Assembly (NCBI GenBank): GCA_028698585.1 | Contig: JAQVWG010000003.1 | Location: 71,131-124,315, forward strand | Direction of reading: 5' to 3' | From: Clostridia bacterium | GTDB lineage: Bacteria; Bacillota; Clostridia; Christensenellales; CAG-314 | DNA: 53,185 nucleotides | In this document: positions 1 to 53,185 of the stretch, one piece after another | How positions within the stretch are numbered: the stretch's first letter is position 1 | How the letters are laid out: each line of letters starts with the position of its first letter | Position numbers and translations under genes: made by a program | Notes under the pieces: model-generated | Databases searched by the model: none | What the model was told of the DNA's origin: nothing | The model's input: the letters and a program-made list of their open reading frames with translations, nothing else

Positions 1-357
1 TACAGTCTGAAACAATCTGTGCAGTGTGCTTGAGCTAACGGGTTGTCAACAGTTCACACATGGTTATTCTATCCTTGATACGAGTTTTTGGCAAGCATTT
101 TTTTGACGCACACTCGTTATGGGCATTAAATCAACAGTATTTGACCGGTTTACCGCGTTAAATCAGATAATTACCACAGTATCAACAGTATTTGGTTACT
201 TGTAACTAATGCACATATGTATATCAATCTGTAACAGTCGTACAGATTACGAGCAATGTTAGTATTAGTTAGGTATTATGCATTAATGATATGCATATTA
301 TAGATTGCTAACATCATAATGCAGTCGGTCGATAATATGAGTGGAGGTGGAAAGCGC
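1..357. other. Non-coding leader upstream of ddh
   Basis: I see no gene in this stretch; all frames are interrupted. A 14-nt word (ATCAACAGTATTTG) occurs at 130-143 and again at 182-195. A 7-7-7 inverted repeat, TATGCAT-N7-ATGCATA, lies at 277-297, about 60 nt before the ddh start, and could be an operator or leader hairpin. No convincing sigma-A promoter was found. Confidence 0.5.
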
Positions 358-1272
358 ATGTCGGTTAAAGCAATAGTGGGATACGGTAGGCTGGGCAGAA
401 GTCTAGAACAGATAATGCTCGATAACAATCAGCAAGTTATCGTTTTATCTACGCGTAAGGACTGTAACAGTATCAGTCCTTGTTATCCTCTTGACAATTT
501 AGCACAGATATATGCCGATGTAGAGTACGCATACTTGTGCGTTGGCAGTGCCACACAATCATCAACCATTGCACCCTACGTATTGCAGTATGTAGACACT
601 ATAGATTGCTATGACAATCATGCGCAAATGAACAGTTACATGCATACAATGAGCAGTGTCGCCAACTCTCACAATACCAAGTGTATGATAGGATTCGGCT
701 GGGATCCCGGTCTACTCTCACTATATAGGCTGTTGGGCAATCTGTATGCGCCAGCGCACACATTCTGGGGAGAGGGCGTATCGATGGGACACACTAATGC
801 AGTCAAGCAGATAGAGGGCGTGGCTGATTGTGTGTGCTATACCATTCCTTACCCCCAGAGTATCGCCGACGCTATGCAAGGGAACTGTGTGTATGCCCCC
901 AATACCACCCATAAACGAATTGTGGATATATTACCTAGCCTAGATGCAGACAGATTGGCAATAGTAGATAGTATACTGTCTATGAAGGACTATTTCGTTG
1001 GATATGAGGTGGACATCAATTTCCTGTCCAAAGAGCAGTTTAATAAGTGTAGAGGGGTTAATTATCATAAAGGTCAAGTGATATGCACGACCTCAACATA
1101 CTATCTGTCATTTACAGTGTCCATGCAGGATAATAGTCAGTTTACTGCTCAATGTATGTATAACTTTAGTCGTGCTTTGCCCAAACTTAATAGTGGTAGC
1201 GCTTACACGATAACAACGGTACCACCATATCTATATTTACCAGACAGTAACAACTACACTCAATACATATAG
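358..1272 (+). CDS. ddh: meso-diaminopimelate dehydrogenase
   Basis: Reductively aminates L-tetrahydrodipicolinate with NADPH and ammonia to meso-diaminopimelate, a one-step route to the lysine and peptidoglycan precursor in the cytoplasm. The N-terminal Rossmann motif GYGRLG is at residues 8-13. The family signatures GWDPG (114-118) and WGEGVSMGH (from 137) are both present. The 304-residue length is close to the usual size of about 320. I chose ATG 358 because a strong Shine-Dalgarno GGAGGTGG ends 7 nt before it; an in-frame ATG at 319 has no such site. The gene stands alone, with structured non-coding DNA on both sides. An aspartokinase of the same pathway lies 3 kb away on the other strand. 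The protein is diverged and rich in cysteine, but I see no missing motif. Confidence 0.9.
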   Translation: MSVKAIVGYGRLGRSLEQIMLDNNQQVIVLSTRKDCNSISPCYPLDNLAQIYADVEYAYLCVGSATQSSTIAPYVLQYVDTIDCYDNHAQMNSYMHTMSSVANSHNTKCMIGFGWDPGLLSLYRLLGNLYAPAHTFWGEGVSMGHTNAVKQIEGVADCVCYTIPYPQSIADAMQGNCVYAPNTTHKRIVDILPSLDADRLAIVDSILSMKDYFVGYEVDINFLSKEQFNKCRGVNYHKGQVICTTSTYYLSFTVSMQDNSQFTAQCMYNFSRALPKLNSGSAYTITTVPPYLYLPDSNNYTQYI

Positions 1273-1603
1273 CGTGCAACTTGCTCTGATTCACATTAGA
1301 ATTAAGTTCAACTACTACTGCAGTAGAGGCAGAGTCACAGTTATGCTAATGATATGACATTAAGTTATAGTATCATTAGAATTATTATCCTGCTAATGTT
1401 ACTGACTCTGCAGGGTAATCTAACTTGCTAGACGATTACTAATCGAATGCGCACGAAGTGAACGAATGAACTCAAGTATCTGTAATACAATCCAATGTTT
1501 TTCATTATTTTGGCAAGTATTATGAAAAAAACACTTTATTTTTTGGCATTAGTATTGTATTATCTATATGAATATAAGTCCCATTATTTGTAGAGGTTGA
1601 ATA
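1273..1603. other. Structured intergenic region, ddh to cdaA
   Basis: No gene is visible. The region holds nested inverted repeats: GCAGAGTCA (1329-1337) pairs with TGACTCTGC (1403-1411), and inside it CTAATGATA (1346-1354) pairs with TATCATTAG (1371-1379). A 12-bp perfect palindrome CTACTGCAGTAG sits at 1315-1326. There is no T tract directly after the outer stem, so this is not a standard terminator. Confidence 0.55.
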
Positions 1604-2443
1604 ATGACTTTTCTCCAATATCTAGTTGATAGATTTGCTCATTTACAATGGATGTATATAGCAGAGATTCTGCTATTGTTTATCACACTGTACTTTGTAT
1701 TCAGTTATTACAAGAGACAGAATGCACTGTGGTTTACCTACATTCAGGTGATATGCGTGCTTGTTGTATTCGCTATGTGCCTACTTAATTTTACTATCAG
1801 TAAGGCGCTCATTCTGTTACTGCTGATAATCCTCAGCGTTTTTCCTGCTATACTGTTCACTAATGACATAAGACGTAGTTTATTCCGCTTGACATGGCAC
1901 GATATATTCAAAGAGCAAAAAGGCGATGAACAACTGGATATAGAGCAACTCCAGTCAACGGCAGACGCCATAGTTAAGGCATGCCTGAATATGAGCAAGA
2001 ACGACGTGGGTGCGCTCATTGTTATATATGAGAACGTAATAGAGAGCATAGTAGAGAGTGGCACTTATGTCAATGCCAAGGTTAGCAGTGAACTTATTGA
2101 GACGGTTTTCTTTCCCAAGTCTCCCTTGCATGACGGCGCAGTGATTATTGTCGGCAACAAGATAGTGTCGGCAAGTTGTTATCTGCCACTTACGTCAAGA
2201 CAAGATTTTCCTAAGGAGTTTGGCACTCGCCACCGTGCAGCCATAGGCGTTACCGAACAGTATCCGCAGGCAACGGCAATAGTCGTGTCGGAGGAGTCGG
2301 GGGTTATATCTGCCTGTCATGACGGCAAAATGCTGAGATATCTATCCGGTGACAGTCTGTACGAAGTGTTGCGCCATGCACTTAAACTACGCAATGACAA
2401 GGATCAAGAGAAGGCTATATGGGGTGTCAATTATGAAGAATAA
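1604..2443 (+). CDS. cdaA: Membrane diadenylate cyclase CdaA
   Basis: Condenses two ATP to cyclic di-AMP, the second messenger that controls potassium and osmolyte uptake and cell-wall homeostasis. Three hydrophobic segments (about residues 14-36, 41-63 and 65-84) anchor it in the membrane. The cytoplasmic DAC (DisA_N) domain follows, with the catalytic DGA motif at 177-179 and the RHR motif at 209-211. Length is 279 residues, normal for CdaA. A GAGG ribosome site precedes the ATG. In Firmicutes cdaA is usually followed by cdaR (YbbR domains) and glmM; here only a 42-residue stub follows, overlapping the cdaA end by 11 nt. Confidence 0.95.
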   Translation: MTFLQYLVDRFAHLQWMYIAEILLLFITLYFVFSYYKRQNALWFTYIQVICVLVVFAMCLLNFTISKALILLLLIILSVFPAILFTNDIRRSLFRLTWHDIFKEQKGDEQLDIEQLQSTADAIVKACLNMSKNDVGALIVIYENVIESIVESGTYVNAKVSSELIETVFFPKSPLHDGAVIIVGNKIVSASCYLPLTSRQDFPKEFGTRHRAAIGVTEQYPQATAIVVSEESGVISACHDGKMLRYLSGDSLYEVLRHALKLRNDKDQEKAIWGVNYEE

Positions 2444-2561
2444 GATTAAGAAAGAAGGCGGTTTCTTCTATAGAGTATTCGTGCATAATGCAGAGTTGAA
2501 GTGGCTTGCGCTTGTGTGTGCAATCGCAGTATGGCTATTGCTGGGTTACCTAGTAGTCTAG
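2433..2561 (+). CDS. 42-residue CdaR-like membrane stub
   Basis: A short frame overlapping the last 11 nt of cdaA. It encodes a basic N-terminus (MKNKIKKEGG), then an amphipathic stretch and one hydrophobic segment, WLALVCAIAVWLLLGYLVV, ending directly in a stop. This resembles the N-terminal anchor of CdaR/YbbR proteins, which directly follow cdaA and regulate it, but all extracytoplasmic YbbR domains are absent. A terminator follows 25 nt later, so the frame has no room to continue. It may be a decayed cdaR or a minimal functional regulator. The start is inferred from translational coupling; the preceding GGGGTG is a modest ribosome site. Confidence 0.65.
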   Translation: MKNKIKKEGGFFYRVFVHNAELKWLALVCAIAVWLLLGYLVV

Positions 2562-2585
2562 TGTAGCATACTAACATATACAATT

Positions 2586-2613
2586 ATGCTCTTATTACTA
2601 CAGAGCATTTTTT
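2586..2613 (+). terminator. Rho-independent terminator after cdaA
   Basis: Perfect 7-bp stem ATGCTCT / AGAGCAT with a 9-nt loop followed by six T. It closes the cdaA-stub unit just before the DUF1015 gene. Confidence 0.8.
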
Positions 2614-2643
2614 ATTACCATGCAACAGGAGGAATAATTAATC

Positions 2644-3873
2644 GTGACAGTTAAAGCACCTACAATTTTATTACCGAACAGTAATATCAATCTGAACAAG
2701 TGGGCAGTTGTTGCCTGCGACCAGTTTACCAGTCAGCCTGACTATTGGGACAGTGTGAATCAGTTGACCAAGGGCGCGTACAGCACACGCCATATTACCC
2801 TGCCTGAGATATATTTACCTCAAGCAGACGACAAGATGATTAACGGTATTAATGATACCATTAAGAGCTATTTGACGCAGGGTGTGTTGCGTGAAGTCGG
2901 TGAGTGTTTCATACTAACTGTTAGGAACACCCCTTACACAGCCCAACGTGTTGGCCTTGTACTCTCTGTCGACTTGGAGGATTATGATTACAGACAGGGC
3001 ACGTCTAGCCTGATTAGAGCCACTGAGGGCACAGTAATTGAACGCATACCACCGCGCGTACGTATCCGCAAAGACGCCCTAATCGAACTACCACACATAA
3101 TGGTGCTCTATGACGATCCTGACAATACGGTGCTTAACGACCTATATAATAATAGGGACAAGTTGCCCAAGTTATACGACTTCGACCTGATGATGAATGG
3201 TGGCCACATAGCAGGCTATCAAATCAGCAACACTGCGCCTGTTATCAACAAGTTAAACAAGTTAGTTAAGAATGGTATGCTGTTCGCCATGGGGGACGGC
3301 AATCACTCGCTCGCCACTGCTAAAGCAATATGGGAGCAGACTAAGACGACATTGAGTAAATCAGAGCAGGAGAATCACCCTGCCAGATTTGCCCTAGTTG
3401 AGGCTGTCAACCTGTTTGATGAGGGACTGGTGTTCGAGCCTATCCACCGTGTTGTGTTCAACTGCGGTAAGCAACTCATTGAGAGCCTGTCTATTATCGG
3501 TGGCGAAAGGAAATGTAAACTCCATTATCAAGGAGTTGATTACTGCCTTAATCTGCCACAGTCAGCAATACAGGCTGTCAAATCAGTGCAGGAGTGCATA
3601 GATAAGTACCTCGCACTTGATAAGAATGCCTCTGTTGACTATGTACACGGAGAAAGTGATGTCAAGAAGGTTGCAGACCAGCACCCACAATCCGTTGCAA
3701 TCGTTCTGCCCACACTCGCTAAAGAAGACTTGTTCGACTATGTAACAACTAATGGCGTACTGCCACGCAAGACATTCAGTATGGGCGAAGCATTCGAGAA
3801 GCGCTACTACTTGGAGGCAAAGTTCATTAAGACATTAACGCCTGAACAGAGGCAACAGTTCAAAACCAAGTAA
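2644..3873 (+). CDS. DUF1015 family protein
   Basis: A 409-residue protein matching the DUF1015 family by its opening (ILLPNSN...WAVVACDQFTSQ) and the family signature GDGNHSLATAK, beginning at residue 217. The family has no settled biochemical role; in clostridia it often sits near serine-biosynthesis genes, which are not seen here. No signal peptide or membrane segment is visible, so it is probably cytoplasmic. The start is GTG 2644, preceded by a full AGGAGG 11 nt upstream. The gene follows the cdaA terminator and is convergent with the aspartokinase, so it is probably a single-gene unit. Confidence 0.85.
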   Translation: MTVKAPTILLPNSNINLNKWAVVACDQFTSQPDYWDSVNQLTKGAYSTRHITLPEIYLPQADDKMINGINDTIKSYLTQGVLREVGECFILTVRNTPYTAQRVGLVLSVDLEDYDYRQGTSSLIRATEGTVIERIPPRVRIRKDALIELPHIMVLYDDPDNTVLNDLYNNRDKLPKLYDFDLMMNGGHIAGYQISNTAPVINKLNKLVKNGMLFAMGDGNHSLATAKAIWEQTKTTLSKSEQENHPARFALVEAVNLFDEGLVFEPIHRVVFNCGKQLIESLSIIGGERKCKLHYQGVDYCLNLPQSAIQAVKSVQECIDKYLALDKNASVDYVHGESDVKKVADQHPQSVAIVLPTLAKEDLFDYVTTNGVLPRKTFSMGEAFEKRYYLEAKFIKTLTPEQRQQFKTK

Positions 3874-4051
3874 TTACATATACATAACACCTAGTTACTC
3901 TGTGTGTGTCATGCAATCAGACCAGTCTATGTATAGAGTTGTATAGATTGATTGTAGTGAAGTGTCTATAAGCCGTTATTGGAGCAGTGAGCATACCTGA
4001 TAGTGGTTATTAAGTAAAGGATGTGTCTATTTACTTGTACACCTTGGTAGG

Positions 4052-5257
4052 TTACTGGAGTACAGGATAGAGCATATCTACTATACGTTCATTTGTGATT
4101 ATACCGCAACAATATTTGTCTGCATAGCTGTACAATAGTTGGACATTATTAGTATGCAGACAGTCGAATATTCTAGCAATTGGCATTTGCCCGCCATACA
4201 GTATCTTAGTGTGGTGGGCTTTGATTATATTTATTGATTGATTGAGTAAATACTTATCTATGATAATACTGTTACTAGCGCAGATAAAAACTGTTTGACT
4301 ATCCGTTCTGTGTAGTACGTTGACATTACACTTACTGATTGCCTGCTGAACTGATTGAGTTGTTCTGCCCTCAATTACACAATAGTCAACGTAATCACTA
4401 GTTATTGCAAGCAGTCCATTGTTATTAGAGCTAGATGATATGAGTGTGCCGATTGCGTATGGCGCGTATATGCTCTTGAGCGCTATGGGGATGTCGGCGT
4501 CTATGCAGGGAACTAGGCTATCTCTATGAATTACATCAGCGCCCATTTGATTGAGCGACAGCAATTGAGTATATCCTATGTGACTAAGCAGTTGCGCATT
4601 GAGGTATTGAGTAGGGTTGACTTGCAGAAAACCATCCACGTCAATATAATTCTCGTACAGATACGAGTTGGATGCAAGTGCAAGTAGCGCTCCACTTATA
4701 TCGCTTCCTCCTCGGTCAAAAGTGATAATATTGTCTTTATAACTGCCATAGTATCCACTCATTACCACGCCCTGTTTATCCCTAATAGCACTGGAAATGC
4801 GTTTAATACTATTGCCGAGCACTAATCTGTGCCGTGAGTCGAATACCACCACATCCTTACTGTCAATGAAGTCATACCCAAGCAGTTGCGCAGTCAGGTA
4901 ACCCGTTATGTACTCGCCTCTACTCGCAACGAAGTCCACAGTATAGGGGTGATTCTGTAGTAGTGCACACCTACATATTCGCTCAACATCAATTACCATG
5001 TTAACGCTACGCACCATATCAATATGTCGATTGACCATATTGTGATATAGTGGGTGAGCCAGTATCTGCGTTATACTTGTGCATTGAGAGTACAATTGTA
5101 ATAGTATATCCGTAGTTTTGATGTCACCTATATAATTGCGCCCCATTGCAGACACAACCACGTATTTTCTGTCGGCGTGTTGATTGACTATCTCTTTGAT
5201 TCTGCACCAGTTAAGTATAGTGGCGCTACTGCCCCCGAACTTACATGTAATACTCAT
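4052..5257 (-). CDS. lysC: Aspartokinase
   Basis: Phosphorylates aspartate, the first committed step to lysine, threonine, methionine and diaminopimelate. The kinase motif KFGGSS is at residues 6-11, SRGEY at 112-116, GGSD at 183-186 and DVDGF at 206-210. The C-terminal third should be the ACT regulatory region but is strongly diverged. I take ATG 5257 as start: it puts KFGGSS where the family has it, and a longer frame from 5299 runs into a 90-bp direct repeat that is not protein-like. The ribosome site is weak. Product length is 401 residues, near the single-domain norm of about 400-450. Isoform assignment is not possible, so the symbol is generic. Confidence 0.85.
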   Translation of the reverse strand: MSITCKFGGSSATILNWCRIKEIVNQHADRKYVVVSAMGRNYIGDIKTTDILLQLYSQCTSITQILAHPLYHNMVNRHIDMVRSVNMVIDVERICRCALLQNHPYTVDFVASRGEYITGYLTAQLLGYDFIDSKDVVVFDSRHRLVLGNSIKRISSAIRDKQGVVMSGYYGSYKDNIITFDRGGSDISGALLALASNSYLYENYIDVDGFLQVNPTQYLNAQLLSHIGYTQLLSLNQMGADVIHRDSLVPCIDADIPIALKSIYAPYAIGTLISSSSNNNGLLAITSDYVDYCVIEGRTTQSVQQAISKCNVNVLHRTDSQTVFICASNSIIIDKYLLNQSINIIKAHHTKILYGGQMPIARIFDCLHTNNVQLLYSYADKYCCGIITNERIVDMLYPVLQ

Positions 5258-5266
5258 ACCTATACC

Positions 5267-5439
5267 ATATGCTTGACTACAACTGCACTTGCACACCAAA
5301 CAATTGATTCGTAGATATTATGTTACTATTATCACGCACTTCTTATTTACCATGCAATATGCTTGACTACAACTGCACTTGCACACCAAACAATTGATTC
5401 GTAGATATTATGTTACTATTATCACGCACTTCTTATTTA
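5267..5439. repeat. Direct duplication at the lysC 5' end, 90-bp period
   Basis: An 83-nt block is present twice without a mismatch, at 5267-5349 and 5357-5439, separated by 7 nt. The first copy directly abuts the lysC start region and contains the codons of the apparent N-terminal extension; the second is an upstream echo. Any lysC promoter here would be duplicated with it. Confidence 0.9.
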
Positions 5440-5691
5440 ACCATATATCTATGTAGTGTGGATAAATGCAAATGTTGTTAATACTAGTTGGCGCACATTG
5501 ATTAACTTCATAAACAGTTCTCAGTCACGAGTCGGTCTGTGTGCTCTGCGCGTTAATAAGCGCATAAGAGTCATACATTAACACAGTACAATGTAGGAGA
5601 ATCTGGATTATCTTTTTTTTGCATTGGTAACGTTAAACATAAGCAGATTCGTGTGTACATAGTATCTCGCGACAGAACCACTTGCCTGCAT
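5440..5691. other. Non-coding spacer between two repeats
   Basis: No gene is visible. A small hairpin TGCGC-N8-GCGCA and a run of eight T (near 5612) are the only marks. It is part of a gene-free stretch of about 1.1 kb between lysC and the glycerophosphodiesterase. Confidence 0.4.
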
Positions 5692-6156
5692 GCATTTACA
5701 CTGTACCTAGTGCCAAAACTATCTCGTATGCATTTACTATGCCTTTCTATACAACCAATCTGTGAGCAATTATACCGTACCTAACTGTTAAATCACCTTG
5801 CGCGCATTTACATGGTACCTAGTGCCAAAACTATCTCGTATGCATTTACTATGCCTTTCTATACAACCATTCTGTGAGCAATTATGCCGTACCTAACTGT
5901 TAAATCACCTTGCGCGCATTTACATGGTACCTAGTGCCAAAACTATCTCGTATGCATTTACTATGCCTTTCTATACAACCAATCTGTGAGCAATTATACC
6001 GTACCTAACTGTTAAATCACCTTGCGCGCATTTACATGGTACCTAGTGCCAAAACTATCTCGCATGCATTTACTATGCCTTTCTATACAACCATTCTGTG
6101 AGCAATTATTCCGTACTACCTGTTAAATCACCTTGCGTGCATTTACACTGTACCTT
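5692..6156. repeat. 112-bp tandem array, four units plus a partial one
   Basis: Units begin with GCATTTACA at 5692, 5804, 5916, 6028 and 6139, giving periods of 112, 112, 112 and 111 bp. The fifth is only about 18 nt long. Units 1 and 3 share ACCAATCTG and TATACC where units 2 and 4 have ACCATTCTG and TATGCC/TATTCC, so the array looks like a duplicated dimer. No open frame spans the array. Each unit can form a small GGTAC-CTA-GTGCC hairpin; in unit 1 the first G is changed. Confidence 0.95.
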
Positions 6157-6268
6157 GCTCGAACCCTATTTATGAGTCTACACCTTACGTTGTGGCAGAA
6201 GCTTATTTTCGCATAATTTCTCTGTACTCCTTTTGTAATCCTTTCTCTGTGTTGATGACTGTGTGCGC

Positions 6269-6300
6269 AAAAAAACAACTCTAATTAAGTAAGAGTTGTT
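6269..6300 (-). terminator. Terminator of the glycerophosphodiesterase gene
   Basis: A 9-bp perfect stem AACAACTCT / AGAGTTGTT with a 9-nt loop; on the minus strand it is followed by a T run (seen as A on the plus strand, 6269-6275). It lies 46 nt past the minus-strand stop codon. Confidence 0.85.
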
Positions 6301-6345
6301 AATTGAATGTGTAGATATGCGAAATGATGTTTGATTGCTGAACAA

Positions 6346-7074
6346 TCATTTCATTCTGGGTGTAAAGTGCTCGAAAATGATGTTGTCGAAGTACTCCCTC
6401 TTGTTGTCTATCTCTTGCTGAGAGCGCACAGTCCATGCTATAATGGGCAGTCGTTTCTTCAATCTCTTAATCATAGGTGTTGCAATGTCATCTATATCAT
6501 ATGCGATGAATTGACTCTTGTTAGAACGGATAAAGAACAGATTTTTTAACATAATCTTCTTGTACCAAGCCAGATTGCTGTCCCTAAAATAGCAGGATAA
6601 CTGCCCTCTCACCGTGTCAGGCCTGTTCTCTGCCCACCACTTGACAATGAATGGATTGAATGATTCGATGCAGTACTCGCCCTTATAATTATCCAGTATA
6701 GTCGCTATTGTGTGTTCTGCAACACCGATATTCTTATGGTCCTTAATCTCTATAATCAGTGGCACTGCGCCATTGACCAGTTCAAGAAACTGCGTAAATG
6801 TCGGGATTGTCTGTTGACTGCCGAGTATGCCCAACTGCTTGATATCATCCCAGTTCTGTTCTCTTATGTCTGCATCCAGTCCTGTTAAACGTTTCATGTT
6901 GTCATCATGGAAAACGACTATTTGGCCATCTGCGGTCATCTGTAAGTCCATCTCAATTCCATAGTGGGAGTCAACAGCCAGCTGAAATGCCTCTAACGTA
7001 TTCTCCGGCACTTGTTCGTTGTGCAGTCCTCTGTGAGCAACAGCTGTATTAGTTAACCAAGTATTATCGTTCAT
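6346..7074 (-). CDS. Glycerophosphodiester phosphodiesterase
   Basis: Hydrolyses glycerophosphodiesters from lipid turnover to glycerol-3-phosphate and an alcohol. The GDPD fold motifs are intact: HRG at residues 14-16, ENT at 24-26, EMD at 41-43 and HD at 56-57, then IEIKD. These supply the metal ligands and the two catalytic histidines. The 242-residue product has no signal peptide, so it is the cytoplasmic UgpQ-like type rather than secreted GlpQ. An AAGGAGGT ribosome site lies just upstream of ATG 7074. The gene has its own promoter and terminator and is divergent from lepA. Confidence 0.9.
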   Translation of the reverse strand: MNDNTWLTNTAVAHRGLHNEQVPENTLEAFQLAVDSHYGIEMDLQMTADGQIVVFHDDNMKRLTGLDADIREQNWDDIKQLGILGSQQTIPTFTQFLELVNGAVPLIIEIKDHKNIGVAEHTIATILDNYKGEYCIESFNPFIVKWWAENRPDTVRGQLSCYFRDSNLAWYKKIMLKNLFFIRSNKSQFIAYDIDDIATPMIKRLKKRLPIIAWTVRSQQEIDNKREYFDNIIFEHFTPRMK

Positions 7075-7197
7075 ATATACCTCCTTCGTAGCCCCTATAC
7101 GCTACTAAACACCGATTGTTTACCATGATAAGAGCGTAACTTATGTTAATTATAGTTTATCTATTGTAATTATAGACCGTTGAGTAATTTTTATCAA
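7069..7197 (-). promoter_or_regulatory. Sigma-A promoter for the glycerophosphodiesterase gene
   Basis: Read on the minus strand, -35 TTGATA (7192-7197) and -10 TATAAT (7069-7074 by sequence; the ATTATA on the plus strand is at 7169-7174) are separated by 17 nt (7175-7191). The -10 is perfect and the -35 matches 5 of 6. The functional promoter is therefore 7169-7197; the leader to ATG 7074 is about 90 nt. Confidence 0.7.
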
Positions 7198-7222
7198 TAT
7201 AAATAAGGCTGTTTATGTTATT

Positions 7223-7236
7223 TTTATTGCAATAAA
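7223..7236. promoter_or_regulatory. 14-bp palindrome between divergent genes
   Basis: TTTATTGCAATAAA is a perfect 14-bp palindrome located 26 nt before the lepA start and upstream of the divergent glycerophosphodiesterase promoter. It could be a repressor site, but AT-rich palindromes also occur by chance. Confidence 0.35.
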
Positions 7237-7261
7237 CGATAATTTAGGATAGAATACTTCT

Positions 7262-9055
7262 ATGAAAAACATACGCAATTTTTGTATTATCGCACACATA
7301 GACCATGGCAAATCTACCCTTGCTGACCGATTAATTGAGATGACCGGACTAGTGCAGAGCAGAGATATGGAGAGCCAACTATTAGACAGCATGGACCTAG
7401 AGCGTGAGAGGGGTATAACTATCAAGTTGACCCCTGTCCGTATGCAATACAACTACAACGGCACTCTCTATACCCTTAACCTGATTGACACCCCCGGCCA
7501 CGTGGACTTCAACTACGAAGTATCTCGTTCCCTTGCTGCATGTGAGAGCGCACTGCTGGTCGTTGACTGCTCGCAAGGTGTCGAGGCGCAGACGCTTGCC
7601 AACTGTTACCTTGCAATCGAACACGATTTAGAGATAATACCCATAATTAACAAGATTGACCTTATGTCCGCAAGAGTCGAGGAGACTGTAGCCGAGATAC
7701 ACGATGTTATAGGTCTGGACGCCACCAACAGTCCACGCATATCTGCCAAGGAAGGCACCAACATTGACCAAGTGCTTAAGGCTATAATTGAACAGACACC
7801 ACCACCTCAGGGAGATGATGATGCTCCACTGACTGCACTGATTTTCGACTGCATTTATGACAACTATAAGGGTGTTATATGTCTAGTCAGGATTAAGGAC
7901 GGTACTGTCAGGGTGGGGACTCGCATTAAGATGTTTCAGACTGTTGGTAAGTCGTTCGACGTTACAGAGGTGGGCGTATTCGCACCCAAAATGCTCCCTG
8001 TTAATCAACTGTCCGCAGGAGAAGTGGGTTACATATGCGCTAGTATTAAGACTATAACAGATACCAATGTGGGCGACACTATAACTAACGTTGATAATCC
8101 AGCCAAACAGCCATTACCCGGATACAAAAAAGTGTTGCCAATGGTGTTCTGCGGCATATACCCTGCAGACGGCAGTAAGTATAACGACTTGAGAGATTCG
8201 CTGGAAAAACTTAAACTCAACGATAGTGCACTCATATACGAACCGGACACATCCGTAGCGCTAGGATTCGGATTCAGGTGCGGATTCTTGGGGCTACTGC
8301 ACATGGAGATAATACAAGAGAGGCTAGAGAGAGAGTTCGACCTTGACCTTGTTACTACTGCACCGAGCGTAGTTTATCGAGTGTTTACTACCAACGGACA
8401 GATGGTAGAGATAGACAATCCCACTAAACTGCCTTTGCCAGACAGGATAGAGCATATGGAGGAGCCGATTGTTAAGGCGTCTATATTCTCTCCTCCTGAG
8501 TATATCGGTTCCATTATGGAATTATGTCAGGACAAGCGAGGTACGTTCGTTGATATAGTGTATATTGATACTAAGAGAGTTACTATTAACTATATCTTGC
8601 CACTTAACGAGATTATTTACGACTTCTTCGACAAAATGAAATCTCGCACCAAGGGTTACGCTAGCCTAGATTATGAGGTAATAGGCTATCAGGCGGATAA
8701 ACTTGTCAGGCTGGACATGCTACTCAACGGGGAGATGTGCGATGCGCTGTCATTGATTGTGCATGAGAGCAGGGCATACTCTCGTGGCAGACAGATGGCG
8801 GAAAAACTTAAGGAGGCTATACCTCGCCAGATGTTCGAGATACCAGTTCAAGCTGCAATCGGTGGCAAGATTATCGCAAGAGAAACAGTTAAGGCCATGC
8901 GTAAGGATGTGCTTGCCAAGTGTTACGGAGGCGACATTACTCGCAAGAAGAAGTTGTTAGAGAAACAGAAAGAAGGCAAGAAGCGTATGCGTCAGGTGGG
9001 CTCGGTATCTGTTCCTAGCGAGGCATTCATGTCTATCCTCAAGATTGACGACTAA
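7262..9055 (+). CDS. lepA: Elongation factor 4 (LepA)
   Basis: Ribosome-binding translational GTPase that acts on stalled or mistranslocated ribosomes and in 30S biogenesis. The G1 loop AHIDHGKST is at residues 11-19, the switch region RERGITIK and DTPGH follow, then NKID. EF-G-like domains III and V and the LepA-specific C-terminal domain ([24 protein letters not shown]) complete the 597 residues, the normal length. Ribosome site AGGA lies about 10 nt before ATG 7262. It heads the usual clostridial series lepA-hemW-hrcA, although 267 nt separate it from hemW. Confidence 0.97.
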
Positions 9056-9091
9056 CAATCAACACTAGTGTGGTAACCATATCTATGTGTG

Positions 9092-9121
9092 AGCAATAGT
9101 AGCAATATTGCTGAGCTTTTT
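9092..9121 (+). terminator. Possible terminator after lepA
   Basis: Stem AGCAATA / TATTGCT (7 bp, 7-nt loop) followed after GAGC by five T. The offset T tract makes it weaker than the others. An overlapping 12-bp palindrome AGCAATATTGCT is at 9101-9112. Confidence 0.45.
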
Positions 9122-9322
9122 AATGGTAAGTACTAATCACATAACTTGAGCAATCTAGGTAAGTATGCCCACGTACTACCGCTCGCAGTCATTCTATATG
9201 CAGGCAATTGCGTAATACAGGCAGACGTGATTTGATAACTAAACACTAGACTCAAGTAATCTAAATAGGTTTTACCAAATATACCGTCAATACCACATGA
9301 CATAACGGTCTAGGGAGAGATA

Positions 9323-10447
9323 ATGTCTGCAGGACTATATATTCATATACCTTTTTGCGTGAGCAAATGCATATATTGTAATTTTAATTCAGGCGTGTGT
9401 GATGATTACACGCCTTATCTTGATTGTCTGTGTAATGAATTGATAATGCGCTCTGTTCGTAAGGGAAGCACCGTACATAAGAGTATCGACACGATATACT
9501 TTGGCGGTGGCACTCCCTCGCTATTGTCGAGTGGACAATTCGACAGAATAATGGATACGATATGTGCTCACTATGATGTGTCTTGTAATACTGAGATAAG
9601 TATGGAAATCAATCCTAATTCTGCCAGCCAAGACAAGATAGAACACTTTGCGATGCGTGGAGTCAACAGATTCTCTGTTGGACTTCAATGCGCAGATGAT
9701 AAGATATTAAGACTTCTTAACAGACCACACAATACTAACGACTTCGTCAATACTATCAAGATGATTAAGCAAAGTGGTGTTAACAACATCTCGGCAGACT
9801 TAATGCTAGGACTGCCTAAACAGACAAGTGAGCACGTCAAGACCAGCATAGAGTTGTGTATGTCGTATAATTTGCCACATATATCAATATATATGCTCAA
9901 AGTGGAGCGTGGCACACCACTATACAAGTTATCTAAGACTTTCAATATGCCTACTGATGATGACAGTGTCGACCTGTACGAGCAGGCTCTAGCGCTACTA
10001 TCCACATACGGATTACACAGATACGAGATAAGCAACACCGCCAAGCAGGGTTATGAGTGTCGCCATAATATCAAATATTGGGACTACTCCAACTACATCG
10101 CTGTGGGCGTGTCGGCAAGTGGGTTCGAACAGCGACTGCGCTACACTAACTTGTCAAACGTAATTAAGTATCAGCAGAAGATATCACAGTGTAAACTCCC
10201 TATATCTTATGCTAAACGAATTAAGACGGACGAACAGTATTTGGAGTACGTCATGCTCGCTTTACGCATGGATAGGGGACTGGACAAAAATACGTTCTTC
10301 GACACATTCGGCGTTACGTACGACAGCGTCTATGGTGCAAGAACTACGTTATTATGTCGACAAGGTCTAGTTACTCAGAATGCTAATATAGTCCGTGTTA
10401 CTCGCCCAACCTGCCTTAACTCTATTCTAGTTAGCCTGCTGTGTTGA
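9323..10447 (+). CDS. hemW: HemW-type radical SAM heme chaperone
   Basis: Related to oxygen-independent coproporphyrinogen oxidase but regarded as a heme-binding chaperone. The radical-SAM cluster motif CVSKCIYC occupies residues 12-19 and GGGTPSLL follows, which binds SAM. The HemN C-terminal region is present and shortened. The 374-residue length fits HemW and is shorter than HemN. GGGAGAG precedes ATG 9323. Its position between lepA and hrcA is the conserved Firmicutes place for hemW, which supports this name over true HemN. I see no other heme gene in the window. Confidence 0.9.
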   Translation: MSAGLYIHIPFCVSKCIYCNFNSGVCDDYTPYLDCLCNELIMRSVRKGSTVHKSIDTIYFGGGTPSLLSSGQFDRIMDTICAHYDVSCNTEISMEINPNSASQDKIEHFAMRGVNRFSVGLQCADDKILRLLNRPHNTNDFVNTIKMIKQSGVNNISADLMLGLPKQTSEHVKTSIELCMSYNLPHISIYMLKVERGTPLYKLSKTFNMPTDDDSVDLYEQALALLSTYGLHRYEISNTAKQGYECRHNIKYWDYSNYIAVGVSASGFEQRLRYTNLSNVIKYQQKISQCKLPISYAKRIKTDEQYLEYVMLALRMDRGLDKNTFFDTFGVTYDSVYGARTTLLCRQGLVTQNANIVRVTRPTCLNSILVSLLC

Positions 10448-10929
10448 ATGGCAGATTATCGTATTTCCTCGACGAATCGGCATTCTGTAGTGTAAGTGTG
10501 TTAGAATACTTTTTTTTGGCAACATCAAGTATACAATACCTAGCGTCGTAATATATTTCGCCATCAAGTGTTAACCCATTCTAGCTACTCTATTTAGTCG
10601 AGTGTGTGTTCTCATTAACCATGTCAATACCCTCGCTATAATATTTTTTTTAATACTGTGAATATTGTTTATAAATTAGCACATAGTATAGGTATAACAC
10701 CACCATTGTGTTTATATCCATTGTTTCCTGTGCTGTGACATAATGAATAAGTCGCATGTAGAGGGGCAATAGTTGCAAACAACGACAAGTCAAGCAACAC
10801 TTGGCCCTGTTCGCTAGCGGGTCATAAGCGAGATAAGTGATTGCATGCGCCAGATAAGAACTCGAGATTTTTTCCTAGCTAATGCGAGAAAAAAAATCGA
10901 GATTCTTACAAAAATGTGGCACAAAGTAC

Positions 10930-10958
10930 TTGACACGAATTATAGGTGGTGTTATATT
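10930..10958 (+). promoter_or_regulatory. Sigma-A promoter of the hrcA heat-shock operon
   Basis: -35 TTGACA (10930-10935, 6 of 6), spacer 17 nt, -10 TATATT (10953-10958, 5 of 6). The predicted start of transcription falls just before the CIRCE element. Confidence 0.85.
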
Positions 10959-10969
10959 CTACCTGATAA

Positions 10970-10996
10970 TTAGCACTCTTACTGCTCGATTGCTAG
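10970..10996 (+). promoter_or_regulatory. CIRCE operator (HrcA binding site)
   Basis: TTAGCACTC-N9-GATTGCTAG. The left arm matches the CIRCE consensus fully and the right arm matches 7 of 9 (consensus GAGTGCTAA). It overlaps the probable transcription start, so HrcA bound here would block the operon until heat stress titrates GroEL away from HrcA. This is established for the family; its use here is inference from position. Confidence 0.85.
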
Positions 10997-11043
10997 CACT
11001 AGCACAGATATGAGCAACAATAGAACTTACGGGAGGTATGACG

Positions 11044-12087
11044 GTGGCACTATCTGACAGGAAAAAGAAGATACTTTGTTCAGTCGTAGACGGATATATT
11101 GAGACTGCCAACCCAGTATCGAGTAAAGATATACAACAGCGCTGTTTACCAGACTGCTCCTCGGCTACTATACGCAATGAGTTGTCGGCATTAGAGAGTA
11201 TGGGCTACCTAGTTCAGCCACACGTGTCAGCAGGTAGGGCACCATCTGCCAAGGCATTCAGGCTATATGTAGATGAGTTGATGGATAATGAGCGATTGAC
11301 CGATAAAGAGATAGAGTTGATAAACACGTACTTTAATCATCAAATTGACTCAGTAGAGGATATGGTCGAGAGCGTTGCCAAGGTGTTGACCAGTATTACC
11401 AACTACACTTCGGTGGTAGTTAAAGGGCATAACAATCAAGAGAGAGTAGATCAGATCAGACTGCTTAAACTAGCTGACAGTGCACTAGTGGTCATAGTGA
11501 CCGACTCCAGTATCTACAAGGACAGTTTTATTGACCTGCCCAAGAATATAGATACTAAATGGGTGGATAGAGCAGAAAAATGGCTCAACAAGATATTCAG
11601 TAACCACACGTTCGAGCAGATAGCCAATCAAGGTAATATTGATAACATTATTTCAGAGGATTTTGCAATCTACCGTACTATATGCAGTAAAGTTTTGGCA
11701 ATACTAATTAAGATGAACTCCAACAGCAAGTACGACGTCATCACCGAGGGTGCAGATAAGATATTCGAGCATCCAGAGTATGATGACCCGCAGAAGGCCA
11801 AGAGTTTTATCAGCACAATTGAACACAAGGAGCAACTGGCTGAATTGCTCAGTAATAAGGACGGTTTAGCATACAGTATCAAGATATGCGAGGAGGATGA
11901 ACATATACCCAGTGGCTGCTCGGTGGTGTCTGCCTCAATCAACCTTAAGGATAAGACTGTAGGTAGTGCAGGAGTCATAGGGCCAGTGCGTATGAATTAC
12001 AAGAAGGTATTGTCCGTACTAGACCACATTAATAAATTGCTTGATGATATAATAAGTAACGATTCGGGAGATGATGAACAAGTATGA
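11044..12087 (+). CDS. hrcA: Heat-inducible transcription repressor HrcA
   Basis: Represses the operon it heads by binding CIRCE. The N-terminal winged helix begins LSDRKKKILCSVVDGYIE; the rest is the GAF-like and dimerisation region. I take GTG 11044 as start: the GGGAGGT ribosome site runs directly into ATG 11038 with no spacing, while GTG 11044 is 6 nt beyond it and gives the usual HrcA opening. Product 347 residues, normal. The stop overlaps the grpE start (ATGA). The protein and its operator form a closed autoregulatory circuit. Confidence 0.93.
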   Translation: MALSDRKKKILCSVVDGYIETANPVSSKDIQQRCLPDCSSATIRNELSALESMGYLVQPHVSAGRAPSAKAFRLYVDELMDNERLTDKEIELINTYFNHQIDSVEDMVESVAKVLTSITNYTSVVVKGHNNQERVDQIRLLKLADSALVVIVTDSSIYKDSFIDLPKNIDTKWVDRAEKWLNKIFSNHTFEQIANQGNIDNIISEDFAIYRTICSKVLAILIKMNSNSKYDVITEGADKIFEHPEYDDPQKAKSFISTIEHKEQLAELLSNKDGLAYSIKICEEDEHIPSGCSVVSASINLKDKTVGSAGVIGPVRMNYKKVLSVLDHINKLLDDIISNDSGDDEQV

Positions 12088-12794
12088 GTAAACAAGATAA
12101 GAACAAGGATAACACAGAGCAGACTACTCAAAAGGAACAGACAACACAGCGTGCGCAGGCCACTCAGCAAACAGACCAGCAGGTCAATAATGACGCAGCA
12201 CAAGAGCGCGATACGACTAACGATGACACTTCAACTGATAATCAGCAGGGTCAAGAGCCCAAAATTAAACTAGAAGACTTATCGATAGAGCAGTTGCGCA
12301 ATATTTGTGCTTTTCAACAGCAATTACATGACGCCCTAGCCAAGGAAAACGAGCAACTTATCGCTAAACAGGACGAACTGCGCAAGTTACTAGCCAAGGA
12401 TAACAGTTATCTAGATCAGTTAGTGGCCATTAAGGCAGACTTCGACAGTTACAAGCTACGCATAAGGGCAGATGCCGAACAGTACAGAGAGGAAGGAGTG
12501 CTTAAGGCAATCGAAAAAGTTTTTCCGTTCATCGACACGCTAGAAAAAGCGCGAGTAGACATTAAGGACGGCAAAGCATTCGAGCTTATATACAGACAGT
12601 TCTGTAAAGTGCTATTCGAGATGGGCATTACAGAGCTAGAAGTGCTTAATAAGCCCTTCAACCCACAGACTGCCAATGCATTAGCAGAGAGAGAGGTACA
12701 AGAACGCAAGGGCGAAGTGATTGAAGTGTACCAAAAAGGATTCATGTATAAAGACAAGGTTATAAGGTATGCACAAGTCATAGTCGGTAAATAA
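12084..12794 (+). CDS. grpE: Nucleotide exchange factor GrpE
   Basis: Releases ADP from DnaK. The first 60 or so residues are a low-complexity Q/T/D-rich tail, followed by the long coiled coil (LAKENEQLIAKQDELRKLL) and the C-terminal beta domain with the family signature (GITELEVLNKPFNPQTANAL). 236 residues, slightly long because of the tail. It overlaps hrcA by 4 nt, so translation is coupled. Regulation is by the upstream CIRCE promoter. Confidence 0.95.
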   Translation: MSKQDKNKDNTEQTTQKEQTTQRAQATQQTDQQVNNDAAQERDTTNDDTSTDNQQGQEPKIKLEDLSIEQLRNICAFQQQLHDALAKENEQLIAKQDELRKLLAKDNSYLDQLVAIKADFDSYKLRIRADAEQYREEGVLKAIEKVFPFIDTLEKARVDIKDGKAFELIYRQFCKVLFEMGITELEVLNKPFNPQTANALAEREVQERKGEVIEVYQKGFMYKDKVIRYAQVIVGK

Positions 12795-12930
12795 TGCGGG
12801 TGCATCACGATAATTATTACGCAGTCAATACACAATAATAACAGAATGTTCGATATATAACGCACAAGACAACAACTAACAACAACAATTATAAATTAGT
12901 AAATAATTAATTATTTGATATAGGAGATGA

Positions 12931-14757
<1,827 letters not shown>

Positions 14758-14789
14758 TCAGTGATACAACGATAAACTTACAAGACAAT

Positions 14790-14826
14790 CCTAGCAAGTG
14801 GTAAATGCACTTGCTAGGCTGTTTTG
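14790..14826 (+). terminator. Strong hairpin between dnaK and dnaJ
   Basis: Perfect 11-bp stem CCTAGCAAGTG / CACTTGCTAGG with a 7-nt loop, followed only by CTGTTTTGTTG. With such an interrupted T tract it may be a partial terminator or an RNA-stabilising hairpin that lowers dnaJ expression relative to dnaK. Confidence 0.65.
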
Positions 14827-14880
14827 TTGACAACGACTACGCTCAATCCAAGTCGTTATAACATACATAACAGGGTAAAT

Positions 14881-16008
14881 ATGGCTAATAAAGACTATTA
14901 CAAAATACTAGGTGTTGACAAGTCTGCCAGCGAGGCAGAGATTAAGACGGCTTTTCGCAGACTGGCTAAACAATATCACCCAGACCTTAACCCCAATAAT
15001 AAGGAAGCGGCAGAGAAGTTCAAGGAATGTAACGAGGCATACTCTGTACTATCTGACGCAGAGAAAAGGGGTCGGTACGACAGGGGCGAGTTAGACATGA
15101 GCAACATGGGTGCTGGTGGATTCTCAGGCGCTGGATTCTCAGGACAGGGATTCGAAGATATATTCGATATTTTTTCATCATTCATGGGTGGCTCAAGTCG
15201 AAGAACCGGCGCACGTTCAACGGCAAGCATAGGGCATGACGTAAGGCAATCAGCAACACTGACATTTATGGAAATGGCACTGGGGTGCAAAAAAACTATT
15301 GCTTTTTCGAGATATGAGAGATGTCCTGCATGTAACGGTACGGGTGCAAAGGACGCTAGTAGCGTGCATACATGCGACAAGTGTCATGGCAGTGGGCGAC
15401 TATCTCGTCAGCAACAGACGATATTCGGTGTACAGATGACGCAGACGGTATGTGATAAATGTGATGGAACAGGTACTATAATCACTGCAACATGCCCGAC
15501 ATGTGGCGGTAAGGGGCTATACCTTGCCAAGAAAAGTATCAATATAACCATCCCTGCAGGCGTTGACGATGGAACGACACTACAGTTTTCTGGCGAGGGG
15601 CACTCTTCTCGCTCTGTAAATGGGCGCAACGGCAACTTACTCCTCGAGATAAGGGTAGAACGGAGTAAGGTGTTTTCACGGGACGGACTGGATGTTATAT
15701 GTGAGTTGCCCATATCCGTTACAACTGCAGCACTGGGTGGAGAGATAGAGGTACCCACATTATCTGGCATTCAGTTGCAGAGGATTCCAGAGGGCACAGC
15801 CAATGGCGAAGTATTCTCCTTCCGTGGCAAGGGCATTCGCACTGCTCGTGGAGTGGGCACGCTATACGTCCGTGTAGTGATAGAATCACCCAAGGGGCTC
15901 AGCAGAGCGCAGAGGGAAATGCTCTCTACATTTGACCGTCAGTCAACAATGCGCAATTACCCACGTAGATCTGCTATGCTGGATGAGATTAGTAAACTAT
16001 ATAAGTAA
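14881..16008 (+). CDS. dnaJ: Chaperone DnaJ (Hsp40)
   Basis: Stimulates DnaK ATPase and delivers substrates. The J domain carries HPD at residues 33-35; a Gly/Phe-rich linker follows ([15 protein letters not shown]), then four zinc-binding CxxCxGxG motifs (CPACNGTG from 148, [24 protein letters not shown]) and the C-terminal substrate domains. 375 residues, a full type I DnaJ. I chose ATG 14881, which opens [12 protein letters not shown]; the frame is open 19 codons upstream but that part is not conserved. The ribosome site is weak (AGGG). Confidence 0.97.
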
Positions 16009-16084
16009 TCAGCCAATAATTGTGCGTACGCACCTTATATGCATTGTACTAATTAATATACACACTTAACTATATTCAACAATT

Positions 16085-16111
16085 AATGACTCGCTATGAG
16101 TCATTTTTTTT
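16085..16111 (+). terminator. Terminator of the heat-shock operon
   Basis: Perfect 8-bp stem AATGACTC / GAGTCATT with a 5-nt loop and eight T, 77 nt after the dnaJ stop. Confidence 0.9.
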
Positions 16112-16153
16112 CCCTATATGCGCTAGTTATACATAAATCGACGTTATTTGTAC

Positions 16154-16182
16154 TTTACAACTAATAAAGATTTTGATATAAT
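16154..16182 (+). promoter_or_regulatory. Promoter of the padR-prmA-rsmE unit
   Basis: -35 TTTACA (16154-16159), 17-nt spacer, extended -10 TGATATAAT ending in a perfect TATAAT (16177-16182). It lies downstream of the dnaJ terminator, so these genes are separate from heat-shock control. Confidence 0.8.
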
Positions 16183-16245
16183 TATTACAGACATAGCAAA
16201 ATAGATACATACTAATAACACAGATTATTGATAGGAGGCATAATT

Positions 16246-16572
16246 ATGACTATATCTAGTGATTTTTTGAGGGGAAGCATAGATACCATTGTGCTGGCAT
16301 GTCTGCTCAACGGCAGGAAGTACGGCAACGAAATAAGGCGTGAGATTGAGGCCAAGACAGACAGCCTATATGTACCTAATGAGCAGAGCCTATACTCAGC
16401 ATATCACAGACTGGAGGATATGGGCTGTATTAAGGGTAGTTGGGGTGCAGAGACAGCCGGCGCAACTCGCAAGTATTACGAGATAACTCAAGAAGGGCGC
16501 AGATTCTACCTCGCCAATATCGCCAGTTGGGAGAACGCCAAGAAACTCATAGACATATTGATTAAGGAGTAA
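16246..16572 (+). CDS. PadR-family transcriptional regulator
   Basis: A 108-residue winged-helix protein with the PadR pattern: DTIVLACLLNGRKYGNEI, the recognition helix region (NEQSLYSAYHRLEDMGCI) and the wing (TRKYYEITQEG). PadR proteins usually repress their own gene and a nearby transporter or stress gene. Here the next gene is prmA, 11 nt on, so it may autoregulate a unit that includes ribosomal methyltransferases. AGGAGG lies 7 nt before ATG 16246, which decides the start over an ATG six codons upstream. It interrupts the usual dnaJ-prmA adjacency. Ligand unknown. Confidence 0.85.
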   Translation: MTISSDFLRGSIDTIVLACLLNGRKYGNEIRREIEAKTDSLYVPNEQSLYSAYHRLEDMGCIKGSWGAETAGATRKYYEITQEGRRFYLANIASWENAKKLIDILIKE

Positions 16573-16583
16573 TAGATTATACC

Positions 16584-17489
16584 ATGAAGTTCTATGAGAT
16601 AGCAGTGCATTGTACTACCACCGACAGTGAGATAGTAGCAGACATTGTGACCGAGATAACGTCGCAGAATGTCGCTATATACGATCAGAACGACTGGAAT
16701 AATCTCAAGTTCGAATACATAGATACTCATAGCGTCATCATGCCTGTGGATTGCGTGGTGTGTGGGTTTACTTCGCCAACCAATCTAGATAATTGTATGT
16801 CACAGATAAGTAATAAACTAACACCCTTATTAGGCACGGTTAGAATATCAACCAGACTACTTGATGACCTAGACTGGAAAGATAGTTGGAAAGCGTATTT
16901 CGTTCCTTTGCTGATAGGCAATATTGTCATACTTCCACTATGGGAGAAGAGTAAGCAAGAGCAATATTTACAGGCAGGTTACAAGTGCGTACTCATTGAT
17001 ACTTCTATGGCATTCGGCACAGGACAACACAGCACGACTGCTGGCTGTATCGAGATGATACAACGGTTAGATATGTTAGATAAGAGCGTAATTGATGTCG
17101 GCTGTGGAAGCGGTATACTGTCTATTGTAGCAACTGCGTTAGGCGCAACCAGTGTACAGGCATTAGACTATGACCGAGAAGCAGTCTTAACAACTGTTAA
17201 TAATGTTAATCTTAACAGATGCGAGGACAGTATTACTGTCAAACAGAGTAATTTACTGGACAATGTAACAGGTAAGTGCGATATTCTGCTTGCCAACATT
17301 ACAGCAGATATATTGACAACGCTGTTCTGTTACATAGATAAGGTATTGTCGCCAGATAGCAAGGTAGTGTTATCGGGTATAGTGGATAATCAAGTGCAAC
17401 ACATTATTGACCTGTACAGCAGTAAACTGACTTACGTAGATGAGATAGTCAAGGGGGAGTGGCACACACTTCTATTTTGTGGTAAATAA
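16584..17489 (+). CDS. prmA: Ribosomal protein L11 methyltransferase
   Basis: Trimethylates L11 using S-adenosylmethionine. The signature FGTGQHSTT precedes the SAM motif DVGCGSGILSI, and the NILLAN-like catalytic region reads CDILLANITADIL. The N-terminal third is the L11-recognition domain. 301 residues, normal. Its ribosome site (AAGGAG) lies inside the padR stop region. The rsmE start follows its stop by 2 nt, the conserved pair. Confidence 0.93.
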   Translation: MKFYEIAVHCTTTDSEIVADIVTEITSQNVAIYDQNDWNNLKFEYIDTHSVIMPVDCVVCGFTSPTNLDNCMSQISNKLTPLLGTVRISTRLLDDLDWKDSWKAYFVPLLIGNIVILPLWEKSKQEQYLQAGYKCVLIDTSMAFGTGQHSTTAGCIEMIQRLDMLDKSVIDVGCGSGILSIVATALGATSVQALDYDREAVLTTVNNVNLNRCEDSITVKQSNLLDNVTGKCDILLANITADILTTLFCYIDKVLSPDSKVVLSGIVDNQVQHIIDLYSSKLTYVDEIVKGEWHTLLFCGK

Positions 17490-17491
17490 TT

Positions 17492-18217
17492 ATGGGACAA
17501 TACCGAAGATTTTTTGCATTACCCAGTGAGAGGGTGAGCCAAGATAGGATACGTCTAGTTAGTCAGTATAATCATATTGCGAGGGTGTTGCGCTGTAAGG
17601 TAGGGGATAGAGTCATCATCAACTTCAATGATGGCATTGACAACCTGTGCGCTATCACCGATGTAGATGAGCATGCAGTGTATATGGACATATTAGATAG
17701 TAACGTAAATGATAACGAGAATACAATTGATATTACTCTATTCGTCGGGTGTTTAAAGGGTGGCAATATGGATTTGGTCATACAGAAGGCTGTTGAATTG
17801 GGTGCTAATAACATTATACCGTTTACCAGTAGATTCTCAATCAGCAGTGTGGACGCCAAAAAAGCCGAGCGACTGAGTAAGATATGTATGGAGGCGGGCA
17901 AGCAGTGTGGCAGAGCCATACGGATAGACATACAGCCCTCAATAACTTTTGACCAAGTAATTGACAGACTTAATATCTATGACAAAGTGCTGTTTTGTTA
18001 CGAAAAGGGTGGTGTACCCATAGCTCAGGCGTTACAGGGCGACGTTAACAGTCTGGCAGTGATTGTCGGTAGCGAGGGAGGTTTTGCAGATAGCGAGGCA
18101 GATGCCGTACAACATCACGCAGTAACGGTCGGGCTCGGACGAAGAATACTACGTGCAGAAACTGCGTCATTCTATGCACTATCCGTCATTGACTCCTTGC
18201 TCAACAGTGCTCATTAG
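17492..18217 (+). CDS. rsmE: 16S rRNA m3U1498 methyltransferase RsmE
   Basis: SPOUT-class methyltransferase that methylates U1498 of 16S rRNA. The N-terminal PUA-like part starts MGQYRRFFALPSERV; the knotted SAM site shows VIVGSEGGF and LGRRILRAETA near the end. 241 residues, typical. It follows prmA with a 2-nt gap and weak ribosome site, so translation is probably coupled. Confidence 0.94.
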   Translation: MGQYRRFFALPSERVSQDRIRLVSQYNHIARVLRCKVGDRVIINFNDGIDNLCAITDVDEHAVYMDILDSNVNDNENTIDITLFVGCLKGGNMDLVIQKAVELGANNIIPFTSRFSISSVDAKKAERLSKICMEAGKQCGRAIRIDIQPSITFDQVIDRLNIYDKVLFCYEKGGVPIAQALQGDVNSLAVIVGSEGGFADSEADAVQHHAVTVGLGRRILRAETASFYALSVIDSLLNSAH

Positions 18218-18471
18218 TGTGATACAATCTGTGCTTCTTGATAACATCAATCTATTTAGATTGTGTCAGTGAGCAAGGTTAATGCAATCGCTCAATTTAT
18301 AGAGAACAGTAGGCAGGTAGATTTGTCGTTATTAAACGAAATTAAGTAGAACATCTGCAATCATTTTTAACATATTTACTACTGATACTGCTGTCGCACC
18401 ACATTTAATTATCGACTAATTAACCGTACACAAGCACATAATTCACATACTGGGTAAACAATATAATACAA
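18218..18471. other. Non-coding spacer after rsmE
   Basis: No gene is visible. A short hairpin CAATCT-ATTT-AGATTG lies near 18249-18264 without a T tract. From 18411 the sequence becomes the upstream copy of the mtaB leader. Confidence 0.4.
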
Positions 18472-18733
18472 ATGTCAAATAGAATTATCAGCAAAAATGT
18501 TATAATCAGCGTCTTCACACTTGGCTGTAGGACCACCCTAACTATACAGTAACTGCCTGATTATGTCCAGTATTCACCTACTGGCGCTATCTCACCACAA
18601 GGGAAAATCGACTAAATAGTCGTAACACAAGCACATAATTTAATAATGGGTAATCAATATAATACAAATGTCAAATACAATTAATAGTAAAAACATTATA
18701 ATCAGCGTCTTCACACTTGGCTGTAAAACCAAC
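18411..18733 (+). repeat. Diverged duplication of the mtaB 5' end, 196-bp offset
   Basis: The segment 18411-18530 is repeated imperfectly at 18607-18730. It covers the leader (ATCGACTAA... AATATAATACAA) and the first 20 codons of mtaB. The copies differ by many substitutions and small indels, so the duplication is old. The downstream copy is the working one. Confidence 0.9.
18472..18552 (+). pseudogene. Truncated second copy of the mtaB start
   Basis: ATG 18472 opens a 26-codon frame whose first 19 residues match the mtaB N-terminus except for four changes (R for T4, I for N6, V for I10 among them), including VIISVFTLGC. It then leaves the homology and stops at 18550-18552. It retains the first cluster cysteine but nothing else. 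It is best read as a duplication relic; a leader-peptide role is possible but not shown. Confidence 0.8.
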
Positions 18734-20137
18734 TATTATGAGTCAGGTCAAATAGTCAACTGGCTACTTACTGCCGGCTACGAAGCAATTGAAGGGCTTA
18801 AATGGGCAGACATTTACGTTATCAACACCTGTGCTATTACTAAAGAGGCAGAAAGTAAGTCAAGACAGGCAATAGCAAGAGCACGCAAAATCAATCCTGA
18901 CTGTGTGTGTTTTATAGTAGGTTGCGCCAGCCACAAGAATGCCGAGCAGTTCAAGTCGATAGACAATGTGCAGTTAATACTCGGTAACGAGAACAAGTTG
19001 CACGTGGTAGAATGTATAGATAAGTATATCATCGATAACTTCTCTATCAATCACTCAACCAACGCGGTTAAACCATCTTATACAATCGACACCCATGACT
19101 CAACCACGCAACCTGATTGTATGAGTGATATTCCGCGAGAAGTCGTACAGTCACACTCCAACGAACAACGCACAGTACAGGACAGTCTAACCCAACTTGT
19201 GCATGAATCTAACGCAGGAGTAAATAGTGCCGACACTAATGCTTTACTCACCGACTACCCTTGCTACACACACTTAATAGACGCTACTCAAGGGCACACT
19301 AGAGCATTCATCAAGATTCAGGACGGGTGTAATAATTATTGTTCTTACTGTATCGTGCCGTATCTACGCTCTCGCTCTCGCTCTCGCTCGCTTGACAGTA
19401 TTATGAGCGAAGTGAATGCTAACTCTAGTGCAGATGAGATAGTGTTAATCGGCATAGATATATCGCAGTACGGACTAGACATCAATACAACACTTGCCCA
19501 ACTGCTTACAGCCATGCAGACCTATAAGGGAAGAGTAAGGCTAGGCAGTCTATACTGTAACTGCATTGATAGTACGCTACTCGAATCTATGTCCATAAAT
19601 GCATGTAAACATTTCCACCTGTCACTGCAAAGTGGCTGTGACCGCACTCTTATCAGCATGAACAGACGCTACACTACACAACAGTATGCAGACTGTGTAC
19701 AACTGATTCGCAGTTATTACCCAAATGCAGGTATTACAACGGATATAATCGTTGGATTTAGTGGCGAAAGTGACGAGGATTTCAACAGTACAGTGCAGTT
19801 TGTCCGCCGAATGCAATTTAGCGACATACACATTTTCCCTTACAGTCCACGAGAGGGTACGCGAGCGTACGGCCTGCCTAGACCGACGAGCGCCGTAGTT
19901 AAGGACAGAGTTAATACACTAACTGCAGTTAAACGGGCACTTAAACGAGAGTTTATTGCAAGACAACTTGCTCTAGGCAAGGCAACTGTGCTTATCGAAG
20001 AATACAAGAACGGTTACTACGTGGGCTATACGGACAACTATGTCAAGGTATTCGTTAAATCACCACATACTATTACTGGCATAGTAGAGTGCACGTTGCT
20101 TAATTGTGATGATAACGGCATATACGCACAACCGTAA
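18668..20137 (+). CDS. mtaB: tRNA t6A37 methylthiotransferase MtaB
   Basis: Converts t6A37 to ms2t6A in ANN-decoding tRNAs. The N-terminal UPF0004 domain has its cluster cysteines at 19, 55 and 86; the radical-SAM motif is CNNYCSYC (C221, C225, C228); a TRAM domain ends the protein. 489 residues, longer than the usual 430-450 because of a polar low-complexity linker at about 125-205 between the two domains. An (RS)4 stretch at 234-241 is encoded by a CGCTCT microsatellite. There is no clear Shine-Dalgarno; TATAAT lies only 4 nt before the ATG. Both ends of the gene have echoes nearby. Confidence 0.93.
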   Translation: MSNTINSKNIIISVFTLGCKTNYYESGQIVNWLLTAGYEAIEGLKWADIYVINTCAITKEAESKSRQAIARARKINPDCVCFIVGCASHKNAEQFKSIDNVQLILGNENKLHVVECIDKYIIDNFSINHSTNAVKPSYTIDTHDSTTQPDCMSDIPREVVQSHSNEQRTVQDSLTQLVHESNAGVNSADTNALLTDYPCYTHLIDATQGHTRAFIKIQDGCNNYCSYCIVPYLRSRSRSRSLDSIMSEVNANSSADEIVLIGIDISQYGLDINTTLAQLLTAMQTYKGRVRLGSLYCNCIDSTLLESMSINACKHFHLSLQSGCDRTLISMNRRYTTQQYADCVQLIRSYYPNAGITTDIIVGFSGESDEDFNSTVQFVRRMQFSDIHIFPYSPREGTRAYGLPRPTSAVVKDRVNTLTAVKRALKREFIARQLALGKATVLIEEYKNGYYVGYTDNYVKVFVKSPHTITGIVECTLLNCDDNGIYAQP

Positions 20138-20626
20138 TAAGAAACTATCTGCATACACTTAATCTTACCAATGTAGTGACTTGAATATTAGTTCGACCAT
20201 TATATTAGATACTTGTTGCGTGTAATCAATCTTGCTACTGTATTGATATGGTATGTGCGCAACCGTTATAAGTAACTATCGCAGATGTTTAACTACATTG
20301 AGTAGACATTGATACGTATATGTAAGCCTTAACGTAGTAATTGTCAGAATTAAGAAATCTAATTGACGTTACTATTATGCTGAGTGATTAGGTGGTCAAT
20401 ACGATACAGACTGAACAGTGTTAGCGTGTCGGAGACATTAAGATATGGTTATTGCCAGCAGCACTCACCATGCAGTTGACAGGTGTTAGAACAAGGGTAC
20501 TATATAATATATGATAATTCCTAGTGGCGTCATTATACATGCTGACGAATATATTCAACCTAATTACTATTTGATGACACCACTCAAAATATAAGTAATC
20601 AACACAAGAATATAAGGAGTAACGTT
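20138..20626. other. Spacer after mtaB with an echo of its 3' end
   Basis: No gene is visible. The mtaB tail and what follows it (about 20121-20155, with CGCACAACCGTAATAAG) recurs in degenerate form at about 20252-20290 (GCGCAACCGTTATAAG). Near 20476 a TTGACA and at 20503 a TATAAT occur, but 21 nt apart, too far for a good promoter. Otherwise nothing recognised. Confidence 0.5.
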
Positions 20627-21025
20627 ATGTGTATTTTTTGTAAAATCATCAGTAAAGAGATACCCAGTTATGCAATCTATGAGGATGAATATACCTACGC
20701 TTTTTTGGACAACTGTCAGGATGCCATAGGGCACACTTTGGTCGTGCCTAAACAACACTGTGTCAATCTGCTGGACTGTCCGATTGAATTACTAGGCAAA
20801 GTAACGGAAACGGTACATAAGATAGCTAAACACTATGTAGATGACTGCGGTTATCAAGGAGTCAATATCCTCAATGCTAGTGGTCAATGCGCTCAACAGA
20901 GTGTTTTTCACCTGCACATACATCTAGTCCCACGAAAAGCAGGCGATAATATCAATATGTGGCCTGATAACGCCAGACAGGAGATGAATCTGTCTACTGT
21001 CTGCCAACAGTTACAACTTAAATAA
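20627..21025 (+). CDS. HIT-family nucleotide hydrolase
   Basis: Histidine-triad protein that cleaves adenylated or purine nucleotide conjugates. The triad HLHIHL is at residues 95-100 (H95, H97, H99), and the opening MCIFCKIISKEIPSYAIYED is typical of the bacterial HinT/Hit branch, with a CxxC at 2-5. 132 residues, usual size. AAGGAG precedes ATG 20627. In clostridia a HIT gene commonly lies between mtaB and rpsU, as here. The exact substrate cannot be told from sequence. Confidence 0.92.
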   Translation: MCIFCKIISKEIPSYAIYEDEYTYAFLDNCQDAIGHTLVVPKQHCVNLLDCPIELLGKVTETVHKIAKHYVDDCGYQGVNILNASGQCAQQSVFHLHIHLVPRKAGDNINMWPDNARQEMNLSTVCQQLQLK

Positions 21026-21335
21026 CTACAAGGATAAATAAGGATAAGCCGTGCGCACAGTGTTTACACGCTGAAAGTCGTTGTACTCCTAATTATGTTT
21101 ATAATCCATTGCGACCCAATTAATGGCATAATAAGAATATAACTGTGTAACTATATGCAACGAGCTATTAGATATGTTCCACGTAACTATTGACTATTCA
21201 CCCAATGGTAACAACTAGTAAGCAGCAAAGATTATTAAGTATAACTGTGTGCCTAATGGTCTGATCAAGTAACCGTAGTATTCTGCAATGCTGTATTATC
21301 ACCCAACAGTCACACGCAAGTACAGGTTAACTTAA
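21026..21335. other. Non-coding spacer between the HIT gene and the repeat
   Basis: No gene, terminator or other recognisable element seen in this stretch. Confidence 0.4.
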
Positions 21336-21583
21336 TCAATGTACGCATGCTGTGTACATAATAAGAACCTACCATAAGCAGTCCAAGACATTGCGTTAAA
21401 CTCACGCAGACTGTATTATGACAGATAGAAGGGACGACAAGTTATTTTGTAAAACTTTATCAATGTACGCATGCTGTGTACATAATAAGAACCTACGCAT
21501 AAGCAGTCCAAGACATTGCGTTAAACTCACGCAGACTGTATTATGACAGATAGAAGGGACGACAAGTTATTTTGTAAAACTTT
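21336..21583. repeat. 124-bp tandem duplication upstream of rpsU
   Basis: Two copies, 21336-21459 and 21460-21583, nearly identical; the first lacks one G (CCTACCATAAG against CCTACGCATAAG). The pair ends in AAAACTTT about 33 nt before the likely rpsU -35 box. No open frame uses it. Confidence 0.93.
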
Positions 21584-21615
21584 GTTAAAATGACTTGTTT
21601 TTTTTGTTAAAATAT

Positions 21616-21644
21616 TTGACAGAGTTGTCGCATTATGGTAGACT
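21616..21644 (+). promoter_or_regulatory. Probable rpsU promoter
   Basis: -35 TTGACA (21616-21621, perfect), 17-nt spacer, -10 TAGACT (21639-21644, 4 of 6). Transcription would begin near the leader hairpin at 21651. Confidence 0.55.
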
Positions 21645-21650
21645 ACCTTA

Positions 21651-21666
21651 TGCACTGGTAAGTGCA
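21651..21666 (+). promoter_or_regulatory. Hairpin in the rpsU leader
   Basis: TGCACT-GGTA-AGTGCA, a perfect 6-bp stem with a GNRA-type tetraloop, close to the predicted transcript 5' end. It may stabilise the mRNA or bind S21; neither is shown. Confidence 0.5.
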
Positions 21667-21701
21667 ATATGGCCGTTTGTTGCGGGAAGGAGGCGAAAGA
21701 T

Positions 21702-21881
21702 ATGTCAACAATCAAGGTGGGCGAGAACGAAACCCTAGATTCAGCATTGCGCCGTTTTAAGCGTAAATGTGCCAGAGATGGTATCATTGGCGATCTTCGT
21801 CGTAAAGAACAATACGAGAAACCAAGTGTTCGCCGCAAGAAGAAGGCCGAGGCTGCAAGAAAACGCAACAGTAAGGGTTAA
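21702..21881 (+). CDS. rpsU: 30S ribosomal protein S21
   Basis: Small basic protein of the 30S subunit near the anti-Shine-Dalgarno end of 16S rRNA. Sequence [20 protein letters not shown], then the basic tail [13 protein letters not shown]. 59 residues, normal. GGAAGGAGG precedes ATG 21702 and decides the start over an in-frame codon 11 residues upstream. A strong hairpin follows. Confidence 0.96.
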
Positions 21882-21903
21882 TTCGTTAATACTTAAGATA
21901 AAG

Positions 21904-21935
21904 ACTGCTTGTTCTTATACCGAACAAGCAGTTTG
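21904..21935 (+). terminator. Hairpin after rpsU
   Basis: Perfect 11-bp stem ACTGCTTGTTC / GAACAAGCAGT with a 7-nt loop, followed only by TTGTCAT. Same geometry as the dnaK-dnaJ hairpin and likewise without a proper T tract, so read-through into the next gene is likely. Confidence 0.65.
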
Positions 21936-22004
21936 TCATATATGGCGCAACTGACAAAAAATGACATAATTTATCAAATTGTTTATTTAACGGAGGCTAT
22001 TATC

Positions 22005-22415
22005 GTGAGTTTTAAGCAATACGCAAGGGACGCTAAACAGAGACTGACTAGTGGGTTCTGGCAGGAGGTGTTAAATCGCAGGCAACAGGATAGAAGCGAT
22101 GCGGAGAGTAACGGCAGATCTGCGCTACCACAACTGCACGCACACAGAGAGGACGTGCGCAACATGATATTCAATGCCAACTACGATAGAGATAAACAGT
22201 TCGAGCAAAAAGTCATTCAACTGCTTGAGAGTAATCAACTAGTAAGTAATCCTATCACTCAACTTGCCGATAAAGAATACCTTGATTCTTTGACGGCGTC
22301 TAGCAAGCAAGCATATCTGCTTAAACTCGCCAATAGGTATAGACAGATTAAGGCACAATACGAGTCTCAACATACACCTAACCCCATAATTACTCCAATA
22401 GATAATGAGGACTGA
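22005..22415 (+). CDS. Hypothetical protein downstream of rpsU
   Basis: I do not recognise this 136-residue protein. GTG 22005 has a GGAGG site 9 nt upstream, better than any ATG in frame, and gives MSFKQYARDAKQRLTSGFWQ. It is hydrophilic, rich in Gln, Arg and Asp, predicted mainly helical, without signal peptide or membrane segment. In many clostridia rpsU is followed by a GatB/YqeY protein; this sequence shows no YqeY motif. Being read with rpsU suggests a cytoplasmic role tied to growth, but that is inference only. Confidence 0.7.
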   Translation: MSFKQYARDAKQRLTSGFWQEVLNRRQQDRSDAESNGRSALPQLHAHREDVRNMIFNANYDRDKQFEQKVIQLLESNQLVSNPITQLADKEYLDSLTASSKQAYLLKLANRYRQIKAQYESQHTPNPIITPIDNED

Positions 22416-22996
22416 TTATTTTGTACAGCACCCAGACCACGCCAATAACAACTACATATTGCTCGTGTTGGTTGACTTACAGTACTCAATTGTTTACCGT
22501 AATATAGCAATGAACAATGTGCTGTCATAATTAGAACAACAGGTTACAGGATTATTAATTATACTCGTAACTCGGCGTAATATCATAGATATATTGTTTT
22601 TTTTGATTCTGTTGCATTAATATATTGTTATCCTATATCTTGTCGCATAGATAATTAGCTTGATTTCGCTATCGTAATTCCTATATAATTAGTGTGTTCA
22701 CAACTGGTATTGTGAGAAGATAAATATTGTTTCTTGTACTGCTTGATACGACTCAATTCCGTCGCTCTGACAACATACTTGATATTACTTATTTACTCAT
22801 TCATTATTTAGTTCGATTGCACGTTATTAGTTGCTAGGTAGTAATACTTTACTGCGTTATTATCTCGTATATCGCCCTGATTATGTGATATGAACAATAC
22901 ATTTCTACTAAGTATGAACATACTCGTTATCTAGTTAATTCGTCTGTTACTTAATACAAACGGACAATATATTGTCTCTTTTTTACTGCTTTGTCC
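22416..22996. other. Non-coding spacer upstream of pcrA
   Basis: No gene or repeat recognised. The last 400 nt are conspicuously T-rich on the plus strand. The promoter of pcrA begins at 22997. Confidence 0.45.
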
Positions 22997-23025
22997 TTGC
23001 TTAATCTGTGCAATTTTGATATAAT
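22997..23025 (+). promoter_or_regulatory. Promoter of pcrA
   Basis: -35 TTGCTT (22997-23002), 17-nt spacer, extended -10 TGATATAAT with a perfect TATAAT (23020-23025). About 53 nt of leader to the start codon. Confidence 0.75.
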
Positions 23026-23084
23026 AGTTACATAATAATTAGTGTTATGGCACACCACATTGGCAGTGTAATTAGGTATATCTA

Positions 23085-25235
23085 ATGGACAATTATGACT
23101 TAAATCAACTCAATAGTGAACAACTACGGGCATCACAGTGTCTTAATGGGCCCGTTCTGGTTCTAGCAGGCGCAGGAAGTGGTAAAACTAGGGTACTGAC
23201 GCACCGTATAGTCAATATGGTCAACAGTGGAATTAATCCACGCAATATATTGGCAATAACTTTTACTAATAAGGCCGCCAACGAGATGAAGGAGCGCATA
23301 GGCTCAATCTGTCCACTTGCCTATGCTATGACAATATGTACAATACACTCATTCTGTGTAAGGGTGCTTCGACAAGAGGCAGAGGTGTTGGGGTACACTA
23401 AGGACTTCTCCATCTATGACGAGGCGGACAGCGAGAATCTGCTCAAGCGCATATTCAACAAGTTGGGTGTCGATGATGATAGAATTAAAAAACGCATAGC
23501 CAGTGCCATTTCCACAGCAAAAACATTCAATTTGACCGAGGATAAAATGGAACAGATTACCAATGTCGATTGGTCACTGTTGTCCCAAGTGTACAGGATG
23601 TACTGCGCACAGCTCAGAGCGAGCAATTCTATGGACTTCGACGATCTACTCAGTAATACTCTTATGCTGTTTCGTAAGCATAGTGATGTATTAGCTAAAT
23701 GGCAAGACAGATTCCAGTACATCAGCATAGACGAGTTTCAGGACACCAACCGTGTTCAATACCAGATATTCAAACTGCTCTCATCTAAGTACGGCAATCT
23801 GTTCGTTGTGGGGGATGACGACCAGTCTATTTATGGATGGCGTGGTGCCGAGATAGAGAATATCCTTAATTTCGAGAAGGATTTTCCCAATACCCAAGTG
23901 TTTACGCTAGAAGAGAATTACCGTTCCACGGACAAGATATTGAACGTAGCCAACGAAATTATCAGCAAAAATACTCAACGCCACCCCAAGACACTATTTA
24001 CCAGTAAGCAGGGTGGCGTCAAGGTAGAGTTATATATCGGTACAGACGAGATGGACGAAGCGCGCTACTGCGTAAGTCAAATAGCGTCATTATGCAGGTT
24101 TAATGGCATGCGATATAGAGATTTTGCCATACTAATGCGAATTAACTCTCTCTCACGACTGTTCGAACAAGAATGCCTTAAGTACAACATACCCTTTAGA
24201 GTATACGGCGGATTCAAGTTTTTTGAGCGTAAAGAGATTAAAGACATTATAGCGTACCTCAAGATAATCAATAATAGTTATGATAATGAGGCACTGTTGC
24301 GCATAATCAATGTACCGCGTCGTGGGATAGGCAAGACCACGTGCGATAAACTGGCAGACCTGTCTATGGATTATGGTGTGAGTATACTGCAGCTGTTAAG
24401 AGATGGACTGGGGCTGGAAGTGTTTAATGCTGGCACACGCAGTAAGCTTAACGACTTCTATTCACTCTATGCCCAGATGTGTAATTACCAACTAGAAATG
24501 AGTCTGGTAGACCTAGTAGAAAAACTACTCAAGGTTACCAGATATAAGAGTATGTTCGACAAGAGTAATGAAGGGGAGTATGAGAAGCTGGCCAACATCG
24601 ACCAGTTCGTGCTGTCTGTTGAGGAGTTCGTTAAGGAGAACGGCGACCAGTCATCGCTTGGCCTATATCTACAATCGGTTTCATTATTAGGGGATGATGA
24701 TAACGCAGATAATAGCGACTGTATTACTATCAGCACAGTACATTCTGCTAAAGGGCTTGAGTTTACAACAGTGTTCGTAGTGGGATTGGATGACGGTATA
24801 TTTCCCATTAGTCGTGCGTCGAATGATGTTAAACAATCACAGGAGGAGAGACGGCTTGCCTACGTTGCATTAACTCGTGCCAAACAGAGATTATACCTAA
24901 CTCGTGCGCAGAGCAGATTCGTTTTTGGTGAGAGAAGTTATTGTCGACCTTCTGCATACTACACTGAGGCTAGCCAGCTGTTAGCGCCTACACCTACCGT
25001 GCGATATGACGCTGACGGCGTACCGGATAGAGTAATACAGCCTAAAGTGGTGTTTACACCGACTATTAACAGTAACATTTCCCAGTTTAGCGTGAGCGAT
25101 ATAGTCAATCACAAGGCATTCGGCAAGGGCATAATAATCGATATTAAGGATAATAACGCTACTGTAGTTTTCGATACAGTGGGCAAGAAGGAATTAGCGC
25201 TCAAATATGCGCCTCTAACCATACTGCCCAAGTAG
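23085..25235 (+). CDS. pcrA: ATP-dependent DNA helicase PcrA/UvrD
   Basis: Superfamily 1A 3'-5' helicase for repair, plasmid-type replication and removing RecA or RNA polymerase. Walker A AGAGSGKT is at residues 28-35, Walker B DEFQD at 216-220, followed by GDDDQSIYGWRGAEI and, near the C-terminus, VSTVHSAKGLEF-like and VALTRAKQRLYL motifs. The extreme C-terminus (VSDIVNHKAFGKGIIIDI) is the PcrA-type RNA polymerase-interacting Tudor-like domain. 716 residues, typical. ligA follows after 105 nt, the usual Firmicutes pair. Confidence 0.96.
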   Translation: MDNYDLNQLNSEQLRASQCLNGPVLVLAGAGSGKTRVLTHRIVNMVNSGINPRNILAITFTNKAANEMKERIGSICPLAYAMTICTIHSFCVRVLRQEAEVLGYTKDFSIYDEADSENLLKRIFNKLGVDDDRIKKRIASAISTAKTFNLTEDKMEQITNVDWSLLSQVYRMYCAQLRASNSMDFDDLLSNTLMLFRKHSDVLAKWQDRFQYISIDEFQDTNRVQYQIFKLLSSKYGNLFVVGDDDQSIYGWRGAEIENILNFEKDFPNTQVFTLEENYRSTDKILNVANEIISKNTQRHPKTLFTSKQGGVKVELYIGTDEMDEARYCVSQIASLCRFNGMRYRDFAILMRINSLSRLFEQECLKYNIPFRVYGGFKFFERKEIKDIIAYLKIINNSYDNEALLRIINVPRRGIGKTTCDKLADLSMDYGVSILQLLRDGLGLEVFNAGTRSKLNDFYSLYAQMCNYQLEMSLVDLVEKLLKVTRYKSMFDKSNEGEYEKLANIDQFVLSVEEFVKENGDQSSLGLYLQSVSLLGDDDNADNSDCITISTVHSAKGLEFTTVFVVGLDDGIFPISRASNDVKQSQEERRLAYVALTRAKQRLYLTRAQSRFVFGERSYCRPSAYYTEASQLLAPTPTVRYDADGVPDRVIQPKVVFTPTINSNISQFSVSDIVNHKAFGKGIIIDIKDNNATVVFDTVGKKELALKYAPLTILPK

Positions 25236-25258
25236 TCCAATCTAACCATTAGTCACAA

Positions 25259-25277
25259 TGTAATGATAATCATTATG
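25259..25277. promoter_or_regulatory. Fur-box-like palindrome between pcrA and ligA
   Basis: Core TAATGAT-A-ATCATTA (25261-25275) is a perfect 7-1-7 palindrome. The 19-bp window matches 16 of 19 positions of the classic Fur box GATAATGATAATCATTATC. It is 64 nt before the ligA start. Function is unproven; it could equally be a chance AT-rich palindrome. Confidence 0.35.
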
Positions 25278-25340
25278 TTAATAATGGATGACAGCGTAAT
25301 GTACCTGACTACATAACAATTCTAATTAAGGTGTAACTAA

Positions 25341-27302
25341 ATGAATAACAACGATTCGATTATAATCAATGAAATGCATGCAATGGTTGAGCAACTCAAC
25401 AAGTGGGGTTACGAGTACTACGTATTAGATAACGCTAGCGTTGCCGATGCAGCATACGACAGCTTATACGATAAATTGCGCCAGCTGGAGAAGCAAACTG
25501 GCATAGTACTAGATAATTCCCCCACAAGAAGAGTTGGTGGCGAACCACTGAGCAAGTTCCAATCACATAGGCATTTAACACGCTTATATAGCCTAGATAA
25601 GGCACAGACTAAACAAGAACTAGCCAACTGGGTTAATAAAATACTCACACAGTATCCTAACTGCGTTTTCACGGTAGAACTCAAGTATGATGGGTTATCA
25701 GTTAATTCAACGTATAATGAGGGTAAACTGATATCGGTTGCTACCCGAGGTAACGGTATAGTGGGTGAAAACATCACTGCTCAGGCAATGTGCATTAAGA
25801 CATTGCCATTGACAATCAAGTTCGACAGTCAGGTAGAGATAGCGGGCGAGGCTATAATGAGGTTATCTCAGCTAAACAGATATAATGCCAAGCATCCCGA
25901 TAATCCACTTAAGAACGCACGTAACGCTGCTGCCGGCGCACTGCGCAATCTCGATCCCAGAGTCAGTGCTGAGCGTAACCTAGATATTATTATGTATAGT
26001 GGAGCCAGTCAATATGTTAATTCACAAGTACAACTGAATGACTTGCTTGCCGACAATCAGTTCAAAATCAATGATGTTTTCGAACAAGTCTCCACGATAG
26101 AACAGATTATCAAGGTAATTGATGACATAGAAACACAGAGAGCAACTTATGACTTCCTTATAGATGGCGTGGTGATTAAAATCAATGATTTTGGCATAAG
26201 ACAGGAATTAGGTTATACCGACAAGTTTCCCCGTTGGGCAATAGCGTACAAGTTCGAAGCAGAACAGGTAGCCACCACCCTACTAGATGTTGAATGGCAG
26301 GTAGGCAGAACGGGCAAACTCACTCCATTAGCACACCTTGAACCGGTAGAACTGTGTGGCGCTACCATTAAGCGTGCCACTCTCAATAATTATGATGACA
26401 TTATTCGTAAAGGCTTATCGCTCAACAGTATTGTTCTATTGCGGCGCAGTAATGATGTTATTCCAGAGATACTATATGCTCTTGACAATTGTCAAGACTG
26501 TCAACCGATACACCCACCGACGCACTGTCCCTCCTGTAATAGTCAGTTACAGCATAAGGGCGCACACCTATATTGCCTTAACCGTAGGGGCTGTCCTGCA
26601 CAGATAGTGAATAGATTATCTCACTATGCGAGCAGGAATGCCTGCGACATAGAGGGATTGAGTGACAAGACCGCACTCGCACTTGCCTCAACACTAGATA
26701 TAAGCATGCCCAGTCAACTGTACTCCCTAACAGCGCACGAACTAGCTCAACTAGATGGATTCAAGGACAAAAGAATCTCTAGTTTACTCTCAGCCATAGA
26801 ACGCAGTAAGTCTGTTCAACTGTCTAACCTTATCTATGCACTGGGTATAGATAATATAGGCATAGTATCCGCCAAAGAGTTAGCCAGAGTGTATGGCAGT
26901 ATAGATAACTTAATGCGCGCAGATAAAGAGAGTCTTACCAACATAGACGAGGTGGGCGAAGTGGTCGCTGACAGTATCATAAGATTTTTTGATGACGATA
27001 TCAACAGAAGAGAGATAAACACCCTTCAAGCAGTAGGTATCAATCCAACTTATGTCGACACCAACTCTGTGGGCGCATTAAATGGTTACACTGTGGTATT
27101 AACAGGCACCTTGCCCACTCTGACAAGACAGGAAGCCACGCAATTAATTGAATCGAACGGCGGTGTTGTGGTGTCCTCTGTTACAAAACAAGTCAACCTA
27201 GTGCTGGCTGGCGAAAACGCCGGCAGTAAACTAGATAAGGCACAGTCCCTCAATATCACTATAATTGATGAACAAGGGTTGTTACGATTGTTGAAGAAAT
27301 AA
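25341..27302 (+). CDS. ligA: NAD+-dependent DNA ligase
   Basis: Seals nicks using NAD+. The Ia domain is N-terminal; the adenylation motif KYDG places the catalytic lysine at 115. The OB fold follows, then a four-cysteine zinc finger (C396, C399, C412, C418), helix-hairpin-helix repeats and a C-terminal BRCT domain (about 574-653). 653 residues, full length. TAAGG precedes ATG 25341. Confidence 0.97.
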   Translation: MNNNDSIIINEMHAMVEQLNKWGYEYYVLDNASVADAAYDSLYDKLRQLEKQTGIVLDNSPTRRVGGEPLSKFQSHRHLTRLYSLDKAQTKQELANWVNKILTQYPNCVFTVELKYDGLSVNSTYNEGKLISVATRGNGIVGENITAQAMCIKTLPLTIKFDSQVEIAGEAIMRLSQLNRYNAKHPDNPLKNARNAAAGALRNLDPRVSAERNLDIIMYSGASQYVNSQVQLNDLLADNQFKINDVFEQVSTIEQIIKVIDDIETQRATYDFLIDGVVIKINDFGIRQELGYTDKFPRWAIAYKFEAEQVATTLLDVEWQVGRTGKLTPLAHLEPVELCGATIKRATLNNYDDIIRKGLSLNSIVLLRRSNDVIPEILYALDNCQDCQPIHPPTHCPSCNSQLQHKGAHLYCLNRRGCPAQIVNRLSHYASRNACDIEGLSDKTALALASTLDISMPSQLYSLTAHELAQLDGFKDKRISSLLSAIERSKSVQLSNLIYALGIDNIGIVSAKELARVYGSIDNLMRADKESLTNIDEVGEVVADSIIRFFDDDINRREINTLQAVGINPTYVDTNSVGALNGYTVVLTGTLPTLTRQEATQLIESNGGVVVSSVTKQVNLVLAGENAGSKLDKAQSLNITIIDEQGLLRLLKK

Positions 27303-27335
27303 CGGCAGATTAGCCCAAAAAATGCTTTGGTTATG

Positions 27336-27365
27336 TTGCAAGACTGTGTAAACGTGTGATATAAT
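27336..27365 (+). promoter_or_regulatory. Promoter of the yicC-rsgA gene run
   Basis: -35 TTGCAA (27336-27341), 18-nt spacer, extended -10 TGATATAAT with a perfect TATAAT (27360-27365). It lies just after ligA and may drive the long overlapping run of genes that follows. Confidence 0.65.
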
Positions 27366-27498
27366 AATCGAAATACTATTTTGGCTAGCAGTGTAGATAT
27401 ACACTCATTAGGTATCACGTTCAAGCAGAACAATGTGCAGTATAACCTAGTAGGATAGTAATCTACACTTACTATATGTCAGTAAGAGGATAGTGCCA

Positions 27499-28374
27499 AT
27501 GAGAAGCATGACAGGCTATGGCAAAGCAGTAGCCACCACTAATGGTAAGGAAGTAACGGTAGAACTTAAGTCAGTTAATCACAGATACCTTGATATAGCA
27601 GTCAAGATGCCTCGCACTTTTCTGTGCCTTGAGGACAGTGTGCGTAAGATTATTTCTCAGTATATTAATCGAGGGCACGTTGATGTGTACGTTAATTATA
27701 CCGACACTGCCCAGTCGAGTAGACAGGTAGTATTGGACACTCAACTTGCTAGAGAAGTGCTTAATCAAGCGCTAGCATTACAGAGTCAGTTGGATGTCAA
27801 GAATGATTTTGGCCTTAATGCTTTACTTAAGACGCCCGATGTTATGACTCTGGCTCCTGTTGAGATAGATTGTCAACAGGTGGGTATAATACTAGAGAAT
27901 GCGATTAAGGACGCTTGCGTTCAACTCAACATAATGAGAGATAACGAGGGCGCTAAACTCAAGTCAGTTATCATAGAGCGATTGACTGATGTACAGGCCA
28001 ATACTACCCTCATTAAACAACGTGCACCCATTGTAGTGCAAGAGTACGCCACCAAATTAACTGAGCGCATTCAGGAGGCACTAGGCAACATCGAGGTTGA
28101 CCAAGCACGCTTGATTAACGAGGTTGCATTTTTTACTGATAAGGCCAACATAGATGAGGAAATAGACAGACTTAACATACACATCACCCACGCCGTGCAG
28201 TTGTTAGATGATACACAACCCATAGGCAGACAGTTCGACTTTTTGGTGCAAGAGATGAACAGAGAGGCTAACACTATCTGTTCCAAGAGCAATAATTTAC
28301 AGATAACCAACATCGGGGTACAACTGAAGAATGAGATTGAAAAGATTAGAGAACAGTGCCAAAACATTGAGTGA
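27499..28374 (+). CDS. yicC: YicC-family endoribonuclease
   Basis: Conserved endoribonuclease family. The opening MRSMTGYGKA and the ending IEKIREQCQNIE are family signatures. 291 residues, typical. I chose ATG 27499 because AGAGGA is 8 nt upstream; an in-frame GTG at 27493 would be only 2 nt from it. The 3' end overlaps the gmk frame by 44 nt. In many Firmicutes remA (DUF370) lies between yicC and gmk; it is absent here. Confidence 0.93.
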   Translation: MRSMTGYGKAVATTNGKEVTVELKSVNHRYLDIAVKMPRTFLCLEDSVRKIISQYINRGHVDVYVNYTDTAQSSRQVVLDTQLAREVLNQALALQSQLDVKNDFGLNALLKTPDVMTLAPVEIDCQQVGIILENAIKDACVQLNIMRDNEGAKLKSVIIERLTDVQANTTLIKQRAPIVVQEYATKLTERIQEALGNIEVDQARLINEVAFFTDKANIDEEIDRLNIHITHAVQLLDDTQPIGRQFDFLVQEMNREANTICSKSNNLQITNIGVQLKNEIEKIREQCQNIE

Positions 28375-28957
28375 TAGCACTAACAGAGGCGAGCTATTCA
28401 TAGTGTCCGGCCCAAGTGGAGTAGGCAAGGGCACTGTATGCAAGTATTTACTTGAACGAATGCCAAGTATCGTATCCTCTGTGTCCGTTACTACACGGCA
28501 ACCACGCACTGGCGAGAGGGACGGCGTAGAATACTTTTTCATTTCCATAGAACAGTTCGAACATATGCGTGACAACGGCGAATTGCTTGAGTATAATAAA
28601 CACTTTGACAACTACTATGGCACACCTGCTAACTATGTGTTCGATTGTCTTAATAAGGGTGAAGATATCCTATGTGAGATAGAAATGGTGGGTGCTGCGC
28701 AGATTAAGGAGCGATTTCCTAAGGCAAGGACTTTTTTTATCCTACCACCCAATTCTGTCGAGTTAAGGAATAGACTGCTCCACCGCGGAACGGAGACCAC
28801 TCAGCAGATTGAGAATAGACTCAGCCGTGTCGAATACGAAATGCAATTCAAGAGTCAATACGACTACTGCATTATCAACGATACTGTAGAGAGGGCAGTT
28901 CAGGAGATAATAGATATTATAAGGAGTATAAAGAATGATAACAAAACCATCAATTGA
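28331..28957 (+). CDS. gmk: Guanylate kinase
   Basis: Phosphorylates GMP to GDP. The P-loop GPSGVGKG is at residues 27-34 and the GMP-binding region shows SVTTRQPRTGERDGVEY. 208 residues. The start at ATG 28331 has a GGGGT site about 10 nt upstream but adds an unusual N-terminal tail and overlaps yicC by 44 nt; TTG 28367 would give a more ordinary N-terminus but has no ribosome site. Either is possible. rpoZ overlaps its end by 23 nt. Confidence 0.95.
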   Translation: MRLKRLENSAKTLSDSTNRGELFIVSGPSGVGKGTVCKYLLERMPSIVSSVSVTTRQPRTGERDGVEYFFISIEQFEHMRDNGELLEYNKHFDNYYGTPANYVFDCLNKGEDILCEIEMVGAAQIKERFPKARTFFILPPNSVELRNRLLHRGTETTQQIENRLSRVEYEMQFKSQYDYCIINDTVERAVQEIIDIIRSIKNDNKTIN

Positions 28958-29132
28958 CCAGCTTACCAATATTGCTAAGAATAAGTATATTCTATGTTGC
29001 TCTGTATCCAAGAGGGCCAAACAAATCAATGAAGGCACGGTCAGAGAAGAGATAATCACTAATGCCAAGTCCATTACACGTGCGGCCGACGAGATAGCAG
29101 ACGGAGTAACTACTATCGTTAAAGAGGACTAA
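28935..29132 (+). CDS. rpoZ: RNA polymerase omega subunit
   Basis: Small subunit that helps assemble the beta-prime subunit. 65 residues; the omega pattern is visible in KYILCCSVSKRAKQI and the downstream acidic helix. AAGGAG is 9 nt before ATG 28935, inside the gmk coding end. The gmk-rpoZ-coaBC-priA order is conserved in Firmicutes. Confidence 0.88.
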   Translation: MITKPSIDQLTNIAKNKYILCCSVSKRAKQINEGTVREEIITNAKSITRAADEIADGVTTIVKED

Positions 29133-29139
29133 TAGATAG

Positions 29140-30327
29140 ATGCTGAAGGGTAAGAATATTATCATAGGTATTACCGGTGGTATTGCTGTCTATAAGGTGT
29201 GTGACATTGTCAGTAAACTTGTCAAACTTCACGCTAATGTAGACGTGATTATGACCAAGAATGCAACGGAGTTCGTATCGCCCTTGACATTCGAGAGTTT
29301 ATCGCACAATCCGGTAGTAACGGATATGTTCAATCGCACCAAGGAATGGGAGATTGAACACATTTCATTTGCCAAGAAGGCGCACACATTCGTGATTGTG
29401 CCGGCAACTGCCAACATTATAGGTAAGTTAGCACAAGGTATAGCAGATGATATGTTAACCACTACTCTCTTAGCGACTAAATCTCCAGTGATAATTGCGC
29501 CTGCTATGAACACCGACATGTACACCAACCACGTTTTCCAGTCCAATCTCGCAACGCTCCACAATAATGGTGCCATAATCGTTCAACCTGCAACTGGCAG
29601 ACTGGCATGTGGGGACAACGGCGTAGGAAAACTAGCTGATGTGGATGTCATTCTATCCACCATTATTGACACCGTTATGCCACAGAGAGATTTACTAGGC
29701 AGAAGAGTGCTAATTACTGCTGGCGCCACCATTGAGAAGATTGACGCAGTGAGGTATATATCCAATTTTTCTACTGGCAAGATGGGTATTGCACTGGCTA
29801 AGAATGCTCGTGATAGAGGCGCTATAGTTACCCTTGTGCTGGGCAGTCATTCTGTGCCTGCACCTGACTATATGGATGTAGTTAACGTTACTACTACACA
29901 ACAGATGTATGACGAAGTGCTGGCAAGAGTCAAGGATAATGATATAATCATCAAATCAGCAGCACCCTGCGATTATAAGGTAGAGCATTATGCGGACACT
30001 AAACATAAGGAAGAACATTTAACCTTATCCCTTGTTAAGAATCCAGATATTGCCAGACAAGTGGGCAAGATTAAGGATAATAGAATACTGGTAGTTTTTT
30101 CGGCAGAGACGGAGAACACCTGCGAGAATGCTTACGCTAAACTGCAATCCAAGAATGCCGACCTAGTCGTTGCCAACTGTGTGCTCACAGAGGGTGCAGG
30201 ATTCGGCACTGACACCAACATAGTTACATTAATAGATAGATATAACACACAGACTGCACTACCAATTATGTCTAAGGAGCAGGTTGCTAGTAGGATACTA
30301 GATGCAGTTGTTAAATTAACACAATGA
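29140..30327 (+). CDS. coaBC: Bifunctional phosphopantothenate-cysteine ligase/decarboxylase
   Basis: Makes 4'-phosphopantetheine for coenzyme A. The CoaC half (FMN flavoprotein) has the catalytic histidine in EHISFAK (H74), PAMN at 121-124 and the substrate-clamp cysteine in LACGDNGVG (C157). The CoaB half starts at about residue 185 (VLITAGATIEKIDAVRYISN) and continues with SAAPCDYKV and KNPDI. 395 residues, normal. It starts 7 nt after rpoZ and overlaps priA by 4 nt. Confidence 0.96.
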   Translation: MLKGKNIIIGITGGIAVYKVCDIVSKLVKLHANVDVIMTKNATEFVSPLTFESLSHNPVVTDMFNRTKEWEIEHISFAKKAHTFVIVPATANIIGKLAQGIADDMLTTTLLATKSPVIIAPAMNTDMYTNHVFQSNLATLHNNGAIIVQPATGRLACGDNGVGKLADVDVILSTIIDTVMPQRDLLGRRVLITAGATIEKIDAVRYISNFSTGKMGIALAKNARDRGAIVTLVLGSHSVPAPDYMDVVNVTTTQQMYDEVLARVKDNDIIIKSAAPCDYKVEHYADTKHKEEHLTLSLVKNPDIARQVGKIKDNRILVVFSAETENTCENAYAKLQSKNADLVVANCVLTEGAGFGTDTNIVTLIDRYNTQTALPIMSKEQVASRILDAVVKLTQ

Positions 30328-32516
30328 TTTTTGAGGTCATAGTAGACATATCCAATAGCAACACAGATAGAGTTTTCGATTACTTTGGCGAAGACTTTTT
30401 TTGCGTCGGGCAGAGAGTACTTGTGCCTTTCGGCAATCGCGATATTGAGGGTTTTATCGTGGGCAAGAAGGAGCACAGCGACCTCGACAGTAGTAAAATC
30501 AAATCCATTCGGTTTGCCCTTGACGAGTATGTAACGCTCACTGATGAGATGTTGCAACTGGCTAGATATATGTGTAAGCAGTATAACCTGCGTCTTGTTG
30601 ACGTACTGCGATTGTTTATCCCGGCGCAGATGCGTGGTGGGAGAGTTAAGGAAATATACTACAGGCAAGCAACCTTGACAGACGGTATGACGGTTGAGGG
30701 GATACTAAAGCAGTTAGGCAAGAATGCCAAGAGTCAGCGAGCTTTAATAGAATACTTACACGCTAACGGCAGCACAGCAACTGCGCAACTGAATAAATTA
30801 TTTCCATCCGCCCTTACTCCACTTGTCAAAAATGGGTACGTGGAAATCAATTTAATGCAAAAGACCCGTACACCATACAATCAATTACCACAGGGCAATA
30901 CAGTGCACCACACTTTAACTACTCAACAGCAACAAGCATATGACACTATTATGAGTAACAGACAGGGCAGTTATCTGTTGTTTGGAGTAACTGGCAGTGG
31001 CAAGACTGAAGTTTATCTCAATATAATTACTCAAGTTGTCGCAGAGGGTAAAACTGCCATTATGTTAGTGCCAGAGATATCGTTAACACCGAGCGTGCTT
31101 AAACTGTTTCGTACTCGTTTTGGCAATAGTGTGGCTATACTTCACTCTGGTCTATCAGCAGGCGAGCGATTTGACGAGTGGCAACGACTTAAACGAGGAG
31201 AGGCTAACATTGCAATAGGGGCAAGAAGCGCAATATTCGCACCTATTGATAATATTGGCGTCATAATCATTGATGAACAACACGACAGCAGTTATATAAG
31301 TCAAACCAACCCACGTTATGACACTATCGATATAGCAGAGAAACGCAGAGAATATAATAACTGTACTCTAGTAATGGGTAGTGCAACACCGAGCGTAGAC
31401 ACATTCTATCAGGCACAACAGGGCAAGTATCAACTGATTACTCTGCCGGACAGAATTAATCGTCAACCGTTACCTAAGGTGGAAATTGTAGATATGTGCG
31501 CAGAAGTGAGGGCAGGAAATAAGGAGATATTCTCTACATTGCTCAAGACTGAATTGGACGATTGCCTTAACAAGGGTAATCAAGCGATGATATTCCTCAA
31601 TCGGCGAGGATACTCCTCATTCGTAATGTGTACCAAATGCGGTTATGTCGCCAAGTGTACCGACTGTGATATTTCACTCACGTATCACGCTGATGACAAT
31701 CAGTTGAAATGTCATTATTGTGGTAAACGGTTCAAAATGCTTGACATATGTCCCAACTGCAAGAACACTTTTTTGCGACAGGGCAGAGTGGGAACGGAGC
31801 AGGTAGTCAAGTATCTCAACACTATGTATCCTAATGTTAAGGTACTGCGTATGGACTATGATACCACGCAGACTAAGGAGGCACATTGTAAGATTCTAGA
31901 ATCGTTCAGCAACAGGCAAGCACAGATACTAGTAGGAACACAGATGATTGCAAAAGGACACGATTTTCCATACGTAACGCTTGTAGGCGTGTTGGAAGGA
32001 GATCAGAGTCTATATTACAGCGACTACCTGGCGTGCGAGCGCACGTTTCAACTGCTGACACAAGTGGCTGGGCGTAGTGGCAGAGATAGACAAGCAGGTA
32101 AGGTTGTATTACAGACCTATACCCCTAATCACTATTGTCTACAGATGTCTGCCCAGCAGGACTACTTAGCGTTCTATAAACGAGAGATTAACTTAAGACA
32201 GGCAACCAGTTTCCCACCCTTTGCCGAGGTGGTGCGCATTGTGTACTCTGGACTGGATAGTGAAAAGTGTGTCAAACTTCTCAATAAACACTATGCACAG
32301 ATTGAAGAACTGCGGCAGAGCAACGAACAAGCGTTCCTGTTCTTACAGCGAATGAGATGTCCGCTTAAACGAGTGGAGAGGAAACACAGGTATCAAATTC
32401 TGATGAGATTAGACAGTCAATACATAGATATACTTCAACGTATATATGCGATATGTAATCAAGGCGATAAGGAGGTAAGCGTATTCTGTGAGCGCAATCC
32501 ACAGAATATGAACTGA
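30324..32516 (+). CDS. priA: Primosomal replication-restart helicase PriA
   Basis: Recognises stalled forks and reloads the replicative helicase. N-terminal DNA-binding domain, then Walker A GVTGSGKT (221-228), the DEQH box (317-320), the zinc-binding cysteines (from C436, CTKCGYVAKCTDC, later CHYC and CPNC) and the C-terminal helicase lobe (AGRSGRDRQAGKV). 730 residues, typical. Overlaps coaBC (ATGA) and sits 1 nt before def. Confidence 0.97.
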   Translation: MIFEVIVDISNSNTDRVFDYFGEDFFCVGQRVLVPFGNRDIEGFIVGKKEHSDLDSSKIKSIRFALDEYVTLTDEMLQLARYMCKQYNLRLVDVLRLFIPAQMRGGRVKEIYYRQATLTDGMTVEGILKQLGKNAKSQRALIEYLHANGSTATAQLNKLFPSALTPLVKNGYVEINLMQKTRTPYNQLPQGNTVHHTLTTQQQQAYDTIMSNRQGSYLLFGVTGSGKTEVYLNIITQVVAEGKTAIMLVPEISLTPSVLKLFRTRFGNSVAILHSGLSAGERFDEWQRLKRGEANIAIGARSAIFAPIDNIGVIIIDEQHDSSYISQTNPRYDTIDIAEKRREYNNCTLVMGSATPSVDTFYQAQQGKYQLITLPDRINRQPLPKVEIVDMCAEVRAGNKEIFSTLLKTELDDCLNKGNQAMIFLNRRGYSSFVMCTKCGYVAKCTDCDISLTYHADDNQLKCHYCGKRFKMLDICPNCKNTFLRQGRVGTEQVVKYLNTMYPNVKVLRMDYDTTQTKEAHCKILESFSNRQAQILVGTQMIAKGHDFPYVTLVGVLEGDQSLYYSDYLACERTFQLLTQVAGRSGRDRQAGKVVLQTYTPNHYCLQMSAQQDYLAFYKREINLRQATSFPPFAEVVRIVYSGLDSEKCVKLLNKHYAQIEELRQSNEQAFLFLQRMRCPLKRVERKHRYQILMRLDSQYIDILQRIYAICNQGDKEVSVFCERNPQNMN

Positions 32517-32517
32517 T

Positions 32518-32979
32518 ATGGCGACACGACATATATTAAAAATGAGCAAAGACTTGACAACACTACGTAAAGTAAGTAAGCCCGTTGACAAGTTTGATTC
32601 AAGACTAGTCACCCTAATAGATGACATGGTACAGACTATGCATTCAGCAGACGGCATGGGGCTTGCTGCTGTACAGGTGGGTGTGCTTAAGAGAGTGTTC
32701 ATTGTTGAGGTCGATAACGTTGTATATGAGATAGTCAATCCAACCATTGTTAGCACTCAGGGAGAGTGTGTTGATAATGAGGGGTGTCTGTCTGTCGAAG
32801 GGTATAGAGGAGATGTGCCTAGACCACAGACTGTTACTATGAACTATCAGGACAGGCAAGGTAATGCTTGCGAGATAACTATGCAGGACTACTCTGCTAG
32901 GGCACTTCTACATGAGTATGACCACCTGGATGGCATACTGTTCTGCGACAAAATGATTAAAAAGTACGAGACCAAGTAA
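32518..32979 (+). CDS. def: Peptide deformylase
   Basis: Metalloenzyme that removes the formyl group from nascent N-terminal methionine. All three motifs are present: GMGLAAVQ (46-53), EGCLS (88-92, metal ligand C90) and HEYDH (132-136). 153 residues, a class 1-like size. It pairs functionally with fmt, which follows after an unusual 621-nt gap; in relatives the two are usually adjacent. Confidence 0.97.
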   Translation: MATRHILKMSKDLTTLRKVSKPVDKFDSRLVTLIDDMVQTMHSADGMGLAAVQVGVLKRVFIVEVDNVVYEIVNPTIVSTQGECVDNEGCLSVEGYRGDVPRPQTVTMNYQDRQGNACEITMQDYSARALLHEYDHLDGILFCDKMIKKYETK

Positions 32980-33600
32980 CTCTACTACCTCTATTAGTAT
33001 AGATAATCAAGTCGAATATGAGAATTAAGTACTCGACGAAGTAACACTACCGACTCTTATAACGCATTTATTATCAAGTCAAATATATAAGACTGGTTGC
33101 ATAAACACAAGTGCAATAATCGATAATTATGCACCTCCACAGCACAATTTGATTGCATAACAACTTGATATGCATAACAACAGAATATATATGTATACTC
33201 TATGGCACTCTCACACTAACAGAACAAGAGATAGACACATTATACTACGACATGTACACCTTGAGAATAACAGATAGACGCACTGCGCCATAGTTTGACT
33301 GAATATGCACGCTATTAAATGTATCTGTTTATAGTAGCAGTCAGGCACAACTACAACAATCATACAGACAAGAATGACGAGCATAATCCAATTATAACAA
33401 TCAAACCATTACTAGATGTAACATTCTTTACGGGGCTATCGCTCTAGACACGACTGCGTATAACTACGTTACCAATGATAATGAGCGCAGTCTACTAATA
33501 GCTAATGCAATAGTATCACAGACTGCGCTAAACCAATTAGCAGAACTTGCACTTAACAATACACACTATTAACCATTACAACTTAATATAAGGATTAACA
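32980..33600. other. Gene-free gap between def and fmt
   Basis: No gene is visible and the plus strand is A-rich. A 10-bp perfect inverted repeat AGCGCAGTCT (33484-33493) / AGACTGCGCT (33520-33529), with an inner ACTA/TAGT pairing, forms a long hairpin 72 nt before fmt. No T tract follows, so it is more likely a leader structure than a terminator. Confidence 0.5.
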
Positions 33601-34524
33601 ATGAGAGTAATTTATCTAGGCACACCTGAGTTTGCCGTACAACCACTCAACTATATAGCGCAAGCGCACCAAGTTACTGCAGTCATCACTCAACCCGACA
33701 AGGTAGGCAGTCGCAACAAGGTAACTAATTGTCCAGTTAAACAACGAGCCATAGAACTAGGCATACCCGTTATGCAGTTTGACAATATTAATAAACAAGG
33801 TATAGAGCAGATTAAGTCATTGAATCCAGACATAATGATTACTTGTGCATATGGACAACTGTTATCTCAACAGATACTAGACATAGCGCCCCACGGAGTA
33901 CTTAATATCCACGCGTCACTATTGCCCAAGTATCGAGGTGCGGCACCCATTAACTGGGCGATAATCAATGGCGAAATGCAATCGGGTATCAGCATAATGC
34001 GTACAGTTAAACGGTTGGATGCAGGCGATGTATTACTCCAAGAATCCGTCAATATTAGTCAAGAACATAATGCAGGGCTGTTATCATTCGAGTTAAGCAT
34101 TGTTGCATCTAAACTCATTATTATAGCACTTGCACTAATAGATAATCAGATGGACACTTATACCCCTCAGGATGAACATAAAGCGACATTTTGTGGCAAG
34201 ATTACTACCCAAATGGAACTGATTGACTGGACTCAAGACGCTCGTAGTGTATCCAATCTAGTTAGAGGACTATCCCCATCCCCCTGTTGCTATACTTATC
34301 TTAATGGTAAACGCATCAAAATTAATCACTGCGTACCTTCCGCTTGTCCTATTAAGGGTAATGTGGGAGAGATTATCTGCACCAAGAGCAAGATAACCGT
34401 ATGCTGTGGCAGTGGCTCGGTAGACCTAATATATCTATTGTTCGAAGGTGGCAAGATTATGACTGCTAGAGATTGTATTAACGGACGAAAAATAACTTCA
34501 GGTATGGTACTGCGCAATGAATAG
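33601..34524 (+). CDS. fmt: Methionyl-tRNA formyltransferase
   Basis: Formylates initiator Met-tRNA with 10-formyl-tetrahydrofolate. The catalytic loop HASLLPKYRGAAPI begins at residue 104, and the start MRVIYLGTPEFAV is typical. The C-terminal tRNA-binding domain is present (VRGLSPSPCCYTYLNGK). 307 residues, normal. The stop overlaps the rsmB start by 8 nt. Confidence 0.97.
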   Translation: MRVIYLGTPEFAVQPLNYIAQAHQVTAVITQPDKVGSRNKVTNCPVKQRAIELGIPVMQFDNINKQGIEQIKSLNPDIMITCAYGQLLSQQILDIAPHGVLNIHASLLPKYRGAAPINWAIINGEMQSGISIMRTVKRLDAGDVLLQESVNISQEHNAGLLSFELSIVASKLIIIALALIDNQMDTYTPQDEHKATFCGKITTQMELIDWTQDARSVSNLVRGLSPSPCCYTYLNGKRIKINHCVPSACPIKGNVGEIICTKSKITVCCGSGSVDLIYLLFEGGKIMTARDCINGRKITSGMVLRNE

Positions 34525-35788
34525 GGCTTTTTTGAACGCATACACATGCCTAGATACCATATATAGACAGGGTGCTTACAGCGAGATTGCACTCAACAAC
34601 ATTCTCCTCACCTGTGCAGTCAAGGACAAGGCATTGACAACCAAGATAGTGTACGGCGTGTTGGATAACGATACCAGACTGGACTATATCATTGGGCTGT
34701 TTGCTAAGTCAGTCAAGCCCATAGTTAAAATTATCCTCAAAATCGGTATTTACTGCCTACAGAACTTATCAATACCCGTCTATGCCGTCATCAACGACTG
34801 CGCAGAACTGACCAAGACCAGTGGCAAAATGCAACTTGTCGGTTTTGTCAACGCTACTTTGCGTGCTATCAGTCGCAGTATCGCAGACAACTCTATTACT
34901 TACCCCAAGGATAAGTTGAAGTATCTATCTGTCTATTATTCTTTTCCGTACTTTGCCGTTACAATGCTAGTTAAACAATACGGATATGAAATGACTAAGA
35001 ATATTCTCGCATATCAATTTGACAATAAACAACACATAAGAATCAATCTATCCAAGATTAGCAAGACGGATTTTTGCACAATACTTGATGACAAGTGTGT
35101 GATATATGATAATTCTCCACTAGATGACTGTCTTTATTGCCGTGGCAGTTTAATGGGTATAGATACTACCTATTACACCAATATGGCATTAGGCAGTTGT
35201 TATGTCGTGCATGCGCTCAATTCTACATGCGATTGTAGTGTACTGGATGTGTGTTCTGCACCCGGTGGCAAGGCAGTGTATATTAAACAGCTTAATCCTA
35301 GCGCCACTGTTACAGCCTGCGACATACACCCACACAGAGTGGAGTTGATTAAGAGTTATGCTCGCAGAATGGGCGTTGTAATCAACACTGCCGTAGCAGA
35401 CGCTACCAAGTATGAGCAACAATATGAACTACAATTCGACTACTGTCTATGTGATGTGCCTTGCTCGGGACTGGGCGTGTTCTACTCTAAGCCGGATATT
35501 AAACTTAACCGAACTAAAGAGCAACTTGCCGATATAGTCAAGATACAGTCGAGTATCCTATCTAATGCAAGTAAGTACTGTAAAGTGGGTGGCTATTTAC
35601 TGTACTCTACCTGCTCCATTATGCAAGTTGAGAATCAACAGGTGATTGCCGATTTCCTTGCACATAACATTAACTACACAACCGCTCCCATTACTGGACT
35701 TGGTTTACAAGAGTACCAAAAACAGTTTCTGCCACCCATTGACAACACTGAGGGCTACTATGTAGCACTACTCAAGAGAATAGCATGA
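34517..35788 (+). CDS. rsmB: 16S rRNA m5C967 methyltransferase RsmB
   Basis: Methylates C967 of 16S rRNA. An N-terminal NusB-like domain (about 1-140) is followed by the SAM domain: DVCSAPGGKA at 244-253 and the two catalytic cysteines in PCSG (C316) and STCS (C366). 423 residues, typical. Overlaps fmt by 8 nt and rlmN by 4 nt, so translation is coupled. Confidence 0.94.
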   Translation: MNRAFLNAYTCLDTIYRQGAYSEIALNNILLTCAVKDKALTTKIVYGVLDNDTRLDYIIGLFAKSVKPIVKIILKIGIYCLQNLSIPVYAVINDCAELTKTSGKMQLVGFVNATLRAISRSIADNSITYPKDKLKYLSVYYSFPYFAVTMLVKQYGYEMTKNILAYQFDNKQHIRINLSKISKTDFCTILDDKCVIYDNSPLDDCLYCRGSLMGIDTTYYTNMALGSCYVVHALNSTCDCSVLDVCSAPGGKAVYIKQLNPSATVTACDIHPHRVELIKSYARRMGVVINTAVADATKYEQQYELQFDYCLCDVPCSGLGVFYSKPDIKLNRTKEQLADIVKIQSSILSNASKYCKVGGYLLYSTCSIMQVENQQVIADFLAHNINYTTAPITGLGLQEYQKQFLPPIDNTEGYYVALLKRIA

Positions 35789-36873
35789 TTAAAGATTGTT
35801 TGTTAGACTATAATTTAAGCCAACTAGCCGATAGACTAGCTCAGTATCAACTCAAGTCTTACCAGATATCACAGATATATCAGTGGTTGATTAAGGGTGT
35901 AGATTTTTTGCAGATGACTAATCTGCCTAAGGCATTGCGTGAGCAACTTGCCAACGACTATGACTCTGCTAGTGTAAGAGTTATTAAGACATTAACTTCA
36001 ACCGACAGTACAACTAAGTATCTAATGCAACTGAGAGATGATAACGTTATCGAGTGTGTGGTTATGAAGTACAAGTATGGCAACACTCTGTGCATATCTA
36101 CGCAGGTTGGGTGTCGTATGGGTTGTGCATTCTGCGCTAGCACTCTAGGTGGACTGGTGCGCAATCTAAGTGCTGGAGAGATGTTGGGACAGGTTGTCGT
36201 TGCCAATAAACTGCACCATAGCGCACAGAGTAGAGGTATAACCAACATAGTGCTAATGGGTAGTGGCGAACCGTTAGACAACTACGATAATGTGCTGTCC
36301 TTCTTGACTCTTGTTAATGCTCAAGAGGGGCTCAATATATCTATGCGTAATATCTCACTATCAACATGTGGTCTAGTGCCACAGATTAACAAGCTGGCAG
36401 AGTGCAGACTGGGAGTTAATTTGACTATATCACTGCACAGCGCATTCGATGACAGCCGCCGTAAAATTATGCCTATCGCCAATAAATACTCAATAAGTCA
36501 AATAATCAATTCTGCCAAGTATTACTTCGAGTGTACAGGCAGGCGAGTGATATTCGAGTACACTCTAATAGAGGGAGTCAATGACAGGCGTGAGGACGCG
36601 CTTCAACTGGCCAGACTGTTATCTGGTATGTCTGCTCACGTCAATTTGATTCGACTCAATCAAGTCAAAGAACGCCACCTGACAGCGACAACGACAGATA
36701 AGGCGAAGGAGTTCCTTGCATTACTAGAACAACTACATCTATCTGCTACGTTGCGCCGTTCAATGGGTGGAGATATCGCAGGCGCCTGTGGACAACTCAG
36801 ATACAGCTATATTAATACTAATGCCGACCGTAACACAGATAATAATGGCGACTCGGACAACAATAATTCGTAG
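35785..36873 (+). CDS. rlmN: Dual-specificity RNA methyltransferase RlmN
   Basis: Radical-SAM enzyme that makes m2A2503 in 23S rRNA and m2A37 in some tRNAs. Cluster cysteines C110, C114, C117 (CRMGCAFC); the methyl-carrying cysteine lies in GACGQ (C335). 362 residues, with an Asn/Asp-rich tail. In most Firmicutes stp and prkC follow rlmN; here 261 nt of non-coding DNA lead directly to rsgA. Confidence 0.96.
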   Translation: MIKDCLLDYNLSQLADRLAQYQLKSYQISQIYQWLIKGVDFLQMTNLPKALREQLANDYDSASVRVIKTLTSTDSTTKYLMQLRDDNVIECVVMKYKYGNTLCISTQVGCRMGCAFCASTLGGLVRNLSAGEMLGQVVVANKLHHSAQSRGITNIVLMGSGEPLDNYDNVLSFLTLVNAQEGLNISMRNISLSTCGLVPQINKLAECRLGVNLTISLHSAFDDSRRKIMPIANKYSISQIINSAKYYFECTGRRVIFEYTLIEGVNDRREDALQLARLLSGMSAHVNLIRLNQVKERHLTATTTDKAKEFLALLEQLHLSATLRRSMGGDIAGACGQLRYSYINTNADRNTDNNGDSDNNNS

Positions 36874-37134
36874 ATGGCAATATTGACTACCGACACAACC
36901 TATAATAGATGTCGATTACGTTGACATAGTTAATTCAATATGCAGTTGTTTACGAGCAACAATTGTAACGACCACAACACAGATTAAGTAAATTACGGTG
37001 ACGTCAGTAGATATAACCTGCAATATGGGTATTCGCACTTATACAATAATAAGACTGCCAGAAACACAATTTAGAGCAAAATATAAGGTCCGCCACAGCA
37101 ATCTAACGCATAGATTACTACATACAGAGGGGAT
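36874..37134. other. Non-coding gap where stp-prkC would be expected
   Basis: No gene or gene remnant is recognisable. In relatives the PP2C phosphatase and PASTA kinase genes occupy this position between rlmN and rsgA. Confidence 0.5.
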
Positions 37135-38004
37135 ATGATAGAGGGCAAAGTCATTAAGGGAATAGGGGGAATATATACAGTAGACACAACTGATAGAACA
37201 GTCGAGTGTTTACCGTTAAAAAAACTTCGCAAGGATGGACTATACGTTGGCGATAACGTGCGCATACTCATGCAAGGTAATAAGGGATGCATTCAATCCG
37301 TACTGCCACGCAAGAATGTGCTTGTACGCCCACCGGTAGCCAATATTGATAAAGTTTTCATAATCATCTCATCTACTCCCGAACCAGACCTGCTATTGAT
37401 TGATAAGTTGATTATCAACTGTCTGCATAATAATATTGATTACTGCCTTATCGCCAACAAGACAGATTTATTAACCGAACAATTTGCACGGCGCATTAAG
37501 GACAATTATGGCGACGTAGAGCAAATAACGTTTACCAGTGCCATAACCAGGCAGGGCATATCTCAACTAGAACAGTTGATTGATGACAAAGTATGCTGTT
37601 TTGCTGGGCAGTCTGGTGTAGGCAAGACTTCGCTTCTTAATACCCTTGTTGATAATGCTAATGCACTTACCGGACAGCTGTCTGTTCGTATTGACAGGGG
37701 CAAGAACACCACCAGACATGCGCAGATATACAAGTGTGGTGCGGGTTATATTGTAGATACTGCTGGATTTTCGCTACTAGAGTTACCTATAGACAGTATT
37801 AATGCAGAACAGTTGATGACATACTACGCTGATTTCTGTAAGTATTCGTTCGGGTGCAAGTTTACAACCAAATGTACTCACATCAGTGAACCCAATTGTG
37901 CAGTCAAAGAGGCAGTCGCCAACGGGCTTATATGTGCTGAGAGATATGCGCGATATAAGACTATTGTATCTCAACTGATTGACGCACATAAACACCAGTA
38001 TTAA
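37135..38004 (+). CDS. rsgA: Ribosome maturation GTPase RsgA
   Basis: Late 30S assembly GTPase that checks the decoding centre. The GTPase motifs are circularly permuted as expected: NKTD (108-111) comes before the P-loop GQSGVGKTS (from 158, K164) and DTAGF. An N-terminal OB fold and a C-terminal zinc finger (C235/C241, C247, H249, C255) flank it. 289 residues, normal. The last 105 nt of the gene are repeated just downstream. Confidence 0.96.
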   Translation: MIEGKVIKGIGGIYTVDTTDRTVECLPLKKLRKDGLYVGDNVRILMQGNKGCIQSVLPRKNVLVRPPVANIDKVFIIISSTPEPDLLLIDKLIINCLHNNIDYCLIANKTDLLTEQFARRIKDNYGDVEQITFTSAITRQGISQLEQLIDDKVCCFAGQSGVGKTSLLNTLVDNANALTGQLSVRIDRGKNTTRHAQIYKCGAGYIVDTAGFSLLELPIDSINAEQLMTYYADFCKYSFGCKFTTKCTHISEPNCAVKEAVANGLICAERYARYKTIVSQLIDAHKHQY

Positions 38005-38129
38005 ACGTAAATTACACTATAGAGCAGTCAAAGAGGCAGTCGCCAACGGGCTTATATGTGCTGAGAGATATGAGCGATATAAGACTATCGTATCTCAACT
38101 GATTGACGCACATAAATGCAAGTATTAAA
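37900..38129 (+). repeat. Duplicated 3' end of rsgA, 124-bp offset
   Basis: 37900-38005 (the last 35 codons of rsgA and its stop) recurs at 38024-38129 with only a few substitutions, including GCGCG to GAGCG and CACCAG to TGCAAG. The offset is 124 bp. The downstream copy has no start codon and is not translated; it is a relic of a local tandem duplication. Confidence 0.95.
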
Positions 38130-38273
38130 GAGCATATAAACTAGGCTGCTGTGATTACGTTTTCGGCGTTATTGGATAACCCTTGTGTTATCATATGCAG
38201 GCTGATGTAAGCACATAGAGTAATACAACTAACCAGTGCTACAGCTGTTAACGGCATTTTTAGCGTTATTTTG

Positions 38274-38302
38274 TTGGCATAAAGGTACATCCAGTGTATA
38301 AT
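38274..38302 (+). promoter_or_regulatory. Promoter of rpe
   Basis: -35 TTGGCA (38274-38279, 5 of 6), 17-nt spacer, -10 TATAAT (38297-38302, perfect). The start codon of rpe is only 18 nt beyond the -10, so the leader is very short and holds the AGAGGT ribosome site. Confidence 0.8.
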
Positions 38303-38319
38303 ACGTTAAGAGGTAATGT

Positions 38320-39012
38320 ATGAAAAAAGTTCTTATAAGTCCATCGCTGTTGTCATTCGATTTTGCCAACGTTGGGCAACAAGCCGTTCAGTTGATTAAA
38401 GACGGTGCAGATATGTTACACCTTGATGTTATGGACGGAGTTTTTGTCCCTAATATCACTTTCGGTGCCAAGTTTGTCGCAGATATTAATAAGGTAACCG
38501 ACGCTACCCTAGATGTGCACTTGATGATAGTCAATCCAATCAATTACATTGACCAGTTCGTTAAGGCTGGTGCTGACATAATAACTATTCACTATGAGGC
38601 GACAGAGCAAGTACGACACACGTTAAGCGCAATAAGACAGCGTGGCGTTAAGGCAGGATTATCTATTAAACCATCTACACCTGTCAGCGTTATAGCGCAA
38701 TATATCGATATAGTAGATTTAGTGCTTATTATGAGTGTCGAGCCGGGATTCGGTGGGCAGTCGTTTATTGTCAACTCCTTGCAACGAATTGCTCAAACTA
38801 AGCAGTTAATAGGCAATCGTGACATTATATTGCAGGTGGACGGTGGAATAAATCGCAGTAATGCAAGTAGCGTAATCAGCGCAGGTGCAGATTGTCTTGT
38901 GGCCGGTAGTGCCATTTACAACGAGCAAGACCACCCCGCAGTTATTCGGGCATTAAGGCGTAGTTCATTGACAACTATGCGACAAGGTAATAGGCCGATA
39001 AGGACAGATTAA
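38320..39012 (+). CDS. rpe: Ribulose-phosphate 3-epimerase
   Basis: Interconverts ribulose-5-phosphate and xylulose-5-phosphate. TIM-barrel signatures: SLLSFDFAN, HLDVMDGVFVPNITFG (metal and catalytic Asp), DVHLMI, VEPGFGGQSF and VDGGIN. 230 residues, with a short basic tail. AGAGGT precedes ATG 38320. Position after rsgA is the conserved one; it has its own promoter. A thiamine pyrophosphokinase gene, often next, is absent. Confidence 0.97.
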   Translation: MKKVLISPSLLSFDFANVGQQAVQLIKDGADMLHLDVMDGVFVPNITFGAKFVADINKVTDATLDVHLMIVNPINYIDQFVKAGADIITIHYEATEQVRHTLSAIRQRGVKAGLSIKPSTPVSVIAQYIDIVDLVLIMSVEPGFGGQSFIVNSLQRIAQTKQLIGNRDIILQVDGGINRSNASSVISAGADCLVAGSAIYNEQDHPAVIRALRRSSLTTMRQGNRPIRTD

Positions 39013-39034
39013 TAACAGATAATTAACCTAATAT

Positions 39035-39338
39035 AGGTGCCGTATATTGACACCATTTAATTTACATTTTTTTGGCTTATTAAGTACATTTCGCTTGTGC
39101 ACACACATTAAGCCAATATCAACTGATTAAGCATCATATATTCAAAAGCAATTTGAGGTGTCGTGTATCAACGCCTTTTAATTTACATTTTTTGACTTAT
39201 TCAGTACATTTCGCTTGTGCACACACATTAAGCCAATACCAACAGATTAAGCATCATATATTCAAAAGCAATTTGAGGTTCCGTGCATCAACGCCTTTTA
39301 ATTTACATTTTTTGACTTATTCAGTAACATTTCGCCTG
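39035..39338. repeat. 120-bp tandem array downstream of rpe
   Basis: Units start with AGGT at 39035, 39156 and 39276 (121 and 120 bp; the third is partial, about 63 nt). They share TTAATTTACATTTTTT and a CACACACATTAAGCC block. A 67-codon frame over this array is only a repeat artefact. The rest of 39339-39600 shows nothing recognisable. Confidence 0.93.
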
Positions 39339-39603
39339 CTAAGACATATAATATGAGTAATGATTAAGTAGAGGAGTATATTATTGAGAATACTATGTTT
39401 CAACCCACCGAGATTTCTTAAGCCATTATTGAGACTAATTTTTCGCAGACTTATCTGCAAGTAATGCCGTACTAGACTGCAGACAACTGCTTTATCTGTC
39501 CAAGTAAGCGCAAGCATATCACGTGTTATATTTACTGTAGCCAATATATGTAGCACTATTGTATTTGACATTAATATGCCATTGTCAACGTTCTCGCTTA
39601 ACC

Positions 39604-39629
39604 AAAAATGAGTCCGTATGGACTCATTT
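39604..39629 (-). terminator. Terminator of the PAP2 gene
   Basis: Stem AAATGAGTCC / GGACTCATTT (10 bp, 4-nt loop) followed on the minus strand by a T run; it also has short T after the plus-strand arm, so it could work both ways. Confidence 0.8.
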
Positions 39630-39697
39630 ATTGTATAACTAGATTATTCTATGACATTAACTGTTTTCTAATAAACAACCTGATAAATTGATAGCAT

Positions 39698-40804
39698 TTA
39701 CTCTTTGGTGACAGGTTGAGATTGTTGGCTGTTGCCGTCTGTATTTCCCTCCAGAGCACTGTATTGACCAAGATAGTTGGACTTGACATGCTCAATGGAC
39801 GGTCTTAGGTAGGTGGGTGGGGTAACCCCTGGTTTAATCCATTTCCACTTAAGGAACAGCTTATCGCCTAATCTGAACAGCATTGGGTACACTCCTATCA
39901 CTAAGAAAATAATTATGGCGTATCTTACCGTTCGGAAAGCAAACTGACCTGCCGTAGCGCTCTCAAGGAACTCAGCAGGTGCAGGCAGTTTAATCAATTC
40001 ATTTAGTCCAAGATAAATAGCGCCACCCAGTATTAAACGAATGATTACTCTCCACCATATTCTAGTGTTCTTGAACTTAACTACTCTTTCCTCGAAGAAC
40101 ACTCCTGCTGTAAACCCAACAGCCATACCGTAACTGGTAAAGTAGTCATTGCTCTTACAGTAGAACATACCTACAGCGCCTATTACCAGCATGCCTATAT
40201 ATATCCAGTACTTATTCTTAATTATTGTGCGTAGTGAACTTATCAAGAGAATGGTAGCTATTCCTAGAGCCCACCCCGCTATAACGTCTGTTGGATAGTG
40301 TACACCTAGCCACACACGAGAGAGTCCTACTAGGAATGGTATTACAACTGCTAATACCACTAACCAAGCGTGCTTGCGATTATTCCTATAGAATGCAATA
40401 GAGGGATACATAGTGGATGCGCCTGACGAGTGTCCACTGGGGAAAGAGTATCCTTGTTTAACTATATCCATTTCACTTGCGCTAGAGTCAATCAATTTAA
40501 GACATCTAATTCGTTCAGGATTATCCATATACGGACGTCTACGCAGGGCGATGTTCTTAGATAACGGATTAAGAATATTGACAGTCATTAGGTTGAATCC
40601 TATGTATTCGCCCATTTCCTTGTCGATACCCCAGTACAGTACACCCAGAATACCGACGATGATTAACTCCTCGCCGAACATTGATATAATCTGCATAATA
40701 GTTACTATTATGCTACCACTTACTTGCTGAAGCCAAGCAATCAAGTCAACTTCCCAGTTGAAATAGAATGTTTTGCCCTCAAACAGTGCTAACAGTAATT
40801 CCAT
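39698..40804 (-). CDS. PAP2-type membrane phosphatase
   Basis: Integral membrane acid phosphatase of the PAP2 superfamily, likely acting on lipid pyrophosphates or phosphatidates. The three catalytic motifs are complete: KX6RP (K83 to P91), PSGH (122-125) and SRX5HX3D (S162 to D173). About seven hydrophobic segments; the length of 368 is longer than the compact PgpB type, because of a C-terminal membrane region and a hydrophilic tail. I took ATG 40804, whose GAGGTG site lies 6-8 nt upstream; an ATG 5 codons earlier overlaps that site. The exact substrate is unknown; undecaprenyl pyrophosphate is one possibility. Confidence 0.88.
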   Translation of the reverse strand: MELLLALFEGKTFYFNWEVDLIAWLQQVSGSIIVTIMQIISMFGEELIIVGILGVLYWGIDKEMGEYIGFNLMTVNILNPLSKNIALRRRPYMDNPERIRCLKLIDSSASEMDIVKQGYSFPSGHSSGASTMYPSIAFYRNNRKHAWLVVLAVVIPFLVGLSRVWLGVHYPTDVIAGWALGIATILLISSLRTIIKNKYWIYIGMLVIGAVGMFYCKSNDYFTSYGMAVGFTAGVFFEERVVKFKNTRIWWRVIIRLILGGAIYLGLNELIKLPAPAEFLESATAGQFAFRTVRYAIIIFLVIGVYPMLFRLGDKLFLKWKWIKPGVTPPTYLRPSIEHVKSNYLGQYSALEGNTDGNSQQSQPVTKE

Positions 40805-40828
40805 GTTACACCTCTTCATTAGTTATGA

Positions 40829-40842
40829 GCGACATCTGTCGC
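40829..40842. promoter_or_regulatory. Inverted repeat in the PAP2 gene leader
   Basis: GCGACA-TC-TGTCGC, two perfect 6-bp arms, between the promoter and the start codon of the minus-strand gene. Candidate operator. Confidence 0.4.
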
Positions 40843-40855
40843 ATTAAGTAGCGTC

Positions 40856-40884
40856 AGTATATCAAATATTATGACATTATGCAA
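40856..40884 (-). promoter_or_regulatory. Promoter of the PAP2 gene
   Basis: On the minus strand -35 TTGCAT (40879-40884), 17-nt spacer, extended -10 TGATATACT with TATACT (40856-40861, 5 of 6). Confidence 0.7.
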
Positions 40885-41257
40885 CCGTTTTGCCATTTTT
40901 TGCCTTTATGATGGTAAAAGCATACGTTTGTACTGGCTTATGTTAGATTGTAGCAGTATGTAAATGGGATTTCTATAGATTCGCTGTCTGTTCAGAAAAT
41001 CAATCGCTGTTGGTGTTGAATATATGATATATAAATTAGGAGTGAGTATCAAGTCAAATACTGGTTAATGAGTGTGCATTTATAATATGTGTGTACTTTA
41101 ATTACGGACATATCCGTTATTAATCTATCGGCATGCTCTCGCAATTAACGATAACAAAAAACCCTCTCTGAATAGTTGTATTGATAATATGTGCGTACCT
41201 TAATTACGGACATATCCGTTGTTAATCTATCGGCATGCTCTCGCAATTAACGATAAC
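40885..41257. other. Non-coding region downstream of rpmB
   Basis: No gene is visible. From 41084 it is the direct repeat listed separately; 40885-41083 shows nothing recognisable. Confidence 0.4.
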
Positions 41258-41272
41258 AAAAAACCCTCTCTG
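41084..41272. repeat. 102-bp duplication that includes the rpmB terminator arm
   Basis: Copies at 41084-41170 and 41186-41272, offset 102 bp and nearly identical. Each carries an ACGGA-CATA-TCCGT hairpin and ends in A6-CCCTCTCTG, the distal arm of the rpmB terminator; only the copy next to rpmB has the matching AGGGTTT arm. Confidence 0.92.
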
Positions 41273-41291
41273 CGTATAGCAAAAAGGGTTT
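41258..41291 (-). terminator. Terminator of rpmB
   Basis: On the minus strand the stem AAACCCT / AGGGTTT (7 bp, loop 17 nt) is followed by a T run (A on the plus strand at 41258-41263). It lies 20 nt past the rpmB stop. Confidence 0.7.
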
Positions 41292-41311
41292 AATAATTAA
41301 TCAATGTATAA

Positions 41312-41503
41312 TTATTCACCTTGATTCTTGTCTAGGGTGCGAAGACAACGAGTGCATACATACTCATTGGTCTCTTTACCATTGACTTCTAATTTGACCT
41401 TCTGTAGATTTGCGTTATAGGTGCGTGGAGTCTTGCGATTAGAGTGAGATACTAGATTGCCACTCATCTTGCTCTTGCCACATAGTGCGCATACTTTTGC
41501 CAT
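41312..41503 (-). CDS. rpmB: 50S ribosomal protein L28
   Basis: Large-subunit protein with a zinc ribbon: CALC (C5, C8) and CTRC (C50, C53), the zinc-binding form of L28. 63 residues, normal. ATG 41503 is preferred because GGGAGGT is 9 nt upstream; a GTG 3 codons earlier touches that site. Divergent from asp23-fakA, the conserved Firmicutes arrangement. Confidence 0.96.
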   Translation of the reverse strand: MAKVCALCGKSKMSGNLVSHSNRKTPRTYNANLQKVKLEVNGKETNEYVCTRCLRTLDKNQGE

Positions 41504-41560
41504 ATTTGCCACACCTCCCGTGTTAATGTTATAATCTCTGCGTGCGAAATTACCTTGAAC

Positions 41561-41589
41561 ATAATAACATCACTGCACTGTTTTGGCAA
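41561..41589 (-). promoter_or_regulatory. Promoter of rpmB
   Basis: On the minus strand -35 TTGCCA (41584-41589), 17-nt spacer, -10 TATTAT (41561-41566, 5 of 6). Confidence 0.7.
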
Positions 41590-41713
41590 CTAAATTAAGG
41601 CAAAATTATATATATTTTGAGACAATTTTGTTCTAAAACATATTTATTCGCTTGTAATTATTTATATATTAGTGTAATATATCTTTATCTCGATTAAGGA
41701 GACGCATTTTCCT

Positions 41714-42064
41714 ATGTCGCTTCGCACCCATAACTTCTATGGAGCCATTACAATAACAGATGATGTAGTCGCGTCACTCGCAGGCCATCTTGCCCAAGAG
41801 TGCTATGGCGTTGTTGATATGATACCTAGCAAGTTTTCCTCCTCCATTGCAGACGTTTTTAGGGCACGCAACAAGAGTAAGGGTGTGAGAGTGGTGACCA
41901 AGGGCGACAGAATATTCGTGGAGTTATTCGTTATATTCAGGTATGGTGTGTCTATCAGTGCTGTTGCAGACTCTCTCAAGAGCACTGTTAAATACGGGCT
42001 GGAAAAATTTACAGGTATGATTGTGGACACTATTGACATACATGTAGTAGGCATCAAGTTATAG
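41714..42064 (+). CDS. Asp23/Gls24 family protein
   Basis: A 116-residue member of the alkaline-shock / Gls24 family. The pattern includes an opening GAITITDDVVASLAG, a basic middle (RARNKSKGVRV) and VELFVIFRYGVSISAVADSLKSTV. In the single-gene form next to fakA (YloU type) its role is unclear, with a link to envelope stress or lipid metabolism. AAGGAG precedes ATG 41714. fakA follows 51 nt later, so the two are probably co-transcribed. Confidence 0.92.
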   Translation: MSLRTHNFYGAITITDDVVASLAGHLAQECYGVVDMIPSKFSSSIADVFRARNKSKGVRVVTKGDRIFVELFVIFRYGVSISAVADSLKSTVKYGLEKFTGMIVDTIDIHVVGIKL

Positions 42065-42115
42065 ACTGCTACTTACATATATGTGAAGTGTCCTCAATCT
42101 ATTATAGGGGTTATA

Positions 42116-43789
42116 ATGACAGCTGCTCGCAGTAATGCTAATAAACTAATTAGCGCTATGGTTATGAGACGTATGCTCATAGCCGGTGGTAAGAACATAG
42201 AAGTGAACCGTGCCCAGATTGACGCACTTAACGTTTTCCCTGTTCCTGATGGTGATACGGGTATCAATATGTCCTTGACCATGAACTCGGTTATCGCAGG
42301 GCTCAACGCAGACAACTCCACCAAGATGGACATTCTCGCCGACATAGTCAGCAAGTGTGCGCTTAAGGGTGCGAGGGGAAACAGTGGTGTTATACTGTCG
42401 CAGATACTTAAGGGATTTTCCATTGTAATAGCAGATAAGGAAGACATAGACACTCGCACGTTCGCTCAGGCACTCAAGAATGGCACAGAGTTGGCGTATT
42501 CTGCCGTATCTAAACCTAAGGAAGGCACCATGCTGACAGTTGTTAGAGTGGTTAGCGATAAGGCGCTAGATATATGTCGCTACGTAGGTGATTTTGAAGA
42601 CTTTTTAGTTAAACTTATACAGTGTGGAGAGGACATATTAGCACAGACGCCGGATATGTTGGATGTGCTTAAGAAGGCTGGCGTTGTTGACTCTGGTGGA
42701 TATGGACTTGTAACGCTGTTCAAGGGCATGTTGGCAGGATTCAAGAACGAAGAGAAAGATGGTGCAGAGAGCGGCGCTACTCAACAGAACACGATGATTG
42801 TTGAGAGCAAGGGGTTCGACGATGGAGTATTCATCGACTATCACTCGCTGGACGATATCGAGTTTGCATATTGCACCGAGTTTTTCGTAATCAATCTATA
42901 CAAGAAGACCACATTGACCAACATCGACCAGATGAGGGAGTACTTCTGTCAGATAGGCGACTCAGTTGTCGTAGTCGGCGACCTCGATATGGTCAAAGTT
43001 CACGTTCACTCTAACTCACCGGGACTTGTATTAACACATGCGCTTAAATTAGGCGAGATAGATAGAGTCAAGATAGAGAATATGTTGAAGCAGAATCGCA
43101 TCCTCAAGGCCAAATTAGAGGCAGAACGCAAGAATGTGGGGGTATTGTCCGTATGCTCAGGTGAAGGATTCAACAGCATTTTCAAGGACCTATTAGTAGA
43201 CCAAGTGCTGTCCGGCGGACAGACAATGAATCCTAGCGCTGAGGATATCGCCAACGCAATCAAGAAGATAAACGCATCCAACGTAATAGTTCTTCCTAAT
43301 AACAAGAATATCATTCTTGCAGCAGAGCAGAGTAGAGCACTCATTGAGAATAAGGACATATACGTCATCAACACCAAGGACATACCTATGGGAATCGCCG
43401 CTATGCTCGCATACAACGCAGAGTTGCCATTGCCTGAGATACTGGCAGAAATGAACACGGCTATTAAGGATTATCGCTCGGGTAGTGTAACCTATGCCGT
43501 ACGCAACAGCAGTGTTGATACCCTTAAACTTAAACAAGGGGATAAGATAGGTATCGACCGTAATAAGATTGTCTGTAAGGGCACCAAAGTCAATGAGGTT
43601 GCCATGGATTTAATCGATAGACTGATTCGCTCTGATGATGAGATTGTTACACTATACTATGGTGCAGATGTTACAGAGACAGAGGCTACCGAGTTGCAAC
43701 AGACATTACAGGATAAATATCCCGACTGTGAGATATGTATGTTCTACGGTGGTCAACCACTGTACTATTATCTATTCTCTATAGAATAG
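42116..43789 (+). CDS. fakA: Fatty acid kinase catalytic subunit FakA (DAK2 protein)
   Basis: Phosphorylates fatty acids carried by FakB, feeding them to phospholipid synthesis. The N-terminal DAK2/DhaL domain has the nucleotide-binding signature PDGDTG (44-49) and GARGNSGVILSQIL; the middle and C-terminal DegV-like FakB-binding domains follow (GEGFNSIFKDLL, FYGGQPLYYYLFSIE). 557 residues, normal for YloV/FakA. I chose ATG 42116, which has an AGGGG site; a frame from 42083 would add 11 residues. No FakB is seen here. recG, the usual next gene, is absent. Confidence 0.93.
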   Translation: MTAARSNANKLISAMVMRRMLIAGGKNIEVNRAQIDALNVFPVPDGDTGINMSLTMNSVIAGLNADNSTKMDILADIVSKCALKGARGNSGVILSQILKGFSIVIADKEDIDTRTFAQALKNGTELAYSAVSKPKEGTMLTVVRVVSDKALDICRYVGDFEDFLVKLIQCGEDILAQTPDMLDVLKKAGVVDSGGYGLVTLFKGMLAGFKNEEKDGAESGATQQNTMIVESKGFDDGVFIDYHSLDDIEFAYCTEFFVINLYKKTTLTNIDQMREYFCQIGDSVVVVGDLDMVKVHVHSNSPGLVLTHALKLGEIDRVKIENMLKQNRILKAKLEAERKNVGVLSVCSGEGFNSIFKDLLVDQVLSGGQTMNPSAEDIANAIKKINASNVIVLPNNKNIILAAEQSRALIENKDIYVINTKDIPMGIAAMLAYNAELPLPEILAEMNTAIKDYRSGSVTYAVRNSSVDTLKLKQGDKIGIDRNKIVCKGTKVNEVAMDLIDRLIRSDDEIVTLYYGADVTETEATELQQTLQDKYPDCEICMFYGGQPLYYYLFSIE

Positions 43790-43891
43790 CATATTGTGGC
43801 AACACCTATTACATATAATAGTGGTTTACACACGTCTAATGATAGCTATGCATTAACCTAGGACACATAGATAACATATATACGCTAGCAT

Positions 43892-43917
43892 ACTGCACTA
43901 AATGTGCAGTTTTTTTT
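43892..43917 (+). terminator. Terminator after fakA
   Basis: Perfect 7-bp stem ACTGCAC / GTGCAGT with a 5-nt loop and eight T. Confidence 0.9.
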
Positions 43918-44021
43918 GTGATTATATTACTCAGTCAGCGCATATAGTAATCTCCTCATTCGGTCACTGTGCCAGAAGTTGCTAATATTAGACAATCAAT
44001 TACTTAATAGTACAGTACTGT

Positions 44022-44890
44022 CGTTATGCATTGACTGAGCGACTGCGTGTAAATGTTCCACTTAGTCCTAGCATTAACGACATATAGCGTAATAACAACT
44101 GTAATTATTCTTAGATGTACAAACGACCCGTTATCACTTGATCGTAAGCAATAGATATAAGTTTAGCGATTAAAAGTAGTGCCGTTATGCATTGACTGAG
44201 CGACTGCGTGTAAATGTTCACACTTAGTCCTAGCATTAACGACATATAGCGTAATAACAACAAGCAATTATTCTTAGATGTACAAACGACCCGTTATCAC
44301 TTGATCGTAAGCAATAGATATAAGTTTAGCGATTAAAAGTAGTGCCGTTATGCCTTAATTGAGCGACTGCGTGTAAATGTTCACACTTAGTCCTAGCATT
44401 AACGACATATAGCGTAATAACAACTGTAATTATTCTTAGATGTACAAACGACCCGTTATCACTTGACCGTAAGCAATAGATGTAAGTTTAGCGATTAACA
44501 GTAGTGCTGTTATGCCTTAATTGAGCGACTAAGGGCAAATATTCAAACTTAGTCCTAGCATTAACGACATATAGCGTAATAACAACATGCAATTATTCTT
44601 AGATGTACATACGACCCGTTATCACTTGATCGTAAGCAATAGATATAAGTTTAGCGATTAACAGTAGTGCCGTTATGCATTGACTGAGCGACTGCGTGTA
44701 AATGTTCACACTTAGTCCTAGCATTAACGACATATAGCGTAATAACAACTGTAATTATTCTTAGATGTACAAACGACCCGTTATCACTTGACCGTAAGCA
44801 ATAGATATAAGTTTAGCGATTAACAGTAGTGCCGTTATGCCTTAATTGAGCGACTAAGGGCAAATATTCAAACTTAATCCTAGCAATAAC
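44022..44890. repeat. 162-bp tandem array, five units plus a partial sixth
   Basis: Units start at CGTTATGC (or TGTTATGC) at 44022, 44183, 44346, 44508, 44671 and 44833; periods are 161-163 bp. The sixth is about 58 nt. Two sequence types alternate in part: one has GACTGCGTGT and the other GACTAAGGGC near unit position 20, and CAACTG alternates with CAACAAGC/CAACATGC. In both types this region can pair with CTTAGTC about 20 nt on, so each unit keeps a hairpin (GACT...AGTC). No open frame spans the array. Confidence 0.95.
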
Positions 44891-45340
44891 GGTTGAATTG
44901 CGTAATTAACGCATATTTATCAACTCAATAGATTACTTCCTTACTAGAATAGCGTTGTTCATTCTATGGAGTAACCACATAATAACATCCTCAAGCGTAC
45001 ACGTTGATGTCCACGCCAGTCATATTCCTAGGTGCTGTTTAATTGTATCATGTTGCAACACAATTCATATGTTGTCGTATTATGTAAGTTGCTTACATTT
45101 TTCACTAAACTTTCACAAATGTTGTTGTATATATCACACAACTAACACAATGAGCCTTTATAATTAACACATCGCAATAGCCTGGGAGAACAAGGTGCCC
45201 AAAATGAGTATATGAATGATAGGATACTCTTATTTTATATTGTGATTATCTCTTCTCGCACCAATTGCTGCTTACACAATTAGGTCAAGTAGTGGTAATT
45301 GAGTGTTGAATTAAAAAATGATTATTAAGGAGAAAAGAAA
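44891..45340. other. Leader region of the giant surface-protein gene
   Basis: No gene. A 70-codon TTG-initiated frame at 44955-45167 is cysteine-rich and not convincing. Direct promoter motifs are ambiguous. AAGGAG at about 45327-45332 is the ribosome site of the next gene. Confidence 0.4.
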
Positions 45341-48300
45341 ATGCAGAGTAGTAATTCAACTAACAAACTGATTTCGATAATGATTGCGTTTATCTTAATC
45401 ATTGGAGTGGTATTCGCTATGGGCGGATTCGCTGAAGAAGCGCCCACTGCATACGCAGCCAGTGGTAATTGGCTTAATTATAAGGCTGCTGCCTTTGCTG
45501 GTGGCACAGGTACTGCAGAGGATCCGTATCTGATTTCTACACCTGAACAGATGGCCAAGCTGGCTTATGATGTAAGAAACGATGTATCCGCTTACGTCGA
45601 TAAGCATTTTAGGTTAACAAACAATATCGACTTATCTGCACGCTATTGGCAACCAATAGGGTTTACCGATTCTTCGGATGTAGACCACTATTTCAGAGGT
45701 CACTTTGATGGCGCAGGATTCGATATCATTGGTTTAATTCTTAGTTATAGTTACACAAGCAACAGCGATGGCAGTAACAATGTGTGGAACGGACTATTTG
45801 GTCGTATATATGGTCCTAGTTACGCCAATCGCTCGCAGATAGGTAACTTCAACCTAGTTTCGCCAGTTATGTCTATGGCGAGTTGGGGAAGAAATAGCGA
45901 CGGTTGGTTCAACGCACCTTGCGACTCAGGATTAGTCGTGGGCTATTCATGCTACGCTGATTATGAGAATATTACCATAACTAATGCCAATCAAGAAGCA
46001 TGTTGGTGGGATGGTGGATTCGGTGGAGAAGTTTTTTACTCCAGTTTTAACAACATCGTAATAGATAGTTTAACTGCAACAATCTGCGATTGGGTATATG
46101 GCGGAATGGTGGCAGCTGCAAATGAGTGTACATTTACTGACTGCCACTTGATTAATGCTGACATCACCAGTGAACAGACCACTTGGGAATCACGTTTGGG
46201 TGGCTTGATTGGATGTATGAACGACGGAGTAGTGGTAGACGGTTGTTCGTTCAATGGTATAATTACAGCAGGTCATAATAACGTCGGCGGTGTTGTCGGT
46301 TTTGCCGGCGATGTACTATCAACATGCGAGATTAAGAACACGGTAATACAGGGTAGTATATCTGGTAACACCTATGTAGGTGGTATATTCGGAGGTATGC
46401 CAAATGCGGCAACTTCGCTCATATTCGAGAACTGCGTCAACTTGGCTTCAGTTACAGCATCTGGTTCTACTGCAGGCGGTATTGTAGCTCAGGTTAATGG
46501 TGCAGTTACCCTCAAGCAATGCGCTAATGCAGGTGATATTAGTGCACCTGCAGCGGTTGGCGAGTTATTTGGTTCAGGCAGTCCAACATACACAATGGGT
46601 GACGCTTTCCCGTCTATCGTATCCATGAGTCAAGGAACGGCTGACGATATCCTTAAGTTTAATCTAGGTGGCAAGATGATTAAGGGAACGCTTGAGATAG
46701 GTCTAGATAGTTCGTTCAGTATGACATTCGCTACTGTCCCAGAACTAGAAATATACCTAGACGATGTACTGCTGGTAGCTGGTGTGGATTATACTATTGC
46801 TGACAATACACTAACATTTCCAACAATGCCGACAAGCGGTGTACATAAGTATGTACTGGTATCCGGCGTATCTGATACGGAGACTTACTCTCGTTCTTCA
46901 TTAGTTATTACTGCTGCACAGTTTGCAGAAATGCCTACATGTACATTCTTTAATGATAACGGTAGCACAGTTGTACTCAACTCCAATAATAAGTACACTG
47001 TTACCAATTATAATACCAACGATTATACGACCAAAGAGTATGGTCTAACGGTCGGCACTCCATCAAGTAATGTGGAGTTGACAGTGGCACTTAATAATAG
47101 TACAAGCAGTGCAGATGAATATTATAATGCAATTAGTGGCAAGTACGAGTTTATCAATCTACCCAAGGCTAATGCTGTCGTTACTATTACAGCGCACGAC
47201 ACAGCTGACGCCAATAAGGTAGACAAGACATTATCATTTAACCTCGTTTATAGTCCATTCTCCTCCGGTTTAGGAACAAGAGATAACCCATATATTATTA
47301 CACGTGCTGAACAGTTCACATACATTAAGGGCGATACGCACTATGCTATGGGGTCTGATATTGACTTCTCTGGCGCTGAGTATATACCTGCAACTAGTGC
47401 AATAGGTAGATTCACTTTTGATGGTAATAACTATACTATAAGCAATTTTGGTTTTGCATCCACCATAGGAACCATACCTAACGGATTAGGTTTATTTGGC
47501 ACCGTATATGGTGTCGGTTGTGAGATAAGGAACATCAATTTTGAGTCTGTCAATATCGTTTTCGACGGCATTACCTCAACTAACGCAGCTGTATTAGTTG
47601 GATATATGTCAGAAAATGATGCTGATGATGGTACGCTACTGATAGAGAACGTTAATATTCTCGACGGCTCTATGCTGTCCAAGAACTGCACTCTATCAAC
47701 TATGGGTAGTTTAATCGGTTCTGTTAATGGCACTACTGTTAATGTCGTAGATTGTTCAGTTAATCTAGACATCGACACTAACAGTTATTATGTTGGTGGT
47801 ATGATAGGTAACATATCATATTTGACACCACATTACGATTATCTCAAAGAAGCGACATTCAATAACTGCGTATATAACGGAACTATCAAGTGTGGCAGTA
47901 GCGCAACATACGTAGCAGGATATATCGGCAAGAACGAAGACGCCTCGGCAACGTTTGTCGATTGTACAACTAATGGTTACATTGAGTCGTACAGTTTAGC
48001 ATCAGGATTCGTATGTGGCTCAACTAACGCAATAAATACGTTTACTAACTGTATCAATTTCGCAGATATCGCTATCAATAGTGCATCTACATATGGCTAC
48101 GGCGTATATGCATTCACCGCGGCAACCAACAAGACTATTGATATTGATAACTGCTTCAACTATGGCAGATTGATGTCTAATGGAACACGCGCTGCATTAG
48201 ATATTAATGGTGCTGTCTATTTGAGAGAAAATCAAATTACCATACCAGTCGCCAGTGTAGGCGATATTGATGGAAGTATCACAAACTATGAGGACGATAA

Positions 48301-51300
48301 TGGTCTATTGACTAAATATGCTCTTTATTCTGCAGGTCGTATAGTGCCTACTGCGACTATCGTGCTCACACAGGCAACAGCGTTTGATCTATACATTGAC
48401 GGCGTCCTTGCTACCCTAGACACCGATTATACATTAAGTCAAGATGGATTAACTATTACCGTCAATAACGACGGTGCGCACAGAATAGTGGTAGTTATTA
48501 AGCCGTCTGTTGAGAGTGGATTGACAACAGCATGCTTCATATATGACCTAGATCTACATACCCCTGCCCCAACGGTTAATGTATCAGTTGATGATTCAAC
48601 TTCGACAGTAGTTAGCGGTGACATGTTGCTTCAAGATAGTGATATTACCAAGAGTTATCGAGTATCATACGACACCACAGGCATCCTGGGCGCAATCACA
48701 GCCACTGTAGATGGTGCTACTCAAACGCTACTTAGTGGAGAGGGCAATATTAAATATTTTGATGTAACTGTTAATAATCAAGTCAAACAAGTGGTAATTT
48801 CAGTTGCTCCATATCTTAATTTTGAACGCAATAATATAGCATTCGTACTAGCAACTGGTAAGACTGTGAGTTTCGTTAGTTCGGACACATCTATGGGCAC
48901 AGTATCTGTCGATGGGGTAAATGGCGACTTCAATTCAGACGTTGCATTTACGGATACTTTCACCTTACGCGCAACATCTAAGAACAGCAGTATGTACAGA
49001 TTCATTGGTTGGTATAAGAACTATGGCACAGCAGAAGAAGTACTATATAGTGCTAATGCGACCTGTACTGTGACTGAACAGACTGATTTGTCACTAGTTG
49101 CAGTATTCAAGTCCATAACAGTTATGCCAATAATCAACCTTGTTGGTGGGGACTATAATACTGTAATTACTGGCAACAAGATACTGTTCCATTCCTTAAC
49201 TGACACAACTAGCACTTATACATTTACATTCGGCCAGCCAAGCTCAGGTACTACAATATACGTATCTGTCAACGGTGGCGCAAGAGTGGCTATTGAGGGC
49301 AACACATATATTCTAGCCAACCCATCATCAGATGTTAAACTAACATTCACTGCAAGCACAGGATTATCTGACTCTGTTGATGCAGTATATGAGATATCCA
49401 TCGAAGTTGTTAAGCCGTTCCCAGATGGATTATCGGTTGCTGGTGATACCCAAATACCCTCTTCGAACATAACTAATTCTAATACTGTACCATGGCACCA
49501 CGATAACAGCATTACTGACCGTACAGCATATGGCATAGTTGATAAACCTAAGAGTCAAACCAACACATCTATGTTATTCAACTTTGATAGAACTGGCATA
49601 TTTAGTATAGACGTAAAGGTGACGACAGTGGGTAGTGCAAGACCATATTTCTATATCTACTTGAATGGTGCTATTGTCTACACTGTCGAAACGGCAACAC
49701 CGGGTTGGATAACATATAGGGTATTAATACCAGACGGATATAATCATGTAGAGGTAGCATTCTATGCGCCGAGCATATCGGCAACTGCATACGCTAACGC
49801 TTGGTTATCTAAGGCCCAGTTTACACAGATAGCCATTAGTGGCGATGGCTTAACCAACACGACACCAACAACTATTAACATTGGCAGTATATTCAATCTG
49901 CAACATTATACTGGTAGCGAAGAGACATTCAGAACAGGTCTGTCCGTCCTAGTGGACAACGGTAGCAGCATTACAATTACTGAGCAATATGTTAAATTGC
50001 TCGGCATGACATCAGACGCAGTTATAGACAGTATAACAATGCCTGCAGGTGTTAGTTACACCCTTACAGACGGTGTATACAAGTTCGTTGGTCTCACGAA
50101 AGGGTCTAATACTATTACATTCGCAGGTACCATTTCTGGTAAGCCGTTATCATTCACAGTTATAATTAGTAACAGTGGTTTAGACGGCTATAATAGCATT
50201 GTCGGTAATGGCACCGCCACAAATCCTTACATCATTAACAGTTGGGCTGATATAGGCGCACTTGGAGCACATCCAACTGGTTTTTTTGCACTCGCTGATA
50301 CACTGACTGATACAACTGGTATAGATAATATTAATAAGACCATTACAGTCAGTGGCACTTGGACGCCTATTGGTACCAGTGCTGTGCCGTTCAAGGGCGG
50401 ATTCGACGGCAACGGCTGGACAATTATTATTACCGACGTCGCAAATGTATCATATGCTGGCTTCTTCGGATATACCAACGACGCAACCATTAAGAACTTC
50501 ACACTATATATCACAGAAACGTCCACGAGTGGTATAACTTACTTCGGAGGCATAGTAGGATATGCTGGCGGTTTATCTATGTTTGACAATATAGATGTTC
50601 ATGCTACAATATCGGTCAAAGCCAACCTGGGTGGTCTTGTCGGCACATGTGTTACCACATCTCGTTTTACCAACTGTGATGTGTATGGCTCTGTTAGAAG
50701 AGCGACATGGGGCAACTGTGGTGGCCTATCCGGTAACGGTGGAACATTTACCGACTGTAATATGTATGCAGAAGTGAGTGGTTATGGCCTACTCGGTGGA
50801 TTGATTGGAGGATATAGTACATCTTCTACATTCAATAACTGCTTAATGGCAGGCAGTGTAACATTTGATGGCGCACATACCAATAACTATCCATATGTCG
50901 GTAACCTCAATGGTTATGGTGCATGGGTATCATTCAACTATGTCAACACTGGCGTCCAGCTTACAGTTAAATACAATAATTCAGACAGAGTCAATGCTGT
51001 TGACATATTTAATGGTGAGTTTTCACCCATTCTAGTTTCATCTAGTAATGACGGCACTTACACAACCTTAGTATATAGAATGCATCTAGAAACCACATAT
51101 GCAAGTGCAGGATTATTATCTGAGACCCTAGTAAATGGTGTAACGGGTAACTACGGTGGTTTCGTAGTGCGTTTCACCATGAGCGATGGCACATACAAGT
51201 ATATATCTACACTAGATAGGGTTAACAATGTATACCGGACAAGCCTAGACATCGACCTTGACAGCCTTACCTCTTATGTAGACAACTTCACCAATATGAC

Positions 51301-53185
51301 TATTGACACTACAATAGGCACTGGAGATGCTACAACAGTGGCAACCAACACCTACAAGAGTGCACAGGTAAATGGAATAACTATTTCCATATTTGGCACG
51401 GTCGAAGTGAGCAACGCTAACGATTTTGAGCATCTACAATGGATTATTAATGGTGGAATCCCAACAGTATTTGGTAGTGGCGTAAACGCTTACTTCTATA
51501 ATGCTCGCTCCGTGGCTACACTATCAATTAAACTGACTGCCGATATCGACTTAACAGCTGATAGAATTATTGAGATAAATGAACAGAATGTGTATCTCAA
51601 CCGTGTGGGTGGTGTGCAAGACGGCGCCAAGTTGTACCAATTCTACGGATTAGGCATGAGCGAGATGCACCCGTACAGAGGCAGTATTTATGGCAATAAC
51701 AATACATTAACTGTCAACATGAACACACCTAATGCATATTTGGTGGGCATTATTGCAATGAGTAGTGATATGTCTTATGAGGTTCAAGTTAGGGATTTGA
51801 CAGTAAACGGCTCTATTATAGGTAAATGGCGTGTCGGTGTTGTCGGCATGTTCGACGGTTACTCACGTAGTGGCGATATCGCATTCCATAATGTAACAGT
51901 TAACGCTACAATGCAAGCAACTGCTGGTAGACTAGGTAGTTTACTAGGTTGTCTACACACAGGCAAATTGACTATCAATAACTGTACAACTAACGCAACA
52001 ATGACTGGCGCAACCTTGACGGGTGCTTATAGCGGTGGTAACACTCACTATTCATCTAAGGGTGTGTTCCTTACTGGCACTAACTACAACAACAGCAATA
52101 TTGCAACCCTGTTCGGACAACTGAATGCGAGTACAACCAAGCCCACTGCAGCTCATTATGCAACAGTTAAACAACAGATTCGCATACACTATGGCACTGG
52201 CGTAGACGAGTACGTGTATGAACAGATAGGATATAGTGCTACTGGCGTGGCGGAAACCACACTCACAGAGTTAACGCAACTTACTATCGGCGCAAGTGAC
52301 TACACAATACCTGCTACATCATTTATACTTCGTAACGGCGCTACATACACACCGGACCACTACGTATTCTTGATAATTGGTAGCACGAGTAAGACATACG
52401 ATGGCGCAACGAATCTCTCATTAAATGCTAACAATTACCTCGGCACATGGAATATCACAACCAATCGTATTGACGTTGCCAATGCCAATGCCGACACATA
52501 TACTAGTATTAGTACTGGCGCATTAGTAGTTGAAGGCAACCCGACCATGCTGGTTACCACATCATTTAGTGGAGTTATTATTAATAAGAAGAATATCTCT
52601 GTGACATTCGGTAACACTACACAGACATATAACGGTCAGTCGCAACAAGTGACATTAATGCCTAGTGGTCTAGTCGGTGAGGATACACCATTTGATTTGA
52701 CATACTACTTGACCAGTGACTTGGACAATGCTTTGTTGGCTTTACCAATCAATGTAGCATCATACAGAGCAGTAGTAACTCTTAACGAGCAAGACGGCGC
52801 TAACTATAATCTAGTTGGTGATACGTATATTAACTACTCAATAGGCGCGTATGCTCTTACTATTATGCCTAACACACTCACTAAGTCATACGGTGAGAGC
52901 GAGCCTGCATGGCAGACATCTGTCAGTGGGATAAATGATGAGACTGTTAATATCACATTAACTAGGGCTCTCGGTGACAACGTAGGCGTATATGCAATCA
53001 GCGTATCCACAACCAATGGCAACTACACAGTTGCCGTGCACACTGATTATGATGAGTTTACTATCACCAAGAGAGCAGTTACCATAACCATAGCAGATAA
53101 GTCATCTATCTATGGTCAATCAATTAATCCTCTAACCTATGCAGTAACCACTGGTTCGATAGTTGGTCAAGATGATTTACAAGTA
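45341..53185 (+). CDS. Giant secreted GLUG/MBG-domain surface protein (3' end beyond window)
   Basis: One open frame of at least 2,615 codons with no stop in the window. AAGGAG precedes ATG 45341. A signal peptide is clear: positively charged start, hydrophobic core (about residues 10-31) and an AYAA cleavage region near 41. The ectodomain has four GLUG-like beta-helical blocks. Their entry motifs are GGTGTAEDPYLIST (about nt 45494), GLGTRDNPYIIT (about 47268), GNGTATNPYIIN (about 50206) and VSNANDFEHLQW (about 51410), with GGLVG/GGIVGY-type turns. Between blocks lie immunoglobulin-like stretches and an InlB-B-like repeat (FIGWYKN...LVAVFK, about 48990-49110). From about 52370 come YDG (KTYDG, TQTYNGQ) and MBG (KSYGES, SSIYGQ) modules in series. 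Anchoring is unknown because the C-terminus is missing. Likely an adhesin or cell-surface scaffold. Confidence 0.9.
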   Translation, partial: MQSSNSTNKLISIMIAFILIIGVVFAMGGFAEEAPTAYAASGNWLNYKAAAFAGGTGTAEDPYLISTPEQMAKLAYDVRNDVSAYVDKHFRLTNNIDLSARYWQPIGFTDSSDVDHYFRGHFDGAGFDIIGLILSYSYTSNSDGSNNVWNGLFGRIYGPSYANRSQIGNFNLVSPVMSMASWGRNSDGWFNAPCDSGLVVGYSCYADYENITITNANQEACWWDGGFGGEVFYSSFNNIVIDSLTATICDWVYGGMVAAANECTFTDCHLINADITSEQTTWESRLGGLIGCMNDGVVVDGCSFNGIITAGHNNVGGVVGFAGDVLSTCEIKNTVIQGSISGNTYVGGIFGGMPNAATSLIFENCVNLASVTASGSTAGGIVAQVNGAVTLKQCANAGDISAPAAVGELFGSGSPTYTMGDAFPSIVSMSQGTADDILKFNLGGKMIKGTLEIGLDSSFSMTFATVPELEIYLDDVLLVAGVDYTIADNTLTFPTMPTSGVHKYVLVSGVSDTETYSRSSLVITAAQFAEMPTCTFFNDNGSTVVLNSNNKYTVTNYNTNDYTTKEYGLTVGTPSSNVELTVALNNSTSSADEYYNAISGKYEFINLPKANAVVTITAHDTADANKVDKTLSFNLVYSPFSSGLGTRDNPYIITRAEQFTYIKGDTHYAMGSDIDFSGAEYIPATSAIGRFTFDGNNYTISNFGFASTIGTIPNGLGLFGTVYGVGCEIRNINFESVNIVFDGITSTNAAVLVGYMSENDADDGTLLIENVNILDGSMLSKNCTLSTMGSLIGSVNGTTVNVVDCSVNLDIDTNSYYVGGMIGNISYLTPHYDYLKEATFNNCVYNGTIKCGSSATYVAGYIGKNEDASATFVDCTTNGYIESYSLASGFVCGSTNAINTFTNCINFADIAINSASTYGYGVYAFTAATNKTIDIDNCFNYGRLMSNGTRAALDINGAVYLRENQITIPVASVGDIDGSITNYEDDNGLLTKYALYSAGRIVPTATIVLTQATAFDLYIDGVLATLDTDYTLSQDGLTITVNNDGAHRIVVVIKPSVESGLTTACFIYDLDLHTPAPTVNVSVDDSTSTVVSGDMLLQDSDITKSYRVSYDTTGILGAITATVDGATQTLLSGEGNIKYFDVTVNNQVKQVVISVAPYLNFERNNIAFVLATGKTVSFVSSDTSMGTVSVDGVNGDFNSDVAFTDTFTLRATSKNSSMYRFIGWYKNYGTAEEVLYSANATCTVTEQTDLSLVAVFKSITVMPIINLVGGDYNTVITGNKILFHSLTDTTSTYTFTFGQPSSGTTIYVSVNGGARVAIEGNTYILANPSSDVKLTFTASTGLSDSVDAVYEISIEVVKPFPDGLSVAGDTQIPSSNITNSNTVPWHHDNSITDRTAYGIVDKPKSQTNTSMLFNFDRTGIFSIDVKVTTVGSARPYFYIYLNGAIVYTVETATPGWITYRVLIPDGYNHVEVAFYAPSISATAYANAWLSKAQFTQIAISGDGLTNTTPTTINIGSIFNLQHYTGSEETFRTGLSVLVDNGSSITITEQYVKLLGMTSDAVIDSITMPAGVSYTLTDGVYKFVGLTKGSNTITFAGTISGKPLSFTVIISNSGLDGYNSIVGNGTATNPYIINSWADIGALGAHPTGFFALADTLTDTTGIDNINKTITVSGTWTPIGTSAVPFKGGFDGNGWTIIITDVANVSYAGFFGYTNDATIKNFTLYITETSTSGITYFGGIVGYAGGLSMFDNIDVHATISVKANLGGLVGTCVTTSRFTNCDVYGSVRRATWGNCGGLSGNGGTFTDCNMYAEVSGYGLLGGLIGGYSTSSTFNNCLMAGSVTFDGAHTNNYPYVGNLNGYGAWVSFNYVNTGVQLTVKYNNSDRVNAVDIFNGEFSPILVSSSNDGTYTTLVYRMHLETTYASAGLLSETLVNGVTGNYGGFVVRFTMSDGTYKYISTLDRVNNVYRTSLDIDLDSLTSYVDNFTNMTIDTTIGTGDATTVATNTYKSAQVNGITISIFGTVEVSNANDFEHLQWIINGGIPTVFGSGVNAYFYNARSVATLSIKLTADIDLTADRIIEINEQNVYLNRVGGVQDGAKLYQFYGLGMSEMHPYRGSIYGNNNTLTVNMNTPNAYLVGIIAMSSDMSYEVQVRDLTVNGSIIGKWRVGVVGMFDGYSRSGDIAFHNVTVNATMQATAGRLGSLLGCLHTGKLTINNCTTNATMTGATLTGAYSGGNTHYSSKGVFLTGTNYNNSNIATLFGQLNASTTKPTAAHYATVKQQIRIHYGTGVDEYVYEQIGYSATGVAETTLTELTQLTIGASDYTIPATSFILRNGATYTPDHYVFLIIGSTSKTYDGATNLSLNANNYLGTWNITTNRIDVANANADTYTSISTGALVVEGNPTMLVTTSFSGVIINKKNISVTFGNTTQTYNGQSQQVTLMPSGLVGEDTPFDLTYYLTSDLDNALLALPINVASYRAVVTLNEQDGANYNLVGDTYINYSIGAYALTIMPNTLTKSYGESEPAWQTSVSGINDETVNITLTRALGDNVGVYAISVSTTNGNYTVAVHTDYDEFTITKRAVTITIADKSSIYGQSINPLTYAVTTGSIVGQDDLQV

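Follow-up and report, generated by a model that had tools for sequence, protein, structure and literature searches.

CdaR (YbbR) is the regulator, in Bacillota, of CdaA (DacA), the diadenylate cyclase that makes the signal c-di-AMP. In three reports on other bacteria, the contact between the two proteins lies between their membrane regions (PMC10243994, PMC8573169, PMC6368335). The mechanism by which CdaR controls CdaA has been called unclear (PMC8573169). CdaR has been reported as an activator and also as a repressor. In S. aureus, insertion in ybbR resulted in higher c-di-AMP (PMC11520302). Natural CdaA-CdaR fusions are found in streptococci, where prediction places the CdaR helix alongside the first helix of CdaA (PMC10243994). 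Our literature search, which covered few subscription journals, found no description of a short form of CdaR.

The DNA analyzed here (hereafter the window) is a stretch of 53,185 nucleotides from a Clostridia bacterium. As the first-pass annotation of the window had stated, cdaA is complete. Its 279-aa product matches Pfam DAC (PF02457) at E 9e-39, and the DGA and RHR motifs, both of which are invariant across the alignment, are intact. An ATG-started frame of 42 codons, encoding MKNKIKKEGGFFYRVFVHNAELKWLALVCAIAVWLLLGYLVV, shares 11 nt with the end of cdaA (Table 1). We hereafter refer to this short frame as micro-CdaR. The next gene, encoding a DUF1015 protein, starts only 82 bp past its stop codon, and there is therefore no room for YbbR domains continuing in another frame. 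In addition, no YbbR domain was found in the whole window genome (1.49 Mb, 95% complete). The view that the CdaR gene is reduced here to a basic start and one membrane helix, with neither a frameshifted continuation nor a separate YbbR gene, is thus borne out. The terminator that had been placed after the short frame is present as a hairpin at 2586-2608 (7-bp stem, 9-nt loop) followed by six T. It is, however, weaker than had been stated, with an energy z of -0.72, and was absent from the results of the terminator scan of the window. Since Pfam and NCBIfam gave no match for the 42-mer, custom profiles were used in the analysis below.

Table 1. Features of the cdaA locus (feature, position in the window, strand, basis or remark).
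cdaA, diadenylate cyclase	1604..2443	+	Pfam DAC; three predicted TM helices (residues 15-38, 42-60, 67-84)
micro-CdaR, 42 aa, basic N-terminus, helix 7-18, TM helix 20-41	2433..2561	+	frame, selection, profile, AlphaFold model
GGGGTG, Shine-Dalgarno-like site of micro-CdaR	2421..2426	+	within Trp-Gly codons of the cdaA tail
K23, A26, A30 and W34 codons (K-xx-[AS]-xxx-[AGS]-xxx-W face)	2499..2534	+	small residues shared with full CdaR
weak hairpin and T-run, possible terminator	2586..2614	+	z -0.72; missed by terminator scan
DUF1015 protein	2644..3873	+	downstream of micro-CdaR; adjacency frequent, not constant in relatives

The short frame was examined in the family to which the window belongs, in which 41 genomes were sampled and cdaA was found in 40. 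A frame of 37-45 aa follows cdaA in all 35 loci with readable downstream DNA; at one locus of the family (G030), the short frame lies 137 nt away from cdaA. The pooled dN/dS of the frame, calculated from nine disjoint closest pairs with the codons overlapping cdaA masked, was 0.17 (pS 0.64, pN 0.21; Fisher p 5e-35). Conservation drops sharply past the stop codon (51% identity versus 71% in the frame, and 31% gaps versus 5%). A Shine-Dalgarno-like 4-mer precedes 82 of 87 micro genes, compared with 13% of other ATGs. In most members of the window's family this site is written in the Trp-Gly codons (TGGGG...) of the cdaA tail, at about 2420-2426 in the window, so that the same bases encode the cyclase tail and serve to start the micro gene. 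The gene is present in a single copy in the window genome. Judged from these sequence comparisons, the short frame is a product of neither chance nor decay. Its coding potential and the purifying selection acting on it mark it as a real gene, which is probably translated in the cell. The first-pass annotation had argued for retained function, and the family-wide presence and strong purifying selection agree with this.

The relationship to CdaR was analyzed with an HMM derived from the N-termini of 82 CdaRs. The window peptide scored 23.5 bits on this HMM, whereas 300 shuffles preserving the composition of each segment scored 2.3 +/- 3.1 bits (sd), none of them as high as the peptide. The N-terminal helices of CdaA, which served as the negative control, gave a median of 1.3 bits. 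Alignment of the micro and CdaR profiles by hhalign gave a probability of 97% (E 1e-10, score 48.9). On the 43 well-occupied columns the score was 45.6, while 60 column shuffles gave a mean of 12.5 and a maximum of 20.2. A profile of the micro-proteins alone (A2) was also searched against 291 genomes of the class, where it matched long frames. Outside the order, the matching frame also encoded a YbbR domain in 27 of the best 30 genomes, and all seven of the loci inspected there were directly after a cdaA frame. In this sample of 291 genomes, confident short-frame matches (E below 1e-10) were found only inside the order, and short uninterrupted frames outside it reached E 0.004 at best. The 42-aa protein is thus, by profile comparison, the N-terminus of CdaR, as the first-pass annotation had supposed. 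The N-terminal TM helix homologous to CdaR and encoded beside cdaA is present, while the extracytoplasmic YbbR domains are absent from both the gene and the genome. Since the protein is homologous to CdaR but is devoid of the defining YbbR domains, we name it a CdaR variant, micro-CdaR, rather than a member in the sense of Pfam.

Three states of the gene after cdaA were observed in the order: full CdaR, micro-CdaR and none. YbbR is present in 100 of the 297 sampled genomes of the order and in none of those of the micro-CdaR families (f1, f9, f15, f19, f20, f29 and f32). Families f3, f6, f8, f10, f14, f17, f24 and f30 and part of f32 have no CdaR. In a CdaA tree of 105 rows the three states need only three changes, and the short form falls in a clade of 72 rows with a support of 100. 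The most parsimonious, though not proven, history on this one-gene tree, the deepest forks of which are not resolved, is a single truncation at the base of the clade followed by two complete losses. The truncation clade, a large clade of gut bacteria, spans at least seven families. The micro gene is dispensable, having later disappeared from two lineages. The short form had been labelled a remnant, a label that understates a form that is old, maintained and common to at least seven families. The gene downstream of micro-CdaR varies among the relatives, being DUF1015, aspartokinase, another gene, or none close by.

Most micro-CdaRs end a few residues past the helix. At one locus (L229 in genome G131), the gene after cdaA encodes a protein of 75 aa in which about 25 residues form a C-terminal tail past the helix, making it intermediate between the micro and full forms. 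At another (L216 in G302), a micro-CdaR of 128 aa after cdaA is extended on its cytoplasmic side by a long stretch of YPKTG repeats, which could possibly be a new docking tail.

The membrane topology was deduced from the charge distribution. Micro-CdaR has a net charge of +4 on the N side of the helix and 0 on the C side, and the N side is the more basic in 96% of the micro-proteins. This bias suggests that micro-CdaR should insert N-in, like CdaR. An AlphaFold model of the 42-mer (pLDDT 75) contains two helices, a short one (7-18) and the TM helix (20-41). A26, A30 and W34 lie on one face of the latter, that is, two small residues four apart and, after another four positions, a residue that is aromatic or large. 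Small residues occupy both positions in 99% of the micro-proteins and 96% of the full CdaRs; the third position is W in 94% of the full CdaRs and V, W or F in the micro-proteins.

An AlphaFold model of the window CdaA (pLDDT 79) shows three helices before the DAC fold. Pfam CdaA_N did not match this protein, which scored 40.8 bits on a custom HMM of the CdaA membrane region, with three N-terminal helices predicted, and 178.8 bits on TIGR00159, under its cut-off of 188.8. The membrane region has strongly diverged in the clades with micro-CdaR or no CdaR, where its median score is 29-51 bits versus 117 bits in the full-CdaR relatives, while the DAC domain drops less, from 194 to about 160 bits. 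This suggests that loss of the YbbR module was accompanied by a relaxation or a change of the constraint on the membrane region. The interface between CdaA and micro-CdaR may therefore differ from that of full CdaR.

From the N-in charge bias, the shared helix face and the membrane contact of CdaR and CdaA in the literature, we infer that micro-CdaR has kept the intramembrane contact. We consider it likely that micro-CdaR is a translated descendant of cdaR, cut down to its membrane anchor, that serves CdaA as a one-helix subunit, the YbbR module having been lost once. Micro-CdaR would be inserted in the membrane with its basic end inside and would pack with its small-xxx-small-xxx-W face against the membrane helices of CdaA, as in the contact known for full CdaR. 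This contact would set the stability or oligomeric state of CdaA, and thereby cyclase output. A single event in the ancestor of the large clade would have removed the extracytoplasmic module. The first-pass annotation had offered a lost sensor and a sufficient one-helix regulator as alternatives; each is partly true, as the outer part was lost and the one-helix form was retained. The retention of the helix under selection suggests that CdaR works essentially through the helix and not through its large outer part. More tentatively, regulation by CdaR might reside at its core in the membrane helix and not in the YbbR domains; a peptide of 32-50 residues would then by itself be a dedicated subunit of a second-messenger cyclase, and the outer domains would be optional and were discarded by one large gut clade.

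It is worth considering whether the peptide, though derived from CdaR, now has some other role in the membrane, unconnected with CdaA, and stands beside cdaA by history only. The divergence of the CdaA membrane region alongside the YbbR loss would fit this interpretation, as would the micro-proteins of family f1 with H-Y-F and C-A motifs, which have drifted from the CdaR consensus; the binding of micro-CdaR to CdaA is, moreover, something that we so far infer. The linkage to cdaA and the overlap were, however, kept across seven families while the downstream genes changed, and the CdaR helix face was kept in 99%, so that we regard an unrelated function as unlikely. It is far less probable that the short frame is a functionless remnant caught before its removal. 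Two sublineages do lack the micro gene altogether, but a dN/dS well below 1 contradicts decay, as do the conserved Shine-Dalgarno site and the retention of the gene across many genera and families.

The overlap with cdaA and the position of DUF1015 as the next gene in the window could also indicate a translational leader or coupling element in which the peptide sequence is irrelevant. Such an element is very improbable, since selection acts on the amino acids and the downstream gene is not constant. Short hydrophobic sequences easily match one another, and a small ORF unrelated to CdaR, with a chance or convergent single helix, might have been picked up for this reason. The far lower scores of the shuffles that keep composition and segment, and those of the CdaA helices, speak strongly against this idea. 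It is defeated by the fact that a profile of micro-proteins alone recovered CdaR blind, and we give it hardly any credence. The genomes are mostly metagenome-assembled, and a frameshift, assembly error or binning error could hide a full CdaR. There is almost no chance of this, because no room is left before the next gene, none of the 37 family genomes searched has YbbR, and the same form recurs in dozens of independent assemblies. We rejected the remnant, leader-peptide, chance and artefact interpretations on the grounds of selection, the Shine-Dalgarno sites, the shuffle controls and the independent assemblies.

Several other features were observed in the course of this analysis. In the window genome, no ydaO-type c-di-AMP riboswitch was found and no GdpP-like DHH protein was evident, the only candidates being one frame of 757 aa and three frames near 330 aa. 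This genome may be unusual in how it degrades c-di-AMP and in the outputs of the signal. The nearly complete genomes (98-100%, 0.8-1.3 Mb) of family f28 of the order have no DAC domain of any type, and c-di-AMP synthesis appears to have been lost altogether there. The window also contains many recent tandem duplications (units of 90-325 bp, 91-98% matches), mainly intergenic, at 5267-5444, 5692-6155, 21329-21583, 37900-38129, 39035-39335, 41078-41272 and 44012-44891.

Micro-CdaR constitutes a conserved gene family that has been missed by Pfam and NCBIfam. It is a natural domain deletion, a helix-only form under selection beside relatives with full CdaR and relatives with none. Direct comparison of the three states could separate the role of the helix from the contribution of the outer domains. 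Micro-CdaR would also be a minimal, easily synthesized partner for structural work on full-length CdaA.

Compared with the CdaR (YbbR) of other Bacillota, micro-CdaR has the same position directly after or overlapping cdaA, the same basic N-terminus inside and the same single N-terminal TM helix. The helix motif F-xx-N-xxx-K-xx-[AS]-xxx-A-xxx-W is common to both, and the two are homologous by profile. Unlike CdaR, micro-CdaR has no YbbR extracytoplasmic domain and mostly stops just after the helix, and in the window the gene that follows it is not glmM. In the streptococcal fusions the CdaR helix is predicted to be beside the first CdaA helix, which is the contact that we propose for micro-CdaR; the fusions, however, are one chain with a full CdaR, whereas micro-CdaR is a separate peptide without YbbR. 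KdpF, CydX and AcrZ are one-helix subunits of bacterial membrane enzymes. Micro-CdaR would work like them, as a very small subunit that spans the membrane once next to a much larger membrane protein, a likeness that does not imply homology. It differs from them in that its partner would be a second-messenger cyclase and in that the peptide was truncated from a large regulator.
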